Source: Methylococcus geothermalis (GTDB lineage Bacteria > Pseudomonadota > Gammaproteobacteria > Methylococcales > Methylococcaceae). From it: DNA of 64,000 nt. The notes below the pieces were generated by a model. That model had not been told where the DNA came from. It was given only the letters and a program-made list of their open reading frames with translations, and did no database searches. The stretch is taken from positions 2,618,501-2,682,500 of the forward strand of contig NZ_CP046565.1 in NCBI RefSeq assembly GCF_012769535.1, given 5' to 3'. A program made the translations under genes and the position numbers. Below, one piece after another: positions 1 to 64,000 of the stretch (its first letter is position 1; each line of letters begins with the position of its first letter).

Positions 1-753
1 CTAGGCCTGCGGCGCAGCAGCCAGGTGCCGGACCGGACCACGTTCTGGACCTTCCGCGAGCGGTTGACGGCAGCGCAGGCCGGGGACGCGCTGTTCGAGG
101 CGGTGAACCGGCAACTGGCGCGGCACGGCTATATCGCGCGAGGCGGTCAGATCGTGGACGCCAGCCTGGTTCCCGTGCCCCGGCAGCACGTCACCGAGGA
201 AGAAGGAGAACAGATCAAGGCGCAGGCGATGCCTGCGGACTGGAAGCCTGCCGAGCGGCGGCAGCGGGACGTCGACGCCACCTGGACGAAGAAGCACGGC
301 AAGTCCTACTTCGGCTACAAGCTGTCGGTTAGCGCGGACCGGCGCTACAAGCTGATCCGCAAGCTCAAGGTCAGCACCGCCAGTCAGAATGACACCCTGC
401 ACCTGGAGGACGTGCTGGACAGCGCCAACACCGGACGCGACCTCTACGGCGACAAGGGCTACGTCGATGGCGAGCGAGAGGCCCGCCTCAAGAGCCGGGG
501 CTGGCGAGTCCACATCCAACGCAAGGCGGAGAAGGGCCGCCCCCTGTCCGTCTGCCAGAAGCGCCGCAACACCCGCATCGCCCGAGTCCGGGCGCGCGTC
601 GAGCATGTATTCGCCACGCTGGACCAGATGGGCGGCAAGCTGCTGCGCTGCATCGGCCTGGACCGGGCCAGGTTCCTGCTTGCGGGGAAGGCGGCGACCT
701 ACAACCTACGCCGCCTGTGCAGCCTCAAGGCGTGCGGAGTGGTGGCCTTCTGA
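1..753 (+). CDS. IS5-family transposase, 5' end outside the window
   Basis: DDE transposase of an IS5-type insertion sequence; it would cut and rejoin the element's ends. The reading frame is open from base 1, so the N-terminus lies upstream of the window and the Met codon at 25 is internal. Three acidic catalytic positions are recognisable: VDASLV (about residue 45 counted from codon 25), YGDKGY (about 142) and the Glu of RARVEHVF (about 193). The KKHGKSYFGYK stretch and the C-terminal YNLRRL are typical of the IS1031-like part of the family. The visible part has no stop or frameshift, so it may be functional. It is transcribed towards the cytochrome operon and could affect its expression. 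Confidence 0.9.
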   Translation, partial: LGLRRSSQVPDRTTFWTFRERLTAAQAGDALFEAVNRQLARHGYIARGGQIVDASLVPVPRQHVTEEEGEQIKAQAMPADWKPAERRQRDVDATWTKKHGKSYFGYKLSVSADRRYKLIRKLKVSTASQNDTLHLEDVLDSANTGRDLYGDKGYVDGEREARLKSRGWRVHIQRKAEKGRPLSVCQKRRNTRIARVRARVEHVFATLDQMGGKLLRCIGLDRARFLLAGKAATYNLRRLCSLKACGVVAF

Positions 754-908
754 CGCACGGGGACCGTCCGGAAACGCCGGAAGGGGCGGTTCCGGACGGA
801 AAGCGCCTGCCGGGCAGGGCCAAAAAACGCAAGCATCGCGGGACGACCGACTGATCAGGTCGGATTGCTCGTTTTACCTGACTAATACCCGGTTTTTCGA
901 GGTGCCCC
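1..908 (+). mobile_element. Right portion of an IS5-family element
   Basis: Contains the transposase and about 150 bases of non-coding tail. Within the tail, 764-778 and 785-799 form a 15-bp stem with one mismatch and a 6-base loop; no T-run follows. The right end is not certain: the stretch at about 889-908 (cggtttttcgaggtgcccct) looks like a terminal repeat, but the left end is outside the window, so it cannot be paired. The boundary is therefore an inference. Confidence 0.5.
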
Positions 909-988
909 TATGGGAATTTCTCCCTAGGGGTCTTCTGTCAATTTTCATGACATGCGGGCAGGAAATATCACAGGAGATCAATGACCCC

Positions 989-2356
989 ATGGAAAACACA
1001 ACGGAGATACTCGGCCTGTATCCCACCTGGTACCAGCCGGCCCTGGGCAGCGGCTGGGTATTGGGCATCATCGCCGTGATTCACGTGCTGGCGTCCCATA
1101 CCTCGGTCGGCGCGGCGCTGGTGTCGACCTGGCTCGCCACCGTCGCGGTCCGCCGCAACCGGCCGGAACTGCTGGAGTACGTCAGGCGGTACGGCGTCTT
1201 CCTGCTGGTTTTTTCCTACGTGCTCGGTTCCATCACCGGTCCCGGCATCTGGTTTTCGGCCACGGTCGCCAGCCCCCGGGGGCTCTCGGCCCTGATCCAC
1301 AGCTATGTGTGGTGGTGGGCGACCGAATGGGTGTTCTTCTTCATCGAGGTGGTGGGCATCTACCTGCTGGTCTATCTGGCCGGGAAGGTGGACGGGCGAA
1401 GCTATCTGAAGATCGCCTGGATCTTCGGCCTCGCCTCCTGGGCCACGATGCTGATCATCGTCGGCATCCTGTCGTTCATGATGTGGCCCGGCCAGGAGCG
1501 CTGGTTCACCGAAGGCGGCACCCTCGACGGCTTTTTCGGCCTCTATACCTTCGCCCAGATACTGAGCCGCACCTGCTTCATGCTGATGGCGGCCGCCCTG
1601 GCGGGAGGGCTGATTGCCGCCTATATCCGGGACGGCGCCTTCCGGCTGGAAATGACCCGGAAGCTGGCCTGGGTGGGCATGCTCGGCGCGGTGCTGGGGG
1701 CGGTGTTTTTCCAGTGGGGACTGACGACCCTGCCGGAAAGCGCCCAGCTCCTGATGAAGACCCGCCTGCCGGGATCGTTCGTGCCGGCGATGTGGGCGAT
1801 CCTGTCGGCGATCGTGATCTATTTCGCCACGCTGCTGCTGCGCCCCGGCGCGCTCAATGTCCCCCTCGCCGCCGCGATGATGGCGGCCTTGCTGATATTC
1901 GGCATCTGGCCGGAGGAGCGGGCGCGCGAATCCATGCGCAAACCCTACGTCGCCGGCCAGTTCGTTTACTCGAACCAGATCATCGCCCGCGACGTGCCGG
2001 CGCTGGGCGTGAAATCCGAGCTGCCGGCCCTCGAATCCCGCGGCATGCTGGCGCTGCACCCGTTCATCCCCGAGCACCTGCGCCGCATCGGCGAAGGCAA
2101 CGCACTGGAAGCCGGCCATGCCCTGGCGATCGTGTACTGCTCCAACTGCCACGGCCTGGGCACCACGGGCACCCGCCCCTTCGGCGAGATGTTCGCCGGC
2201 AACCGCGACGCCGCGGACATCGAACGCTTCATCAAAGGCGCCCTGGTCACCGGGAACATGGTGAACATGCCGCGCATCCCCTTGCGCGACGACGAAGCGC
2301 ATGCGCTGGCGCAGTTCATCGCCAGCCTGCCCCTGTGGCACTCCATCACCCGCTGA
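989..2356 (+). CDS. Cytochrome bd-like membrane subunit with fused cytochrome c domain
   Basis: 455-residue protein. Residues 1-310 form many membrane helices in a CydA-like pattern: His32 and His37 in the first helix (candidate haem ligands) and Glu113 and Glu120 in a WATEW...FFIE helix resembling the CydA helix that carries paired glutamates near the haems. Residues about 375-450 are a cytochrome c domain with a CSNCH haem site (384-388) and Met ligand candidates at 424 and 427. The long quinol loop of CydA is absent. I infer a bd-superfamily oxidoreductase that exchanges electrons with c-type haem rather than only with quinol. The start at 989 was chosen because AGGAG lies about 12 bases upstream. 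It is first in a three-gene operon with the membrane subunit at 2369 and the dihaem cytochrome at 3584. Confidence 0.75.
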   Translation: MENTTEILGLYPTWYQPALGSGWVLGIIAVIHVLASHTSVGAALVSTWLATVAVRRNRPELLEYVRRYGVFLLVFSYVLGSITGPGIWFSATVASPRGLSALIHSYVWWWATEWVFFFIEVVGIYLLVYLAGKVDGRSYLKIAWIFGLASWATMLIIVGILSFMMWPGQERWFTEGGTLDGFFGLYTFAQILSRTCFMLMAAALAGGLIAAYIRDGAFRLEMTRKLAWVGMLGAVLGAVFFQWGLTTLPESAQLLMKTRLPGSFVPAMWAILSAIVIYFATLLLRPGALNVPLAAAMMAALLIFGIWPEERARESMRKPYVAGQFVYSNQIIARDVPALGVKSELPALESRGMLALHPFIPEHLRRIGEGNALEAGHALAIVYCSNCHGLGTTGTRPFGEMFAGNRDAADIERFIKGALVTGNMVNMPRIPLRDDEAHALAQFIASLPLWHSITR

Positions 2357-2368
2357 ACGGAACCCCTC

Positions 2369-3574
2369 ATGGACATCGAAACACTTTACGCATTGCGCAG
2401 CAGTTCCGGACTGCCCAGCCATCCCGCCATTTTCCTGATCCTGCTGGTGCTCACCTGGGCGCTGCACATGATCGCCGTCCACGTCATGCTGGGCAGCACG
2501 GCCCTGGCCCTGACCGGCGCGTTTTCATCGAACGCCCATGGGCGCCGGCTGGCGGGCCCGATGCTGGACACCGCCAAGGTCGCGGTCTCGATCGCCATCG
2601 TGATCGGCGTGGCCCCGCTGCTGTTCGTCCAGGTCATCTACGATCCGTTCTGGTACGTCTCCAACGTGTTGTCGGCGCGCTGGGCCATCGCTTTCATCGT
2701 GGTGCTGCTGGTGGCCTACTGGGCGATGTACCACCATTACTTCGTGGGCAAGGACGGCGGATCGGCCACCAGCCGCTGGTCGCTGGCCCTCTCGCTCGCG
2801 CTGCTGCTCGCGGCGGGCTTCATCATGCATGCCCTCGCCTCCCAGGCGCTGCGGCCCGAACTCTGGATGGCGTGGTATGCGCCGGAAGGTCATCTCGAAA
2901 CCGCCGGCTCCGGCATCCACGAGTTCAACCTCGGGCGGTTCCTTTTCTTCATCGTGCTGGCGGCCCCGGTCACCGGTGCCTGGCTGCTGGGCTGCCGGCG
3001 CTACCTGGCCTGCCGGGAGCAAAGCGACGCGCCGTACCTGGAATGGATCGCCAGCCTCGGCAACAAGCTCATGACGGGAGGCGGCTTCGCCGCGCTCATC
3101 TGCTATGCGGCATGGATGGCGACGCTGCCGGACAGCGCAGCCGGCTTTCCGGTCTCGCTCTGGTCCATCGTGGCCAACGCAAGCATCCTGCTGTTGATCG
3201 TGACCCCCGCCTTGTTCCGATCGGCCTCCGGCAGCTACGCGCCCTTCGCCACCGCCACCGGCGCCGTCCTGCTGATCGCGATCGCCCGCGAGGCGCTGCG
3301 CCACCGCATCCTGTTCGGCACGCACGGCTATGAACTGTCCACTTACGCCATCAACCTCGACTGGTACAGCAACGCGCTGTTCTGCCTGACCTTCGCCGGG
3401 GTGGGGGGCTTCGCCATCGCCTATTCCGTGGCGATATCCTGGGAAGCCGGCAAGACTCCCGGCATCTACACGGCATCGCCGCGAGTGGACCGCCTCGGCG
3501 GATTCGCGCTCGCGGCGCTCCTCGTATGGATCGCCCAGTATTTCTTCGTCGGCTTTCTGGTCATGGCCCGATAG
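2369..3574 (+). CDS. Multi-spanning membrane partner of the bd-like cytochrome
   Basis: 401-residue integral membrane protein, about eight or nine predicted helices. It begins 12 bases after the bd-like subunit and ends 9 bases before the dihaem cytochrome, so it is almost certainly part of the same complex. Early helices carry several His residues (HPAIF, LHMIAVHVMLG, and YHHYF at about residue 127) that could bind haem or face a quinone, and GFIMHALAS lies mid-protein. By position it may correspond to a second bd-type subunit, but I cannot align it with CydB by eye. The function is assigned from context; the membrane topology is clear. Confidence 0.65.
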   Translation: MDIETLYALRSSSGLPSHPAIFLILLVLTWALHMIAVHVMLGSTALALTGAFSSNAHGRRLAGPMLDTAKVAVSIAIVIGVAPLLFVQVIYDPFWYVSNVLSARWAIAFIVVLLVAYWAMYHHYFVGKDGGSATSRWSLALSLALLLAAGFIMHALASQALRPELWMAWYAPEGHLETAGSGIHEFNLGRFLFFIVLAAPVTGAWLLGCRRYLACREQSDAPYLEWIASLGNKLMTGGGFAALICYAAWMATLPDSAAGFPVSLWSIVANASILLLIVTPALFRSASGSYAPFATATGAVLLIAIAREALRHRILFGTHGYELSTYAINLDWYSNALFCLTFAGVGGFAIAYSVAISWEAGKTPGIYTASPRVDRLGGFALAALLVWIAQYFFVGFLVMAR

Positions 3575-3583
3575 GAAACCCGT

Positions 3584-4228
3584 ATGCGTCCACTATTCTC
3601 CTGCCTGTTTTTGGGATTTGGCTTGGCCGTCGGCGTAACCCACGCCCTGGCGGAAGCCTTGCCTCTCTCCGAATGGCGACGCGAACTCGCAGCCAAACCC
3701 CAGGGCGATGCCGCACGGGGAGGCGCGCTCTACGCCGAGCGCGGCTGCGCCGGCTGCCACGGCCCGGACGGTATGGCGGACGACCGCCCAGGGCCCATGC
3801 TGGCCGGGCAACGCCCGCTGTACCTCTACAAGATGCTGTTGGATTACCAGGCCGGCCGGATGGCCGGAGCGGACGCAGCCATCATGGCTTCCGTGGTCCG
3901 GGAACCGAGCCGTCAGGACATGGCGGACCTGGCCGAATGGCTCGGCGCGCTTTTGCGGCCGGCAGCGGCTGAGGCGCCGGAACCCCCGATTGTTCGCGGC
4001 GACAGGAAGCGGCTCATCCCGCCCTGCTCGGCCTGCCACGGCGCCCACGGCCAGGGCTGGGATCTCCAGCCCGCGCTGCGGGGCCAGAACCGGGACTACC
4101 TCGTGAAAGCCCTGCAACGCTTCAAGAAAGGCGAGCGAAGCAACGACGTCAACGCCGGCATGAGCCAGTTCGCGGTCAAGCTCACGGACGAGGAAATCCG
4201 GGCGCTGGCCGACTATTACGGGCGCTGA
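3584..4228 (+). CDS. Periplasmic dihaem cytochrome c (c4/c553-like)
   Basis: 214 residues with a signal peptide (about 1-23, ending near ALA). Two cytochrome c domains follow, with haem sites CAGCH at 55-59 and CSACH at 148-152; Met residues in GPMLAGQ and NAGMSQF are the likely sixth ligands. The two-domain layout with GxDG/GxHG after each site matches cytochrome c4-type proteins, which carry electrons to or from membrane oxidases. As the last gene of the trio it is the probable soluble electron donor or acceptor of the bd-like complex. Confidence 0.85.
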   Translation: MRPLFSCLFLGFGLAVGVTHALAEALPLSEWRRELAAKPQGDAARGGALYAERGCAGCHGPDGMADDRPGPMLAGQRPLYLYKMLLDYQAGRMAGADAAIMASVVREPSRQDMADLAEWLGALLRPAAAEAPEPPIVRGDRKRLIPPCSACHGAHGQGWDLQPALRGQNRDYLVKALQRFKKGERSNDVNAGMSQFAVKLTDEEIRALADYYGR

Positions 4229-4299
4229 ACCCCAGGCTCTGCGGCTTGACGGCTGGCTCCGCCCGGAAGAAGGCCGCATGGGTCTTGGGGTTCCGACAT

Positions 4300-4440
4300 C
4301 AGGAAATCGTCATCGCCCGCAACGGCAAGGCCGCTGCCGGGCGGCTGCGCATCGGCACCGCCAAAGGGGCCTTTCGTCATACCGGACGACATCGATGCGG
4401 ATAACGCCACGATCGCGAAACTCTTCGGCATGGTCGCAAA
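4300..4440 (+). pseudogene. Decayed VapB/Phd-type antitoxin
   Basis: A recognisable antitoxin tail split over two frames. One frame reads EIVIARNGKAAAGRL, the usual core of Phd/VapB-like antitoxins. After a frameshift near 4368 another frame reads FVIPDDIDADNATIAKLFG, a typical C-terminal toxin-binding tail. No intact N-terminus is visible. It directly precedes the VapC relic, in the normal order of such modules. Confidence 0.6.
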
Positions 4441-4446
4441 TCGAGG

Positions 4447-4759
4447 CTGCTGCTCGACACGCCCATCGCCCCGTGGGCGATCACGGACAATCCAAGACTG
4501 CCTGCCCGGGCACGCTCACCGATCCTTGCACCGGCATCGCAGATGTTCATAAGCGCCGGATCGATCTGGGAGATTGCCATCAAGCCTATGCTCGACCGCG
4601 GCCATATGCCGGTTTCCGGCGCCGCTACCGGGACGCCCCCAGCGCCACGCCGATCCCATCGACCGCCTACCGATCGCTCAGGCCATCACGGAACCGCTCA
4701 GGCTGATGACCTGCGATGCGGCCGTGGCGCCATACGGCGACCTGATGCTGCCGGTCTGA
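4447..4759 (+). pseudogene. Decayed VapC-like PIN-domain toxin
   Basis: Starts with LLLDTPIAPWAITD, matching the LLLDTHxxLWxxxD opening of PIN toxins, and continues through FISAGSIWEIAIK. After GHMPVSG the frame breaks and much of the middle is missing. A second frame then gives DPIDRLPIAQAITEPLRL and ends with YGDLMLPV and TGA at 4757, the standard C-terminus. The frameshift and internal deletion make it non-functional. It marks an old toxin-antitoxin insertion between the cytochrome operon and the next gene. Confidence 0.7.
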
Positions 4760-4763
4760 GGCG

Positions 4764-6161
4764 CTAGACTCCCAGCAACTCCGCCGCCAGCCTGGCGGCC
4801 TGGCCGCGTATCTCCGGCACCGCCGTGGTTTCCCACCAATGCCCTTTCTGCGGCGGCCCGAGCGTGAACAGGAACTCGGACGCGACGCCTTCCGCATCGA
4901 CCAAGGCCCCGCTGTCGGCGACATCCAACCCCAGCGCCAGGGGATCCGGCCGGATCAGCCGCTGGCCCAGCAGAGCCTTGACCAGCGGACTGTCGAGCCT
5001 GCGGTAATCGCTCTCCGAACCGGAACAGTTCACCACCGCATCGACACGGAATTCATGGTTCCGATCACTTCCCCGCGGCCGGATGACGACTTCGACCTGG
5101 CCGCCAAGGTCACGAAAGCCACGGATGCGCCCCACGTGGCGGACCAGTTGCCCGGAATCCAGCATCGCGGCCAGCCGCGCCGCGATGCCGGGCGCCAGCC
5201 GATGGCGGTGGCAATCCCACAAGGTGCGCAGATGGCGCAGGAAGCGGCGCTGCTCCGAGAGTCCGAGACTCTTCCATAGAATCGGGGTCGCCGGCCGCAG
5301 CGCGTCGATCGCGGGACGCCAGTCGGCGCCGGATTTGCGGATATAGTCGCGGAGGCGGTGCAGCCCTGCTCTAACGGCGCCCTTCGCCCCGGAAGGATCG
5401 AGCGCGAAAGCAGCCGGCGCACCCGGCTTGTGGCTATGCGGCCACAGGCCCCGCCTCGACACCACGTGGATGGTGCCGCGGTACCCGGCCTGGTTCAAGG
5501 TGATGGCCCAATCGACCATGGTGAGGCCGCTGCCCACCAGCAGGCAGGACTCGGTCGGCAGGAGCCTTTCCAACACATCGGGCGCCCAGGGGTCGCCGTG
5601 GTAGCGGGCGCTGCGGTAAAACGCGGCATCGCCGCCGGACGGATCGCCGGGGCGGAAATTGCCCAGCGCCAGCACGACGCGGTCGGCCCGGAGCTGCGCG
5701 CCGGAGGCCAGCCGGAGGTCGACCGCCTCGCCCTCGACCTTCAAGGAAACAACCTCGTCGATCCGGCGCTCAAGGCCTACGCCGGGCGCCGCACCGCGTT
5801 CGGCTTCATCGAGCACCTGGGTGAGGTAATCCCCATAAGCCCGCCGCGGCAGATAGGCTGCGGCCGTCACTTCGCTGACGCAGGCGCAGTCGAGCAATTC
5901 GCCCGCCCGGGCCTGCGCCCAGCGCAGGAAGTGCTCGCGGTCGTCGGGATAAGCGCTCATGTTCCCGGCGGGCACGTTGAGGAGGTGGCAGTCCTCGGTA
6001 GTGCTGTAGGCGACGCCGCGGGCGAAGCGGCTGCGCTCCCGCTCGATCAGATGGATCGTCAGCGGCGCCTTCGCCCTGGACAACAGGTGCGCGGCCACCA
6101 GGGTGCCGCTGAAGCCGGCGCCGATGATGGCGATGGTTTGGGGTGGAGAAGCAGGTTTCAT
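4764..6161 (-). CDS. FAD/NAD(P)-binding oxidoreductase-like protein
   Basis: 465 residues from the Met at 6161; upstream in-frame codons overlap a terminator hairpin and are probably not translated. The N-terminus has a dinucleotide-binding fold with GAGFSG at about residues 13-18, followed by a second nucleotide-binding region near VLALGNF and LLVGSGLTMVD. The overall pattern fits the FAD-NAD(P)-binding (HI0933/YdhS-like) group of uncharacterised flavoproteins. The substrate is unknown. It stands alone on the minus strand between the VapBC relic and the cysK/sufS scar. Confidence 0.7.
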   Translation of the reverse strand: MKPASPPQTIAIIGAGFSGTLVAAHLLSRAKAPLTIHLIERERSRFARGVAYSTTEDCHLLNVPAGNMSAYPDDREHFLRWAQARAGELLDCACVSEVTAAAYLPRRAYGDYLTQVLDEAERGAAPGVGLERRIDEVVSLKVEGEAVDLRLASGAQLRADRVVLALGNFRPGDPSGGDAAFYRSARYHGDPWAPDVLERLLPTESCLLVGSGLTMVDWAITLNQAGYRGTIHVVSRRGLWPHSHKPGAPAAFALDPSGAKGAVRAGLHRLRDYIRKSGADWRPAIDALRPATPILWKSLGLSEQRRFLRHLRTLWDCHRHRLAPGIAARLAAMLDSGQLVRHVGRIRGFRDLGGQVEVVIRPRGSDRNHEFRVDAVVNCSGSESDYRRLDSPLVKALLGQRLIRPDPLALGLDVADSGALVDAEGVASEFLFTLGPPQKGHWWETTAVPEIRGQAARLAAELLGV

Positions 6162-6186
6162 GGATCGCTCGCTCAGAGTGCGAAAA

Positions 6187-6215
6187 CGACGCCGGCTGCA
6201 GAACAGCCGGCGTCG
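6187..6215 (-). terminator. Rho-independent terminator for minus-strand transcription
   Basis: Perfect 12-bp inverted repeat, arms 6187-6198 and 6204-6215, with a 5-base loop. Read on the minus strand the stem is followed by TTTT. It lies downstream of the cysK/sufS remnant and upstream of the flavoprotein gene, so it probably ended the former cysteine-metabolism transcript. Confidence 0.7.
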
Positions 6216-6282
6216 ATCGAATGACACAAGGTTAAATATTAGCAGACTCTGATTATCTCATCACCGATCCAGGCTATCCCCC

Positions 6283-6528
<246 letters not shown>

Positions 6529-6564
6529 CTAAGTTCTGCGCGCCGCCCGGATTGCGGCCGGCCT

Positions 6565-6605
6565 GCATCATTCGTATATGGAATATAAATAGCATAGTTA
6601 ATTCT
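6565..6605. promoter_or_regulatory. AT-rich intergenic promoter region between cysK scar and cysT
   Basis: The divergent intergenic stretch 6519-6671 is strikingly AT-rich around 6568-6620. It holds an imperfect palindrome (ATTC, seven bases, GAAT at 6570-6584) and TATAAA/TAGCAT-like elements. This is where a CysB-type regulator of sulfate genes would be expected, but the site is inferred from position and symmetry only. Confidence 0.3.
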
Positions 6606-6671
6606 TTAGACATATAAAAAAGCTCGGATAAACTCCCGCCCAACCACCGCTTTCCGGAATTGAACGAACAC

Positions 6672-7508
6672 ATGAGGACCTACCGGCAACACAGCGTCCT
6701 GCCCGGCTTTCCGCTGGCGCTGGGCTTCACCCTGCTCTATCTCGGCCTGATCGTGCTGGTCCCGCTGTCTGCGACCTTCCTCAAGAGCGCCACCCTGGGC
6801 TGGGGCGGATTCTTCGAGGCCGTCACCACGCCGCGCGTGCTGGCGTCCTACAAGCTGACCTTCGGCGCTGCGCTCGCCGCCGCGGCGATCAACGCCGTCA
6901 TGGGCCTGCTGGTGGCCTGGGTGCTGGTGCGCTACGAGTTCCCCGGACGCAAGCTGGCCGACGCCTTCGTCGACCTGCCCTTCGCCCTGCCCACCGCCGT
7001 CGCCGGCATTGCCCTCGCCACCCTTTATTCGAGCAAGGGCTGGATCGGGCAGTTGGCGGCCCAGGCGGGGTTCAAGATCGCCTTCACCCCGCTGGGCATC
7101 ACGATCGCCCTGACCTTCATCGGGCTGCCCTTCGTGGTGCGGACGGTACAGCCGATCCTGGAGGACCTGGAACCGGAGCTGGAGGAAGCGGCGGCCAGCC
7201 TGGGCGCCACCCGCTGGCAAACCTTCCTCGAGGTGATCCTGCCGACCCTCTCGCCCGCCCTGATGACCGGATTCGCCCTGGCCTTCGCCCGCGGCGTCGG
7301 CGAATACGGCTCGGTGATCTTCATCGCCGGCAACATTCCGCTGGTCTCGGAAATCACCCCGCTGCTCATCATCACCAAGCTGGAGCAATACGATTACGCC
7401 GGCGCCACCGCCCTGGCGGTGTCCATGCTGCTGGTCTCGTTCACTCTGCTGCTGGCCATCAACCTGCTGCAGTGGTGGACCCAGACCCGCCGCGGCTTTC
7501 GTCTCTGA
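6672..7508 (+). CDS. cysT: Sulfate/thiosulfate ABC transporter permease CysT
   Basis: 278-residue inner-membrane permease with six helices. It contains the cytoplasmic EAA loop ([15 protein letters not shown], then LPTLSPAL) that docks onto the ATPase. Sequence and order with the next two genes identify it as the CysT (CysU) half of the CysTWA sulfate importer. The ATG at 6672 was preferred over the TTG at 6660; neither has a strong ribosome site. No sulfate-binding protein gene (sbp/cysP) is adjacent, so it must be elsewhere if the system works. The gene lies beside the EPS locus, which carries a sulfotransferase and cysC. Confidence 0.93.
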
Positions 7509-7536
7509 ATCCGGCTCAACGACCGAACCCGCTGCC

Positions 7537-8424
7537 ATGTCCGCACAAACGCTCACCTTCGCCTCGCACGTCCACCATGTCCATCACGCCGCCCGCGGCG
7601 AAGCGCCCTGGGTCCGATGGTCGCTGACCGCCGCCGCCCTGGTCTTTCTCGCCCTGTTCCTGCTGATGCCGCTGGCGCTGGTGTTCGTCCAGGCCTTCGC
7701 CAAGGGCTGGGAGACCTATGTCTCCGCGCTGGTGGACCCGATGGCCCTGGCCGCGATCAAACTCACCCTGCTGGTCACCCTGATCGCGGTGCCGCTGAAC
7801 ACGGTGTTCGGCGTGGCCGCGGCCTGGGCCATCGCCAAGTTCGAATTTCCCGGCAAGAACCTGCTCACCACGCTGATCGACCTGCCGTTCTCGGTGTCGC
7901 CGGTCGTATCCGGCCTGATCTATGTGCTGCTGTTCGGCATGCAGGGCTGGCTGGGGCCCTGGCTGCACGACCATGACATCAAGCTGATCTTCGCGGTGCC
8001 GGGCATCGTGCTGGCCACGATCTTCGTCACCGTGCCGTTCGTCGCCCGCGAGCTGATCCCGCTGATGCAGGCACAGGGCACCGAAGAGGAAGAGGCCGCG
8101 CTGGTGCTGGGCGCCTCGGGCTGGCAGACCTTCCTGCACGTCACGCTGCCCAACATCCGCTGGGGCCTGATGTACGGCGTGATTCTCTGCAACGCCAGGG
8201 CGATGGGGGAGTTCGGCGCGGTGTCGGTGGTGTCCGGCCACATCCGCGGCGCCACCAACACGATCCCGCTGCACGTGGAGATTCTCTACAACGAATACAA
8301 CGGCGCTGCCGCCTTCGCGGTCGCCTCGCTCCTGGCCATGCTGGCCCTGGTCACCCTGGCCTTGAAGAGCGGCCTGGCGTGGCGGCTGGCCCAGCAGGTC
8401 GACGCTGCCAAAGACCAAGACTGA
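7537..8424 (+). CDS. cysW: Sulfate/thiosulfate ABC transporter permease CysW
   Basis: 295 residues, second membrane subunit of the sulfate importer. It has a hydrophilic His-rich start, six helices and the EAA loop ([17 protein letters not shown]). The [12 protein letters not shown] stretch and the [14 protein letters not shown] stretch are characteristic of CysW. It lies 28 bases after cysT and 17 before cysA, consistent with one transcript. Confidence 0.93.
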
Positions 8425-8441
8425 ATGAGACTGAACCGACC

Positions 8442-9500
<1,059 letters not shown>

Positions 9501-9532
9501 AGCGCTTTGTTCGGGCCGTGCGGTCCGGCCAT

Positions 9533-10222
9533 CTATTCGATCACGTCCGCACAGACTCGCTGGTGAAGCTCGGGCTGGCCGGCCATAGCGGCACAGACTT
9601 CTACAAGTCTGCCGGATTCGCGCACGATCGGCAGCATCTGCTTCGAGTCCTGTCGAAGGCCGCGAACCGCCGCGTTTGCCGCAATCTGACGATCCTCCGG
9701 GGACACTTCCTCCCAGATCGGAAGCACCGCGGCCGCCACCACCTTGCTGGTCGGCAGGTCCCACGGCCCCAGTGTCGTGGCTCGCTCCAACGAACGGCTG
9801 AATTCCGCATCCGGAAGATCGAAGCCTGCCTTCAAGCTCAGTAGACGTGCCCACGCCATGGGCCAGGCCGGACGCAACGAGACGACCCTGCGCGCTTCGG
9901 CAAGGGATTTGGCGCCGAGCGCGGCAACGACGTCCGAATCGACACCATCCCGCGTGGCCTGCCACACGTATAACTGGCTCAAGTGCTCATGAATCACGGG
10001 GCTTTGTGGATCCAGGACGCTCGCCTCGCGGAGCGCCCGCTCGACCCGCTTCATCTCGCCGTCTGAAGGGGGTTTATCCGGCCTCGCCGCCCAGGCATTG
10101 AACACCGCGCCCACCTGAATCGAATAGACGGCGGCTTTAAAGCCTTTCAGGCACGTCCACGCAAGAAAAAACAAGCCACCCGCCAGCAGATAGCACACCA
10201 GGATGCGCAGGACAGCGGACAT
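9533..10222 (-). CDS. Membrane-anchored TPR-like protein at the end of the EPS operon
   Basis: 229 residues. One N-terminal helix (about 7-25) anchors the protein. The remainder is helical, with TPR-like periodicity (ALREASVLDPQSPVIHEHLS, then WPMAWARLLSLKAGF). It starts 13 bases after the CpsB-like phosphatase gene, so it belongs to the EPS operon. It resembles the VpsP-type accessory proteins found in some EPS loci, but that is a weak recognition and no activity can be assigned. Confidence 0.55.
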   Translation of the reverse strand: MSAVLRILVCYLLAGGLFFLAWTCLKGFKAAVYSIQVGAVFNAWAARPDKPPSDGEMKRVERALREASVLDPQSPVIHEHLSQLYVWQATRDGVDSDVVAALGAKSLAEARRVVSLRPAWPMAWARLLSLKAGFDLPDAEFSRSLERATTLGPWDLPTSKVVAAAVLPIWEEVSPEDRQIAANAAVRGLRQDSKQMLPIVRESGRLVEVCAAMAGQPELHQRVCADVIE

Positions 10223-10235
10223 GCGGACTCAGAAG

Positions 10236-10961
10236 TTAGGGAATCCGCAACCCGAGAATTTCGCTCGGGTTGTCGACCACCAGTTTTTGCGCCACTTCCG
10301 GACCGGCAACACGCTCGACCACATCCCGCCCGTCTCCCAGATTGGGGGGACGATACTTCACGTTATGCGCATCGGAAGCCACCACCGTGATCCAGCCTTC
10401 CTCGAGGAACTGCAGGGCTCGCTCCTCGCAGCGCTCGCCGAACTGCCCGGCCAGCGAACCGGCGGTGACCTGGAACAGGCACTCCATTTCCACGTAGGGG
10501 AATATCTTGCTGAAATCGCGGATGACCGCCTTGTTTCGCTCCGGATGGGCGATCATCGGCAGGATGTCGCGCTTCAACAGCCAGCGCACCAGTGCGTCGG
10601 TACCGGCGGGTATCTGTTCATGGGGGAATTCGAGCAGGATGACCCGCTTTCCCCGGTATTCGCCGAGAAAGGGAATCCGGTCCTGGGCCAGCAGGCTCAT
10701 GATCTCGGCGCACACGCGCACTTCCGCCGCCATGCCGACTTCCAGCGGAATGCCTTCGCGCTCGAGCTCACCCTGAAACGCCCGGAAGGCGCGCTCGATG
10801 CCGGGCTGGTCGTTGTCCCAGCACCCCGGCTGAATATGCGGCGTCATCACCGACCGCCGGATTCCGCTCGCCGCCGCGAGCCGGGCCAGCTCCAGCGCCT
10901 GGGCCAGATTTTCCGGACCATCGTCGATGGCCGGCAACAGATGGCAATGAAGGTCGATCAT
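10236..10961 (-). CDS. PHP-type tyrosine-protein phosphatase (CpsB/YwqE-like)
   Basis: 241 residues from MIDLHCHLLP. This family dephosphorylates the tyrosine kinase that controls EPS chain length. The metal-binding PHP motifs are visible: DLHCHLLP near the start, MTPHIQPG, EFPHE, MIAHPERN and SDAHN. The start at 10961 was chosen over the longer frame because GGAG lies about 10 bases upstream and the family begins with this motif. It sits 56 bases downstream of the Wzc-type kinase gene, its expected substrate. Confidence 0.88.
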   Translation of the reverse strand: MIDLHCHLLPAIDDGPENLAQALELARLAAASGIRRSVMTPHIQPGCWDNDQPGIERAFRAFQGELEREGIPLEVGMAAEVRVCAEIMSLLAQDRIPFLGEYRGKRVILLEFPHEQIPAGTDALVRWLLKRDILPMIAHPERNKAVIRDFSKIFPYVEMECLFQVTAGSLAGQFGERCEERALQFLEEGWITVVASDAHNVKYRPPNLGDGRDVVERVAGPEVAQKLVVDNPSEILGLRIP

Positions 10962-11017
10962 GGGAATGCAACGCTCCAAAACGGTAGTCTTGCTGGTACA
11001 ACCCAGTGACACGTTTC

Positions 11018-13450
11018 TCACTCGTGGGCGCCTTCCTGCTGATAACTCCCATAATAGTAGTCGCCATAGTAATAGCTGCTATAGCCGCGCCTACTCTTTT
11101 CGATGTTCAACTGGCTCAAGACCACGCCGGTCAGCGGCGCCCGGACCTTGCGCAGCCGGTCGATGCCCGAGCGCGCCATGTGCACCGGCGTTTTTTCCGC
11201 CTGGATCACGTAAATCACCGACCGGACCAGCCGGGACAGGGCGAGCGCATCGCTCACCGGCTGCATCGGCGGCGCGTCGAGGATGATCGCATCGTACTCG
11301 CTCTCGAGTTCCGCCATCGCTTCCGCGAAGCGGTGAGACGACAGCAATTCCAGCGGATTCGGCGGAATGAGCCCGGCCGGCATCAGATCGATATGACCCG
11401 CGTCGTAATGATGGATACACTCCTCCAGAGTCGCGGTCTGCACCACCAGGTTCGAAAGCCCGGGCATCTTGGCGGACAAGCCGCAACGCTTGGCCAGATT
11501 GGGCCGCCTCAGATCCGCCTCCACCACCAGCACCCTGGAATTGAGCTGCGCAAGCGCATAGGCCAGACTCATCGATATCGAGGATTTCCCTTCGCCGGGG
11601 ACGGAGGACGTCACCAGGATGCTCATGCGCGGGTCATCCAGCGCCGACAGCATGATGCCGGTACGAATGGTGCGCACCGATTCGGCGAACATGCCACGAG
11701 GATCCTCCAGGAATGCCTTCGAGACATCCTCTTTGACACCGCGTTTCTGTTTCTGGACCACCAGCGGCACCAAGCCCAGCAAGGGAAGCCCCAGCTTCTG
11801 CTCCACCTCCTCCGAACTCCGGAAAGACTTGTCCATGAAATCGAGCAGGAAAGCCAGACCCACCCCGGCCATCAGGGACAGGACGAAAGCGATGGCCACC
11901 CCCAGCTTCTTGTTTGGCTTGACTGGAAACTTGGGCAGAACCGCCGCGTCCATGACACGTGCGTTGGAAGGCTGCAGGTCGCCCGCCTCGGAAGTCTCCT
12001 TGAGCCGCTTGAAAAACATCTCATAAAGCTCGCGGTTGGACTGCACTTCACGTTGGAGTTCGCGGTATACGCTTTCCTTCCGGGCAATCCCCTGCAGCTC
12101 GCTCTTGATGGAATCGATCTGGCCGGCCAAGGCATTCTCATTGGCGTAGGCCGCGGCGATCTGCTGCTTCAGCCGGCCGGCCACGCTGGCGACCTGTTTT
12201 TTCAAGGCGGCACGTATCGACTCGAGATGCGTCTCCGCCGTCACCCGTTCCGGATGCTGAGCGCCGTAGCGGCTGGCCAGCTCGTTGACGCGCGTCAGTG
12301 CCTCGTGCTCCTGTTGCTTGAGATCGCGCACGGTCTCGTCGCCGTAGATCGCCGGCATGCTCTCGATATTGTCCGGCACCTGGCCGCCCAGGCTGGCGAT
12401 CTGGCTGTAAAGCGTCTCTGCTTCCAGCCGGACCTTTCGGGCGTCGATATATTTGGCATTCAGATCGCTCAACTGGCTGGCGCTCAACGACGACACCCCT
12501 GAAGACGGCATGCCGGATGAGGAAGCGCCCGCGATGTCCACGAGTTTCTGGTTTTCGAGATAGGCTTGCAAACGGCGCTCGGATTCGACCAATTTCTGGC
12601 GCAATCCCTCCAGACGAGTGGCCAGCCATTTGGAAGCCAATTGCGTGCCTTCCGAACGGGCCTCAAAGTTGGCGTCGATATAAGCGTCACAAACCGCGTT
12701 TGCGACGCGCATGGCCAATTCCGGGCTGGCTGCATCGAAGGAGATTTGCACCAACTGAGTATTTCGGACACCAGTGACATTCAGCCGCTTCAGAAACTTG
12801 TCGACCACGGCATCGACCGGATCTCGCTCCGCCATGTCGACGGCGGACGACTGCGATGCCCCGAACGGAAACCAGCTTCCCAAGTCCAACCACGACCCTC
12901 CCGTCTCCGAGTCATCCTCGGATCCGGTCCCTTCCTGCAAGGCTCCGGACTTCGCGACTGCCATTTGAGTCGGAATCTGCGGGCCATAAGGTCCCACCGG
13001 CCCCATCTCTTCGGCGCGATCCCCAGCGTCCTTTTCTTCGTCGTCGTCGATGAATTCAGGGCTCGAGGTCAGATTCAATTTTTCGATCACCTTCCTTGCA
13101 ATCGCGCGGGACTTCAATATCTCCACCTGAGTGAGGTAATACTCCTTACTCTTCGTATCGACCCCGTAAAGCTCCTCCACAGAAACAACTTTCTGCTCTT
13201 TTGGTTCGACGATCAGGGTTGCGGTGGCCCGAAAAATCGGCGTCATTGACAGCAGAATCAGCAAGGTCAGAACGGATACCGAAACTGCCAGACCGAGAAT
13301 GCCCCAAAGATGACGGCGAATGACACTCCAATATCGCCGCAAATCGAACTCCTCTTCCTCCGGCTGATAGCCTCCGCCGTCATGAGGAATAGTGAGTACC
13401 TGCGGTATATTGTTCTGAATGATCGGCGAGTAGATATTCTTGTCAGTCAT
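11018..13450 (-). CDS. Wzc-type polysaccharide co-polymerase / tyrosine autokinase
   Basis: 810 residues. The N-terminal Wzz domain has membrane helices at about 50-70 and 520-540, flanking a long periplasmic coiled-coil region. The cytoplasmic BY-kinase domain has Walker A VPGEGKSS near residue 615, the ADLRRP Walker A' and DAPP Walker B, and ends with a tyrosine cluster (YSSYYYGDYYYGSY, about 787-801) for autophosphorylation. It controls polymer length and export together with the Wza-like protein (13493-14032) and the phosphatase (10236-10961). The fused kinase is the arrangement typical of Gram-negative bacteria. An extra acidic stretch (DDDEEKDAGDRAEE, about 140) and a Ser/Gly-rich loop are unusual. 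Confidence 0.93.
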   Translation of the reverse strand: MTDKNIYSPIIQNNIPQVLTIPHDGGGYQPEEEEFDLRRYWSVIRRHLWGILGLAVSVSVLTLLILLSMTPIFRATATLIVEPKEQKVVSVEELYGVDTKSKEYYLTQVEILKSRAIARKVIEKLNLTSSPEFIDDDEEKDAGDRAEEMGPVGPYGPQIPTQMAVAKSGALQEGTGSEDDSETGGSWLDLGSWFPFGASQSSAVDMAERDPVDAVVDKFLKRLNVTGVRNTQLVQISFDAASPELAMRVANAVCDAYIDANFEARSEGTQLASKWLATRLEGLRQKLVESERRLQAYLENQKLVDIAGASSSGMPSSGVSSLSASQLSDLNAKYIDARKVRLEAETLYSQIASLGGQVPDNIESMPAIYGDETVRDLKQQEHEALTRVNELASRYGAQHPERVTAETHLESIRAALKKQVASVAGRLKQQIAAAYANENALAGQIDSIKSELQGIARKESVYRELQREVQSNRELYEMFFKRLKETSEAGDLQPSNARVMDAAVLPKFPVKPNKKLGVAIAFVLSLMAGVGLAFLLDFMDKSFRSSEEVEQKLGLPLLGLVPLVVQKQKRGVKEDVSKAFLEDPRGMFAESVRTIRTGIMLSALDDPRMSILVTSSVPGEGKSSISMSLAYALAQLNSRVLVVEADLRRPNLAKRCGLSAKMPGLSNLVVQTATLEECIHHYDAGHIDLMPAGLIPPNPLELLSSHRFAEAMAELESEYDAIILDAPPMQPVSDALALSRLVRSVIYVIQAEKTPVHMARSGIDRLRKVRAPLTGVVLSQLNIEKSRRGYSSYYYGDYYYGSYQQEGAHE

Positions 13451-13492
13451 GACCGGCGACGGGAGATGAAAGGATGCAAGGCGTGGAATGGC

Positions 13493-14032
13493 TCAGAAAA
13501 AACTTTCCTTGACGGTAATGACATCGCCCGGACGAACCGGCGTCAACACATTCGCCTCGACCGGCGTTTGCGTCGGATCATCCTCATGGATCACCACGAT
13601 GTCGCTCGAAGCCCTTTCCGTAAAGCCCCCGGCCAAGGCGACCGCCTTTTGTATGGTGAGACCCGGTTGAAACGGATAACCTCCCGGCGCTTTGACCTCG
13701 CCCCCGATGAAAAACTTCCGATACTCGATCACACTGACGCTAACCTTGGGATCGACCAAATAAGGCCCTTTAAGCCCCTGGGTGATTTGGGCCGCCAGCT
13801 CGCCGACGGTGCGGCCCAACGCGTGAATTTCCCCTAAAAAGGGATAGGAAATAGTCCCGGCATCGCTCAGGCGGACCTCCATGCTGAGGTTCTCCTCATT
13901 GAGAACGTAGATCTTGATCAGATCGCCCGAACCCAAGCGGTAGTCGGAGACCGCCGGACGTTCCTCGCCAAAGGAACCGAATGAAATCAAAACAAACAGC
14001 ACAAAACAACCCAAAGAGATAATCCGTTGCAT
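13493..14032 (-). CDS. Wza-like polysaccharide export protein
   Basis: 179 residues from MQRIISLG, with a signal peptide (about 1-22). A Poly_export domain (DYRLGSGDLIKIYV) is followed by an SLBB-like region (FIGGEVKAPGGYPF, then LTIQKAVALAGG). It is shorter than E. coli Wza and lacks the lipobox Cys and the C-terminal helix that forms the outer-membrane pore, so export through the outer membrane may rely on the beta-barrel encoded just upstream (14123-15460). It is followed by the Wzc kinase gene after 42 bases. Confidence 0.88.
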   Translation of the reverse strand: MQRIISLGCFVLFVLISFGSFGEERPAVSDYRLGSGDLIKIYVLNEENLSMEVRLSDAGTISYPFLGEIHALGRTVGELAAQITQGLKGPYLVDPKVSVSVIEYRKFFIGGEVKAPGGYPFQPGLTIQKAVALAGGFTERASSDIVVIHEDDPTQTPVEANVLTPVRPGDVITVKESFF

Positions 14033-14122
14033 ATCGGCTTTCTTCCGTCCGATCCCGTTTCGACATATCGCCGGGCCGGCAAAGAGAAAAGGCTCGGCCA
14101 GACCGCGAGCTGGCAAAGAAAC

Positions 14123-15460
14123 CTACATATTCATCTGCAAACTCAGCTCTATCATGTTCCTGTCATAATCGTATTGATCTTGAGTCGAATGTCGTTGATT
14201 GTAGAAATAGTTGAGACCCGTCGTCAGCCAGTGTTGCGGTTTATAATAAAAACCAGCAAATATACCATAGCCCCTGTTGTTGATATCAGAGTTTTGATAC
14301 TTGTCTTCGCGCGCATTGACTTCAAGCCGGCTGCTGAAGCGTTCGAGCCAACTATGGTTCCACGATAATGCATAATATTGGCTGTCGCTGAAACTTGCCC
14401 CCAGATAAACCGATTCGTTCGCCGTTTTCGACGCGGCAAGCCGGAAGGTCGAATAGGTCTGGGGGGCCCAGGAAACCGCGGCTTCGTAGGTCGGCAAACC
14501 GAAGGACCCCAGCGATGAATTGCTGAAGTCCTTGGTCAGGTATCCCGCACGGAGCGAACCGGCCGTTTTTGCGGTCGGCTCCCAGAGAACGCCCGCCAGA
14601 TAACGCCCTTGGAGGCTATCCAGTGACGGCGCCCCCGGCGGAGTATACTGGTAGTCCGAAAAAATCTGGTCCATTTGGACCAATAACGACGTCTTGGGCA
14701 TCACCCGGTAATAGAATGTCCCACCGAGCGTATAGCCGTTGACGTCTCTTAGTTTGGTGAGCAAAGGATGGTTGTCGTAGGTCCTGCTCACAAAATTGAA
14801 GTAAAGGTCGATACGGCCCTTTGCCTTGTCGGCTCCGTAACGGAATTGGGCTCCGAAGGTTCCTTCATGCCATTCATTGGGTTCGTTTAACAAGTTGACC
14901 ACATTACCCTGGCTGAACATCGTACCGATCGGATCATGGGCGAAAACAAGGCTACCGTTCAGCATCAACCTGGCGCGGTGGTTGAACTCCAGATCAGAAA
15001 AAGCATTCAGATAATTATCGACATAATTATTCTGCGAGGCATTTTCATAAATGCTGCCGCGAAACGAATAGGCCAGCCCCAAATTTTGCTTGCCGAAACG
15101 CATCGGCACCAGGAACTGTGGATTAACGATGGTGACGAAAGACGACCGGCGATTCAGATTATTGTAGAAGACATTGTCGTCGTAGTATTCACCCAGGCGA
15201 ATCCGCGTCAACAGTGGCAGCCGGAACCCTTCCAGCCAGCCCGCCCCCTCCGTCGGCGCATCCCCCGTGTCCAGTATGGGACGCGTGCGCAGGTAGGGAC
15301 TATCCCCACCACCGGATACGAGGGGAGATGTGTACGAACCATATCCGCCGGCAGCGCTCGAACTCGGACTCTCCGCGGACGCCCCACCGCCATGGGAAAA
15401 GGCCAGCCCCCCAAACAAGAAGGCCAAAAGGCGGGCGCAGGGTACGTGGCCTGCTCTCAC
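14123..15460 (-). CDS. Outer-membrane beta-barrel protein of the EPS locus
   Basis: 445 residues with a signal peptide (cleavage probably after about residue 29). After a Gly/Ser-rich segment come repeated alternating amphipathic strands rich in Tyr, Asn and Phe, typical of a 14-18 strand barrel (the EpsL/BBP2-like group of EPS loci). It probably forms or assists the outer-membrane exit for the polymer. Its start overlaps the stop of the polymerase gene by ATGA (15457-15460), implying coupled translation. The last residues, LQMNM, lack the terminal Phe usual for barrels. Confidence 0.75.
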   Translation of the reverse strand: MRAGHVPCARLLAFLFGGLAFSHGGGASAESPSSSAAGGYGSYTSPLVSGGGDSPYLRTRPILDTGDAPTEGAGWLEGFRLPLLTRIRLGEYYDDNVFYNNLNRRSSFVTIVNPQFLVPMRFGKQNLGLAYSFRGSIYENASQNNYVDNYLNAFSDLEFNHRARLMLNGSLVFAHDPIGTMFSQGNVVNLLNEPNEWHEGTFGAQFRYGADKAKGRIDLYFNFVSRTYDNHPLLTKLRDVNGYTLGGTFYYRVMPKTSLLVQMDQIFSDYQYTPPGAPSLDSLQGRYLAGVLWEPTAKTAGSLRAGYLTKDFSNSSLGSFGLPTYEAAVSWAPQTYSTFRLAASKTANESVYLGASFSDSQYYALSWNHSWLERFSSRLEVNAREDKYQNSDINNRGYGIFAGFYYKPQHWLTTGLNYFYNQRHSTQDQYDYDRNMIELSLQMNM

Positions 15461-16932
15461 TGATGCCTCCTTCGTGGAGGTTTATGCTCGTCCTCGGCGT
15501 GTCGACCTGTCGACGCCCTGGCAGGGTCATGCTGATGACAAAAAGCGGAAATCCAGGCCAGCGCCATGAGCACCACGAAGAAAGCCGCATTCGCCGGAAT
15601 CTGCAAATTGAAATCAACAGACGAGTGTATCAATAGCGCCACTATCCCCATGAAGGAAGCAAAACCCATGGCCCGCAGCAAGGCATCATGCCGCTGACGC
15701 AGCGCGGACACTGCAACAGCCAGGCTTAGAACCACCGCAAGGCCCATGGCTGTAAACCCAACAACGCCCCACTCCCCCAGAAACTCCAGATAATCATTGT
15801 GGGCGTGGGCATATTGTTTAATAACCTCCTGGCCGCTATAAGGGAGGAATGCCGCAAAAAAGGAACCCGCCCCCGAACCGAACGGGAGGTAATCCCGTAC
15901 ATAGGGCATCGCGTAATCATAGAGATCGACCCGGTTTGACGCTTCGGTCGCACTCGTCTCTTCGAGCCGCCGGGCCACTTCTTCGATGCCAAAGTAACTC
16001 CCAATGACAAGAAGATCAATGAGGACGATGCTTGCCAGCATAGCCAAAATCATCCCGGCAGAAAATCGCGATGACGGAGCGATCAGCAGGTAAAGGGCGC
16101 CGGCAATACTCAGCGACGTTGCAAATCCAACATTCCCCATCCGGGAGCGGGTCAGCACCAGGCCAATGGCCATAATCACGACCGCAATGCGAAGCGGCGC
16201 CTTGTTGCTGAGAAGAAAGCCCGCAGCGCCCCGCAGCCAATCCCGCCAGCCATGCCCAGGAGATGAAAATCTGCCGGCGATCAGCAATCCTATGCCGACG
16301 GCTATCGTCATCTCCAGGAGCCCAGCAAGATGATTGCGATTGGCATATGTGCCGGTCGCCACGCCCTTGGCGACTTCTTGACCAAAGAAACCAAACTCAA
16401 GTCCGGTCAAAGATTTTGCGGACCCGTACAAAGCCTCCAGCACACCACAGGCAACGAGCGAATAGGCCAGCCACGTCACTTGACGATGACCACGTGCGAG
16501 CAGGAGGAGCAAGGCGAACAGGATGAGGTAGGCCAAACCCTTGAACGCCGCGAGACGAGTGTAATATGCGTCTACACTGATTACTGCGGTAACCCCTGGC
16601 TCAACCACCTCCGCCAAGGAGGAATACAGCCGCGCCGCCTGAGGGGACAACACCTCGATCCAACTGGGCGATATAGGCATATCCTGCAAAACCGCCCAAA
16701 GCAACGACGCGGCCATCAGCACCGATGCGGGCCATGCTTTCCTGAACGGCGTGGTAAGCGGAGCCCTACCGTGGGCATGAAGCAGAAGCCATAACGCTCC
16801 CAATATAAACGCCATGGCCGAAAAAAGAAAAACCGCCCATGTACGGTTACTACCCAATGGCAACGGCAGCCATAGGAGCAGGCCTAGTAGGGCGATGAAC
16901 AGGCTCTTTTCAGCGAAAGCAGCCACGATCAC
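15457..16932 (-). CDS. O-antigen ligase/polymerase-like (Wzy) membrane protein
   Basis: 491 residues with about 12 membrane helices and a large periplasmic loop in the second half holding the conserved YAHAHNDYLEFLGEWG stretch, the signature of the Wzy_C/O-antigen ligase family. Role: polymerising lipid-linked EPS repeats, or transferring glycan, at the periplasmic face. A second Wzy-like protein lies at 26311-27675. A 53-bp piece of this gene (16724-16776) is repeated at 18110-18162 with two differences. Confidence 0.88.
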   Translation of the reverse strand: MIVAAFAEKSLFIALLGLLLWLPLPLGSNRTWAVFLFSAMAFILGALWLLLHAHGRAPLTTPFRKAWPASVLMAASLLWAVLQDMPISPSWIEVLSPQAARLYSSLAEVVEPGVTAVISVDAYYTRLAAFKGLAYLILFALLLLLARGHRQVTWLAYSLVACGVLEALYGSAKSLTGLEFGFFGQEVAKGVATGTYANRNHLAGLLEMTIAVGIGLLIAGRFSSPGHGWRDWLRGAAGFLLSNKAPLRIAVVIMAIGLVLTRSRMGNVGFATSLSIAGALYLLIAPSSRFSAGMILAMLASIVLIDLLVIGSYFGIEEVARRLEETSATEASNRVDLYDYAMPYVRDYLPFGSGAGSFFAAFLPYSGQEVIKQYAHAHNDYLEFLGEWGVVGFTAMGLAVVLSLAVAVSALRQRHDALLRAMGFASFMGIVALLIHSSVDFNLQIPANAAFFVVLMALAWISAFCHQHDPARASTGRHAEDEHKPPRRRHQ

Positions 16933-17002
16933 TCGGTGCCAAACGCAACAACGACACCCGCCGGAGCATCGGCCCGGCGGGTGTCGCCGCTGTTGAACGA
17001 GA

Positions 17003-17461
17003 TCAGCCCCGACTCACGCAAAATAGTGGAGGTTGAAGTTCTCCGCAGTGGTGATACAAAAAGGCCAACAACCCCACGATAAAATTTCGCCACTGTCCGC
17101 CAGAATGGTTCGCAGAGTCGGATGCACCCTCAGGATTATCCCTGATCTCCTTCAGTATTCTTGCGACATCAGCCGCCTTGGCCCTGTTGTCCAATTTTGA
17201 CAGCAATGAATTCTGTTCGGCCTGAATTTCCTTAGCCTGGGCCTTGTACTGCTCCTTGGTGATCCTCCCGGCGAGAAGATCAGCCTTCAGCGCTGCCAGA
17301 TCGGCCTTGGTTTGATCCCCGACCGCCTGCCGTGTGTCTCGGATAAGCTGTTTGTCAGCATCCGATAGCGAAGTATTGGCGGCCGCTGGAGCCACCGCCG
17401 CCAACGTCAGCGGCAATGCCAAAGCAAAAATCATCGTGAGTCGAGTGAATGCAACCTTCAT
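17003..17461 (-). CDS. Small exported protein with SHOCT-like segment
   Basis: 152 residues from MKVAFTRL. The signal peptide ends near AAAN (about residue 28). The helical middle has AALKADLLAGRITKEQYKA, matching the short SHOCT-type motif that usually mediates oligomer contacts. The C-terminus has a hydrophobic stretch (NFIVGLLAFLY) and two Cys residues, and could be a membrane tail. Longer in-frame codons upstream (to 17587) lack signal features and cross an A/T tract, so the start at 17461 is preferred. Function unknown. It lies between the first polymerase gene and the IS3 relic. Confidence 0.55.
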   Translation of the reverse strand: MKVAFTRLTMIFALALPLTLAAVAPAAANTSLSDADKQLIRDTRQAVGDQTKADLAALKADLLAGRITKEQYKAQAKEIQAEQNSLLSKLDNRAKAADVARILKEIRDNPEGASDSANHSGGQWRNFIVGLLAFLYHHCGELQPPLFCVSRG

Positions 17462-17979
17462 GATGGGGCCCCCCAAAAAAGTGATGGATGAGAAAAAAAA
17501 CAACAGCGTGGACCATTGTAGAAGGGGGAAAAAAAAATTCAATGGCCGGATGCGCATGTCGTCTCGGCGCGACCCCCTACGCACCATCCCCGGAAGCGCG
17601 GTCCCAGCGCCCTCCCGGGCCTGCCAACGCCTCCACTATCCGGCGCACCGCTTGCCCCCCCTCAGGAATCGGAGGCGGCCACGGAAAGTCGGACAGCTGC
17701 TTGAGTGAAGTTTCTGTGCTAGTCACCGCCCCTGCATGAAAAAAGAGAACATGAAGATGAAACGAAAGAGAAGAAACCACTGGGCGGTCTTCGAGGCTCT
17801 AAGGTAGCCTGGGCAGCGATCGAGGGCGTGATTTTTTGGCAGCCGCGATCGGTCGCGTGGGCGATGCGAGCGCAAAACGATGATCGTCCGGTCCGATAAG
17901 CTTCCTATGGTGCGCCAGTGGAATTGCTGGAATCTCCTGCTCTTTGGTGTATTGCCGGCATCAGCCGGGCTCAAAGGGC
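17462..17979. other. Non-coding stretch upstream of the polymerase group
   Basis: I see no convincing gene here. It has several homopolymer tracts (nine A residues near 17529 and C/G runs near 17467) and may hold the promoter for the minus-strand genes from 17461 down to 9533. The short ORFs lack recognisable motifs. Confidence 0.4.
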
Positions 17980-18100
17980 GACCTGACGCTCATGCGACGG
18001 ATCGACGAACTCCACCTCAACCACCCGTTTGCCGGACCCCGGGAGAACCCGTTAGGCGACATGGCGCGCCGGAAATCTTCGACACGGATCAAGGCTGCCG
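17980..18100 (+). pseudogene. IS3-family transposase (orfB) relic
   Basis: Two short pieces of an IS3 orfB product are fused. DLTLMRRIDELHLNHPFAG (17980-18036) matches the start of the integrase region. APEIFDTDQGCR (about 18065-18100) matches the catalytic-core motif PEIFNTDQGSQ. The roughly 100 residues normally between them are deleted. Confidence 0.65.
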
Positions 18101-18109
18101 ATTAGCATC

Positions 18110-18162
18110 GATGCGGACCATGCTTTCCTGAACGGCGTGGCAAGCGGAGCCCTACCGTGGGC
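18110..18162. repeat. 53-bp copy of an internal segment of the upstream polymerase gene
   Basis: Bases 18110-18162 match 16724-16776 inside the Wzy-like gene with two differences by eye, in the same orientation. It directly abuts the IS3 relic, as if left behind by an IS-mediated rearrangement. Confidence 0.75.
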
Positions 18163-18218
18163 GTAGCCTCGCCGAACGACAGGATTGCCACATCAACAGG
18201 TTCTCCTGAACCTACACG

Positions 18219-18866
18219 TCAGAGAAACTGGCCCAGCTTGCTCAGGTTTTTCCACATCAGCGCCCCCACGCCTCCGATCCGATTGCCGCGCAAGGCCTTC
18301 AGATCCTCACCTGACTTGCGAAGGACATTGCGCACAGAACGGTTGCTAGCCCCTCCCACCCGCATCTTCACCAACACCTCGGGGACGTAGACCGTCCTCA
18401 GATCGGGCTGTGAGAATAGCCGCAAGACGAAGTCATAGTCCGCAGCAATGCGGTAAGCCGTATCGAATCCGCCGATCCGGGAATAAACCGCCCGGCGGAC
18501 ATACAAGGTAGGATGCGGCGGCATCCAGCCTCGGGAGAGCTTGCGCCGCGAAAATGCGCCTGCCTTCCAGTGGCGGATCACCTTCGACGTATCGTCCTTG
18601 CTTACATACAGCAGATCACCGTACACCGCATCCACCGACGGATCAGTGAACGCCTGCGCAACGCGCGCAAGCACCCCATCGTGGGCATAAATGTCATCCG
18701 CATGCAGAAAACCGATCACATCCCCCGTACTGCGGGCAATCCCCTTATTCAATGCATCGTAGATACCCCGGTCCGGCTCGCTGATGGCAACCGCCAGCGG
18801 CGATCCATGCGCCTGGATGGCCGCCCAGGTTCCGTCAGTACTGGCACGTCGAAAAGACTGCTTCAA
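18219..18866 (-). pseudogene. N-terminally truncated family 2 glycosyltransferase
   Basis: 215 residues. The sequence begins at STDGTW, the motif that normally follows about 40 residues of the nucleotide-binding fold, so the first strand-helix-strand is missing. The rest is well conserved: EPDRGIYDALNKGI, the metal-binding FLHADD (DxD equivalent), PPHPTLYVRR and YRIAADYDFVLRL, as in WcaA/colanic-acid-type GT2 enzymes. Upstream sequence to 19091 shows no matching start. Probably inactive; it could be translated as a fragment. Confidence 0.7.
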
Positions 18867-19091
18867 GAGTTGGTCAAGAATTTTTTTGACTGACGTTGAA
18901 TTCTAGAACAGCCGGGGTTCACGCGTCTTCGACCCCGCATGGCCGGGCTCCACCTTTAGCTCGGTGGATTCCGATGCGGACACTCGAGCCCACTTCCCAC
19001 TGCACGTCAGCGTCTGGGACTGGGGTGGCGCTCGAGATCCAATTCCGAGACATTGTTCTTGCTCCGAGGACGAAGGGAACACCTTCTTCCT

Positions 19092-20249
19092 TCAAGGCAT
19101 ATCGGACAGACTAGACATCGAATCAGGATTAGCCGGCGTCTTTCGCTCAGACTCCAAGAGCCGGAGGTAGTCGGCAGCGATACGGTCCCAGCTATAATGC
19201 AACCGCACCCGCTCCCGCACTGCCCAACTCATCTCGGCAGACTGAGACGCTGAAAGTCCCTCGACCCTCCGCACAAGCTCTGGAATATCATCTGCTTGGC
19301 GAAAAAACCAGCCATTACTGCCCAGCACCTCGCGATTGAAGCAATTATCGTGCGCAAGCACTCGATTGCCGCAGCCCATCGCTTCCAGTAACGATGGGTT
19401 GGTCCCGCCGACAGAATGACCATGAAAATAGGCCACGGCATGATAGCGCAACGACTGCAATTTCTCCAGGTCAAAAATGGTCCCGAGGAACCTGACTCGA
19501 TCCGAGCCATAACCCCGCAAGGCGTAAACATAATCGGATTTGCGGCTGTGATCGCCGATGATGAGCAAGGGGTGCGAAGTCTCACTCGCAAGGAATCCCT
19601 CGATGATCTCCCTGACGTGGTTCTCCGGCTCGAGACGGCAGACGACCAGGTAATACCCCCTCGGCACCACCCCCCACGACCGAAGCAGGTCTGCATCGGG
19701 TGGACACTCGACCACCGGCGCTCCGTAAGGAATCACCGAACAAGGCGCCAAGCGCTTGTGGCGTTGCAGCAAGTGCTGCCGGATCCCTTCTGCATCGGCG
19801 ATGACCCGATCGGGAACACGCGTGGCGAAGAACTCCATAATCTTGAAATAGCTCCGCGCCACCCGCCCCCATTTAGCACGCCGCCATTCGATTCCATCGA
19901 CGTTCAACCAAACCTTACACCCCCAAAGCCTGGGCAGGAAACAAAATACCGCCGCGCCATACCCGAGCATATAGACGACATCGTGGTTCTTGCGAGCCCT
20001 CCACAGGCAACGCAGATCGAATAAAACCGTGGTCAAAGGACCACAACGGGTCGCCGGCACGTACTCTAGCTTCACTCCCCGGTATACTCCAAGCGCCTCA
20101 GCCGGCCCTTTTTCGCAGTACACGGTCACCAAAACGCCCTGCTCGGCCAGCCGAACCGCAAGTTCCTCAGCGAAAGTCTCGAAGCCCCCGTATTGGGCGG
20201 GAATGCCACGGGTACCAAGAAACGCCAGACTCAGCGTTTTATGGGCCAT
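19092..20249 (-). CDS. GT4 glycosyltransferase (DUF1972/rhamnosyltransferase-like)
   Basis: 385 residues from MAHKTLSL. The N-terminus GTRGIPAQYGGFET is the hallmark of DUF1972-containing GT-B glycosyltransferases, often annotated as rhamnosyltransferases. The C-terminal domain has SVGGTNPSLLEAMGCG, the usual sugar-nucleotide binding E-x7-E region. The start at 20249 has GGAG about 9 bases upstream and overlaps the end of the preceding gene by 11 bases. It adds a sugar to the lipid-linked EPS repeat at the cytoplasmic face; donor and acceptor are unknown. Confidence 0.85.
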   Translation of the reverse strand: MAHKTLSLAFLGTRGIPAQYGGFETFAEELAVRLAEQGVLVTVYCEKGPAEALGVYRGVKLEYVPATRCGPLTTVLFDLRCLWRARKNHDVVYMLGYGAAVFCFLPRLWGCKVWLNVDGIEWRRAKWGRVARSYFKIMEFFATRVPDRVIADAEGIRQHLLQRHKRLAPCSVIPYGAPVVECPPDADLLRSWGVVPRGYYLVVCRLEPENHVREIIEGFLASETSHPLLIIGDHSRKSDYVYALRGYGSDRVRFLGTIFDLEKLQSLRYHAVAYFHGHSVGGTNPSLLEAMGCGNRVLAHDNCFNREVLGSNGWFFRQADDIPELVRRVEGLSASQSAEMSWAVRERVRLHYSWDRIAADYLRLLESERKTPANPDSMSSLSDMP

Positions 20250-21318
20250 CGGGAAAGTCTCCGACAAACGCATCACCCGAGGTCTCGATGATCTGATCCA
20301 CGATCGAAGGGTCTTTCCAGATATCGAACCAGACCGTTGCCATCATCCCGGAAGCGCCATGCCGCGCGGCATAGGCGCTGAACGCCCGGGTGGTGGCCTC
20401 CTTCTCGAACGTCGCCCCCACCACCCGGAATCCATCCTGCCGAAACGCTTCGATCGTTCGGAATTCCGGAGTTTTCGGCGCTCCCTCCCTTTTCCAGAGT
20501 CGCGACAAAGACTCCACTGGAGCCGCCAAATCGAAACCGTCCAGCTTCTCGTCATAATGCCAGTCACAGATCACGATGTCCTTGGGCAATTGCCGCCGCA
20601 AGGTCGCGCCGTAGCCGGGAACCCCGCCCAAGAGAAAAACCCGATTCATTTCTGGGAACTCCTCAGGCGCGATCAGCATATCCCCCCACATCCAGGTTTC
20701 TACGCCGCGCTGCGCAAGGTAGTCGTGAATCCGATGAACATCCCTGAGAAACCACTCCGCCGGCAGAAGCGCCTCGCCCGTTTTCCAATTTTTCGGTCTT
20801 TCGGCGCTACCATACAATTCATCGTGCCCAATGTGGATGGCCGAGGGGTGGAGAAGATTGATGACTTCTTCCAATACCGCTAATACGAGCTCGTAAACCT
20901 TTGGGTTGCGCGGATCGTAGGTTTCGGAGTTATAAAGCAACTCAGGATGAGAGTTGCCCAAGAACTGGGACTGATGGGTCAGCAAGGGAAGGTTCGGAAT
21001 CACTTCCAGCGATTTGCCACGCGCATAGTTCACCACTTCGAGCAACTGTTCCCGGCTCCACGCCGTATCCTCGGTAACCCACGGCATACTATTCAGCTTC
21101 GTGCTGCCGCCCCAGCCAACGCCCAAAATCAACGTATTGAATTGGGCCTCCGCGGCCTGATCGATCCAGTGCTTTACCTTCTCCAAGGGAACGGCCTTGG
21201 TGACGACATGCAAACCGCGGATCGGCGCCGGTGCAGCGATAGCCGAACAGCCCCATATCCACAACCCCAACGCCGATACCACGACGTGCTTCCGATTCCA
21301 CCATTGGAAAAAATACAC
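20239..21318 (-). CDS. Exported GH20-like (beta-N-acetylhexosaminidase-type) hydrolase
   Basis: 359 residues with an N-terminal signal or anchor (about 12-28). The remainder looks like the catalytic barrel of family 20 glycoside hydrolases: IHIGHDEL (about 158-165) is the conserved H-x-G-x-DE motif with the catalytic Asp-Glu pair, and WMWGDML and VICDWHYDE are further active-site strands. There is no separate N-terminal GH20 domain, as in short dispersin-like enzymes. Embedded between glycosyltransferases, it may trim or release a hexosamine-containing EPS. Substrate inferred, not shown. Confidence 0.75.
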   Translation of the reverse strand: MYFFQWWNRKHVVVSALGLWIWGCSAIAAPAPIRGLHVVTKAVPLEKVKHWIDQAAEAQFNTLILGVGWGGSTKLNSMPWVTEDTAWSREQLLEVVNYARGKSLEVIPNLPLLTHQSQFLGNSHPELLYNSETYDPRNPKVYELVLAVLEEVINLLHPSAIHIGHDELYGSAERPKNWKTGEALLPAEWFLRDVHRIHDYLAQRGVETWMWGDMLIAPEEFPEMNRVFLLGGVPGYGATLRRQLPKDIVICDWHYDEKLDGFDLAAPVESLSRLWKREGAPKTPEFRTIEAFRQDGFRVVGATFEKEATTRAFSAYAARHGASGMMATVWFDIWKDPSIVDQIIETSGDAFVGDFPDGP

Positions 21319-21331
21319 TGGATTCCTCCAT

Positions 21332-22498
21332 TCAAGCTGGAAGATTTAACAAGGCACGGTACACCGCCGCCGTGCGTCTCCCGATCTCGCGCCAGTCGTG
21401 TATCGCACGGACGTACGCCAGACCTTTCTCGGCGACGGCTTGCAGCAAAGCCTTTTCCTCCAAAACTGCATTCAAGCGTCGGGCCAAGTCTTTGGGGTCC
21501 TCGCGCCTGAACACCAACCCGTTTTCTCCGTCGCGCACGATCTCGGTCATGCCGGGTAAATCGGACACAAGTACCGGCTTGCCATAACTCATTGCCATCA
21601 ACACCACCCCGCTTTGATAAATGCGCCTATAAGGGAGCACCACCAAATCACAGGCCCCATAATAGAACGACACCTCTGCGTCCGGAATGTAGCGGATGTC
21701 ACGATGGCAGCGGTCGCCGATTCCCAGTTCCTCGATACGTCTGGCGTAAGCCGAAAAATCGGTCTTCCACGGCCGTCCAGCGATCACCAGGACGGCATCC
21801 GGATGCTTGCGAAGCACTTCAGGCATGGCCTCGATCAGTACATCCAATCCCTTCACCTGCTTGATCTGGCCAAAGAAGAGCAACACCTTTGCCGAACCTG
21901 GAAGTCCAAGCCGATGCCGCGCCTCCCCCATCGGAGGCAAGGGCTGGAGCATGTGCAGGTAATGACCGTGCGGGATCACCGCGATCTTGTCTGGCTTTAC
22001 CCCAAGCCGCGCCACGAGTTCATTCTGACTGACTCGATTGTGCGCAATGACCCCATCTGCCCAGCGATAGACCCTGCGGCTCAAACCGTGTGTCTCCAGG
22101 CCTTCCACGAATGACTCGACATCATGGGCAGTGACGACCACCCGACGAAACAGGCTACGCGCCAGCATAATCTGCATGGCCTGAAGTATGCCCACATGAA
22201 AGAAATGAAAATGAACCACCCTGCGCCGTTCCACAACGGCGGCACCGAGCGCCATCAAACTCCCCCAAATAAAGCGTACAGCCCGGCGCCAGACCTGATC
22301 CGGCCCGTAGATCCCTCGAAAAATCGGGTGCACCGAAAAAGCCGCTGCCTTTGGGATCGGTGTTTCATCGGAGGTATGGAGCACCACATCGACGCCCTCC
22401 TCAGCCAAACCGCCGCCGAGGCCGAAGTCGTAATAATCCATGCCACCATGACCTCCGACAGGCTCGATGATTGCAACCTTTATGTTCTTATCATTCAA
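21332..22498 (-). CDS. GT4 family glycosyltransferase
   Basis: 388 residues from a TTG at 22498 that overlaps the last codons of the sulfotransferase gene; GGGG about 9 bases upstream supports this start, and longer in-frame extension lies inside the neighbour. GT-B fold: N-terminal domain with EPVGGHGGMDYYD, C-terminal domain with FFGQIKQVKGLD, the acceptor loop VLPYRRIYQSGV and a GKPVLVSDLPGM stretch. It probably adds one sugar of the EPS repeat unit. The donor is unknown. Confidence 0.82.
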   Translation of the reverse strand: MNDKNIKVAIIEPVGGHGGMDYYDFGLGGGLAEEGVDVVLHTSDETPIPKAAAFSVHPIFRGIYGPDQVWRRAVRFIWGSLMALGAAVVERRRVVHFHFFHVGILQAMQIMLARSLFRRVVVTAHDVESFVEGLETHGLSRRVYRWADGVIAHNRVSQNELVARLGVKPDKIAVIPHGHYLHMLQPLPPMGEARHRLGLPGSAKVLLFFGQIKQVKGLDVLIEAMPEVLRKHPDAVLVIAGRPWKTDFSAYARRIEELGIGDRCHRDIRYIPDAEVSFYYGACDLVVLPYRRIYQSGVVLMAMSYGKPVLVSDLPGMTEIVRDGENGLVFRREDPKDLARRLNAVLEEKALLQAVAEKGLAYVRAIHDWREIGRRTAAVYRALLNLPA

Positions 22499-23492
22499 TG
22501 CGATACCCCACGGCCCGCATAGTCTCGTCGAATAAAGGACGCAATTCTGCAAGCATCTCAAACCCCGCCCGTCGCGGGGCAGAACGAAGTACCGTCTCTC
22601 CATAACGCAAAAAGACTTCGTCTTCTCCCCATTCGGCAAAAGTGGCGATTTCACGTAAGACTGCCCGCGGATTGACGACCAGATCCTCGTAGCGGACCAT
22701 GCGCATGCAATCTGGATTCTCTTTCAGGCACCGTAACCCCTCCCGCATGGTGACAACCCATTCCACTACTGCCATGTCCGTATCTCGTTGCAGTTGCCGA
22801 ATCGTATCCAAAGCACCCGCAAAAATAGGATCAGGTTCAATCAACTCTTTTAGCATCAGCTTCCACTTGCGTCGATCCACACCCCACCAGTCGTGATTCT
22901 CTCCTTGCACCCTCACTCCATAACGCGAAGACCATTGATCGATCGATGCACAAGTATCCCAGCCATTCCGCACCACAAATAGAAACCTTGCGTCTGGGAA
23001 GATCGCCTTCACAAACGGCACACGAAAGACCAACTCGGGATATTTATCTACGAGGCGTGCGGAACGCACGAAGCGAAGATACGCACCAAAAAGCCTGTGA
23101 GCATTCCTTTTCACCTCATCCGTTGCATCATCAACCCCCAGACGATAGCGGGCTTGTCCTCGGCTATAATTGCCTACCACGTCCTCATGGGGATGAATCG
23201 CGTGCCACAATGCCTTTGGCTCGTTGAGAAATCCAACTTCCCGATGCATGGAAAGCACAGTGCCCAATATCGTCGTACCACTCCGTCCGGTACCGAGGAT
23301 GAATAATGGCTCTCGAACTTCTTTTAATTGCGGAAGTTTCTTCTCCAGGAAAAAATGCGAAAAGACCAAAGGATTGATCCAGCGTCCACGGGTAGTTATA
23401 GGCCTTCCTTCAAATAGCACGTAACTAATCAAGCGAGCGATCACTTTCGCGGGACGCGCTTGCAAATATAAATGATCAAGCTGTGCAAGCAT
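22491..23492 (-). CDS. PAPS-dependent sulfotransferase family protein
   Basis: 333 residues. The 5'-phosphosulfate loop GTGRSGTT (67-74) and the 3'-phosphate region VVRNGWDTCAS (about 183-193) are the two PAPS-binding signatures of the Sulfotransfer family. The C-terminal MVRYEDLVVNP is also typical. It moves sulfate from PAPS onto a hydroxyl or amine, here most likely a sugar or glycolipid of the EPS pathway. It shares a transcript with the GT4 gene at 21332 (overlapping ends). PAPS could come from the cysC gene at 32053 and sulfate from cysTWA. Confidence 0.85.
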   Translation of the reverse strand: MLAQLDHLYLQARPAKVIARLISYVLFEGRPITTRGRWINPLVFSHFFLEKKLPQLKEVREPLFILGTGRSGTTILGTVLSMHREVGFLNEPKALWHAIHPHEDVVGNYSRGQARYRLGVDDATDEVKRNAHRLFGAYLRFVRSARLVDKYPELVFRVPFVKAIFPDARFLFVVRNGWDTCASIDQWSSRYGVRVQGENHDWWGVDRRKWKLMLKELIEPDPIFAGALDTIRQLQRDTDMAVVEWVVTMREGLRCLKENPDCMRMVRYEDLVVNPRAVLREIATFAEWGEDEVFLRYGETVLRSAPRRAGFEMLAELRPLFDETMRAVGYRIE

Positions 23493-23695
23493 AGTCTTTT
23501 TCTTTTTTATAATTGCTTACCTCCCCCACTCTGTAAGTCATCCCAGAGCTCCTGCCACACCATTTGGACATACTTCGCAAATAGAAACGCCGGAAATACC
23601 ATGTTGACAATGGCAGCATTCATCTTTCAACCATTTTGAGTGACTTTGCATGCTCAATAATAGGCTTTTTAGCCATTAATATATAAAAAAATTAG

Positions 23696-24186
23696 TCATT
23701 GTGGGTTTCGCAAATCAAAGCTTTCCATATACTTGTCTCGATTCTTCTGACGACCGTGTCCGATATGGAAGCCCCGGTTCTTGAGAAAGTGCCAACGGAT
23801 CAGTCCTCTGGTGTTGTCGTTCGGTGCCTCGCTCCCCTTACGCATCAGGGTGGGTGAAGTAGAAGCCCGCTTGAAGCCTTTTGCTGATCGCTTCGTGCTT
23901 GGCAAACTCCTGCCCCCTGTCGGAGGTGGGGGTGTGCACCTTGGAGCAGTAGGGCTTGAGTAGTCGGGTCACGGCATCGCTAACGGCGGTAGCAGTCTTG
24001 CGTTCGACCAGGCTGACAATGGCCTGTTGGCGATTCCCGCCGGTGATCGTGTCGGCTTCCCATTCGCCGATGCGCCTGCTTCGGCGTGTAGCCGCACCGT
24101 CTGCGGTTTCGGTTCAGTTCACGGCTAATGATGGATGGATGCTCCTCAAGCACTTTCTGACCTGCATTACTCAATTTGCACTTCAC
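23696..24186 (-). pseudogene. IS30-family transposase relic
   Basis: The minus strand reads HPSIISRELNRNRR and GYTPKQAHRRMG (the N-terminal helix-turn-helix of IS30 transposases). After a frameshift it reads WEADTITGGNRQQAIVSLVE (catalytic core), then TSDRGQEFAKH. A further frameshift leads to NDNTRGLIRWHFLKNRGF, the equivalent of the NENTNGLIR motif. Multiple frameshifts and a missing start make it dead. Its 5' end abuts the stop codon of the acetyltransferase gene at 24183. Confidence 0.75.
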
Positions 24187-24707
24187 CCTTGAATCTCTAC
24201 AATCTTTTTCATAGGAGGGCGCATACCCACCACCCTTGCTGGTGAACCTACGGCAATTGCGTTGGCAGGGATATCGCGCGTCACCACCGAATTGGCTCCA
24301 ATCACAGATCCTTCGCCAATCTTCACCGGCTTGACGATCACTGTATTGACACCGATGAAAACATTGTCACCGATATGTACCTTACCCTGATAAAAACGGA
24401 ATGGCCTTTCTGGTGTCGGCTGAAATCTTGTATCAAAATAATGTGTCAGGATTCGCACGCCAGCCGTGATACGCACATTGCGACCCACAAAGATATTCTC
24501 GGGATAGATGTCGTCGAAGAAGACATCTTCACCAAGAAAGACCGAGTGCCAATCCACAAAATGCACTCCATTCACCCTCTGCAGCAACACTCGCACCTTG
24601 CCCGGAATCAACGGCATCTTGCGGGCAACAAGTTGGCACAGTTTTCCGAATATTCTCTTAACAGAGCGTTCAGGAGCGGCAGTGCCCTCCTCATATGTTC
24701 CGCCCAT
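24183..24707 (-). CDS. Hexapeptide-repeat acyltransferase (WbbJ-like)
   Basis: 174 residues. The left-handed beta-helix repeats include [16 protein letters not shown] and [18 protein letters not shown], ending in [10 protein letters not shown], as in sugar O-acetyltransferases. The upstream loop [15 protein letters not shown] places it in the WbbJ/LbH group. It probably acetylates a sugar of the EPS. It overlaps the preceding acetyltransferase gene by 17 bases. The 3' end is bordered directly by the IS30 relic, but the C-terminus looks complete. Confidence 0.85.
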
Positions 24708-25272
24708 CTTCCATATTCCTTCTCTTTCTGAACTCGACCCAATTGTCAGAAGGCATAATAGTCTTTACGATGTTTGCCGGAACACCAACCACCACGCTTC
24801 CTGCGGGCACATCTTTCACCACTACCGCACCGGCGCCAACAATCACATTGTCGCCAATGTTGAGCCGCCTTTCACCGCGCGCATTACTAATGATCTGTGC
24901 GCCTGCATTGATCTCTACATAATTGCCTATTGTGACATTCGGCCCTCCCAAGGTCACGCGTTGCATGATCGAGCAATAGCATCCAATCCGGGTTCCCGGA
25001 TTGACAACCAACCCCCTTGGATGTCCAAGGAACAGCCCAGGACCAACCTCTACTCTTGGCCCTATCCAAACACCGTGAACCAGATCGTTGAGCATGGTGC
25101 ACAGGTAAGCCAACGGACGACTGATGCGCTTGCCATACAACAACTGGCTGAGCCTGAACAACAGCACCGCCCTGAAATCCGGAAAATAAAGATACTTGAA
25201 GAGCCCCTTCTCCGGATGAACAAGACGAAACATCTCCAGGTCTTTTTTAACCGTTTCAACCCAATGGCTCAT
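24691..25272 (-). CDS. CysE-like serine acetyltransferase family protein
   Basis: 193 residues. A short helical N-terminus is followed by hexapeptide repeats: [29 protein letters not shown], and [20 protein letters not shown] with the ending [10 protein letters not shown], as in CysE-like acetyltransferases of polysaccharide loci. The N-terminal domain is shorter than in true CysE, so an EPS sugar or amino-sugar acceptor is more likely than serine. It overlaps the GT2 gene by ATGA (25269-25272). Confidence 0.82.
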
Positions 25273-26216
25273 GGCATGGCCTTTCGTATCTCATCTCTGT
25301 ACGCTCGCCAACCATCATACATAGCCTGGATCGCCCTCCATCGGCGATGAAGTGCAAACCTGAACAGTTTTGCCAAGAGAAACAGCGGAAAATAGACATA
25401 AAACCGTATCCGATCCTTCCCTTTCATGTACTGCTTCATGGTCAGCAGTCTGTTTTTCATAATGTGGTAGGCATAAAAGGACAAGTTAGGATTGTCGGGC
25501 ATCCAAGCCCCAATAAACCGGCTACCCTGCTCCCGTCGCAGACTGCCCTGCCCTTTATGCACGATAATGGCTGACGGTTCATACCAAATCTTCCAACCCT
25601 CATTCGTCAGACGCAATCCGAGCTCCAAATCTTCCTCATACATGAAATAGCGTTCATCGAAGCCCCCATATCTTTCGAGCACCTCTCTTCTGACAAGCAT
25701 GGCGCACCCGCTGGCAAAAGAAACATGTCGCGACTGCATCGCCAGTGGCGCAGCGGCCGGCCCCAATACTCCAGGCACCTGACTTCCGCCGCGCCGCCAA
25801 TCCACCTCCCCACCCCCATACCAAAGCTTCGATTCATCCTCCGCAAGCACGATTCTGGCCGTCACGATCGCGGCCTCTGGGTGGGTGTCCATCGCCGCCT
25901 CCATGCGCTTGATCGCATCCGCCTTGATGGTGGCATCATTATTCAGAATAAGAATATATTCACAATCTGGCTGTTGAAGGGCCCAATCAATGCCTAAATT
26001 GTTACCCCGACCAAATCCCAGATTTTCCGGTGCTCGAATCAGTTTGATGTTTTCAAAAGGGGACAGCGCCTTTTCAAGAGCGGGATCATCAGGCGTATTA
26101 TCCACCACCACTGTTTTGACCGGGACAGTGGATCGCTCGAGCGATGCCAGACAATTGGCGGTATCTGCCGACCCATGGTAGTTGACAGTGATGACATAGG
26201 TTCGAAGCTGCTTCAT
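25269..26216 (-). CDS. Family 2 glycosyltransferase (WcaE/rhamnosyl-like)
   Basis: 315 residues. GT-A fold: VITVNYHGSADT start, VVVDNTPDD, the ENLGFGRGNNLGI loop, the DxD-type ILILNNDA, and GGFDERYFMYEEDLELGLRL with the catalytic ED region. This pattern is usual in rhamnosyl- and related transferases. It is cytoplasmic with a C-terminal amphipathic segment (about 265-300). The start codon overlaps the stop of a 32-residue ORF (26213-26311) that looks like a second copy of its own N-terminus. Confidence 0.87.
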   Translation of the reverse strand: MKQLRTYVITVNYHGSADTANCLASLERSTVPVKTVVVDNTPDDPALEKALSPFENIKLIRAPENLGFGRGNNLGIDWALQQPDCEYILILNNDATIKADAIKRMEAAMDTHPEAAIVTARIVLAEDESKLWYGGGEVDWRRGGSQVPGVLGPAAAPLAMQSRHVSFASGCAMLVRREVLERYGGFDERYFMYEEDLELGLRLTNEGWKIWYEPSAIIVHKGQGSLRREQGSRFIGAWMPDNPNLSFYAYHIMKNRLLTMKQYMKGKDRIRFYVYFPLFLLAKLFRFALHRRWRAIQAMYDGWRAYRDEIRKAMP

Positions 26217-26311
26217 AACCGCCTCCTACTCAGCGAAAACTCTAAGTCATCTTCATAAGTGTCCTTGAAGTTCCGGAAGTTGATGGTGATTACGCAGGTT
26301 CGTGTTTTCAT
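26213..26311 (-). pseudogene. 32-residue relic of a GT2 N-terminus inside the operon
   Basis: From the ATG at 26311 it reads MKTRTCVITINFRNFKDT and stops at 26213. It closely resembles the N-terminus of the following glycosyltransferase (MKQLRTYVITVNYHGSADT). The start overlaps the stop of the polymerase gene (TGATG) and the stop overlaps the next start (ATGA), so it has the spacing of a real operon gene whose body was deleted. It may still be translated and serve for coupling. Confidence 0.55.
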
Positions 26312-27675
26312 CACGATATCATCCACATTCGACGAAGGCATTCACTCGGCTCATACCGGATATGACAAAGCAACGCAATGAACATCAAACTGACTTGCGG
26401 GAAATGCACAAAATGCCCAGTCACCATCGAAATAATAAAATAATAAAGCAAAAATCCTTGAATCGCATCAACCAACTTCCCGTATTTTCCATGCTTGATC
26501 TGCCGCGCATACCGAATAGCGAACAGAAATTGCACCACGAACAGCATAAACCCCACGATCCCATATAGATAGACAACTCCGATCCAACCAATGTCCGATG
26601 GGTGAAAATACTCTCCGAGGATGCCTTCATATCCACCTTCCCATTGGTTGCTGATGTCGCCATTTCCCAGAAACCAGTGCTTTTCGGCATACGGCCTCGC
26701 CAACTGAAATTCCGAAATTCTCGCATTCGCTGAAACGTCGTTGCTTTCCTCGCCGGTCAGGAGCACGGTAAATGCGTCTTGAAATTTCTCCAGAAGGAAA
26801 ATAAATTGATCAGGATCATAAATATAATAAAGCGACAAGCAAGCAACGAAACCCATCAACAAAGCCGGAACGTATACTACCAATCGAGGCAGGGAGCCAA
26901 ATCGATAAATCAAGATAAGAAAAGACAGGATCACCGAGAGCAACATCGTCCTCTGACCCGTCATCAACAAATAGAAGAGCAGCACGAATGCGTATAGGTA
27001 ATATTTATTCCGCCGCTCACGAAAGGCAAGAAATCCATAATAAAAGAAACCAAAGATGATAAACTCAGGGGCAAACTTGAACGCCGCTTTTTCCCACTTC
27101 GATTCAGAGTTAGCAAAACTTTTATATTCGTCCGCAAAATCAGCAGGGTCAAATATTAGGTCAATCGAAAGATAAAGCAGCAACGTCGCCCACACCAGAA
27201 GAAGGAGACTTTTTTCAATCTCCCCAACTCCCACCTTCCCTCGACGTAGCAGGTAAAGCAAAGCCAGCGCCCCGCCACACAATACCAGGTTGCGCTTAGC
27301 CAGTACGCCGTAAAGAATGGGCTGCCCAAATTCCTGATGGGCGGCGAAAGCCGAAATCGCCGGAATCGTGGTCAATATCACGATGACATAGAGCTCCAGA
27401 CTCGTAAAGCGGAATCCATTTCTCAGCTTCCAGAGTGCATAGGGTCCCAGCAGAAACAAAAACAGGGCGACGTTCCACAGTTCCCGCGGTACTTCCATTC
27501 CAGGAAAGTATTTAAATGTTGCAAACGTCATCGCTAGAAAGATCGCAATCCACCCCACGCGATATCTCGCTTTCCCTTTCGAAACTACGGTTCTTACACT
27601 TCTCAATGAATACGGCGACAATTCCGCGATCTGTAATTTTTTTTCCACGATGCGTGACTTAAAGAAGCAAATCAA
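26311..27675 (-). CDS. Second O-antigen ligase/polymerase-like membrane protein
   Basis: 454 residues with about 11 or 12 helices and a periplasmic loop (about 330-370, RISEFQLARPYAEKHWFLGNG) typical of Wzy/O-antigen polymerases. Its base composition is clearly AT-richer than the polymerase at 15457, suggesting a separate origin. Start uncertain: TTG at 27675 gives the longest frame, a GTG lies nine codons in, and no ATG occurs before the first helix. It is probably the repeat-unit polymerase for the neighbouring glycosyltransferases. Confidence 0.8.
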   Translation of the reverse strand: MICFFKSRIVEKKLQIAELSPYSLRSVRTVVSKGKARYRVGWIAIFLAMTFATFKYFPGMEVPRELWNVALFLFLLGPYALWKLRNGFRFTSLELYVIVILTTIPAISAFAAHQEFGQPILYGVLAKRNLVLCGGALALLYLLRRGKVGVGEIEKSLLLLVWATLLLYLSIDLIFDPADFADEYKSFANSESKWEKAAFKFAPEFIIFGFFYYGFLAFRERRNKYYLYAFVLLFYLLMTGQRTMLLSVILSFLILIYRFGSLPRLVVYVPALLMGFVACLSLYYIYDPDQFIFLLEKFQDAFTVLLTGEESNDVSANARISEFQLARPYAEKHWFLGNGDISNQWEGGYEGILGEYFHPSDIGWIGVVYLYGIVGFMLFVVQFLFAIRYARQIKHGKYGKLVDAIQGFLLYYFIISMVTGHFVHFPQVSLMFIALLCHIRYEPSECLRRMWMIS

Positions 27676-27912
27676 GCCTACCGCAACCCTAGAAGAGAAA
27701 GGAGACCGAGAAGCATGAAAAGATACCTCACGTTACATCATACGGTAAGCACGCCATGTTACTTGTCACGAACTCGAATTAAGGCATGATCCCAATCCTT
27801 TATCATCAGACTCTCGCTAGCACTCACAAATCATCGCTTCTTCTATATTTTTTCATTCGAAACATACTAATAAATCATATCGCATAGCCAACTTTTTTAC
27901 TGCCCCCGACGA

Positions 27913-28851
27913 TCATCTGCCCTTTTGTATGTAAAAAGACCCAGGCTCACGTTCTGGATTCAAAAATGGACAAGCATTCTTTAATTCGGCATAGTAACTA
28001 TGCTTTAGAAAATTTAATGCTCCAATAATCTTCCAGTCATTGTTTCCAATAAGAAAGGCCTCCAGCAAATATTGTTCATTCCAAAGGCGCATATCTTCAA
28101 ATATCCATGACCTGGGGTAATCATTGGGGGTAAATATATCGTGTACATGAACAATCACGCCCGGAGGCAGGACCGGCATGATTCGCAGATACTCATGCAG
28201 AACATCGCCGCCGGATCGAATCACATGAGACGAGTCAATGAATAATAGGTCATCGCCTCCGAGATCCTGAAAAAGAGATGGATCCACATCTTCGACCCTT
28301 TTGCGTAGGATGGTTGCGCCCGTTTTTTCAAGCCAAGGCTTTTCGTAGGGTTCGATACAGATGTGTCGGCAGCTATATGTCGGATCGTCGTCCCGGTTTT
28401 TGTTCATAGCCATGCGCGCGATGAGCGTCGAGTGACCAGCCCCAATTTCCACCATCATCCGGGGCTTCTTGTGTCGGATAATGCTGTATAAGTATTCCGC
28501 ATCTCCAGAGCCAAAGGCAGGATTCTCGATGTAAAACTGCAAAGGGTCCCCCGAATACCGAGGAATCGCGAGTAATTCGTCGACGTAACGGAATTCCTGA
28601 AGTAACGCGAGCTGTTCGTCCACGTTCCAATCGATTCCCGAAAGCCGGTCTTTTCCGTCATAACGGTTTCCGAGGACTTCCGTTTCCGGAAAGGGTTCAT
28701 AGTAGTGGTTGGTGATTGGCAACACGCCTATGGTAAATAGCACCTTGCGGCACCACGGAAAACGCTTGATCCCAAGCCTACGAATTAACTTGAGTAAAAA
28801 GGCTGCCGGGATCGTGAAAACCGCGAGGAAACAATCTACTATCTTGATCAT
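27913..28851 (-). CDS. Class I SAM-dependent methyltransferase (Methyltransf_24-like)
   Basis: 312 residues from the ATG at 28851, which has AGGAAG six bases upstream. The N-terminal hydrophobic helix (about 5-22) may anchor the protein. The Rossmann domain has MMVEIGAGHST (SAM loop), HICIEPYEKPW, and LLFIDSSHVIRSGGDVLHEY with HVHDIFTPNDYP. This fits the Methyltransf_24 group found in EPS loci, which methylates sugars or lipid intermediates. It is separated by about 237 AT-rich bases from the polymerase gene downstream. Confidence 0.8.
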   Translation of the reverse strand: MIKIVDCFLAVFTIPAAFLLKLIRRLGIKRFPWCRKVLFTIGVLPITNHYYEPFPETEVLGNRYDGKDRLSGIDWNVDEQLALLQEFRYVDELLAIPRYSGDPLQFYIENPAFGSGDAEYLYSIIRHKKPRMMVEIGAGHSTLIARMAMNKNRDDDPTYSCRHICIEPYEKPWLEKTGATILRKRVEDVDPSLFQDLGGDDLLFIDSSHVIRSGGDVLHEYLRIMPVLPPGVIVHVHDIFTPNDYPRSWIFEDMRLWNEQYLLEAFLIGNNDWKIIGALNFLKHSYYAELKNACPFLNPEREPGSFYIQKGR

Positions 28852-29037
28852 CCGCTTCTTCCTTTCCAAAGATATCTCGAAAACCTATTTGCCAGGTACC
28901 CGATGATTCCTGACAAGTACGCGTTGATATAATAGGACGGGCAACCTAGTGGCTACAGCAAATGGTAAATAGAAAATACCAAAAATTAAACAACGCGGTC
29001 TTTTGCAACTTATACAAATAACTATTTTGTTCTGTTC

Positions 29038-29598
29038 TCATTGAAACGGCTTATGAAACTTCAAGGTATATCGCAAATCCCGAGTCCGCTCGCCAATCAC
29101 CCGAGCGGGTACACCACCCACGATCTTATAAGGTGGCACATCCTTGGTTACCACAGCCCCTGCCGCCACGACCGCGCCTTTCCCAATCGTAACCCCGGGC
29201 AAGATGACCACCCGGCAACTGATCCAGGCATAATCTTCAATCACAACCGGCCCGCCTTTGGCCCCGTACCACGGGTCTTGCGGATCGTGCTCCATCGTCC
29301 AGATCCATACCCCCATGGAAAGGGATACATTGTTGCCGATAGTGACGCCGTTTCGCGCGTCGATAAAGGCATCATTGCCAATGATGGTATTGTGGCCAAT
29401 CTCGAGGTTCCACGGCGCAAAAAATCGCGCACGCCAGTGGAAGCTGGTCCCCTTGCCCATACGCACCCCACAAAGACGATATACCATCTTGCGGAACATA
29501 TGGGAAGGCACATATCCGACCCAGGTGAGAAGAAAAAGCAAAAGACCGTCGCAGTAATTTTTTAGGCTGAGCAAAGCAGCTTTGATCCGGGGACTCAT
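29038..29598 (-). CDS. Maltose/galactoside O-acetyltransferase-like acyltransferase
   Basis: 186 residues from [10 protein letters not shown]. The hexapeptide beta-helix includes [47 protein letters not shown] and [22 protein letters not shown], i.e. the WcaF/LacA-type fold with the catalytic His in TMEHDP. It likely acetylates an EPS sugar. The start overlaps the stop of the methyltransferase gene by ATGA (29595-29598); the longer in-frame extension lies inside that neighbour and is rejected. Confidence 0.85.
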
Positions 29599-30320
29599 TT
29601 TTGAACACTCTGCGTTTCCGGATAACCAATCAACAGCCATTGGGGACTCGACCATTCCGGCCCTAATCCAAGCAGGAGGAGGTGGATTACTCGGTCTTTT
29701 TTTGAAAAACGTAATCCATCGCAACGCTCGATCTGAAGCCCTGCCTCCATGAACATGCGGCATGCAGTCCTTCGAGTGAAAAACCGCAGGTGGGTACGGT
29801 CTAAAATGCCTCGTGGGGCGTAGTTCCATGCCCCTAGGAAGAGCAACGGCAGAGTCACGCTCCAGTGGCGAACGTTGGGGATCGATGCGATCAGCCGGCC
29901 ATTTTCCTTCAGCAGGGTGGACAGTCGCCGCAGCGCATCCCAAGGGTCTTTAAGGTGTTCCAAGACATCACCGCAGACGACGTAGTCGAACGCCCCCTTG
30001 GCAAGTCCCAATCCGTCCCAGTCAAACGTTTCGAGATCACCGCAAATCACCCTGTCCAGTCGGCTCCTTGCAGCTTCGGCGGCATACTGATCAAGTTCAA
30101 TACCTACTACTTCCTCGGCTTTGCCGAGCTGTTTGATGCTTTCCCCGAAGATACCTTCACCGCAGCCAACATCAAGCACCCGATGCGGACCCGGCGGAAT
30201 GTGGTGCTGTATCTCCGGACGTGGCATCTTATAATATAAATTTTTCCAATCAACTTTCGCTGGTTTTGCCCACACCTGGATCGACTCCTGCTTGCTGAAG
30301 AAAAAGCTCCACCTAATCAC
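29595..30320 (-). CDS. SAM-dependent methyltransferase
   Basis: 241 residues. The Rossmann fold has [13 protein letters not shown] (about 48-60), [13 protein letters not shown], and [17 protein letters not shown] with the usual LEHL motif; the C-terminal half holds [12 protein letters not shown]. This matches Methyltransf_11/23-type enzymes in glycan loci. Substrate unknown. The start overlaps the end of a truncated acetyltransferase ORF (30313), so this operon once carried a third acyltransferase. Confidence 0.84.
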
Positions 30321-30531
30321 TCATCAATAACGGTACGTCATCAAGAATTTGTTCGCTTGGCCAATCCCACCAACCGACTTGCAGCAGCAGCTCGACGATC
30401 CTGGGTCTGAATCGGTGCCGCAATACTCGAGCAGGATTACCCGCCATGATCGGGCAAGGTGAGACATATTTCGTGACCACGGCACCCAACTCGATTACCG
30501 TATCATCGCCCATGGTGACACCCGTATAGAT
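30313..30531 (-). pseudogene. 3' fragment of a CatB-like hexapeptide acetyltransferase
   Basis: Only the last 70 or so residues remain: IYTGVTMGDDTVIELGAVVT, then PCPIMAGNPARVLRHRF and GWWDWPSEQI, the C-terminus of xenobiotic/CatB-like acetyltransferases. Homology starts abruptly near 30531 with no start region upstream, and the sequence between here and the Wzx stop (30602) matches nothing I recognise. The Met at 30513 is internal. Not expected to be active. Confidence 0.7.
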
Positions 30532-30601
30532 TTCTTATTCTGCAGGCGCGGTGAAACTTTGCGTTGCTGCCAAGCTTGAAAGAAGCGCCACAAAGCCCGC
30601 C

Positions 30602-31960
30602 TCATGGCCGGACTCCCAAGGGCCAAAAGCCGAGGCGGATTCGCACTACCGCCACCATCGCCAGGTTCAACGCCGCATAACCCGCACCAACCGAGAAGGC
30701 CGCACCAATTGCGCCGAATCGCGGCAGTAGCGCGAGGCAGAGCGCCACGATGAGAGCGGCCCCACACACGTGGAGATTCCTCGTCCACCGCTCATGTCCT
30801 GTCATAATCAGCAACTCGCCCACGGCACCCGTCGCGACGTTCACCAGTACGCCACACAGCAAGATGCGGAGCGGCCAGATTCCGCCCGTAAAGTCCTGGC
30901 CGAAGAGTTTCATGACCTCCTCTGCGCCCAGGTACAACGCGGTGCTCGCGCATACCGCGAAAATGCCGAGGATCATTGAGCTATGCCGCACCAGGTGCGC
31001 GAGTTCCTGAGTCTTTCCGGACTGGTGCAACACCGCGAATTTGGGCGCCAGGGTACTGATCATTGCGAACAGCGGAAACAACAGGAGATTCGCCACCCGG
31101 TTCGCCACGTTGAACACCCCGATGTCATCGACACTGCCCCAGATGCCGAGGAACAGGGTGGGGGCGTGCTGCATGACCAGAGCGGTCAGGGTCACGCCGA
31201 ACAACGGTCCACTGGATTGAAACAGGATACGAGGATGCAGCGCGCTATGAATTGTAAGACTTCGGGGCGCGCGTATTCGGAAAGCACGTCGCCAAGCCAG
31301 GCCAGCGAGAATTGCCGTAACAAACGTTGCCGTAACGTAAGCCGCGATCGCACCTTCGGCTTGCGACCGCCTGATCGCGGGATACAGCAGCAGCAGGGTC
31401 CCTAGGGGAACCATTACGCTCTGGAGCGATTGGAACGCTACCATCTCCTTGAGTCCGCGCAGAGCCTGTGACTGGATGGAGGTAAGCGCAAACGGCACGA
31501 CGGCAAAAGACGCACAGATCAAGGAGCGTTCGATATCTGGTTTGCCAAAGAGATGCTCAGCAAACCACGGGGCACCTACTAAAAGAAGCAAGGCGGCCAA
31601 CAGGGAAGCGAGAGCGACTACCTTAACCGCCGTCCGATAGACGAAACTGACATCCCCCCATTTTTCCACCTCGGCGCGGGCGGCGACGAAGCGAACCACC
31701 GTATTTTCAAAACCGAATTGACCCAGAGTAGCCGCGATGGTCGAGGCGGACAGCGCCAGATAGTAAATCCCGGATCCTTCAGCGCCCAAAAGGCGGGCAA
31801 TGGCCACGCTTACCGTAAACCCCAATAGCGTGCCGATACAACGCAGCAGAAAGGAGATCGACGCGCCGCGGAGCACTTCACGCAAGTGGAGGCTTCCAGA
31901 GTGCAGTGTTGCTGTTCTCGCCCGCGCCCTATTGGTCGCCTTCAAATTTCCAGCGAACAT
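30602..31960 (-). CDS. Wzx-type polysaccharide flippase
   Basis: 452 residues with about 12-14 membrane helices. The N-terminal SFLLRCIGTLLGFTVSVAIARLLGAEGSGIY is the typical start of MOP-superfamily lipid-sugar exporters. It flips the lipid-linked repeat unit to the periplasm for the Wzy polymerase. Together with two Wzy-like proteins, Wzc and Wza it defines a Wzx/Wzy-dependent pathway. It lies 92 bases downstream of cysC, with which it is co-oriented. Confidence 0.88.
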   Translation of the reverse strand: MFAGNLKATNRARARTATLHSGSLHLREVLRGASISFLLRCIGTLLGFTVSVAIARLLGAEGSGIYYLALSASTIAATLGQFGFENTVVRFVAARAEVEKWGDVSFVYRTAVKVVALASLLAALLLLVGAPWFAEHLFGKPDIERSLICASFAVVPFALTSIQSQALRGLKEMVAFQSLQSVMVPLGTLLLLYPAIRRSQAEGAIAAYVTATFVTAILAGLAWRRAFRIRAPRSLTIHSALHPRILFQSSGPLFGVTLTALVMQHAPTLFLGIWGSVDDIGVFNVANRVANLLLFPLFAMISTLAPKFAVLHQSGKTQELAHLVRHSSMILGIFAVCASTALYLGAEEVMKLFGQDFTGGIWPLRILLCGVLVNVATGAVGELLIMTGHERWTRNLHVCGAALIVALCLALLPRFGAIGAAFSVGAGYAALNLAMVAVVRIRLGFWPLGVRP

Positions 31961-32051
31961 TTCTTTTTTGTCTCTCCAGTCTTATCACTTATATTCAAAA
32001 CCTTACTCCAATGGTTACCAATACCATGCAAATTAGAGTGATATATTCGCC

Positions 32052-32086
32052 ATCACCCCAGCCCCCTCCCAAAGGGAGATGGCGTG
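32052..32086. repeat. Short dispersed palindromic repeat at the cysC 3' end
   Basis: The sequence ccagccccctcccaaaggga and its flanks form a REP-like palindrome of the CCCTCxCCxxxGGGAGxGG type seen again at 34868-34920 and, weaker, at 32786-32813. It contributes the last codons of cysC. Confidence 0.6.
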
Positions 32087-32733
32087 CATATGACATTACT
32101 TTCAATTACATTGTGAACTGGATCAATAATCTTCCTGTTACGAAGGCATGCCAATACTGCATCCACGCTGTCATCCAAAGACATATCGCTGGTCTCAATG
32201 ACTACCTCAGGCTTATCTGGCTCTTCATACGGTGAGGAGATGCCAGTGAAGTCCTTGATCTCGCCGGCGCGGGCTTTTTTGTAAAGGCCTTTGACATCGC
32301 GCGATTCGCAAACTTCGATAGGGCAACGGCAATGGATTTCAATGAAGCCTTCGCCGTGGAGGCTGCGCACCCAATCTCGGTCAGCGCGATGAGGAGAGAT
32401 GAACGCAGTCAGGACGATGTTCCCGGCATCGGTGAACAGCTTTGCGACTTCGCCGATACGCCGGATGTTTTCATGGCGATCGGCGACGGAGAAGCCGAGG
32501 TCGCCGCACAGACCGTGGCGAACATTATCGCCGTCCAACACGTAGGTACGGCAGCCGAGTTGGTGCAGGGTTTCTTCCACAGCATGAGCAAGGGTGGACT
32601 TGCCTGCGCCGGATAAACCCGTGAACCAGAGCACTGCCGCTTTGTGGCCATTCATCCGCTCACGCCGGGCGCGGGTGACGGTGGCATGATGAAACACGAC
32701 GTTAGTTGACTGAAATTTTCCAATTGCCATCAT
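32053..32733 (-). CDS. cysC: Adenylylsulfate (APS) kinase
   Basis: 226 residues. Phosphorylates APS to PAPS, the sulfate donor for sulfotransferases and for assimilation. Walker [10 protein letters not shown] (39-47), DGDNVRHGL for APS binding, [13 protein letters not shown] and the [18 protein letters not shown] loop are all present. The normal enzyme ends near ACLRNRKII; here about 18 further residues follow, ending [11 protein letters not shown], encoded by a dispersed palindromic repeat, so the tail is probably non-native. No cysD/cysN lies next to it. Its place inside the EPS locus, with a sulfotransferase 9 kb away, suggests PAPS supply for glycan sulfation. Confidence 0.93.
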
Positions 32734-32785
32734 ATTCCAACCTTTTCATTTTTTTGGCGCATCAAAATACCGTCATGTATTCCCC

Positions 32786-32813
32786 CTCATCGACCTTTCT
32801 CCTAAAGGGGGAA
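32786..32813. repeat. REP-like palindromic element upstream of cysC
   Basis: CCCCCT and AGGGGG half-sites flank an ATCGACCTTTCTCCTAA-like centre just before a run of T/A. It resembles the elements at 32052 and 34868 and brackets cysC on the other side. Confidence 0.4.
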
Positions 32814-32846
32814 GTTTCATTTACGTCGAGCGGACGTTGTCAAGAT

Positions 32847-33515
32847 TCATTTAGTAGCTGAGCTGGCGGGCGCGAAAAAGAAGGGCGGAAAGGGAAAAGC
32901 TTGGATGGTAGGGTGATACCGCGGTCGGCCGAACCAGGAGGGTACGTTTTGCACGAACGGGTGAACTCGCTCAGCGGCCGGATGCGTCTTTGGCCGAGAC
33001 GGAGGTCTGTTGGTTGGAATCGTCGAAAGCATGGCGCCTTGCCGCGTGTTCAACACTTGAACATCAAGTCTAGCCGGCCGAAACGGGATGGCAAGGGGTC
33101 TTTGGAAAAAATTTTTCGGGGGGATGTGGGTGGGTTTTCGGGGTTGGATTGCGACCGTGATGGGTCGCGGCCGAGCCGTTCCCATGGGGTTTGCGGCGAG
33201 TTCGACGAAATCCAGCAGTTCTGGCCAATCTACGGCCTCGGGCAATTGTGCCCGATATTCGGGGCGAGTGAGACGGCGCGCCCTCTGAATCGCAGCCTGG
33301 GAGTCTTCTGCGATCAGGATGTGCAGCCGACGGTACAGAGTGTCATCGGGCCGGAACTGGATTTCGACGAAGACCCAGGGAGCGTCGCTGTCTTCCGGCG
33401 GGGCCAGCACGCCGTCACTGAAAAGCTTTTCCAGCCTGATCCCTCTCATAGCGGATACCGGTCGCCTTGGCCTGCCGCTCGCTGGGTCTGCTTGCATCCT
33501 CGCTGAAAACCACAT
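32847..33515 (-). pseudogene. Degenerate remnant resembling a DUF2887/Rpn-like protein
   Basis: In the first half of this frame, EKLFSDGVLAPPEDSDAPWV and FVEIQFRPDDTLYRRL resemble the PD-(D/E)XK-like DUF2887 proteins, and AEDSQAAIQRARRL resembles their C-terminal part, but the roughly 100 residues normally between are absent. The remaining 110 residues are Pro/Arg-rich with no recognisable pattern and are probably out of frame. The 5' end overlaps the nucleotidyltransferase gene. Best read as a decayed mobile-type gene. Confidence 0.4.
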
Positions 33516-33732
33516 CGACTTTTTGCTCGCCGATCCTCTGCTCCAGCCGGACCAGGAACTTGATTTTGTGGGTCAGGTCCTGATTCTGGCCAGCCTTGAT
33601 ATACCAATCGATATCCCCGCCTCTTTTATGGTCATCAGTACGGCTGCCGAAAAGAACGACCTCCACGTCGGCACCGAACACCTCTTGCGCGGTTTGCTTG
33701 ATGGCGCTGATTTCCGTCCGGCTAAGACGCAT
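33415..33732 (-). CDS. Small MNT-type nucleotidyltransferase domain protein
   Basis: 105 residues. The nucleotidyltransferase signature LFGSR-x8-GGDIDW (Gly29-Ser30, Asp40, Asp42) is intact, and KVDVVFSED supplies the third acidic strand. Small MNT proteins usually act as antitoxins with a HEPN partner. No HEPN gene is adjacent here, so it may be an orphan. A complete MNT/HEPN pair lies at 37579-38338. Confidence 0.7.
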   Translation of the reverse strand: MRLSRTEISAIKQTAQEVFGADVEVVLFGSRTDDHKRGGDIDWYIKAGQNQDLTHKIKFLVRLEQRIGEQKVDVVFSEDASRPSERQAKATGIRYERDQAGKAFQ

Positions 33733-33806
33733 GGCTTGAAGCTTCCGGAAGTAAGGTCATGTATTTGTTCTGGTTATTCCAGGCTACGGCCAACCATGCC
33801 GGCCCG

Positions 33807-34781
33807 TCATGCCCCCACTGACTCGGCCAGGAATGCCTTGTAGGTTTGTTCGAGGCCTTCGCGCAAGGGAATCCGGGCCCGCCATCCGCAGGCGGCCAGT
33901 CGTTCAACATTCAACAGCTTGCGCGGCGTCCCGTCGGGCCGAGTGGCATCGAACCGGATGCCTCCCGCAAAGCCGGTGATTTGCCGGATGAGTTCGGCCA
34001 GCTCCCGGATGGTGATGTCCTCGCCGGTGCCGACGTTGAGGTGGCTTTGCATGGGCTCCGTCGAAGCATCGTAGGTTGCCTTGTCGAGACTCATGATGTG
34101 GAGGCACGCCTCGGCCAGGTCGTCCACATGAAGGAATTCCCGCCGCGGGCTGCCGCTGCCCCAGATCACGACGTCTTGCGCCCCGCTTACCTTGGCTTCG
34201 TGGAAACGCCGCAGGAGCGCGGGGATGACGTGGCTGTTTTCCGGGTGGTAGTTGTCGCCGGGGCCGTAGAGATTGGTGGGCATGACGCTGCGGTAGTCGA
34301 TGCCGTGGCTACTGCCATACTGCCGGTTGTAGCTTTCGCACAGCTTGATGCCGGCGATCTTGGCGATGGCGTAGGGCTCGTTGGTCGGTTCGAGCGTGCC
34401 GGTGAGCAGTGCCTCCTCGCCCATCGGCTGCGGCGCGAGCTTGGGGTAGATGCAACTGGAGCCCAGAAACAGCAGCTTTTGCACGCCGGCGCGCCAGGCC
34501 TCGTGGATGAGGTTGGCCTCGATCATCAGGTTCTGGTGGATGAATTCCGCCGGATAGGTGTTGTTGGCGTGGATGCCGCCGACCTTGGCGGCGGCGACGT
34601 AAACCTGATCGGGCTTTTCGGCCCGGAAAAAGGCGCGGACGGCGGCCTGGTCCGTGAGGTCCAGCTCGGAGCGGGTGCGAGTCAGGATACCGCTGTGGCC
34701 GCGCCGCTGCAGCAACCGGACGATGGCGCTGCCGACCATGCCGCGGTGGCCGGCGACGTAGATGCGGGGGCTGGCTTCCAT
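33807..34781 (-). CDS. fcl: GDP-L-fucose synthase, copy 1
   Basis: 324 residues. Converts GDP-4-keto-6-deoxymannose to GDP-L-fucose. The NADP-binding [10 protein letters not shown] (11-20), the SSCIYP strand and the catalytic YAIAK are intact. The N-terminal two thirds are nearly identical to copy 2 (38335-39291), whereas the last 100 residues differ clearly, so this gene is a mosaic. It carries four extra residues (SSHGI versus T) near the middle. Its partner gmd copy just upstream is destroyed. Confidence 0.92.
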
Positions 34782-35760
34782 TCCGGCTTACTCGTGGTAG
34801 TCGTAGGCGGTGAAGCCGGCCATCTTGACGAGGGCATCGCGCTTGGCGGCGGTGTAGTCGCTCTGGACCATTCCCCCCCCTCTCCCCGACCCTCTCCCAC
34901 CAGGGGAGAGGGGAGAAAGCTATAGCCTTTTTCATCCACGCCCTGCCCTTCCCAGCGGATTTCCATACCCAGCTCGCGCGCGGCAGCGTTGACGAAATCG
35001 CGCACGCTGTATTGCTCGCCGGTGGCGATGACGAAGTCTTCAGGCTCAGCCTGCTGCAGCATGAGCCACTGCATCTCGACGTAGTCTTTGGCGTGCCCCC
35101 CAATCGCGTTTGGCATCGAGGTTGCCAAGGTACAGGCAGTCCTGAAGGCCCAGCGATGCGGGCGATGGCGCGGGTAATCTTGCGGGTGACGAAGGTCTCG
35201 CCCCGCACCGGGCTTTCGTGGTTGAACAGGATGCCGTTGCAGGCGTAGATGCCGTAGGCTTCGCGGTAATTGACCGTGATCCAGTAGGCATAGAGCTTGG
35301 CGACGGCATACGGGCTGCGCGGGTAGAACGGCGTGGTTTCCTTCTGGGGAATTTCCTGCACCAGACCGTAAAGCTCCGACGTGGATGCCTGGTAATAGCG
35401 GGTTTTCTTTTCCATGCCGAGGATGCGGATGGCTTCCAGGATGCGCAGGGCGCCGATGCCGTCCGCATTGGCGGTGTATTCCGGTTCCTCGAAGCTGACC
35501 GCGACGTGGGACTGGGCGGCCAGATTGTAGATTTCGTCCGGCTGGACCTTCTGGATGATGCGAACCAGGCTGGTGGAATCGGTCAGGTCGCCATGATGCA
35601 GGATGAAGCGGCGGTCCTTCACATGCGGGTCCTGGTAGAGATGATCGATGCGATCGGTGTTGAAGAGCGAAGTCCGACGCTTGATGCCATGGACTTCGTA
35701 GCCCTTGTTGAGCAGGAATTCGGCCAGGTAGGCGCCGTCTTGGCCGATGATGCCGGTGAT
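34391..35760 (-). repeat. Copy 1 of the duplicated fcl-gmd segment
   Basis: 34391-34872 matches 38901-39382 with two differences by eye, and 35155-35760 matches 39790-40395 with only about half a dozen. Between these blocks copy 1 is rearranged (net loss of 125 bases). The near-identity implies recent duplication or gene conversion. Confidence 0.85.
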
Positions 35761-35785
35761 CAGGGCGGCACGCCCTTTAGGTGTT
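34783..35785 (-). pseudogene. gmd: Destroyed GDP-mannose 4,6-dehydratase, copy 1
   Basis: The 5' end is missing: homology begins at [16 protein letters not shown] with no start codon, next to the four-helix gene. Compared with copy 2 there is a two-base loss near 35154, an extra C in the C-run near 35096-35101, and the region normally encoding about 55 residues (from the KDVKVKAGD part to the RELVKEM part) is replaced by a palindromic repeat (34868-34920). The catalytic STSELYG and YAVAK parts and the Trp lost in copy 2 (YAYWITVNY) are present here. No functional protein is possible. Confidence 0.9.
34868..34920. repeat. REP-like palindrome inserted in gmd copy 1
   Basis: ccctctcccaccaggggaga and flanks form a stem with CTCTCCC/GGGAGAG-type arms. 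In the gmd frame it reads [15 protein letters not shown], a widespread signature of such bacterial repeats. It sits exactly at the junction where gmd copy 1 loses identity with copy 2. Confidence 0.7.
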
Positions 35786-35798
35786 AGGGGTTAAGGTG

Positions 35799-36152
35799 TT
35801 AGGAGTCATGTTTGGCCTTGAGGTTCTTGCGCAGGTTGGTGAGCATGCCCGTAATTTGTTGGGCGGTCTTTACCCATGAGGCGCTGGTTTCTTTGGGGAT
35901 ATAGTCGATTTCCATGCCGATCCAGGTTTGGGTGGCGAATTCCGCGGCAGAGCCCGGGGGCGAGTCGAGAAAGCGCAGTTGGTCCTTGCCGGGTTCTTTT
36001 TCCATGCCCTCGGCGATGTTGCTGGGGATGGATAGCGCCGCGCGGGTGATTCTATCCTTGAAGCCATAGTCCTTCAGCTCCGCCGTTTGACGATAAACCT
36101 CCGCCGCCAGGCGCGCGCTGATTTTCCAAACCTCAAGCTTCTCGCACTTCAT
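35799..36152 (-). CDS. Four-helix bundle (S23/23S rRNA-IVS) protein
   Basis: 117 residues. MKCEKLEVWKISARLAAEVY and AALSIPSNIAEGMEKEPGKD are the characteristic first and second helices of this family of small proteins of unclear function, often found beside mobile or repeat DNA. The part LRFLDSPPGSAAEFATQTW deviates from the usual helix (normally FLYIARGSAAELxTQ), which may reflect two compensating frameshifts. The start overlap (ATGA, 36149-36152) couples it to the ATPase gene. Confidence 0.75.
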   Translation of the reverse strand: MKCEKLEVWKISARLAAEVYRQTAELKDYGFKDRITRAALSIPSNIAEGMEKEPGKDQLRFLDSPPGSAAEFATQTWIGMEIDYIPKETSASWVKTAQQITGMLTNLRKNLKAKHDS

Positions 36153-37315
36153 GGCACCTCATGTTCCAGAATGGCTTGTTCCGGCCGCAAACCCTTCAGA
36201 AACGCCTCGATGGGAATGCAGGAAATTTCCCCGATCTTGAGGCGATCCTTGCCCATGTAGAGCAGACAGGCCGAGGCCTCTGGGTAATCCTCGCGGAAGG
36301 CGTTGAGGGCACGCAGGTCTTTGCTGTGGATATGGACGGCACGCTTGACCTCGATGGCGTAGAAACTTTCCGGTCCGTAAATGACGAAATCGACTTCGCT
36401 GCCCGATTTGGTGCGCCAGTAGTAGAGCTGCTCACCCCGTCGCCGATAGCCGATCCAGGCTCGCAAGTGTTGTGCCACCAGCCCTTCCAGGGCCATGCCT
36501 TCGATCTCCTCAGCCCGATCCAACGGTCCGGCAGGGCGCAGGGAACGAAATACCCCGGCATCGAAGTAATAAAACTTGTCGTGGGCCACGAGATGACGTT
36601 TCGCCCGCCGGGTGAAGACCGGGACACGGAATGCCAGCAGCAGATCTTCGAGAATGCCGAGATAACCCTCTACGGTTTTACGCCCCACCTGACATTCCCG
36701 TGCGATTTCGGCGAGATTGAGCAACGTGCCATGGGAAAAACTGATGGCCTCCAGGAAGCGAGCGAATGCGCCGATGTCGCGCACCAGGGCCTCGGCCTGC
36801 ACTTCCTCGCGCAGGTACAAGGAGGCGTAGGCACGCAGGCTCGCGGTCGGGTCGGGGGCGTGCCAAATCAAAGGCACGAGACCGATTTCCAAAGCCCGGT
36901 GTAGGTTGAAATTGTCGCCCAGCTCTGCCGCCATGAACGGGTGCATGCTCGTTTCCACCAGGCGTCCGGCCAGCAGGTTGGCGCTGCCCCGCCGCAACTT
37001 GCGCGCGCTGGACCCCGTGAGGATGAAGCGGCGCGGGCGATCAGCTTCGATGAGCTCATGGACGACGTCCAACAGGGCAGGCGCCTTCTGGACTTCATCG
37101 ATCACCACCTCCCGCGCTTGAGGGTTCCCCGCGATCAGCTCGCGCAGTCTTTCCGGGCGCGCCTGGTAAAGCCGCTGAGCAGCCGGGTCGAGGAGGTCGA
37201 CACTCAGGGCGCCAGGAAATGCCATGCGCAACCAGGTGGACTTGCCGGTTCCCCGCGGCCCGAAGAGGAAGAAGCTAGCCGCTGGAGCCTCAAAAAAACG
37301 TCCCGCCGTCGCCAT
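36149..37315 (-). CDS. AAA_14/DUF4143 ATPase
   Basis: 388 residues. P-loop GPRGTGKST (about 19-27), Walker B VVIDEVQKAP, the sensor FILTGSSARKL, then a winged-helix region and a C-terminal DUF4143 domain with SEVDFVIYG...YAIEVKRA, a PD-(D/E)XK-like D-x-EVK pattern. These orphan ATPases are common in accessory DNA; their role is unknown. It forms a two-gene cassette with the four-helix gene, lying between the wrecked gmd copy 1 and an fcl fragment. Confidence 0.85.
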   Translation of the reverse strand: MATAGRFFEAPAASFFLFGPRGTGKSTWLRMAFPGALSVDLLDPAAQRLYQARPERLRELIAGNPQAREVVIDEVQKAPALLDVVHELIEADRPRRFILTGSSARKLRRGSANLLAGRLVETSMHPFMAAELGDNFNLHRALEIGLVPLIWHAPDPTASLRAYASLYLREEVQAEALVRDIGAFARFLEAISFSHGTLLNLAEIARECQVGRKTVEGYLGILEDLLLAFRVPVFTRRAKRHLVAHDKFYYFDAGVFRSLRPAGPLDRAEEIEGMALEGLVAQHLRAWIGYRRRGEQLYYWRTKSGSEVDFVIYGPESFYAIEVKRAVHIHSKDLRALNAFREDYPEASACLLYMGKDRLKIGEISCIPIEAFLKGLRPEQAILEHEVP

Positions 37316-37318
37316 TTA

Positions 37319-37337
37319 TGCTTCCAATTCGGAAGCA
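37319..37337. promoter_or_regulatory. Inverted repeat just upstream of the ATPase gene
   Basis: TGCTTCC, five bases, GGAAGCA: a perfect 7-bp inverted repeat at 37319-37337, starting three bases from the ATPase start codon. Its position suits an operator or a translation-control hairpin; unproven. Confidence 0.4.
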
Positions 37338-37381
37338 GAGGGGAAATTTTGCTGGAATTCTGGCCTCATCGCACCACCCAC

Positions 37382-37525
37382 CTAACACCTAACTCCTGAC
37401 ACCCTCTCCCCCTCAACAAAATCCGCATAGGTGCTGGCCAGCCCCTCTTCCAATGTCACCCGGGGTTGCCATCCGGTAGCCATGATGCGGCCCGTGTCGA
37501 GCAGTTTGCGGGGGGTGACGTTAAT
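37382..37525 (-). pseudogene. fcl: 3' fragment of a third fcl copy
   Basis: Encodes [20 protein letters not shown] and [12 protein letters not shown], nearly identical to the C-terminus of fcl copy 2 (38335). Upstream it is joined to MKCEKL, the start of a four-helix protein, so a four-helix gene 5' end has been fused to an fcl 3' end. It shows that the region once held another fcl gene. Confidence 0.8.
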
Positions 37526-37578
37526 TGCTGCGAGCCAATTGGCACGTTCTGCCAATTGTAATCTCAGCTTCTCGCACT

Positions 37579-37902
37579 TCATAACCGATAACCTTCAACC
37601 CTCGAATAAAACTCCTTCCCGACGCGTTGAATGTGGTCAAGCAACTGCGGGTTCTGGAGCGTTTCGAAGCGGCTGATGTCGAAGGTATAGGGCAGCAAGA
37701 GATCATCGAGACGGCTGCCGAGTTCGAGCAATTCCGTTTCGGTCAAGCCTTGGCCGAAGAGAACGAGATCGATGTCCGATCCGGGTTTGTAGGTACCTTT
37801 GGCGCGCGATCCGTAGATGACGGCGCGCTCGATGGACGGGTACTGCGCCAACACCGCGCGGATGCGCTCGATGGTTTTCTCGGGCAGGCCAAAGCGTTCC
37901 AT
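37579..37902 (-). CDS. mntA: MntA-type nucleotidyltransferase antitoxin
   Basis: 107 residues from MERFGLP, with a GGGGGG-type ribosome site upstream; the longer frame overlaps the HEPN gene and is rejected. The MNT signature is IYGSRAKG...[10 protein letters not shown] with Gly31-Ser32, Asp43 and Asp45. In known pairs this enzyme adds AMP units to a Tyr of the HEPN toxin and so blocks its RNase activity. It begins four bases after the HEPN stop, forming a tight operon. Confidence 0.8.
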
Positions 37903-37906
37903 GCGT

Positions 37907-38338
37907 TCACCCCCCTCGTTGCTGCAGGCCCTGCATGCGCTCTTCAAAGGCCGTGAACAATGGCAGGTAGCGCTCCACGATCAAGGCGGCCAAGGCGTTG
38001 GCCGTGTTTTCGTCGTAGGTGTGCGAGGAGCGGTTTCGGCTTTGGATGGTGTCCATCCAACCTTCGCCGTCTTCGAGCAACCCAGCGCGGAAGGCGGCAC
38101 GGATCGCGTCCCGGGAGCCGGTGATGCCTGGGTTGCCCTGATATTCGAAGTAATCCTTCATGACTTGCCAGGCGAGCTCCTGGGTGAATTCGAACGCCTG
38201 GATGAGGCCTTGTTGTTCCAGCCGGCTCAGGGGGCGTGTTTTGGCCAGGGCGACGGCCTCGGCCAATTGCTGCAAGGCCCGCCGGTAATTGGCGAAACGC
38301 TGTTGCCAGCGGATGTCGGGATGTTCGGTCTGACTCAT
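37907..38338 (-). CDS. hepT: HepT-type HEPN toxin (HI0074 family)
   Basis: 143 residues, all helical. The RNase motif R-x4-H is present as RNRSSH (101-106), followed by the Tyr of the R-x4-H-x-Y signature (Tyr108), the residue AMPylated by MntA in characterised pairs. [19 protein letters not shown] and [10 protein letters not shown] are typical of the HI0074 nucleotidyltransferase-partner family. The start overlaps the stop of fcl copy 2 by ATGA (38335-38338), so the pair is translationally coupled to a fucose-synthesis gene. Confidence 0.85.
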
Positions 38339-39291
38339 CGGTGATGCTCCAGAAAATCCGTGTAGGTGCTGGCTAGCCCCTCTTCCAAGGTGACCCGGGG
38401 TTGCCAGCCGGTGGCCATGATGCGGCCCGTGTCGAGCAGTTTGCGCGGGGTACCGTCGGGTTTGCCCGGGTCGAAGACGATTTCCCCGGTGTAACCCATG
38501 ACTTTGGCGATGAGCCCCGCCAGTTCCGCAATGGTGATGTCCTGCCCGCAGCCGACGTTGAGGTGGCTGCGCATGGGCGCGGTGTGTTGGGCATAGACCG
38601 AACGGGGCAGGTTCATCACGTGCAGGCAAGCGGCGGCGAGATCGTCCACGTGCAGGAATTCGCGGCGTGGAGTGCCGCTGCCCCAGATCACGACGTCTTG
38701 CGCCCCGCTTACCTTGGCTTCGTGGAAACGCCGCAGGAGCGCGGGGATGACGTGGCTGTTTTCCGGGTGGTAGTTGTCGCCGGGACCGTAGAGGTTGGTG
38801 GGCATGGCGCTGCGGTAGTCGGTGCCGTACTGGCGGTTGTAGGATTCGCAGAGCTTGATGCCGGCGATCTTGGCAATGGCGTAGGGTTCGTTAGTCGGCT
38901 CGAGCGTGCCGGTGAGCAGTGCCTCCTCGCCCATCGGCTGCGGCGCGAGCTTGGGGTAGATGCAACTGGAGCCCAGAAACAGCAGCTTTTGCACGCCGGC
39001 GCGCCAGGCCTCGTGGATGAGGTTGGCCTCGATCATCAGGTTCTGGTAGATGAATTCCGCCGGATAGGTGTTGTTGGCGTGGATGCCGCCGACCTTGGCG
39101 GCGGCGACGTAAACCTGATCGGGCTTTTCGGCCTGGAAAAAGGCGCGGACGGCGGCCTGGTCCGTGAGGTCCAGCTCGGAGCGGGTGCGAGTCAGGATAC
39201 CGCTGTGGCCGCGCCGCTGCAGCAACCGGACGATGGCGCTGCCGACCATGCCGCGGTGGCCGGCGACGTAGATGCGGGGGCTGGCTTCCAT
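38335..39291 (-). CDS. fcl: GDP-L-fucose synthase, copy 2
   Basis: 318 residues. All hallmarks are intact ([21 protein letters not shown]). Starts six bases after gmd copy 2 and overlaps hepT at its end. It is identical to copy 1 over most of the N-terminal part, then diverges (from about residue 225), sharing its 3' end with the fragment at 37382. Function as for copy 1; its substrate depends on a working Gmd, which this operon may lack. Confidence 0.92.
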
Positions 39292-40395
39292 TCCGGCTTA
39301 CTCGTGGTAGTCGTAGGCGGTGAAGCCGGCCATCTTGACGAGGGCATCGCGCTTGGCGGCGGTGTAGTCGCTCTGGACCATTTCCTTGACCAGTTCCCGC
39401 AGGCTGGTCTGTGGCGTCCAGCCGAGTTTCTCCCGTGCCTTGGTGGGATCGCCGAGCAGGGTTTCGACTTCGGTGGGACGGAAATAGCGGGGATCGACCC
39501 GGACGATGACATCGCCGGCCTTCACCTTGACGTCCTTGCTGGATACCGCGGCCACCCTGCCGGTTTCGTGTTCGCCCTCGCCTTCCCAGGCCAGGGAAAT
39601 CCCCAATTCTTCAGCAGCGAAGTCGACGAACTGGCGGACGCTGTATTGGACGCCGGTCGCGATCACGAAGTCGTCGGGCTGGTCCTGCTGGAGCATCAGC
39701 CATTGCATCACGACGTAGTCGCGGGCGTGGCCCCAGTCGCGCAAGGCGGACAGATTGCCGAGATAGAGGCAGTCCTGAAGGCCCAGCGCGATGCGGGCGA
39801 TGGCGCGGGTAATCTTGCGGGTGACGAAGGTCTCGCCCCGCACCGGGCTTTCGTGGTTGAACAGGATGCCGTTGCAGGCGTAGATGCCGTAGGCTTCGCG
39901 GTAATTGACGGTGATTCAGTAGGCATAGAGCTTGGCGACGGCATACGGGCTGCGCGGGTAGAACGGCGTGGTTTCCTTCTGGGGAATTTCCTGCACCAGA
40001 CCGTAAAGCTCCGACGTGGATGCCTGGTAATAGCGGGTTTTCTTTTCCATGCCGAGGATGCGGATGGCTTCCAGGATGCGCAGGGCGCCGATGCCGTCCG
40101 CATTGGCGGTGTATTCCGGTTCCTCGAAGCTGACCGCGACGTGGGACTGGGCGGCCAGATTGTAGATTTCGTCCGGCTGGACCTTCTGGATGATGCGAAC
40201 CAGGCTGGTGGAATCGGTCAGGTCGCCATGATGCAGGATGAAGCGGCGGTCCTTCACATGCGGGTCCTGGTAGAGATGATCGATGCGATCGGTGTTGAAG
40301 AGCGAAGTCCGGCGCTTGATGCCATGGACTTCGTAGCCCTTGTTGAGCAGGAATTCGGCCAGGTAGGCGCCGTCCTGGCCGGTGACGCCGGTGAT
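38901..40395 (-). repeat. Copy 2 of the duplicated fcl-gmd segment
   Basis: Same orientation partner of 34391-35760 (see that entry). Copy 2 keeps the full central part of gmd that copy 1 lost, so it represents the ancestral arrangement. Confidence 0.85.
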
Positions 40396-40416
40396 GAGAG
40401 CGATTTTTCGGGTCAT
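39298..40416 (-). pseudogene. gmd: GDP-mannose 4,6-dehydratase, copy 2, with in-frame TGA
   Basis: Full-length frame of 372 codons from [10 protein letters not shown], interrupted only by TGA at codon 167 (39916-39918). In copy 1 the same codon is TGG (Trp of YAYWITVNY), so a single G-to-A change explains the stop. Everything else is intact: [10 protein letters not shown] for NADP, STSELYG, the catalytic Tyr158 and Lys162 (YAVAK), and the C-terminal [18 protein letters not shown]. As written it gives a 166-residue product without the GDP-mannose half. A sequencing error or readthrough would restore the enzyme, which makes the intermediate for GDP-fucose. Confidence 0.85.
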
Positions 40417-40423
40417 GGATCGA

Positions 40424-40819
40424 TCACGGGGTTTGAATGGGTTTTTCACCGGTTGCGTTCGACTCCGCGGGAGTCGACAGTTCGATGTGCAGCGCGGCGA
40501 TCTCGGCGCGCAGCGCCTCGTATTCCGCCTCCTTGCGCGCCAGATAGGCGCGGGTGAGGCTGAGTTTCTGCTCGATACCTTGGGGGGTCAGCAAGTAGAG
40601 GTAGCCCAGCTTGTTGTCGCTGCGGCGGAAGTTGCCAGCCTTGACAAGCCCCTTCTCCAGCAGTGCCTTTAGGAGGTAGTTGGTCTTGCCCAAACTGATC
40701 CCGACCTGCTCGGAAAGCAGCCGCTGGCTGATGCTGGGGGATTCCGCAAGGATCTTGAGAATTCGAAGCTGGGCTTGTTCGCCGGGCGTCATCGGTGGGG
40801 GAAAACTTCGTTCAGGCAT
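40424..40819 (-). CDS. MarR-family EPS-associated transcriptional regulator
   Basis: 131 residues from MPERSF; MTPGEQ nine codons in is an alternative. The winged helix covers about residues 10-85, with [20 protein letters not shown] as the recognition part and [20 protein letters not shown] as the wing. A C-terminal coiled helix has [15 protein letters not shown]. This is the EPS-associated MarR type that commonly opens exopolysaccharide loci. It is the first gene of the minus-strand EPS block, 7 bases before gmd, and likely autoregulates it. Confidence 0.85.
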
Positions 40820-40917
40820 TGAACAGAGCTTAGCAGCCAATCCGGGTACGTCAACGTAAGGAGTGAACCCGCTTTTTCTGATTCAGCAAGAATCTTCTGC
40901 CGACCTCGAATACGCCG

Positions 40918-41313
40918 TCAGGGATACATGCCACCCCACACGGCCGGGTTCATGGTCCAGTCGAGCCTGAGCTCGGAGGCTTCGACCTGCCAGTCCGCCT
41001 GCCTCTTTTCCGCCGCGAGTTGGCGGAGACGATCCTGGGCCGCCTGGTCGCCGACGTAGACACAATCGCAGTGTTCGTTGTCGGCATAGAGATAGGTCAG
41101 AGTGTCTTTGACCCGGTGGGAGACCAACTGGCGCTGGGGAATCGCATCCAGATGGGCCTGTTGTTGAGGCGATTGGGCGTAGAAAATCTGAAACCCCGCG
41201 GCGGCCAGCAACTCTTCCACGGTCTCGATTTTTTCGTTCGATGCCGCGCAACCGACGAGCGCCAGTGCCTGAAACGGAAAAATCGAAAGCAACCCCCACT
41301 TTGGAATACGCAT
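40918..41313 (-). CDS. Small lipoprotein of unknown function
   Basis: 131 residues. The signal peptide ends in the lipobox LVGC (Cys22). The mature part is mixed helix/strand with two adjacent Cys (EHCDCVYVGD) and an aromatic C-terminus (WTMNPAVWGGMYP). I do not recognise the family. It is separated from the regulator by about 100 bases and ends two bases after the Uma2 gene start region, so the two may share a transcript. Confidence 0.65.
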   Translation of the reverse strand: MRIPKWGLLSIFPFQALALVGCAASNEKIETVEELLAAAGFQIFYAQSPQQQAHLDAIPQRQLVSHRVKDTLTYLYADNEHCDCVYVGDQAAQDRLRQLAAEKRQADWQVEASELRLDWTMNPAVWGGMYP

Positions 41314-41314
41314 C

Positions 41315-41884
41315 TCAGGTCCACAGCTCCGCGAGAGAAAAAGTCACCGCATCGAAAGGCGCCAAACAGATCGGGTCGTCGTCCTTGTAGGTGCCGAGCA
41401 ACAGCCATGAACCGTCGTGCAGCTCGAATCCTTCGAGGGTGCGCGCCTGCGGATCGACCAGCCAGGCATGGGCCACGCCGCGGCGGGCGTACAGCGGCAG
41501 CTTGATGGCGCGGTCCTTTTTCGCCGTGTTGGGCGAGAGGATTTCGCAGACCCAGTCGGGCACCACTTCGAAACGGTGATCCTCGGGCACCGCGGGCATG
41601 CGTTCACGGCGCCAGCCGGCAAGGTCGGGCACGACGACTTCGACGTCGCGGACGAAGTGTAGTTCGGGTTCCGGCAAAATCCACCAGCCGCCGGGGCCGC
41701 CCCGGCCTTTTCCGAAAGCCCCGCCCAGTTCAAGGGAAAGACCGATGGCGGCCAGCGCATGCGGCCCGGCCGGCCGCGGCCGGGTGTCAAGCTCGCCGTC
41801 GACGATCTCGCCGACCAAATTGTCGGGCAGAGCCATCAGGCGCTCATACGGCGTCGGTGCGGCAACGGCTTGTGCGTGTCCCAT
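41315..41884 (-). CDS. Uma2-family (DUF820) restriction-endonuclease-fold protein
   Basis: 189 residues. The family pattern is visible: YERLMALPDNLVGEIVDGEL at the N-terminus, VVVPDLAGWR, then VPDWVCEILSPNTAKKDRAIK and YARRGVAHAWLVDPQARTLE, with the PD...E-x-LS...K catalytic arrangement of PD-(D/E)XK nucleases. Its biological role is not established. It is on the minus strand, divergent from the Ehr operon across a 249-base gap that should hold both promoters. Confidence 0.85.
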   Translation of the reverse strand: MGHAQAVAAPTPYERLMALPDNLVGEIVDGELDTRPRPAGPHALAAIGLSLELGGAFGKGRGGPGGWWILPEPELHFVRDVEVVVPDLAGWRRERMPAVPEDHRFEVVPDWVCEILSPNTAKKDRAIKLPLYARRGVAHAWLVDPQARTLEGFELHDGSWLLLGTYKDDDPICLAPFDAVTFSLAELWT

Positions 41885-42133
41885 AAAGGCATCCCCATCC
41901 GATGGAAGACCGCATCAGTGTGCCGGGTAAGGAATGACGTTGCAACGCGCTATCCGGCCGATTCCCGTTCAAATGCCCCTGCCGTTGTGGTTCATAGCAA
42001 CCCCGATCGGACACCCAGCGTTCGGAAAACGCCGTGAGAATCCGGTGATAGCCATAGGCTGAGGGGTCGCCGGTCCGTTGGCACAGAATTCGCCACACAA
42101 AGGCGTCGCCATCCTCTTTCCCAAGAACTCACC

Positions 42134-44254
42134 ATGACTTTGTTTCTGGCCTACGCCTCCGTGCTGGCCGCGCTGTTTTCCGGTCTGCTGGCCATGCTCG
42201 CGGAACATCGGGCGGCGTGGGCACGCCAGACCCGGCGTGCCGCCGGGCTCATCCGCACGCCGTTTCCCGCAAGCCTGGCTCTGACGGAGAGTCACCCCCA
42301 GCGCCTGCCCCACGCCTGGCGGCGTTGGGTGTTTGCGCTGCTGACCGCGTCCGGCGTGCTGGCACTTGCGGCAGGCGGCCTGCAGCTCCATGCCGGTACC
42401 GCGGTTGCCGACCAGTTGCCTTGGGGCCTGCCATGGCTGCAGTGGCACGTGCGGTTCGATACCTTGTCGGCCTTTTTTTTCGTGGTGCTCGGCCTGGGCG
42501 TCATTGCCGCGGGGGTCTACGGTCCCGGCTACGCCCGCCAGTTCGCGGGCCAGTATTCCTTCGGGGCACTCGGGCTTTTCACCGGCTTGTTCGTCGCCGG
42601 CATGGAAGGCGTGCTACTGGCGGACGACGCCTACGTTTTCGTGATCGCCTGGGAGGTGATGACGGTCTCGAGCTATTTCCTCGTGGCCTACCAGCATGAA
42701 CATGCCTCGCATCGACGAGCCGCTTTCCTCTACCTGCTGATGGGCGAGGTCGGCGCCATCGCCATCATCCTGGCGTTCGGCATACTGGCTGCGGTCTCCC
42801 ATAGCTTTGCGTTCGATGTCTGGCGGGACACGCATGTGACTCCGAGCTGGGGAACCGGGGCCTTCCTACTGGCCTTGGCTGGATTCGGGATGAAGGCGGG
42901 GCTGGTGCCGCTCCACGCCTGGCTGCCGGAAGCACACCCCGCGGCGCCGGCTCACATTTCCGGGTTGATGAGCGGGGTGATGCTGAAAATCGCGGTCTAC
43001 GGCCTGCTGCGTTTCGCTTTCGACCTGCTGGGCGATGTGCAATGGTACTGGGGCGCGATCGTGCTGGGCCTCGGGACCGGCTCGGCGGTGCTCGGCATTC
43101 TGTACGCGGTGGTGCAGAGCGACGTAAAGCGGCTGCTCGCCTACTCATCCATCGAGAACCTGGGAATCGTGTTCATGGGCATGGGCCTTGCCATGGTCTT
43201 CATCGGCAAGGGACATGGGCAGCTTGGGCTGGTCGGCCTGGTCGCCGCGCTTTATCACGTGCTCAACCATTCCTTGTTCAAAAACCTGCTGTTCCTGACC
43301 GCCGGCTCGGTGGTCCACCAGACCCATCAGCACGACCTGGAACACATGGGTGGCCTGATCAAGCGCATGCCGGTCACCGCCGGCTTGTTCCTGATGGGCT
43401 CGGTTGCGATAGCGGGGCTGCCGCCGCTGAACGGATTCGTCTCGGAGTGGCTGACCTTTCAGGCCGCTTTGCAGGCGGCGTCGGTCATCGACAACGGCAT
43501 CCTGCGCAGCATGGTTTCGGTGGCGGCGGCGATCCTGGCGTTCACCGCCGCGGTGGCGGCGGCGTGTTTCGTCAAGCTCTACGGCGTGGCGTTTCTGGGC
43601 CAGCCGCGTGAACGGCAGGCCGCTCATGCCCGCGAGGTGGCGCATTCCGGCATGCTTTGGGCGCCTGGCTTTCTGGCCGGTCTGTGCCTGCTGCTCGGGG
43701 TGCTGCCGACCTGGGTGCTCGATGCCCTGCGGCCCGTCACCCGCCCATTGCTCGGCGAAACGCTGAGCAGCGCCTCGGCCCGGGGCTGGCTGTGGCTGAC
43801 GCCGGGGGGCGTCAGCACGGCCTCGTATTCGGCGCCGCTGGTGCTGCTGGCGATGGCGATGGCCTGGTGGTTCCTGCGCAGGCTCGAACACGGCGACCGG
43901 GGCGCGGCCGTCCGGCGGGCCCCGGCCTGGGATTGCGGCTTCGGCGGCCTGAGTCCCCGGATGCAGTACACCGCGGCCGCCTTCGTCCAGCCGGTCCGGC
44001 GCATCTTCGCGCCGGTCTGGGATGCCGTTGAAACCTCCGCCCCCGAAACGGCGCCCGCCGATCGTCCGCAGATCACCGCGCTGCGCTACCGGCTGGAGAT
44101 CGGCGACCGCTCCTGGCGCTGGCTGTACCTGCCGATGGCCCGCGTGGTCGAGGAGCTTGCGCGCCAAACGGCCCGTATCCAGACCGGCCAGATGCGCATC
44201 TATATCGCCTATTCCTTTGTGACGCTCATCATTCTCTTGGGGGTCGTAAGCTGA
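42134..44254 (+). CDS. HyfB/NuoL-like proton-pumping membrane subunit
   Basis: 706 residues, about 16 helices. The antiporter-like core includes AGFGMKAGLVPLHAWLPEAH, DVKRLLAYSSIENLG and the broken helix with Lys/His residues as in NuoL/NuoM/HyfB. The long C-terminal part with DCGFGGLSPRMQYTA and a lateral-helix-like segment matches hydrogenase-4 subunit B. First gene of a six-gene operon; it would carry protons (or sodium ions) across the inner membrane. The stop overlaps the next start (TGATG). Confidence 0.9.
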   Translation: MTLFLAYASVLAALFSGLLAMLAEHRAAWARQTRRAAGLIRTPFPASLALTESHPQRLPHAWRRWVFALLTASGVLALAAGGLQLHAGTAVADQLPWGLPWLQWHVRFDTLSAFFFVVLGLGVIAAGVYGPGYARQFAGQYSFGALGLFTGLFVAGMEGVLLADDAYVFVIAWEVMTVSSYFLVAYQHEHASHRRAAFLYLLMGEVGAIAIILAFGILAAVSHSFAFDVWRDTHVTPSWGTGAFLLALAGFGMKAGLVPLHAWLPEAHPAAPAHISGLMSGVMLKIAVYGLLRFAFDLLGDVQWYWGAIVLGLGTGSAVLGILYAVVQSDVKRLLAYSSIENLGIVFMGMGLAMVFIGKGHGQLGLVGLVAALYHVLNHSLFKNLLFLTAGSVVHQTHQHDLEHMGGLIKRMPVTAGLFLMGSVAIAGLPPLNGFVSEWLTFQAALQAASVIDNGILRSMVSVAAAILAFTAAVAAACFVKLYGVAFLGQPRERQAAHAREVAHSGMLWAPGFLAGLCLLLGVLPTWVLDALRPVTRPLLGETLSSASARGWLWLTPGGVSTASYSAPLVLLAMAMAWWFLRRLEHGDRGAAVRRAPAWDCGFGGLSPRMQYTAAAFVQPVRRIFAPVWDAVETSAPETAPADRPQITALRYRLEIGDRSWRWLYLPMARVVEELARQTARIQTGQMRIYIAYSFVTLIILLGVVS

Positions 44255-45192
44255 TGGACTGGTTGCTCGCTCTGATCCAGGACGTGCTGTTCATCCTGCT
44301 GGCGCCGCTGTTTTCGGGTTGGCTCAAGTGGGTCAAATGCCTGCTGCAGAACCGCCGCCCGCCGCCGTTGTGGCAGCCCTACCGAGATTTACGCAAGCTG
44401 CTCGGCAAGCGCCCGGTGGTGGCCGACACGGCTTCCTGGCTGTTCCCGGCCACGCCCTACGTCGTGTTCGGCGCGGCGGCCCTGTCCGCCGCCATCGTGC
44501 CGTTCTTCGCCGTGGACCTGCCCACCGCGGCCATTGCCGACATGATCGTCCTGGTGAGCTTCTTCGCCCTGGGCCGGTTCTTCCTGGCCTTGGCCGGGAT
44601 GGATGTCGGCACCGCCTTCGGCGGCATGGGCTCGTCGCGGGAAATGACCATCGCCTCGCTGGCGGAACCGGCCATGCTCATGGCCATCTTCACCCTGGCC
44701 CTGACCGCCTCCACCACCAACATTTCGGTCGCCATCGACTATCTGCTGGACACCGGCCTGGCGCTGCGGCCTTCCTTCCTGTTCGCGCTGGGAGGACTGC
44801 TGCTGGTGGCGGTGGCGGAGACCGGCCGTATCCCCATCGACAACCCGGCGACCCATCTGGAGTTGACCATGATCCACGAAGCCATGATCCTCGAATACAG
44901 CGGCCGCCATCTGGCGCTGATCGAATGGGCGGGCCAAGTCCGGCTGATGCTGTACGGCGTGCTCATCGCCAACATCTTCCTGCCCTGGGGCCTGGCCCGC
45001 GAATTCACGCCCGAGGCGCTCGGCATCGGGGCCGCGGCCATCGCGGCCAAGCTCGGCGTGCTGGCGGTCGTCCTCGCCCTGGCCGAAACCTCGGTGGCGA
45101 AGATGCGGCTGTTCCGGGTGCAGGAGTTCCTGGGGTTCGCCTATCTGCTCAGCCTGCTCGGCATGCTGAGCCATATCATCCTGGAGGTCTAG
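44254..45192 (+). CDS. HyfC/NuoH-like membrane subunit
   Basis: 312 residues, eight helices. Contains the quinone-side loops of complex I subunit 1: PPPLWQPYRDLRKLLGK, GSSREMTIASLAEPA and ETGRIPIDNPATHLELTMIH with its conserved Glu residues, as in HyfC/EchB. It links the hydrophilic module to the pump subunits. One base overlaps the upstream gene. Confidence 0.9.
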   Translation: MDWLLALIQDVLFILLAPLFSGWLKWVKCLLQNRRPPPLWQPYRDLRKLLGKRPVVADTASWLFPATPYVVFGAAALSAAIVPFFAVDLPTAAIADMIVLVSFFALGRFFLALAGMDVGTAFGGMGSSREMTIASLAEPAMLMAIFTLALTASTTNISVAIDYLLDTGLALRPSFLFALGGLLLVAVAETGRIPIDNPATHLELTMIHEAMILEYSGRHLALIEWAGQVRLMLYGVLIANIFLPWGLAREFTPEALGIGAAAIAAKLGVLAVVLALAETSVAKMRLFRVQEFLGFAYLLSLLGMLSHIILEV

Positions 45193-45197
45193 GCGTC

Positions 45198-45875
45198 ATG
45201 CCCGTTCCGGCTTATTCGATCTACGAGCAGGCGATCCTGTTCATCGCCGCATTGGTGGTCTTCACGTCATTCCTGATGCTGGGCCAGAAGCGCCTGTTCG
45301 GCATGATCCATCTGTTCGCCGCCCAGGGCGCCTTGCTGGCTGCGACCACCGCCCTTGCCGCCTACACCCTGCCCTACCCGCACCTCTACATTTCCGCCCT
45401 CATCATCGTGGCGCTGAAAGTCATTCTGATACCGGTGATGCTCCACCGGCTGATCATCCGCATGGACATGCACCGCGATGCGGAACCCTTGTATCTGTAC
45501 GGCTATGTCATGATGGGCGCCGCCGCGCTGGTGATGTTCAGCTATCACGTGGTGGCCCCGATCGAGCACCTGTCCACGCTGGCGACCCGCAACGCCATGG
45601 CGGTCAGCCTGGCCGTGGTGCTGCTGGGCATGCTGCTGATGATCACCCGGCGACAGGTCGTCACCCACGTCATCGGCTTCATGGCCATCGAAAACGGCCT
45701 GTTCTTCGCCGCCGTGGCCTCGACCCAGGGCATGCCGATGGTGGTCGAACTGGGCATCGCCTTCGACGTGCTGGTCGCCGCCGTCATCTTCGGGGTGTTT
45801 TTCTTCCACATACGTTCCAGCATCGATTCGCTGGATGTGGATCGCCTGAACCGGCTGAATGAGGTGGAACCGTGA
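45198..45875 (+). CDS. HyfE-like membrane subunit
   Basis: 225 residues, six or seven helices, ending FFHIRSSIDSLDVDRLNRL. The central part, MAIENGLFFAAVASTQGMPMVVELGIAFD, is the NuoK-like region with its conserved membrane Glu residues, as in HyfE. It starts five bases after the HyfC-like gene and overlaps the next start (GTG at 45872). Confidence 0.87.
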   Translation: MPVPAYSIYEQAILFIAALVVFTSFLMLGQKRLFGMIHLFAAQGALLAATTALAAYTLPYPHLYISALIIVALKVILIPVMLHRLIIRMDMHRDAEPLYLYGYVMMGAAALVMFSYHVVAPIEHLSTLATRNAMAVSLAVVLLGMLLMITRRQVVTHVIGFMAIENGLFFAAVASTQGMPMVVELGIAFDVLVAAVIFGVFFFHIRSSIDSLDVDRLNRLNEVEP

Positions 45876-47338
45876 GCGCCGTCTACTGGATCCTGGGAAT
45901 CCCGTTCGCTGGGATGCTGTATCAGGCTTGGCGCGGCGATGTGCCACAGGCCGGCCGGCTCAACACTCGCCTATGCGGCCTGGCTTTCCTGGCTTCGCTG
46001 GTGTTGGCGGTCGAGGTGTTGCGCCAGGGCGTCGTCGAGCTGGCGGACCTGCAATTCCGGGTCGACGCGTTCAGTGTCTACCTGATCGTACTGACCGCCT
46101 TCGTGGGGTTCACGACGGCGATGTTTTCGGCGCCTTACATGGCCAACGAGCGCGACCACGGCCGGCTGAACGCCGCCCGCATGCGGCTCTACCACGCCAT
46201 GTACCAGGGCTTCATGCTGACCATGTACCTGGTGCTGACCACCAACAACCTGGGGCTGCTGTGGGTGGCGATGGAAGGCGCGACCCTGGCCACGGTGCTG
46301 CTGGTCAGCCTGTACCGGTCGCCGGAATCGATCGAAGCGGCCTGGAAATACTTCATCCTGTGCGGCGTCGGCATCGCCCAGGCCCTGTTCGGCACCGTGC
46401 TGCTCTATTTCGCCGCCGGCCAGGTGGAAGGGATCGGCGAGCACGGACTGCAGTGGTCGGTGCTCTATGCCCACGCCGCCGAGCTCAACCCCACGGTGAT
46501 GAGCATCGCCTTCGTCTTCCTGCTGGTCGGCTACGGCACCAAAATCGGCTTGGTGCCCCTGCACAACTGGCTGCCGGATGCCCACTCCGAAGGCCCCACG
46601 CCGATGTCAGCCATTCTTTCCGGCCTGCTGCTCAATGATGCGCTGTATGCGGTAGTCCGCTCCAAGATGCTGGTCGACGGCTCCCTGCAAAACATGCTCG
46701 CCGGCGAACTGATGATGGGCTTCGGCCTGCTGTCCTTCCTGGTGGCGGCGCTCTTCCTGCACCGCCAGCGCGACGTGAAGCGGCTGTTCAGCTACTCCTC
46801 GATCGAACACATGGGCATCATGACCTTCGCCTTTGGCCTAGGCGGCCCGCTGGCGACCTTTGCGGCCTTGATGCACATGACCGTGCACTCGCTCACCAAG
46901 TCGGCCATCTTCGTCACCGTGGGCCATGCCGCGCAGATCGCCCGCACGCAGCGGATCGAGCACATCCGCGGCCTGATGCGGACCCAGCCCATGGTCGGCT
47001 GGGGACTGGTGCTGGGCGTGGTGGCGATCGCGGGGATGCCGCCATTCGGCGTCTTCACCAGCGAATTTCTGGTGCTCACCGCCACCATGCAGGATTTCCC
47101 CTGGTTGACGCCGTTCCTGCTGCTGGGGATCGCCATCGCCTTCGCCGGGCTGTTCCGCCATCTGCACCCCATGGCGTATGGACCGCAACCGGCGGGACAA
47201 GCGCCGGTGCAAGCCAACCTATGGCCAGTGATGGCTCATCTGGGGATCGTCCTGTGGCTGGGACTCTCGATTCCTGGGGTGCTGGCCGACTGGTTCAGCC
47301 AAGCCACACGACTGATCGCAGGGAGCGCGCCGCTATGA
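45872..47338 (+). CDS. HyfF/NuoN-like membrane subunit
   Basis: 488 residues, about 14 helices, starting at a GTG that overlaps the HyfE-like stop. The antiporter signature is GYGTKIGLVPLHNWLPDAH, then DVKRLFSYSSIEHMG and the HSLTKSAIFVTVGHA helix. This is the second pump-type subunit of the operon, so the complex has two ion-translocating subunits, as in hydrogenase-4. Confidence 0.9.
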   Translation: MSAVYWILGIPFAGMLYQAWRGDVPQAGRLNTRLCGLAFLASLVLAVEVLRQGVVELADLQFRVDAFSVYLIVLTAFVGFTTAMFSAPYMANERDHGRLNAARMRLYHAMYQGFMLTMYLVLTTNNLGLLWVAMEGATLATVLLVSLYRSPESIEAAWKYFILCGVGIAQALFGTVLLYFAAGQVEGIGEHGLQWSVLYAHAAELNPTVMSIAFVFLLVGYGTKIGLVPLHNWLPDAHSEGPTPMSAILSGLLLNDALYAVVRSKMLVDGSLQNMLAGELMMGFGLLSFLVAALFLHRQRDVKRLFSYSSIEHMGIMTFAFGLGGPLATFAALMHMTVHSLTKSAIFVTVGHAAQIARTQRIEHIRGLMRTQPMVGWGLVLGVVAIAGMPPFGVFTSEFLVLTATMQDFPWLTPFLLLGIAIAFAGLFRHLHPMAYGPQPAGQAPVQANLWPVMAHLGIVLWLGLSIPGVLADWFSQATRLIAGSAPL

Positions 47339-48957
47339 GCGCCGACAAAACCGCTGCCGGCGAGGCAAATTTCGTGGGCGCCGAAAGGCTGACGACAATG
47401 TTGCAGAGCCTCGGCACGCCGGGATTCCGTCCGGAGGCATTCCAAGCCGGCTGCGTCGGCCCCGCGCTGCTGTGCCCCATCAGCCCCGACGACTGGGCCA
47501 TTGCAGCGGAAACCGCCGCGGCCCAAGGCTGCCGCTGGGCCGCAGGCTGGGGAGACACCCAGGGCGAACGCTGGGTCGTCAACGCCTTGCTGGAGAGATC
47601 CGGCGACTATCTTCTGCTGCGAACGTCGTTTCCGCCGGGTCGGAACGAGCTGCCGTCGCAGGCGCCTCACTTTCCCGGGGCCGCCCGCCCGGAACGCCAC
47701 ACCCAGGACCTGCTGGGACTGCATTTCACCGGCCACCCCGATGGCCGGCGCTGGGTCCGCCATCAGGCCTGGGACGAACGGGCCTTTCCGCTCCGGCCCG
47801 GCGCCCCCCTGGCCGGCCATCCCTTGCCACTCACGCCACCGGACCGGCACTACCCGTTCGCCTCCGCCCATGGCGACGAAGTCAACGAAATTCCGGTCGG
47901 CCCGGTCCACGCCGGGATCATCGAACCGGGACATTTCAGGTTCCTTGCCGTAGGCGAAACCGTGCTGAACCTGGAAGAACGCCTGGGATACGTGCACAAG
48001 GGGATCGAAAAACTGGCCGAGGGCCGCGACCCCGAGAGCTTGGCGCGTCTGGCCGGGAGGGTGTCCGGCGACACCGCGGTGGGCCACGCCTGGGCCGCGT
48101 GCCAGGCCATGGAACGCGCCGCTGGCGTCGAGCCGCCGGAGCGCGCCCTGTGGCTGCGGACCATTTTCGCCGAACGAGAACGCATCGGAAATCATCTCAA
48201 CGACATCGGCGCGATCTGCAACGACACCGCCTTCGCCTTCGGTTATTACCAGTTCAGCCGCCTGCGAGAACTCTGGCTGCGCGACAACCTGCGCTGGTTC
48301 GGCCATCGCCTGCTGATGGACCGGATCGTGCCAGGAGGCGTCGCCGCGGATCTGTCGGAAGCGGCCGCCGCGGCGATGCCAGCCGCCATCGCGGGCTTGC
48401 GATACGAGCTGGGCGAACTCAAGCCGATACTCGACGAAGGCTCAATCTTCCAGGATCGCGTGGTCGGCGCGGGCGTGCTGCCGGACCGCGTCGCCCGGGA
48501 ACTGGGCTGTCTGGGCTATGTGGCTCGGGCTTGCGGCATCGGACACGACGTGCGGGAACGCGCGCCCCATGCTCCCTACGATCGGCTGGCGGTCAAAGCC
48601 GTCCTCCGCGGCGACGGCGATGTCGCCGCCCGCCTTTACGTCCGTTACGGGGAACTGCTCGCTTCGCTGGAAATCCTCGAAGAATGCCTGCGGCGGATCG
48701 TGCCGGGACCGCTGCGGGCCGTTTGGGCCCCAGCTTCGGAAAACGCCGAAGGGCTCGGGCTGGTAGAGGGATGGCGTGGCGAAATCGCCAGCTACGTCCG
48801 TTTCGACGGCACTGGGCACATCGCCCGCTTCTTCCCCCGCGACCCCAGCGTCTTCAACTGGCCGGCCCTGGAAAAACTGATCCTGGGCAACATCGTTCCG
48901 GACTTCCCCCTCTGCAACAAATCGGTCAACGGTTCATATTCCGGCCACGACCTCTAA
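47335..48957 (+). CDS. Ehr-type large subunit (NuoCD/HyfG-like, NiFe site lost)
   Basis: 540 residues: a NuoC-like N-terminal part (about 1-170) fused to a NuoD/hydrogenase large-subunit part. In NiFe hydrogenases the active site needs RxCGxC and DPCxxC. Here the first motif is RVSGDT (242-247), both Cys replaced by Ser and Thr, and the C-terminus is DFPLCNKSVN...SYSGHDL with a single Cys. NiFe binding is therefore not possible, and the protein falls with the energy-converting hydrogenase-related (Ehr) group. It overlaps the HyfF-like gene by ATGA and would sit on the cytoplasmic side of the membrane. The reaction catalysed is unknown. Confidence 0.88.
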   Translation: MSADKTAAGEANFVGAERLTTMLQSLGTPGFRPEAFQAGCVGPALLCPISPDDWAIAAETAAAQGCRWAAGWGDTQGERWVVNALLERSGDYLLLRTSFPPGRNELPSQAPHFPGAARPERHTQDLLGLHFTGHPDGRRWVRHQAWDERAFPLRPGAPLAGHPLPLTPPDRHYPFASAHGDEVNEIPVGPVHAGIIEPGHFRFLAVGETVLNLEERLGYVHKGIEKLAEGRDPESLARLAGRVSGDTAVGHAWAACQAMERAAGVEPPERALWLRTIFAERERIGNHLNDIGAICNDTAFAFGYYQFSRLRELWLRDNLRWFGHRLLMDRIVPGGVAADLSEAAAAAMPAAIAGLRYELGELKPILDEGSIFQDRVVGAGVLPDRVARELGCLGYVARACGIGHDVRERAPHAPYDRLAVKAVLRGDGDVAARLYVRYGELLASLEILEECLRRIVPGPLRAVWAPASENAEGLGLVEGWRGEIASYVRFDGTGHIARFFPRDPSVFNWPALEKLILGNIVPDFPLCNKSVNGSYSGHDL

Positions 48958-48968
48958 AAGCCGCCGCC

Positions 48969-49481
48969 ATGAACAAGATTTTGAGCAAGATTGCCCGCGT
49001 AGGTATCGTCACCGAAACCTTCAAGCCGCTGACCGACCCCGAGCTGGACCGCCTGGGTGCGGAACTCAAGGCTGTGCTCGACAGACGCTTCGCGGGGAGC
49101 CTGGCGATCCGGCAAGTCGATGCCGGTTCCTGCAATGCCTGCGAGCTGGAGATCGCCGCGCTGGGAAATCCCTTCTACGACGTCGAGCGCTACGGCATCC
49201 ATTTCGTCGCATCCCCCCGCCATGCCGATGTGCTGATGGTGACGGGGCCGGTATCCCGCCACATGCAGGCGGCGCTGCTGGCGACCTGGGAAGCCACGCC
49301 GGAGCCCAAGTGGCTGGTGGCGGTCGGCAAGTGCGCCGCCGATGGCGGCGAATTCGGCGTGAATTATGCGAGCTGCGGAGCGGTAAGCAACGTGTTGAAG
49401 GTGGACGCCGTGATCCCCGGCTGCCCGCCGACACCGACGGACCTGGTCCGCGGTCTCCTGTCCCTGATTTCCCGGCGTTAG
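48969..49481 (+). CDS. Ehr-type small subunit (NuoB/HyfI-like, 4Fe-4S)
   Basis: 170 residues. The proximal [4Fe-4S] cluster ligands are conserved: Cys55 and Cys58 in GSCNACELE, Cys122 in GKCAADGGEF and Cys152 in GCPPTP. So an electron path to the site next to the HyfC-like subunit remains even though the large subunit has lost NiFe. It begins 11 bases after the large-subunit stop and closes the operon. No ferredoxin-like HyfH/NuoI gene follows, so the electron donor is not apparent. Confidence 0.9.
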   Translation: MNKILSKIARVGIVTETFKPLTDPELDRLGAELKAVLDRRFAGSLAIRQVDAGSCNACELEIAALGNPFYDVERYGIHFVASPRHADVLMVTGPVSRHMQAALLATWEATPEPKWLVAVGKCAADGGEFGVNYASCGAVSNVLKVDAVIPGCPPTPTDLVRGLLSLISRR

Positions 49482-49491
49482 AACGGCATCC

Positions 49492-49941
49492 TCAGGGCTT
49501 CGCTTCGGAAACCTCCGCAGAGGTGGCGCAGCTTCCGAATTCCGTGGCGATCGAGGCCAGGCACCAAGCCTGGTCCCGCCGATGCTGCAAGAGGCTGAGG
49601 TGGCGGTTGAGCAGCGGCCTGATGCTCTCGTTGTAGTGCGTCGGCACCAGCCAGATGTCGGACATTTCCCGCTCGATGAAACCGAACAGTTCTTCGATGA
49701 ATGCAGGGCTTGCGCCGTCCACCCCGGAAAAATCCAGTTCCATCCAGTTGCCCGGCTTGCGCCTCAGGCTGGCGATCACCGAATGCGCCTGACGGGCTGT
49801 ATCGAGGGTGTGGGTTCTCGGGCTGGCATAAGCCAGGAGATGGATCGTGGCCGTGGGGCCGCGGACGGGATCGGGCGAGTTCATGGCGTCAGGGACAAAC
49901 CGAACGGTGATGCCAGTCAAGGCAAACACGGTTCGTGCCAT
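49492..49941 (-). CDS. STAS-like DUF4325-type protein
   Basis: 149 residues from MARTVFAL; MNSPDP 19 codons in is an alternative start. NWMELDFSGVDGASPAFIEE is the core pattern of the STAS-like DUF4325 domain, often found near ATPase-type signalling proteins, and a helical C-terminus follows. It converges on the Ehr operon with only 10 bases between stops. Function unknown. Confidence 0.6.
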   Translation of the reverse strand: MARTVFALTGITVRFVPDAMNSPDPVRGPTATIHLLAYASPRTHTLDTARQAHSVIASLRRKPGNWMELDFSGVDGASPAFIEELFGFIEREMSDIWLVPTHYNESIRPLLNRHLSLLQHRRDQAWCLASIATEFGSCATSAEVSEAKP

Positions 49942-50144
49942 CTCCACCTGGCGGAAAAAACATGAGGTTAGGGAAAGTCTGGTCGAATCCCGCGCCGTTT
50001 GTTGGGGGAAATCCACCCTCGCCGCTTGGGGATTCGAGCCGGCCGGCGTGGCGGGTCCCGCGCTTGGGGCTCTTGTCTGCGATGCCGTCATCACGCAACA
50101 TTCCGGGACGGATCTTCCTGCCAGTTGACTCAATAAGGAGAAGC

Positions 50145-50933
50145 ATGGGCGAGAGCGACCGGAATATTCACGGCGTGCTGTTCGACCTGGACGGGGTGCT
50201 TTATGTGGATTCGCAGCCCATCCGGGGCGCCGTGGAGGCCGTCGCCCGGATCAAGGCCGGCGGCAGGCTCTGCCGTTTCGTCACCAACACCAGCACGCAA
50301 TCCCTGGCCACGTTGGAACGGAAACTCAGGACGCTCGGTTTTCCGGTGGAACAAGGCGAAATCATCAGCGCTCCCCAAGCCGCGCTGCGCTACTTGCGGA
50401 CAACGGGACTGCGGGCCCATCTCCTGCTGGAGGACGACGTCGCGGCCGATTTCGCCGGCATCCCCCAGGCGCCCCTGGAGGATGCCGATGCCCTGGTGCT
50501 GGGAGATACCCGCGTTGTCTGGACTCACGACTGCCTCGACCGAATGTTCAACGCGATCATGCGGGGGGCGCGCCTGATCGCCGTGCACAAGAACCGCTTC
50601 TGGCAAACCGAGGGGGGATTGCGCATGGACATCGGCGGCCTGGTGGCCGCGCTCGAATACTGCGCCGGCGTTCGGGCATTGGTCATGGGCAAACCGTCGG
50701 CGGATTTTTTCGATGTCGCCCTCCGGGACATGGAGCTGCCGCCCGAGCAAGCCGCCATCGTCGGAGACGATATCGAGGCGGATATCGGCGGAGGCCAGTC
50801 CGCGGGACTTCTCGGCATATTGGTCAGAACCGGAAAATTCCGGCCTTCGCATCTGGAAACCAGCCCCGTGCGGCCCGACCGGCTCATCGACTCCGTGGCC
50901 GATCTGCCGGGCCTTCTGGATAGGTTCCGGTAA
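50145..50933 (+). CDS. HAD-superfamily IIA hydrolase (LHPP/NagD-like)
   Basis: 262 residues; the start at 50145 has a clear AAGGAG site. Motif I FDLDGVLYV (Asp14 nucleophile, Asp16), motif II Thr in FVTNTST, and motif IV IVGDDIEADIGGG with the Lys in MGKPSADFF. The cap arrangement fits HAD-IIA phosphatases such as LHPP and NagD, which act on small phosphate esters or phosphohistidine. The substrate is not predictable from sequence. Confidence 0.87.
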   Translation: MGESDRNIHGVLFDLDGVLYVDSQPIRGAVEAVARIKAGGRLCRFVTNTSTQSLATLERKLRTLGFPVEQGEIISAPQAALRYLRTTGLRAHLLLEDDVAADFAGIPQAPLEDADALVLGDTRVVWTHDCLDRMFNAIMRGARLIAVHKNRFWQTEGGLRMDIGGLVAALEYCAGVRALVMGKPSADFFDVALRDMELPPEQAAIVGDDIEADIGGGQSAGLLGILVRTGKFRPSHLETSPVRPDRLIDSVADLPGLLDRFR

Positions 50934-51062
50934 TTCATACCCTTCCTCCTTGCAGGATCATCGACTATAGTTGATCGAGCTCGTTTCTCCTGCAGTCGTC
51001 CTGTGCAGGCTCGAATCAGGCTGCACCCAATTGATTGACTTTTCAGGCAGGTCATCAGAGCC

Positions 51063-52280
51063 ATGGCGATGATCGAGGATATCCTTGGCGACTTCGGCAA
51101 CGCGACCCCCGTCCTGATCTCGGGAGGGGGACTCGTGTTCACCGCGCTTCTCATCCATCTGTTAAGCAAGCCCGCCGCGCGCCTCGGTCTGGTGGACCGC
51201 CCCGGCGGGCGCAAGACCCATGACGGGCTGATACCGCTCACGGGCGGCCTGGCCATTTACGGCGGCTTCGTCGTTGCTTCGGGGTGCGACAGCGGGATCG
51301 TTTCTCCCATACTGCTGCTTGGCATGGGTTTCGTTCTGGCGGTCGGCCTGATCGACGACCTTTACGGCTTGTCGGCCCGCTTCCGCCTCGTGACCGAAAT
51401 CGGGGCCGCCCTGATCATGGTGATATGGGGAGACAAGATGATTCACGATCTCGGCGACATCGTCGGCACGGGATCGTTGCGGCTCGGCCTGTTCGCGATT
51501 CCCTTCACCGTCCTGTGCACCGTCGGCTTTATTAACGCCTTCAATATGTCGGATGGCATCGACGGGCTGGCGTCGGGCTGCGCGATCACGGCCATTTCCT
51601 GGTTCATCCTGGCAACCTGGCTCGCCGGCCAGCCGGTGCCTCTCAAGGAATGGATACTGCTGGCGGCCATTCTCGGTTTCGCCGCCTACAACATGCGTCA
51701 TCCCTTGCGCAAGAAGGCCTCGGTTTTTCTCGGGGATTCCGGCAGCATGCTGCTCGGGTTCGCCCTGGCCTGGGTCGCGATTCAGATGGTGGAAGGCGGC
51801 CCCAACCGGATACTTTCACCCATCGCGGTAGCCTGGGTGCTGGCATTGCCGGTCATCGACACGGTCAGATTGATGGCTCAGCGGGGACTGCGGGGTGGCA
51901 ACCCGTTCGTGGCCGACCGCGAGCACCTCCATCACATCCTGCTACGGAAAAACCTCAGTCCTGGCCAAACCTCCTGGCTGCTGGTCGGCATCAATGGGGC
52001 ACTCGGCGGGGTGGGGGTATTGGGCCATCATCTGGGTGTGCCCGACTTCTGGCTGACGATGGGGTTTGTCGGGATTTTCCTGGCCCATTACCGGCTGACG
52101 ACCTATGCATGCGGCGTGGACGAAGCCGATTCGGCCACTCTGCCTTTACCCCTACCCGAAAGTCTCGATGCCTTGTCAGTCCGGCAATGTCTTCCGAGGG
52201 GGAGCGAGTTGCCAATCGAGCTGGCCCACCCGTCGGATGGCACCGACGGTTACCGCGAACCCCGGCTCCGACACCATTGA
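51063..52280 (+). CDS. WecA-like undecaprenyl-phosphate sugar-1-phosphate transferase
   Basis: 405 residues, 10-11 helices. MraY/WecA-family motifs: the early PGGRKTHDGLIPLTGGLAIY, GLIDDLYGLSARFR (metal-binding DD), NMSDGIDGLASG, FLGDSGSMLLGF and REHLHHIL (the HIHH-type C-terminal motif). It attaches a sugar phosphate, usually GlcNAc-1-P, to the lipid carrier, the first step of O-antigen or EPS assembly. The EPS locus contains no other initiating transferase that I can see, so this may be its primer, though it lies 10 kb away. It has an about 55-residue hydrophilic tail. Confidence 0.88.
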   Translation: MAMIEDILGDFGNATPVLISGGGLVFTALLIHLLSKPAARLGLVDRPGGRKTHDGLIPLTGGLAIYGGFVVASGCDSGIVSPILLLGMGFVLAVGLIDDLYGLSARFRLVTEIGAALIMVIWGDKMIHDLGDIVGTGSLRLGLFAIPFTVLCTVGFINAFNMSDGIDGLASGCAITAISWFILATWLAGQPVPLKEWILLAAILGFAAYNMRHPLRKKASVFLGDSGSMLLGFALAWVAIQMVEGGPNRILSPIAVAWVLALPVIDTVRLMAQRGLRGGNPFVADREHLHHILLRKNLSPGQTSWLLVGINGALGGVGVLGHHLGVPDFWLTMGFVGIFLAHYRLTTYACGVDEADSATLPLPLPESLDALSVRQCLPRGSELPIELAHPSDGTDGYREPRLRHH

Positions 52281-52493
52281 TCAATCCCTTCCGGCTTCTG
52301 GCATGCCCGCGCCTTGCTCGCCGCCAATGATCAGTACCGCCAACCCGGCCACGCGCTGGGGCTTCGTCCTTCCCGGCGAGATCGAACCGATTGGCGATGT
52401 CATCGGCCAGGTCCTGCTTGTGGCCTAGCACACGTCGGCGCTCCTCGCCTGAGAAATCGGCCGCCGCTATTCGAAAGACATCGAGTCTGCGGC

Positions 52494-53990
52494 TCAACGC
52501 CTCGTATAGCGGTGTTTCACCCCGACCGGAAAATAGTCCGGATCGGCGAAAGGACGCAGCACCACATGCGGGGTCTGCCGCGCCTCCGGCGTGTAATGGG
52601 CGAACTCGCTGTTGAGGCGCAGCAGTTCCGTGCGCACCGACTCGGCGATTCTCGCCGCCTTGGTCTCGTCTGACGCCACGCCCGGCAACAGCTCCACCGT
52701 CAGCAGCAGCATGCGGTCGCCTCCCGCCCCTTCCGGCGCCTCCAGCACGAACTTTCCGCTGACCCAATCGACGATGCCGGGCTGCTCCAGCCCGACCGCC
52801 ACGTTTTCCGGGTAGATATTGGCCCCGTAATACGAAACGGTGAAATCGGCCCGTCCGAACAGGTAGACGAAAGGCAATGGCCGTTCGCCCCAGGCCGGAT
52901 CGAATCCGTATTCGGCGAGATCGTGCGCGTCCCAGTCGCGCAGGAAGTCCCGCATGTCGGCATGTCCGACCAGCCCGCCACGGTCGGCGATGTGGTAGCG
53001 GATCAGGGGCACGCCGTGGTCGCCGGTCACCACCAGCGTGCCGTCGTGCAATTCGAAATAGCGGCTCAAGGGATCGTACTGCACCAGCGTCGGCAGCCTG
53101 GACTCGCCGAACAGCTCGCGGGCTGCCTCGGGGTGGGAAGCGAAAAAACGGCGTATGGCGATGCTCAGAGGCGTTTCGTTGCCCAACACCCCGCCATCCG
53201 CGGTGCCATAGAGCGAGGCGGTGTCGTAGCAGGGCGAGTCGGACCCGATCCGGGCGCAGACCAGCGAACGCCATTCCTCGCTGAACACCTCTCCGGCGAA
53301 CACCAGCTTCACCGCATGACGCTCCCAGGGAATCCCCGCGGCCGCGCCGGCGTCGATCACGTCCTTCACGAACGGCGGATAACCCAGCAGCACCGTCTGC
53401 TCGAAATGCGGTGCCAGTTCGCCGATCACCCGGAAGATTTCATCGGGGCGATTCCCCGGCGTCGCCACCGTGATCGGATACCCCTTGCGGGCGAGATGCC
53501 ATAGGCAGGAGGTGGTGTAGATGCCGCCGACCCAGTTCCCCAGGGCGAAGCAGACCACCGCCAGGGTGCTGCGGGCGTGGGCCTGGAAAGCATCGCGGAA
53601 CACCTGCTCGAAGCGCAACGCAATGTCGAGTTCGTGGTGCAAGGCCCGCGGCCAGAACGTCGGCTTGCCGGTCGAACCGGAAGACACCGCGATTCTGTCG
53701 CAAGCCGCCAGGCGCCCGCCCCAGCAGCGCTCGGGCAGCGGATAGGCCTGCATGTAGGCGGGCTTGTCGGTCAAAGGCAAGCGGGCGAAGTCGGCGAGGG
53801 TCCGCACCGCGTCCGGACGAATCCCGTGCGCCGCCAGAAAGGACCGGTAGGCCGGCACTTCCGCCGCCGCACGCTGGAATAGCGAGAGAGCGGCAGCGCC
53901 GGGGTCGCAGGCCAGTCGTTCGGCCATCAAATCCTCCAGGGAGCGATCCAGAAACCGCGTCGGCTGATCGGCGAGAAGGGGAACGGTCAT
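52494..53990 (-). CDS. Phenylacetate-CoA ligase/F390-synthetase-like adenylating enzyme
   Basis: 498 residues from MTVPLLADQ. ATP-binding loop SSGSTGKPTFWPR (about 103-115), YGTADGGVLGNE as the adenine/acceptor motif, GDHGVPLIRYHIADRGG and FGRADFTVSYYGANIYP, the order seen in PaaK/F390-synthetase-like adenylate-forming enzymes. The C-terminus ends YFPVGVKHRYTRR with a Lys near the usual catalytic position. The substrate acid is unknown. It is isolated on the minus strand between wecA-like and nif3-like genes. Confidence 0.8.
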   Translation of the reverse strand: MTVPLLADQPTRFLDRSLEDLMAERLACDPGAAALSLFQRAAAEVPAYRSFLAAHGIRPDAVRTLADFARLPLTDKPAYMQAYPLPERCWGGRLAACDRIAVSSGSTGKPTFWPRALHHELDIALRFEQVFRDAFQAHARSTLAVVCFALGNWVGGIYTTSCLWHLARKGYPITVATPGNRPDEIFRVIGELAPHFEQTVLLGYPPFVKDVIDAGAAAGIPWERHAVKLVFAGEVFSEEWRSLVCARIGSDSPCYDTASLYGTADGGVLGNETPLSIAIRRFFASHPEAARELFGESRLPTLVQYDPLSRYFELHDGTLVVTGDHGVPLIRYHIADRGGLVGHADMRDFLRDWDAHDLAEYGFDPAWGERPLPFVYLFGRADFTVSYYGANIYPENVAVGLEQPGIVDWVSGKFVLEAPEGAGGDRMLLLTVELLPGVASDETKAARIAESVRTELLRLNSEFAHYTPEARQTPHVVLRPFADPDYFPVGVKHRYTRR

Positions 53991-54083
53991 GGGCTTGTCT
54001 CGAGGTCGGGAGATTGAAGATGATAGAGCCATTGCGACTTTGGGGGATAATCGGAGGTTTCAACACTGCTTGCAACGCGCGCC

Positions 54084-54851
54084 ATGGCACTCACCCGCTC
54101 CTCTCTCGAACGATTCCTCGCCGCGCTGCTGAATCCCGGGGCGTTCGCCGATTATGGCCCCAATGGCCTGCAGATCGAGGGACGCGAGGACATCCGGCGG
54201 ATCGCCTTCGCGGTGTCCGCGACGGCCCATTCCGTCGCTGCGGCCGCCGAATGGCGGGCCGACGCTCTGATCGTGCATCACGGCCTGTTCTGGAAATTCC
54301 ACGGTGCCCGACCGCTGGTCGGACCGTTCGCGGGGCGGGTGTTTCCGCTGGTGCGCCATGCCATCAATCTGTTCGCCTACCACTTGCCGCTCGACGCCCA
54401 CCCGGAAATCGGCAATGCGGCGGTGCTGGGACGCAGGATCGGCCTGGACGAACAGGCGCCGTTCGGCGACCATCAGGGCTGCCCCACCGGTGTTCGGGGC
54501 AAGCTGCAGCTGACGCTACCGGCTTCGGCGCTGCGCGAGCGGCTGGCGGGAATCCTCGAACATCCGGTGTTGCTGGCCACGCCGGACGCGACGGCGCCGG
54601 TCCGCACGGTCGGGATCATCACCGGTGGCGCCAACGGCGGCTGGGCCGAGGCGGCAAAGGCGGGCCTGGACGCCTACATCACCGGCGAAATGAGTGAACA
54701 TGACTGGCACGAGGCGCAGGAAGCAGGAATACACATGTATTCCGGCGGACACAACGCCACCGAGCGGTTCGGCATTCAGGCTCTGCAGGAACGGATCGAG
54801 CGCGAGCTTGATATCGAGTGCCGCTTCATCCCGAGCGACAACCCGGCCTAG
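54084..54851 (+). CDS. Nif3-like dinuclear metal-centre protein (YbgI family)
   Basis: 255 residues. Metal ligands are visible: HHGLFW (His65-His66), NLFAYHLPLDAH (about 95-106) and the C-terminal SGGHNATERFG. DYGPNGLQIEG is the family's first motif. These toroid-forming proteins are conserved, but their in vivo reaction is uncertain (some are annotated as GTP cyclohydrolase 1 type 2). The length matches the short bacterial form. Confidence 0.9.
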   Translation: MALTRSSLERFLAALLNPGAFADYGPNGLQIEGREDIRRIAFAVSATAHSVAAAAEWRADALIVHHGLFWKFHGARPLVGPFAGRVFPLVRHAINLFAYHLPLDAHPEIGNAAVLGRRIGLDEQAPFGDHQGCPTGVRGKLQLTLPASALRERLAGILEHPVLLATPDATAPVRTVGIITGGANGGWAEAAKAGLDAYITGEMSEHDWHEAQEAGIHMYSGGHNATERFGIQALQERIERELDIECRFIPSDNPA

Positions 54852-54894
54852 TTCGTCATCAGGAAATGTCAGACTCACCGGCAGCCATGGCGGC

Positions 54895-56253
54895 TCATCC
54901 CAAACCGACCGTTTCTCGGTATTCGGGGACCCGGCAGTCCCAACCCAATTCGTGCTCGATCCGAAAACGAAGCGCGTCCGCGGCCTCGGGCTCGCCGTGG
55001 GTGATGAATGTCTTGAGCGGCGGCTTGGGACACTGCCGCAGCCAGTCGAGAATTTCACTGGAGTCGGCATGGGCCGAGAGGTTTTCGACCCGTCCCACCT
55101 CGGCCCGGATCGGAACGTATTCGCCATGGATCTTGACCGCCTCGGCGCCGCCCAGGATCGCCGCGCCGCGCGTCCCCGGCGCCTGGAAGCCCGTGAACAG
55201 CACCGTATTGCGGTGATCCGGAGCAAAAGCCTTGAGATGGTGCAGCACGCGTCCGCCGGTGGCCATGCCGCTCGCCGAGATCAGGATCATCGGCGTCCGG
55301 CGCGCGCTCAGCCCCTTGGATTCCTCGGCGGTATTGACGTAGCACGCGGTCCGGCACACCGCCTCGGCCTCCGCCGAGGAAAGCCGGTGCTCCGAACGGT
55401 AGCGGCGGAACAGCTCGGTGGCATCGACGGCCATCGGACTGTCGAGGTAGACGGGGATATCCGGTATTTTCCCGGCAGCCTTCAAACGGTGGATGCAGTA
55501 CAACACGCTCTGGGCACGACCGACGGCGAACGCTGGGATCAGCACCACACCGCCGCGGCGAAAGGTCCGTCCGATGTAGTCGCCGAAGGCTTCCACCGGG
55601 TCTTCCGCGCTGTGGCGACGGTTGCCATAGGTGGATTCCACCACGAGGAAATCGGCCGCCGGGCAAGGCGCCGGGCTGCGCATGGTCGGATCTTGGGGCC
55701 GTCCCAGGTCGCCCGAGAAAGCGAGGGAGGCACGCCGGCCCTGGAGCACCACCGAAGCCGCCCCGAGGATATGTCCCGCCGGCTGGAAGCGGAACCGGAA
55801 TTCGCCGCCCAATCGCACCTCCCGGCCGTAATCGACCGGCTCGAACAGATCGAGGCAACGTTCCGCATCTTCCCGCGTGTACAGCGGCAGGGCCGGATGA
55901 TGACGCGAGAAACCGCGCCGGTTGGCATACTCGGCTTCCTCTTCCTGCAGGTGGCCGCTGTCGGGCAGCAGGATCCGGCAGAGATCGAGGGTCGCCGGCG
56001 TGCAATGGATGCGCCCGGCGAAACCGTTGCGCGCCAGCAGCGGAATGTAGCCGCTGTGGTCGATGTGCGCATGGGTGAGGACCAGCGCATCGAGACTGGC
56101 CGGCGCCACCGGAAAAGGTTCGCGGTTACGCAGACGGAGCTGCTTGAACCCCTGGAACAGCCCGCAGTCCACCAGGATGCGGCTCTGCGCCCCGGTCACC
56201 AGATATTTGGAACCGGTGACCGTCCCGGTGGCGCCGAAGAAGCCCAGTTCCAT
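54895..56253 (-). CDS. Beta-CASP metallo-beta-lactamase-fold RNase (Ysh1/RNase-like)
   Basis: 452 residues. Metal site LVLTHAHIDHSGYIP (His61 to His66), with FGATGTVTGSKYLV at the N-terminus, VESTYGNRRH, and the beta-CASP/C-terminal SASGMATGGRVLHHL and SAHADSSEILDW. This set is typical of bacterial YSH1-type RNA-processing nucleases. Seven bases separate it from the Met/His-rich gene upstream, with which it may be co-transcribed. Confidence 0.9.
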   Translation of the reverse strand: MELGFFGATGTVTGSKYLVTGAQSRILVDCGLFQGFKQLRLRNREPFPVAPASLDALVLTHAHIDHSGYIPLLARNGFAGRIHCTPATLDLCRILLPDSGHLQEEEAEYANRRGFSRHHPALPLYTREDAERCLDLFEPVDYGREVRLGGEFRFRFQPAGHILGAASVVLQGRRASLAFSGDLGRPQDPTMRSPAPCPAADFLVVESTYGNRRHSAEDPVEAFGDYIGRTFRRGGVVLIPAFAVGRAQSVLYCIHRLKAAGKIPDIPVYLDSPMAVDATELFRRYRSEHRLSSAEAEAVCRTACYVNTAEESKGLSARRTPMILISASGMATGGRVLHHLKAFAPDHRNTVLFTGFQAPGTRGAAILGGAEAVKIHGEYVPIRAEVGRVENLSAHADSSEILDWLRQCPKPPLKTFITHGEPEAADALRFRIEHELGWDCRVPEYRETVGLG

Positions 56254-56259
56254 GGGGAA

Positions 56260-56664
56260 TCAGGGCTTGGCCGCGGCTCCCGCGCTTCCGCCGTGGCTCA
56301 TTCCGCCCTGATGCTGCATCTGCATCATCATCTGATGGTGCGCCTTCATGTGCTGCTTGATCATGTCGCGCTGCTGCTGCTTGAGCTTCTCCTTTTCCGC
56401 CGGATCGGTCGTCGCCTGGATCTTGTCCATGATCTCGTGCATCTGCAGCATGTGATCCTGCATCATCTTGACGCGCTGATCCATTTGTTCCTCACTCATC
56501 ATGCCGCCGCCCCCCATCATGCCGGAACCCATGCCGCCCATGCCTCCCATGCCTCCGGACGCCTGGGGCTTTTGGCTTGCACTCGGCTCCTCCGCGCAGA
56601 CCGGGCCGGCGAGGCCTATAACCGCGACCCAGACCAGGATCAGTTTTTCAATCGGCTTACGCAT
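56260..56664 (-). CDS. Exported Met/His-rich protein
   Basis: 134 residues with a signal peptide (cleavage after about residue 24, CAEEPS). The mature protein opens with a Gly/Met stretch (GGMGGMGGMG, then SGMMGGGGMM) and continues as a Met/Gln/His-rich helix (QMHEIM, KQHMKAHHQMMMQMQHQ). Clustered Met and His in the periplasm usually point to copper or silver handling, but no defined motif is seen. Family unknown to me. It lies upstream of the beta-CASP RNase gene. Confidence 0.75.
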   Translation of the reverse strand: MRKPIEKLILVWVAVIGLAGPVCAEEPSASQKPQASGGMGGMGGMGSGMMGGGGMMSEEQMDQRVKMMQDHMLQMHEIMDKIQATTDPAEKEKLKQQQRDMIKQHMKAHHQMMMQMQHQGGMSHGGSAGAAAKP

Positions 56665-56766
56665 CTTGCGACTCCTTCATTATGTAGTGCGCTGGGGAAT
56701 TCCAGCACCGCGGACGGTATCACCGAACCGGCCGGCTGACCAGCCCCAAGGACGGGCGGTCAGGAA

Positions 56767-57456
56767 TCAGCCCACCCATGGCTCGAACGCCGCCGACAGG
56801 ACCAGTTCCGACGCCCCCGAGCGGCCGTCTCCAGGACACCATGGCAACAGCGCCAAGCGGGGCTCGGGCAGCGACTCGTCCAGGGTGCGGAGGTATTCGT
56901 CCAGATAGGGAAATTCGGGGTCGATCACGTTGCCGATCCAGCCGGCCGGGCGCACGCAGCAACGGCCGATCGCCGCGGCGCTGAGCAGCGCATGGTTCAG
57001 GCAGCCCAGCCGCAGGTCCACGACCAGAACGACCGGCCAGCGCAGCGCTTCGGCGAGATCGGCTACCCTTGCGTGATCGTTCAAGGGCACTTCCCAGCCG
57101 CCGACGCCTTCCACGATCACCCAGTCGGCCTCGCTCGCCAATGCCTCGCTGCGAGCGACGATCGCGCCGATATCGATGGGCCGCCTCGCCAGACTGGCGG
57201 CGATATGGGGCGAGGTCGGCGTTTCGTAGGCGAAAGCGTTGACGTCTTCGTAAGACGCCGGGACGTCCGCCGCCGCCATCAGAAGTTCGGCGTCCTCATG
57301 ACGCAGGCTGCCGTTCCTCCGCGCGGCGCCGGTTGCCACCGGCTTCATGGCGGCGACCCGGAATCCCCGGCGGCGCAGCTCGCGTATCAGCGCCAGGGAA
57401 ACCCGGGTCTTGCCGACCCCGGTGCCCGTTCCCGTAATGAAAAAACCTTGCGCCAC
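56767..57456 (-). CDS. bioD: Dethiobiotin synthetase
   Basis: 229 residues. ATP-dependent ring closure of diaminopelargonate to dethiobiotin. P-loop GTGTGVGKT (9-17), MKPVATG and VEGVGGWEVPL are the family motifs. Last gene of the bioB-F-H-C-D operon, 10 bases after bioC. The usual bioA aminotransferase is not in this cluster. Confidence 0.93.
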   Translation of the reverse strand: MAQGFFITGTGTGVGKTRVSLALIRELRRRGFRVAAMKPVATGAARRNGSLRHEDAELLMAAADVPASYEDVNAFAYETPTSPHIAASLARRPIDIGAIVARSEALASEADWVIVEGVGGWEVPLNDHARVADLAEALRWPVVLVVDLRLGCLNHALLSAAAIGRCCVRPAGWIGNVIDPEFPYLDEYLRTLDESLPEPRLALLPWCPGDGRSGASELVLSAAFEPWVG

Positions 57457-57466
57457 GAATGCACCC

Positions 57467-58303
57467 TCATTTTTCGATCAATGCAGTCAACACTTCAAAG
57501 CTGGCGGTCACCCCTGAGGCCATGCCCGGCAGACGCCCGTAGGCCTCGGCCACCCGCTCCAGCGTGTGCCGGCCGAGCAGATGACGGGGCCGGTTCCGGG
57601 TCAGGTTGCGCGCTCCCAGCGCCTTCAGCTCCTTCATCAGCGCCATGACGGAAGGATAGCCGCGTCCTACGATTGCGGCCTCCACCCGGACCTTCGAGAA
57701 TCCCTGGGCCCGCAAGCTCTGCTCCACCGAATGGCGAGTCGCGAACGCATTGACGTGGCTGTAGCCGTCGACCGCGCGCCATGCCGTCCGCAATTCGCCC
57801 AGTGTGTCCTCGCCGAAGGTGCTGAACGCCAGCCTGCCGCCGGGACGAAGCACCCGGCGGCATTCTGCTAGCGCGGCATCCAGGCGCTCGCACCATTGAA
57901 AAGCCATGTTGGAAAAAATCAGGTCGACCGACTCGTCCGCCAGCGGGAGGGCTTCCGCATCGCCCACGACAAGCCCAATGCCGCCGCCGGGGGCCCGGTG
58001 AGCGCGCAGGAACCGGAGCATGCCTTCGGCAATGTCCACCGCCAGACAGCAAGCATCGGGAAAGGCCGAAACCAACGGCCCGGTGAAATACCCGGTACCC
58101 GCCCCGAGGTCCAGCACCCGCCCCGGCCGCAGGCCGAGAGGGCGAAGCCGCGCGAGCAGCGACTCGCCGACCTCCCGCTGCAATGCCGCGACGCCATCGT
58201 ACCCGGCGGCTGCCGAACTGAAGGAGGCGCCGACCCAGCGCTTCTCGGGCACACCCATGCCTGCCATGACGACCTCGGCCCGCCGATCAGGAAATGAATT
58301 CAT
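57467..58303 (-). CDS. bioC: Malonyl-ACP O-methyltransferase
   Basis: 278 residues. Methylates malonyl-ACP so that fatty-acid synthesis can build the pimeloyl chain. SAM loop VLDLGAGTGYF (64-73), the FSSAAAGYDG opening typical of BioC, VDLIFSNMAFQWC and the C-terminal substrate cap. The start at 58303 overlaps the bioH stop by 17 bases; MGVPEKRW 15 codons in is an alternative. Confidence 0.93.
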   Translation of the reverse strand: MNSFPDRRAEVVMAGMGVPEKRWVGASFSSAAAGYDGVAALQREVGESLLARLRPLGLRPGRVLDLGAGTGYFTGPLVSAFPDACCLAVDIAEGMLRFLRAHRAPGGGIGLVVGDAEALPLADESVDLIFSNMAFQWCERLDAALAECRRVLRPGGRLAFSTFGEDTLGELRTAWRAVDGYSHVNAFATRHSVEQSLRAQGFSKVRVEAAIVGRGYPSVMALMKELKALGARNLTRNRPRHLLGRHTLERVAEAYGRLPGMASGVTASFEVLTALIEK

Positions 58304-59045
58304 GGATCAGGCGGGCCGTCTGGTCGCCGTGGGTCAGGAATGGAACATGGGGCGCGTTGTCGATGCAATGACTGATCAAGCCCGGTTTCAGTTCGGCGAG
58401 CGCAGGCCCGAGAGCGGCTGGCACCAGCTTGTCGCGCCGGCCGAGCAGCGCCTGCACCGGCTGGGAAAGCTCACGCAATAGCGGGCGCAGATCGGCATGG
58501 CGCAGCACGTCCAGCCCGGCCAGGAGCGCCGTCCGCTCTGGCTGCGGCCGGCCGGCCAGCTGGCTGCGGACCTCGCGGAGCAACTCCCTCTCGCCCGGCA
58601 TGCCCCAGACCTGCAATGCCAGAAAGCGCCGGCAGGCGTCCTGGTAGTCGTCCAGGAAACCCTCGGCGAAACGCGCCAGCGTGGTCGCCTCCATCCCCGG
58701 CCAACCCGGTTCGGCGACGAAGCGGGGGGTGCCGCACAGCAGGGTGAGCGAGGCCACCACCTCGGGCGCCGTGCGGGCGGCGTCCAGCGCCACCATGGCG
58801 CCTAACGACCAGCCGACCCAGTGCGCGGGCTGGGGCACGGACTCCAGAACGGCTGCCGCTACGGTTTCCAGCGACCAATCCGCCCGCATCGGGCTGTGGC
58901 CATGTCCTGGCAGGTCGATGCGCGTGACCCGGTAACGGCCGGCCAGCAGCGGCACGAAATCGGACCAGATACCGCCGTGCATGCCCCAGCCGTGGATCAG
59001 GACGACATCGGGCCCACGACCCGCGGTCTCGACGAACAACCCCAT
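58287..59045 (-). CDS. bioH: Pimeloyl-ACP methyl ester carboxylesterase
   Basis: 252 residues. Alpha/beta hydrolase: oxyanion loop LIHGWGMHG, nucleophile Ser80 in GWSLG, and the His near THGDQTARL. It removes the methyl group added by BioC, ending chain growth. One base after bioF ends, so translation is probably coupled. Confidence 0.93.
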   Translation of the reverse strand: MGLFVETAGRGPDVVLIHGWGMHGGIWSDFVPLLAGRYRVTRIDLPGHGHSPMRADWSLETVAAAVLESVPQPAHWVGWSLGAMVALDAARTAPEVVASLTLLCGTPRFVAEPGWPGMEATTLARFAEGFLDDYQDACRRFLALQVWGMPGERELLREVRSQLAGRPQPERTALLAGLDVLRHADLRPLLRELSQPVQALLGRRDKLVPAALGPALAELKPGLISHCIDNAPHVPFLTHGDQTARLIHEFIS

Positions 59046-60209
59046 TCAAGCCTCCTGGGGAACAGCCGCGGCCAGCGCTTCGAGCAGGCCGTCGACCTGC
59101 TCGTCGGTGTGCGACGCGGACAAGGTGATCCGCAGCCGGGCGGTACCTTCCGGCACCGTAGGCGGGCGGATGGCGCTCACCAGGAAGCCCCGCTCGCCCA
59201 GACGACGGCTGGCTTCGAGCGCTTCGGCATTGGCGCCGATCACGATGGGCTGGATCGGGCCGATCAGGTCGCCGAGTTCGAACCCGAGGCTTTCCGCGCC
59301 GGCGCGGAAACGCCGCACGTTGCGGTGCAGCCGTTCGCGCCGCTCGGGCTCCTCGCGCACGAGACGCAAGCTGGCGCGGGTCGCCTCGGCGACCGCCGGC
59401 GGCAGCGCCGTGGTGTAGACATAAGTGCGGGCACGCTGGATCAGATAGTCGATCAGATCCTCCGAACCCGCCGCGAAGGCTCCGAAAGTGCCCAGCGCCT
59501 TGCCCAGGGTGCCGACCAGCACGGGAACCTCGGTCTCGTCCAGGCCGAAATGCTCCAGGGTTCCGCGCCCTTCGCCGCCCAGGACGCCCAAGCCGTGGGC
59601 ATCGTCGACCATCAGCCACGCCCTGCCGCTCCGGGCGGCGCGGGCCAACGCCGGCAAGGGTGCCAGGTCGCCGTCCATGCTGAACACGCCGTCGGTGACG
59701 ACCAGCCGGGTTTCGGCGCGGGACTCGGCCAGAGCGGCTTCGAGGGCACGGGCATCGGCATGGGGATAGCGCTGGAAGCGGGCGCCGGACAAGAGGCCGC
59801 CGTCCAGCAACGAAGCATGGTTCAGCCGGTCCTCGAACACCGCATCGCCGCGCCCGGCCAGGGCGGACACGACGCCGAGGTTGGCCATATAGCCGGTGGA
59901 GAACAGCAAGGCCCGCGGACGTCCGGTGAATTCGGCCAGCTCTTCTTCCAGCGCATGGTGCGCCGCCGCGTGGCCGCAGACCAGGTGGGAGGCGCCGGAG
60001 CCGGCACCCCAGCGGTCGACGCCGCGCCGGAAAGCCTCACGCACGGCGGGGTGGTTCGCCAGTCCCAGATAATCGTTGCTGCAGAAATTGACCAGGGAGC
60101 GGCCGTCGACGGCGACTTGCACGTCCTGCGGACCTTCGACGATCCGCCGCCGCCGATGGGCATCGCGCGCCTTGATCTTCGCCAGGGCCGCGGCCGGGTC
60201 GAACGCCAT
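59046..60209 (-). CDS. bioF: 8-amino-7-oxononanoate synthase
   Basis: 387 residues from [12 protein letters not shown]-dependent enzyme joining pimeloyl-ACP and alanine. [36 protein letters not shown] and GTLGKALG, with the PLP Lys in the last, are all present. The longer upstream frame runs into bioB and is rejected. Five bases separate it from bioB. Confidence 0.94.
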
Positions 60210-60214
60210 GGAAC

Positions 60215-61216
60215 TCAGCAGCCCAAGCCCGCCATGCGCAGCCCCAAGCGCGCGAACAACTGCTTGTCGCGCTGGGCCTGCGGATTCTCCGTGGTCAGCA
60301 GTTTCTCGCCGTAGAAGATCGAATTGGCCCCGGCCAGGAAACACAGGGCCTGCATTTCGTCGCTCATGTCCAGGCGTCCGGCGGACAGCCGCACCCGGGA
60401 TGCCGGCATCATGATCCGCGCCACGGCGACGGTGCGCACGAAATCGAGCGGATCGAGCGCTGCCGCATCGGCCAGCGGCGTGCCTTCCACCTTCACCAGC
60501 AGGTTGATCGGCACGCTCTCCGGGTGGCGCGGCAGATTGGCCAGACCGATCAGCAGGCCGGCGCGGTCGGCGGCGGATTCACCCATGCCGACGATGCCGC
60601 CGCAGCACACGTGCATACCGGCATCGCGCACCCGTTGCAGCGTGTCCAGCCGGTCCTGGTAGGTCCGGGTGGTGATGATCTCGCCGTAATAGCTTTCCGA
60701 GGTGTCCAGGTTGTGGTTGTAGTAATCCAGGCCCGCTTCCTTGAGCCGCCGGGTCTGTGGATCGCTCAGCATTCCCGCGGTGACGCAGGTTTCCATCCCC
60801 AGCGCCTTGACGCCCTCGACCATCGCCGCGATGGCCTCCAGGTCGCCATCGCGCGGGCTGCGCCAGGCCGCGCCCATGCAGAACCGCGTGGCGCCTTCCG
60901 ATTTCGCCCGGCGGGCGGCATCCAGCACCTCTTCCAGCGGCATCAGCGACTCGCGCTTGAGGCCGGTGTCGTGATGCGCGCTCTGGGGGCAATACGCGCA
61001 GTCCTCCGAACAGGCGCCGGTCTTGACGCTGAGCAGGCTGCTGACCTGGATTTCGCTCGGATCGAAATGGCGGCGGTGCACGCTCTGGGCTTGGTACAGC
61101 AGCTCGCTGAACGGCAGCGCGAACAGGGCCTCGACCTCGCCCTGGGTCCAGTCATGGCGCAGCACCGGTTCCCCAACCCGCTCCTGGTTCGTCATTACCG
61201 CTACTTCTGCTTGCAT
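60215..61216 (-). CDS. bioB: Biotin synthase
   Basis: 333 residues from MQAEVAVM. Radical SAM enzyme inserting sulfur into dethiobiotin. The CxxxCxxC motif is [10 protein letters not shown] (Cys69, Cys73, Cys76), with [14 protein letters not shown] and [10 protein letters not shown] beyond and the Arg/Asn-containing VRLSAGR for the second cluster. First gene of the biotin operon. The 296-base gap to comF would hold its promoter. Confidence 0.95.
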
Positions 61217-61270
61217 TACACTCGATCTCCAGTGGACTACCCGCGAACCGGCGGTGTACGAAGTTAAGCC

Positions 61271-61303
61271 GTCATGCCGGCAGGGAATGCCGGCATCCAT
61301 GAC
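61271..61303. repeat. REP-like palindrome between bioB and comF
   Basis: Arms 61274-61281 (ATGCCGGC) and 61289-61296 (GCCGGCAT) with GTC/GAC outer bases. GTCATGCCGGCA...TGCCGGCATCCATGAC is the form of a common dispersed proteobacterial repeat. Read on the minus strand it lies upstream of bioB. Confidence 0.6.
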
Positions 61304-61512
61304 ACAAGGATGTGCTGGGCACGCGCCCTCCCTGCCCCCTGGGCTCCGGCACTCGCCAGAGCACGTATGCGAATCCATGCCGGAGCGACGGGATGTCTCT
61401 TAACTTAACGGCATCGTCTCCGAAGAGAGGACAAAGACACTCACCTTCACACACGACCGGCGTTGAAAACCAAAACACCAACACGCCGACAGCTTCCGTC
61501 AACTACAATGAC

Positions 61513-62214
61513 ATGAAAACCGTAAACGGCTGGCTGAATATTATACAGAACTGGGTCTATCCGCCCACCTGTCTGTTGTGCGGAGCTCCCGGAGAACGGG
61601 GACTGGATCTGTGCGGGGCATGCGAACGCCACCTTCCAAGGATTGGCACCGCCTGTCTACACTGCGGCGAACCCCTGCCCGACGGCGCCCCCAGCCCCTG
61701 CGGCCGCTGCCTGCAACAGCCGCCGCCGTTCGATAGCTGCCGCGCGGCGTTCCACTACGAAGAGCCCATCCGGCATCTGATCCACGGGCTCAAGTTCGAT
61801 CATCGCCATGCCTGCGCCCGTACCCTGGGCGAATTGACCGCCCGCCATTTCCGCGAATACGCCGAGCCGCCGGACGTGATTGTCCCGGTGCCGCTGCACC
61901 CTTCCCGCTACCGCGAACGCGGCTTCAACCAGTCGCTGGAAATCGCCCGGCACCTGAGCCGGAACCTGAATCTCCCGCTGGAACTGCATGCCTGCACCCG
62001 CAGCCGCACCACCCGGCCGCAAGCCCAACTGTCGGCCAAAGAACGGGCGAAGAACATCCGCGGCGCTTTCCGGCTGGAACGGGAAATCGAGGCGCGCCAC
62101 ATCGCCATCCTCGACGACGTGGTCACCACGGGGGCGACTGTCAGCGAGCTGGCGCGAACCTTGCGGAAGACGGGCATCGCACGGATCGACGTCTGGGCCG
62201 TGGCGCGGGCGTGA
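61513..62214 (+). CDS. comF: ComF-family phosphoribosyltransferase-like protein
   Basis: 233 residues from MKTVNGWL. The N-terminal double zinc-ribbon CLLCG...CGAC and CLHCG...CGRC is followed by a PRTase domain with VIVPVPLHPSRYRERGFNQS and the PRPP loop AILDDVVTTGAT. ComF (GntX) is linked to DNA uptake and use. It is divergent from bioB and convergent with the secretin gene. Confidence 0.9.
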   Translation: MKTVNGWLNIIQNWVYPPTCLLCGAPGERGLDLCGACERHLPRIGTACLHCGEPLPDGAPSPCGRCLQQPPPFDSCRAAFHYEEPIRHLIHGLKFDHRHACARTLGELTARHFREYAEPPDVIVPVPLHPSRYRERGFNQSLEIARHLSRNLNLPLELHACTRSRTTRPQAQLSAKERAKNIRGAFRLEREIEARHIAILDDVVTTGATVSELARTLRKTGIARIDVWAVARA

Positions 62215-62235
62215 GCCGCGCCACGGCTGTCCCCT

Positions 62236-64000
62236 TTACGGCGTTGAAGGCACCACCGCCGCCGGCTGGGCATCCGGCTCGCCTTGATAAAGATTGGTCA
62301 GCTTGCGGCGGAACTCGTTGCTGATCGAGGTAATGTCGCCCTTCTTCTCGACTACCCTGGGTGTAATCAACACGACTAATTCGGTACGCTCTGGCTTGAT
62401 CGTCGTAGACCCGAACATCCAGCCGATCATCGGAATTTGGTTCAGGTACGGCAGACCTACCTGACTCTCCGTGCGTTTATCCGAAATCAGGCCTCCCAAA
62501 GCCAGCGTCTCGCCGTTAGGCACAGCCACCATGCTCTGTATCTCCCGGTTGGCAAACTGGTAGGTAATTTGATCGCTGCCGACCTTGACTTGAGAGGGCG
62601 TAGAAATTGCCTGGAATATTTCCAGAGAAACCAAACCGCCGGCATTGACGCGGGGGCGTATTTGGAGAGTAACGCCAGACTGTTGCTGCTGGAATTGATT
62701 GAACTGGGTAGTGCCGATAGTCGCGCTTGCAGTCGTGCCCGTTAGAACGGGCACCTGATCACCCACATTGATCTTGGCCTGTTGATTATTCAATACCATC
62801 AACGAAGGCGAGGAAATCACGTTGATCAGATTTTCTTTTGCCAACATATTGAGCAACACCTTGACGTTGCCACCATTGGCAATTAGCGCATAGCTAAATC
62901 CCCCCGCTGCCGCGCCCCCGGTGGTGGTGAGAAAATCCTTGATCGGGTTTGCGTTTATCAGTGGACTGCCAAGCGCCTCTGTACTGGTACCACTACTGAT
63001 CAACCATTTCAACCCGTATTGAAGTTCGTTCGAGAGGGTAATTTCGACTATGGTTGCATCGATAAGCACCTGTAAAGGTAATACATCAAGCTCCCTGATT
63101 ACCGCCTCTATTTCCTTCCAATCCTGATTCTTAGCGATAACGATCAACGCATTATTCGAAGGATCGGCGACGACTCGCGCGTTGTTGCCCAGTTGCGTCA
63201 TGGTCGTCCCCTGACCACCCGCACCCGATCGGCTCCCGCCAAAACTGCCACCGCTGGTACCCAGTCCACCGCCTGATCCCCCCAGACCGCCGCCGGACCG
63301 GCCGAGCCCACCGCCGCTGCCGGTTGATCCCATGCTGCCGCTCGTGGTCCCTCCCAGCCCACCGGAACTACCTGAGCCGCTACCGCCGAACGAACTCCCC
63401 GCTCCGCCGTAGGAACTGCTTGAACTACCGAAACCGGAGGAACCCGTGCTTCCAAAGCCGCCGGAACTGGCGGAAGCAGCCCCAAATCCGCTCGAACCTC
63501 CGCTGCCCACATCCATTCCGGTCAAGCCCGGCGCCAGCGACGGTCCCTGCCTTCCGGCCCCGCCGCCAAAAATCCCGCCCAGCGTACGGGCGAGTTCCGT
63601 CGCATCGACATGCTGGCAACGGTAGACGTGGACATTGCCGGTGCGCGTGGTGTTATAGCGGTCGAGCCGCTCGACCCAGTCCTGCACCTCCTGCAGAAGA
63701 TGCATCTCCGGCGCGACCGCGAGGATGGCGTTGAGGCGTTCGATCGGCAGGATGCGCAACACGTTGCCCATGGCGCCCTTGCCGCCGAGCCCGAGAACTT
63801 TCGTCAGTTCATCGGCGATGGTCGGCACGTCGGCGTTCTTGACCGGATACAGCGCCACGGACATGCCGCGCATGTAGTCGACGTCGAAAATCTGCACCGC
63901 TTCCATGACGCCGCTCAGCTCCTCCGCCGTGCCGGCCACCATGACCAGGTTGCGGGTTTCGTCCATCCGCAGCACGGCCTTGGGCGGCATGATGGGTTCA
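62236..64000 (-). CDS. gspD: Type II secretion secretin GspD, 5' end outside the window
   Basis: 588 visible codons; the frame is open at base 64000, so the N0/N1 part is missing from view. Periplasmic N-domains (DETRNLVMVAGTAEEL and ERLNAILAVAPEMHLLQEVQ) are followed by an exceptional Gly/Ser-rich stretch of about 120 residues, then DPSNNALIVIAKNQDWKEIE, and the secretin core with VPVLTG and VGLPYLNQIPMIGWMFG, ELVVLITPRVV. It forms the outer-membrane exit channel. The linker is longer and simpler in sequence than usual for GspD. Confidence 0.9.
   Translation of the reverse strand, partial: EPIMPPKAVLRMDETRNLVMVAGTAEELSGVMEAVQIFDVDYMRGMSVALYPVKNADVPTIADELTKVLGLGGKGAMGNVLRILPIERLNAILAVAPEMHLLQEVQDWVERLDRYNTTRTGNVHVYRCQHVDATELARTLGGIFGGGAGRQGPSLAPGLTGMDVGSGGSSGFGAASASSGGFGSTGSSGFGSSSSSYGGAGSSFGGSGSGSSGGLGGTTSGSMGSTGSGGGLGRSGGGLGGSGGGLGTSGGSFGGSRSGAGGQGTTMTQLGNNARVVADPSNNALIVIAKNQDWKEIEAVIRELDVLPLQVLIDATIVEITLSNELQYGLKWLISSGTSTEALGSPLINANPIKDFLTTTGGAAAGGFSYALIANGGNVKVLLNMLAKENLINVISSPSLMVLNNQQAKINVGDQVPVLTGTTASATIGTTQFNQFQQQQSGVTLQIRPRVNAGGLVSLEIFQAISTPSQVKVGSDQITYQFANREIQSMVAVPNGETLALGGLISDKRTESQVGLPYLNQIPMIGWMFGSTTIKPERTELVVLITPRVVEKKGDITSISNEFRRKLTNLYQGEPDAQPAAVVPSTP

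Follow-up and report, generated by a model that had tools for sequence, protein, structure and literature searches.

Can a strain with two good genes for GDP-L-fucose synthase (fcl) make GDP-fucose, if both of its copies of gmd, the gene for GDP-mannose 4,6-dehydratase, are broken? The question arises from a locus of Methylococcus geothermalis, lying within a window of 64,000 nt (the whole stretch analysed, contig NZ_CP046565.1, positions 2,618,501 to 2,682,500), where two gmd-fcl copies stand about 4.5 kb apart. Coordinates below are those of the window, and all features lie on the reverse strand. The strain has apparently inserted a foreign gmd-fcl copy next to its native pair, part of that copy having been overwritten by native sequence, and its fucose pathway is probably off, with gmd broken in both copies, unless the single stop in copy 2 is a sequencing error. 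A gene list would mislead here, since two good fcl genes could suggest fucose synthesis in the strain. A literature search combining Methylococcus with GDP-mannose 4 found nothing, and among the papers listed in wider searches no title or abstract opening mentions the locus.

A mosaic of native and non-native blocks

An earlier note, made from the sequence alone, described a duplicated gmd-fcl segment with two nearly identical blocks of about 480 and 600 bp. Everything it listed was found where it had been placed, and the two blocks measure 483 bp (2 substitutions) and 586 bp (3 substitutions). Both main copy pairs give a blastn E of 0.0, which excludes chance likeness. Plain duplication, however, does not describe the locus. 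Scored in 60-column blocks, the copies agree at 96-100% within the near-identical blocks, but at only 50-81% through the middle of gmd and the 3' end of fcl. This contrast is that of a mosaic, not of a duplicate decaying evenly along its length. Compared block by block with genus relatives, the two copies alternate native and non-native sequence: copy 2 has a native gmd and a non-native fcl 3' end, and in copy 1 it is the middle of gmd that is non-native and the 3' end of fcl that is native, with two further tracts almost the same as in copy 2. The near-identity thus stands, and the locus is better described as a native one with an inserted non-native gmd-fcl cassette and conversion tracts. 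The divergence in the gmd middle and fcl 3' end, and a substitution at 39910 considered below, were absent from the earlier note.

The three genus relatives (G001, G003, G004) each have a single intact MarR-gmd-fcl locus; in each, just one gmd and just one fcl pass the cut-off, both free of stops and beside the MarR gene. In the present strain, the corresponding MarR-type EPS-associated regulator (40427-40840; TIGR04176, 142 bits, cut-off 88) lies upstream of gmd copy 2. Its position is native, the protein being 81-85% identical to those beside gmd in all three relatives. Gmd copy 2 (39298-40416; 372 codons plus stop) is likewise near the genus orthologues over its full length.

Gmd copy 1 was said to have no start, two frameshifts and 55 codons replaced by a repeat, and this is borne out, with 58 codons in place of 55. 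Its 5' tract (35154-35739) pairs with 40374-39789 of copy 2 (the 586-bp block) and is sister to copy 2 in a tree of that tract (support 0.991). The tract has no start codon, the earliest ATG, GTG or TTG in frame being a GTG at 35622. A 2-base deletion at 35154/35153 lies at the upstream edge of the non-native middle (34923-35153), and a 1-base insertion lies inside it, near 35098. The middle is 68-81% identical to genus orthologues (three full blocks), and the genus clade leaves it out (support 0.988). In the same tree it adjoins a gammaproteobacterial MAG, a distant neighbor (0.754), and its best DNA match among 85 loci is a Thiobacillus MAG (83% over 216 bp). Next comes a low-complexity repeat (34873-34922): in the alignment, about 50 bases of copy 1 stand against 174 in copy 2 (39556-39383, 58 codons). 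The core pattern of the repeat has seven matches in the genome, this one included (at most 2 mismatches), as against one for a reversed control. The second near-identical tract (34390-34872, the 483-bp block) pairs with 39382-38900 of copy 2 and takes in the gmd 3' end and the 5' part of fcl copy 1. The pieces of gmd copy 1 score 391, 67 and 22 bits, below the cut-off of 415. Its near-identical tracts are flanked by diverged sequence, the pattern sought as a sign of gene conversion, which probably ran from copy 2 to copy 1.

Both fcl genes are intact, as the earlier note had it, with open frames and scores of 521 bits (copy 1) and 527 bits (copy 2) in NF047922 (curated cut-off 500). They differ in ancestry. 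The 5' part of fcl copy 2 (38673-39291) is native: in a protein tree, residues 1-150 group with fcl1 (0.931), within the genus clade (0.951). Over five full 60-column blocks, its 3' part (38335-38672) matches copy 1 at 55-73% and the genus orthologues at 60-73%, and its C-terminus falls outside the genus clade, with fcl of Paraburkholderia and Accumulibacter (0.938). The 3' part of fcl copy 1 (33807-34150) is 80-98% identical to genus orthologues (five full blocks), and the C-terminus falls within the genus clade (0.997). The fcl trees used 68 of 72 homologues. The exchange occurs at a block of 112 bp (34151-34262) exactly identical to 38784-38673 of copy 2, past which copy 2 becomes non-native and copy 1 native; this block is the likely site of a crossover. 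Just upstream of it, fcl copy 1 may contain a non-native patch (34263-34389) that includes an in-frame insertion of 12 bases. The patch shows 12 substitutions relative to copy 2 (7 of them private to copy 1 and 3 to copy 2, the other 2 being mixed in the relatives). Several loci of other proteobacteria match it at 88-96% over 71-95 bp, as against 90-92% for two genus loci, a weak sign of foreign origin. Unlike an ordinary fcl, fcl2 is a native/non-native hybrid, fcl1 may include a minor patch, and both lack a functional gmd beside them.

Four genes lie between the copies, and none was found in the 20-kb loci of the three relatives. They encode a HEPN-like nucleotidyltransferase substrate-binding protein of the HI0074 family (37910-38338; TIGR01987, PF08780), an MNT-type nucleotidyltransferase beside it (37582-37947; PF18765, PF01909) that scores 37 bits for MntA, under the cut-off of 60, an AAA_14/DUF4143 ATPase (36152-37315; PF13173, PF13635) and, directly upstream of gmd copy 1, a four-helix-bundle protein of the 23S rRNA IVS type (35802-36152; TIGR02436, PF05635). 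The non-native fcl 3' end recurs as a further fragment at 37418-37516, which matches 38451-38353 at 91.9% over 99 bp. A mobile-element origin was considered for the insert and set aside, since none of its genes scanned with Pfam matched an integrase or replication family.

The stop codon in gmd copy 2

The frame of gmd copy 2 is open from the ATG at 40416 to 39298 except for one TGA, at codon 167 (39918-39916); neither gmd copy has an uninterrupted frame. The earlier note had called copy 2 full length apart from this codon, with TGG in copy 1, and both statements hold. With the stop read through, copy 2 resembles the rest of its family, scoring 598 bits in TIGR01472 (cut-off 415) and matching structure 1db3 over residues 4-366 of 372. 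What sets it apart is that its product ends after 166 of 372 residues, the other copy being a fragmentary mosaic. Aligned to 1db3, the stop lies five codons past Lys162 of the Tyr-xxx-Lys motif. That motif and Thr-Ser-Glu, the active-site motifs of the enzyme, are both upstream of it and likewise align to 1db3. Codon 167 is Trp (TGG) in all 84 aligned homologues, none of which is interrupted.

The remainder of the gene suggests that the loss was recent. At gmd positions where the three relatives agree, the changes private to copy 2 comprise 12 synonymous, 3 missense and 1 nonsense, with synonymous to missense ratios of 6:1 before the stop and 6:2 after it. These resemble the ratios of the relatives' own changes (34:5, 13:3 and 19:2).

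Two other readings would leave the strain with a functional gmd. The TGA might, as the earlier note had suggested, stem from an error in sequencing or assembly, or it might be a mutation confined to the culture that was sequenced, in which case gmd copy 2 works in the species, GDP-fucose is made, only copy 1 is a pseudogene and the mosaic is still real. In favor of this reading, the TGA is the one lethal change in an otherwise constrained gene and lies within a near-identical repeat, and a second substitution private to copy 2, a synonymous one at 39910, lies 6 bases from the TGA (a coincidence of about 2% for two random sites in 586 bp). A clustered pair, however, is also what a genuine multi-base mutation or a short patch of conversion typically leaves. 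Moreover, copy 1 and the relatives have TGG, so that by reasoning misassigned reads from copy 1 would mask a TGA, not make one; two substitutions separate copy 2 from copy 1 over the span of a single read; and the genome is a single contig. The neighborhood shows no sign of an error-rich assembly, 10 of 11 ORFs compared with the relatives aligning without stops. The test is a weak one, because the ORFs were selected for being open and the result is partly by construction. (The alignment of the eleventh, 50133-50852, has 68% identity and runs into a stop in the relative's sequence; this ORF may be in the wrong frame and was left out of the count.) I regard an error as rather unlikely, though it deserves to be kept in mind; if it is one, the locus marks a wrong spot in a finished genome. 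Far less credible is that the TGA is read through often enough for useful Gmd, making copy 2 a gene of low output. UGA is known as the leakiest stop codon and the frame beyond it still looks constrained, but recent loss accounts for the constraint equally well, and a stop occurs in none of the 84 homologues. A recoding element was sought and rejected: a scan of 33000-41400 gave no Rfam family at its gathering score, and Trp is simply the usual residue at codon 167. Readthrough, one of the ways out offered by the earlier note, thus gains nothing from the search. The reading preferred here remains a real and recent nonsense mutation.

Supply of GDP-fucose

The same note had proposed another gmd as a way out. 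A search for a third one gave no gmd-level match in the one-contig genome of 3.37 Mb: outside the two loci, the best score in the gmd model is 65 bits against the cut-off of 415, from a gene that reaches 299 bits in a broader Pfam model. Of the other SDR matches, the two fcl genes were identified. Another gmd elsewhere in the genome is therefore very unlikely. A gene for GDP-mannose pyrophosphorylase is present. With both gmd copies broken and no third, no GDP-4-keto-6-deoxymannose would be formed and hence no GDP-fucose, barring readthrough of UGA; the prediction from sequence is that GDP-fucose is absent, or made in traces through such readthrough. If the loss of gmd is true, both fcl genes are without substrate, and the strain offers a well-resolved example of the loss of a nucleotide-sugar pathway in an environmental methane oxidiser. 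The near-identical 586-bp tract of copy 1 retains the sense codon, and the copies might on that account be a reversible pair, in which conversion from silent copy 1 into copy 2 could switch GDP-fucose on or off like a silent cassette. This I consider scarcely probable at all.

Polysaccharide loci remodelled by transfer, recombination and gene conversion are known to carry pseudogenes, and the present locus resembles this general class in its mosaic copies, lost start, frameshifts and nonsense change. The loss of gmd is an ordinary type of gene decay with ordinary ingredients. What differs is that both copies of one step are lost, although the enzyme that follows is still encoded by two intact genes.

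A possible history of the locus

The arrangement could have arisen if the native MarR-gmd-fcl locus took up a foreign gmd-fcl cassette, from another proteobacterium, through one homologous crossover within fcl. The cassette would also have brought the HEPN-like/MNT pair, the DUF4143 ATPase and the four-helix-bundle gene, giving the order native gmd, fcl with native 5' and foreign 3' parts, insert, foreign gmd, and fcl with foreign 5' and native 3' parts. Gene conversion would later have overwritten two stretches of copy 1 with native sequence from copy 2, copy 1 meanwhile losing its start, gaining two frameshifts and losing about 58 codons to the repeat. The latest step would be the TGA at Trp167 in the last intact gmd. 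The order of loss would thus run from the arrival of a non-native homologue, through its partial overwriting by the native copy, to the loss of the last working copy, with the next enzyme persisting twice. The whole account, from the crossover with a foreign cassette to the absence of GDP-fucose, seems to me probable, by no means secure.

Single-crossover (Campbell-type) integration leaves a host/donor hybrid at one end, a donor/host hybrid at the other and extra genes between. The locus may share these features, but no replicon, integrase or donor was found and the hybrids have been further altered. The expected native 5' and non-native 3' parts of fcl2 and native 3' part of fcl1 are seen; the foreign 5' part of fcl1 may survive, at most, as the weak patch at 34263-34389.

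The copies might instead have begun as a plain tandem duplication of native gmd-fcl, the non-native blocks arriving later as separate small imports, a route compatible with any of the readings of the stop. Most of fcl copy 1 and the 5' part of gmd copy 1 are native-like, and the nearest relatives, all distant, differ between the two non-native parts (a gammaproteobacterial MAG for the gmd middle, betaproteobacteria for the fcl end). This route, however, needs several imports; duplication alone does not give a reciprocal change at one site in fcl, and it leaves unexplained the unrelated genes between the copies, which were not found in the relatives' 20-kb loci. I consider it unlikely, and return to the crossover with a foreign cassette. 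The non-native fcl end could possibly come from an old diverged paralogue, since by DNA its best match among the 85 loci is a genus relative (75% over 256 bp).

Searches of 300 other genomes of the order, of plasmids and of the 85 loci turned up no donor of the cassette. In the genomes, with two candidates scored in each, the longest match covers 319 of 1131 bp. Because the 85 loci were picked by their similarity to gmd copy 2, the donor search is biased; by tblastn (E 1e-6) they contain the HEPN gene twice, the MNT gene twice, the four-helix-bundle gene twice and the DUF4143 gene not at all, and none has the complete set. Among plasmids, 412 records match part of a query of 3801 bp and none holds 80% of it. 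The 15 records listed cover 28-31% at 71.5-77.0% identity, and 9 of them have gmd and/or fcl annotated. Three further plasmid records match the query at 80-90% identity.

State of the gmd and fcl Copies

The window comes from a single-contig genome of 3,371,031 bases with two pmoA loci; for M. geothermalis IM1, the text of PMC8527097 gives 3.4 Mb and two pMMO operons. Copy 2 of gmd (GDP-mannose 4,6-dehydratase) occupies 40416-39298 on the minus strand, the strand of all genes discussed here at the gmd-fcl loci, and is full length apart from a TGA at codon 167, its sole in-frame stop, as an earlier note on this sequence had stated. Lying about 4.6 kb downstream, copy 1 lacks a start and carries a 2-base deletion and a 1-base insertion, which are the two frameshifts claimed for it. 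The note's replacement of 55 codons by a repeat is real and its length nearly right: about 50 bases of low-complexity sequence stand where copy 2 has 58 codons. The blocks described as nearly identical, of about 480 and 600 bp, measure 483 bp (2 substitutions) and 586 bp (3 substitutions), and copy 1 indeed reads TGG opposite the TGA, within a near-identical tract. Both fcl (GDP-L-fucose synthase) genes, reported as intact, are open frames that pass the curated cut-off.

Homologues were drawn from 85 loci, the best 80 of at least 590 stretches plus five from the genus, 84 of which could be aligned at the threshold (a stretch of genome G002 with a gmd relic was left out). Codon 167 is TGG (Trp) in all 84, and none of these has an in-frame stop. 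The stop in copy 2 falls five codons past the YxxxK lysine. The segment around it aligns with near-identity to the solved Gmd structure 1db3, and the predicted product of 166 residues would be missing 206 of 372.

The earlier note allowed for another gmd elsewhere, but the gmd model found none at that level in the whole genome, the best score outside both loci being 65 bits against a cut-off of 415. A broader Pfam model gave 13 matches, which include both fcl genes, and the strongest of the rest (299 bits) is the same gene that scored 65 bits. GDP-mannose pyrophosphorylase is encoded in the genome. The GDP-fucose branch has likely been lost recently, leaving two intact fcl genes and no working gmd. 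Within the genus, gmd exceeds the cut-off in five of six genomes (counting the one studied, with its stop) and fcl in four of six, the exceptions being G002 and G005 (87% complete). G002 has a diverged but open gmd and, about 11 kb from it, an interrupted and decayed relic (L116:8519-10031).

Mosaic Structure and Its Origin

The earlier note's duplicated segment holds insofar as there are two gmd-fcl copies; judged by sequence comparison, however, the pair is a mosaic and not a plain duplication. Three genus relatives (G001, G003, and G004) each have a single locus in which gmd and fcl adjoin the gene of a MarR-type, EPS-associated regulator, with 85–90% DNA identity to the window, and regions were called native or non-native by identity to these three in full 60-column blocks. 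Copy 2 gmd is native over its entire length, and fcl2 is native until about 38673, beyond which identity to the relatives is 60–73%. Copy 1 gmd is native-like from 35739 to 35154, has 68–81% identity from 35153 to 34923, and is native-like again from 34872 on; the 3' end of fcl1 is native (80–98%). The trees accord with the block identities. In that of the gmd 5' tract (86 rows), copies 1 and 2 are sisters (support 0.991) within the genus clade (1.0), while in that of the gmd middle (86 rows) a clade of four genus sequences excludes copy 1 (0.988). The fcl C-terminus tree (70 rows) places fcl1 inside the genus clade (0.997) and fcl2 with Paraburkholderia and Accumulibacter (0.938).

The non-native parts can be ascribed at best to another proteobacterium, because DNA matches and trees name different neighbours. 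The middle of copy 1 gmd best matches a Thiobacillus gmd (83% over 216 bp), and its neighbour in the tree is a gammaproteobacterial MAG (0.754). The non-native fcl2 end best matches a genus relative (75% over 256 bp), followed by Accumulibacter (73%), and sits with betaproteobacteria in the protein tree; it might also be an old, diverged paralogue. No donor turned up: a search of 301 genomes of the order (the studied one included), with two candidates scored per genome, gave any match in 65, the longest elsewhere covering 319 of 1131 bp, and no plasmid record covered 80% of the query. A proteobacterial MAG (L067:3670-13716) has several HEPN/MNT-like genes around gmd-fcl.

Between the copies lie a HEPN-like/MNT pair, a DUF4143 ATPase gene, a four-helix-bundle gene, and an additional 99-bp fragment of the non-native end of fcl. 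Save for weak relatives of another MNT gene, tblastn did not find the insert genes in 20-kb loci of the three relatives. The shift of fcl2 out of native sequence and that of fcl1 into it both occur beyond the same 112-bp identical block. I infer that a single crossover with a foreign gmd-fcl cassette could have produced both the hybrids and the genes between the copies. Since at most a weak patch of the foreign 5' part of fcl1 remains, a later conversion of copy 1 from copy 2 must be assumed, which would have overwritten it. The parts and processes at the locus are ordinary, and the mosaic is a clear example of them; the boldest reading, that the copies form a reversible silent-cassette pair, is very improbable.

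Short repeats of the CCTAACACC type (35777-35803 and 37381-37392), one inverted relative to the other, flank the DUF4143 and four-helix-bundle genes, and the longer array pattern of this type has three matches genome-wide, at two sites, both at these flanks. The four-helix-bundle gene begins with 17 bases (36136-36152) that recur after the MNT gene (37566-37582), perhaps left over from a former arrangement of the genes. After fcl1 there is a small MNT-like nucleotidyltransferase gene (33418-33732), to which G004 has a distantly related gene (39%) at about the same position.

Reality and Timing of the Stop

Copy 2 gmd is sound except for one lethal change, as might be expected of a sequencing error or of a mutation limited to the culture that was sequenced. 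I consider this unlikely, though well short of negligible: the genome assembled as one contig, the substitutions are clustered within one read length, and a repeat-induced error would be expected to push towards TGG, not TGA. Ten neighbouring genes are free of stops in comparison with relatives, which says little because they were picked as open frames.

If the stop is instead genuine, it would be young. Where three relatives agree, the codon changes private to copy 2 are 12 synonymous, 3 missense, and 1 nonsense, a ratio comparable to the relatives' own synonymous to missense changes (34:5, 13:3, and 19:2), which argues that gmd was under constraint until recently. Copy 1 keeps TGG within a near-identical tract, so that the stop would be younger than the conversion, provided that copy 2 was the source and copy 1 the target. 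Six bases separate the stop from a synonymous change, both private to copy 2 (two sites placed at random in the tract would lie this close with a probability of about 2%), and three further changes private to copy 2 fall within a 19-base stretch inside fcl (38893-38875). Clustering of this kind suggests that each group arose in one mutational event or as a tiny patch; local errors could also account for it.

A sulfotransferase-like gene (22494-23492) and an APS-kinase gene (32056-32733) both lie within the polysaccharide cluster, a hint that its product may be sulfated.
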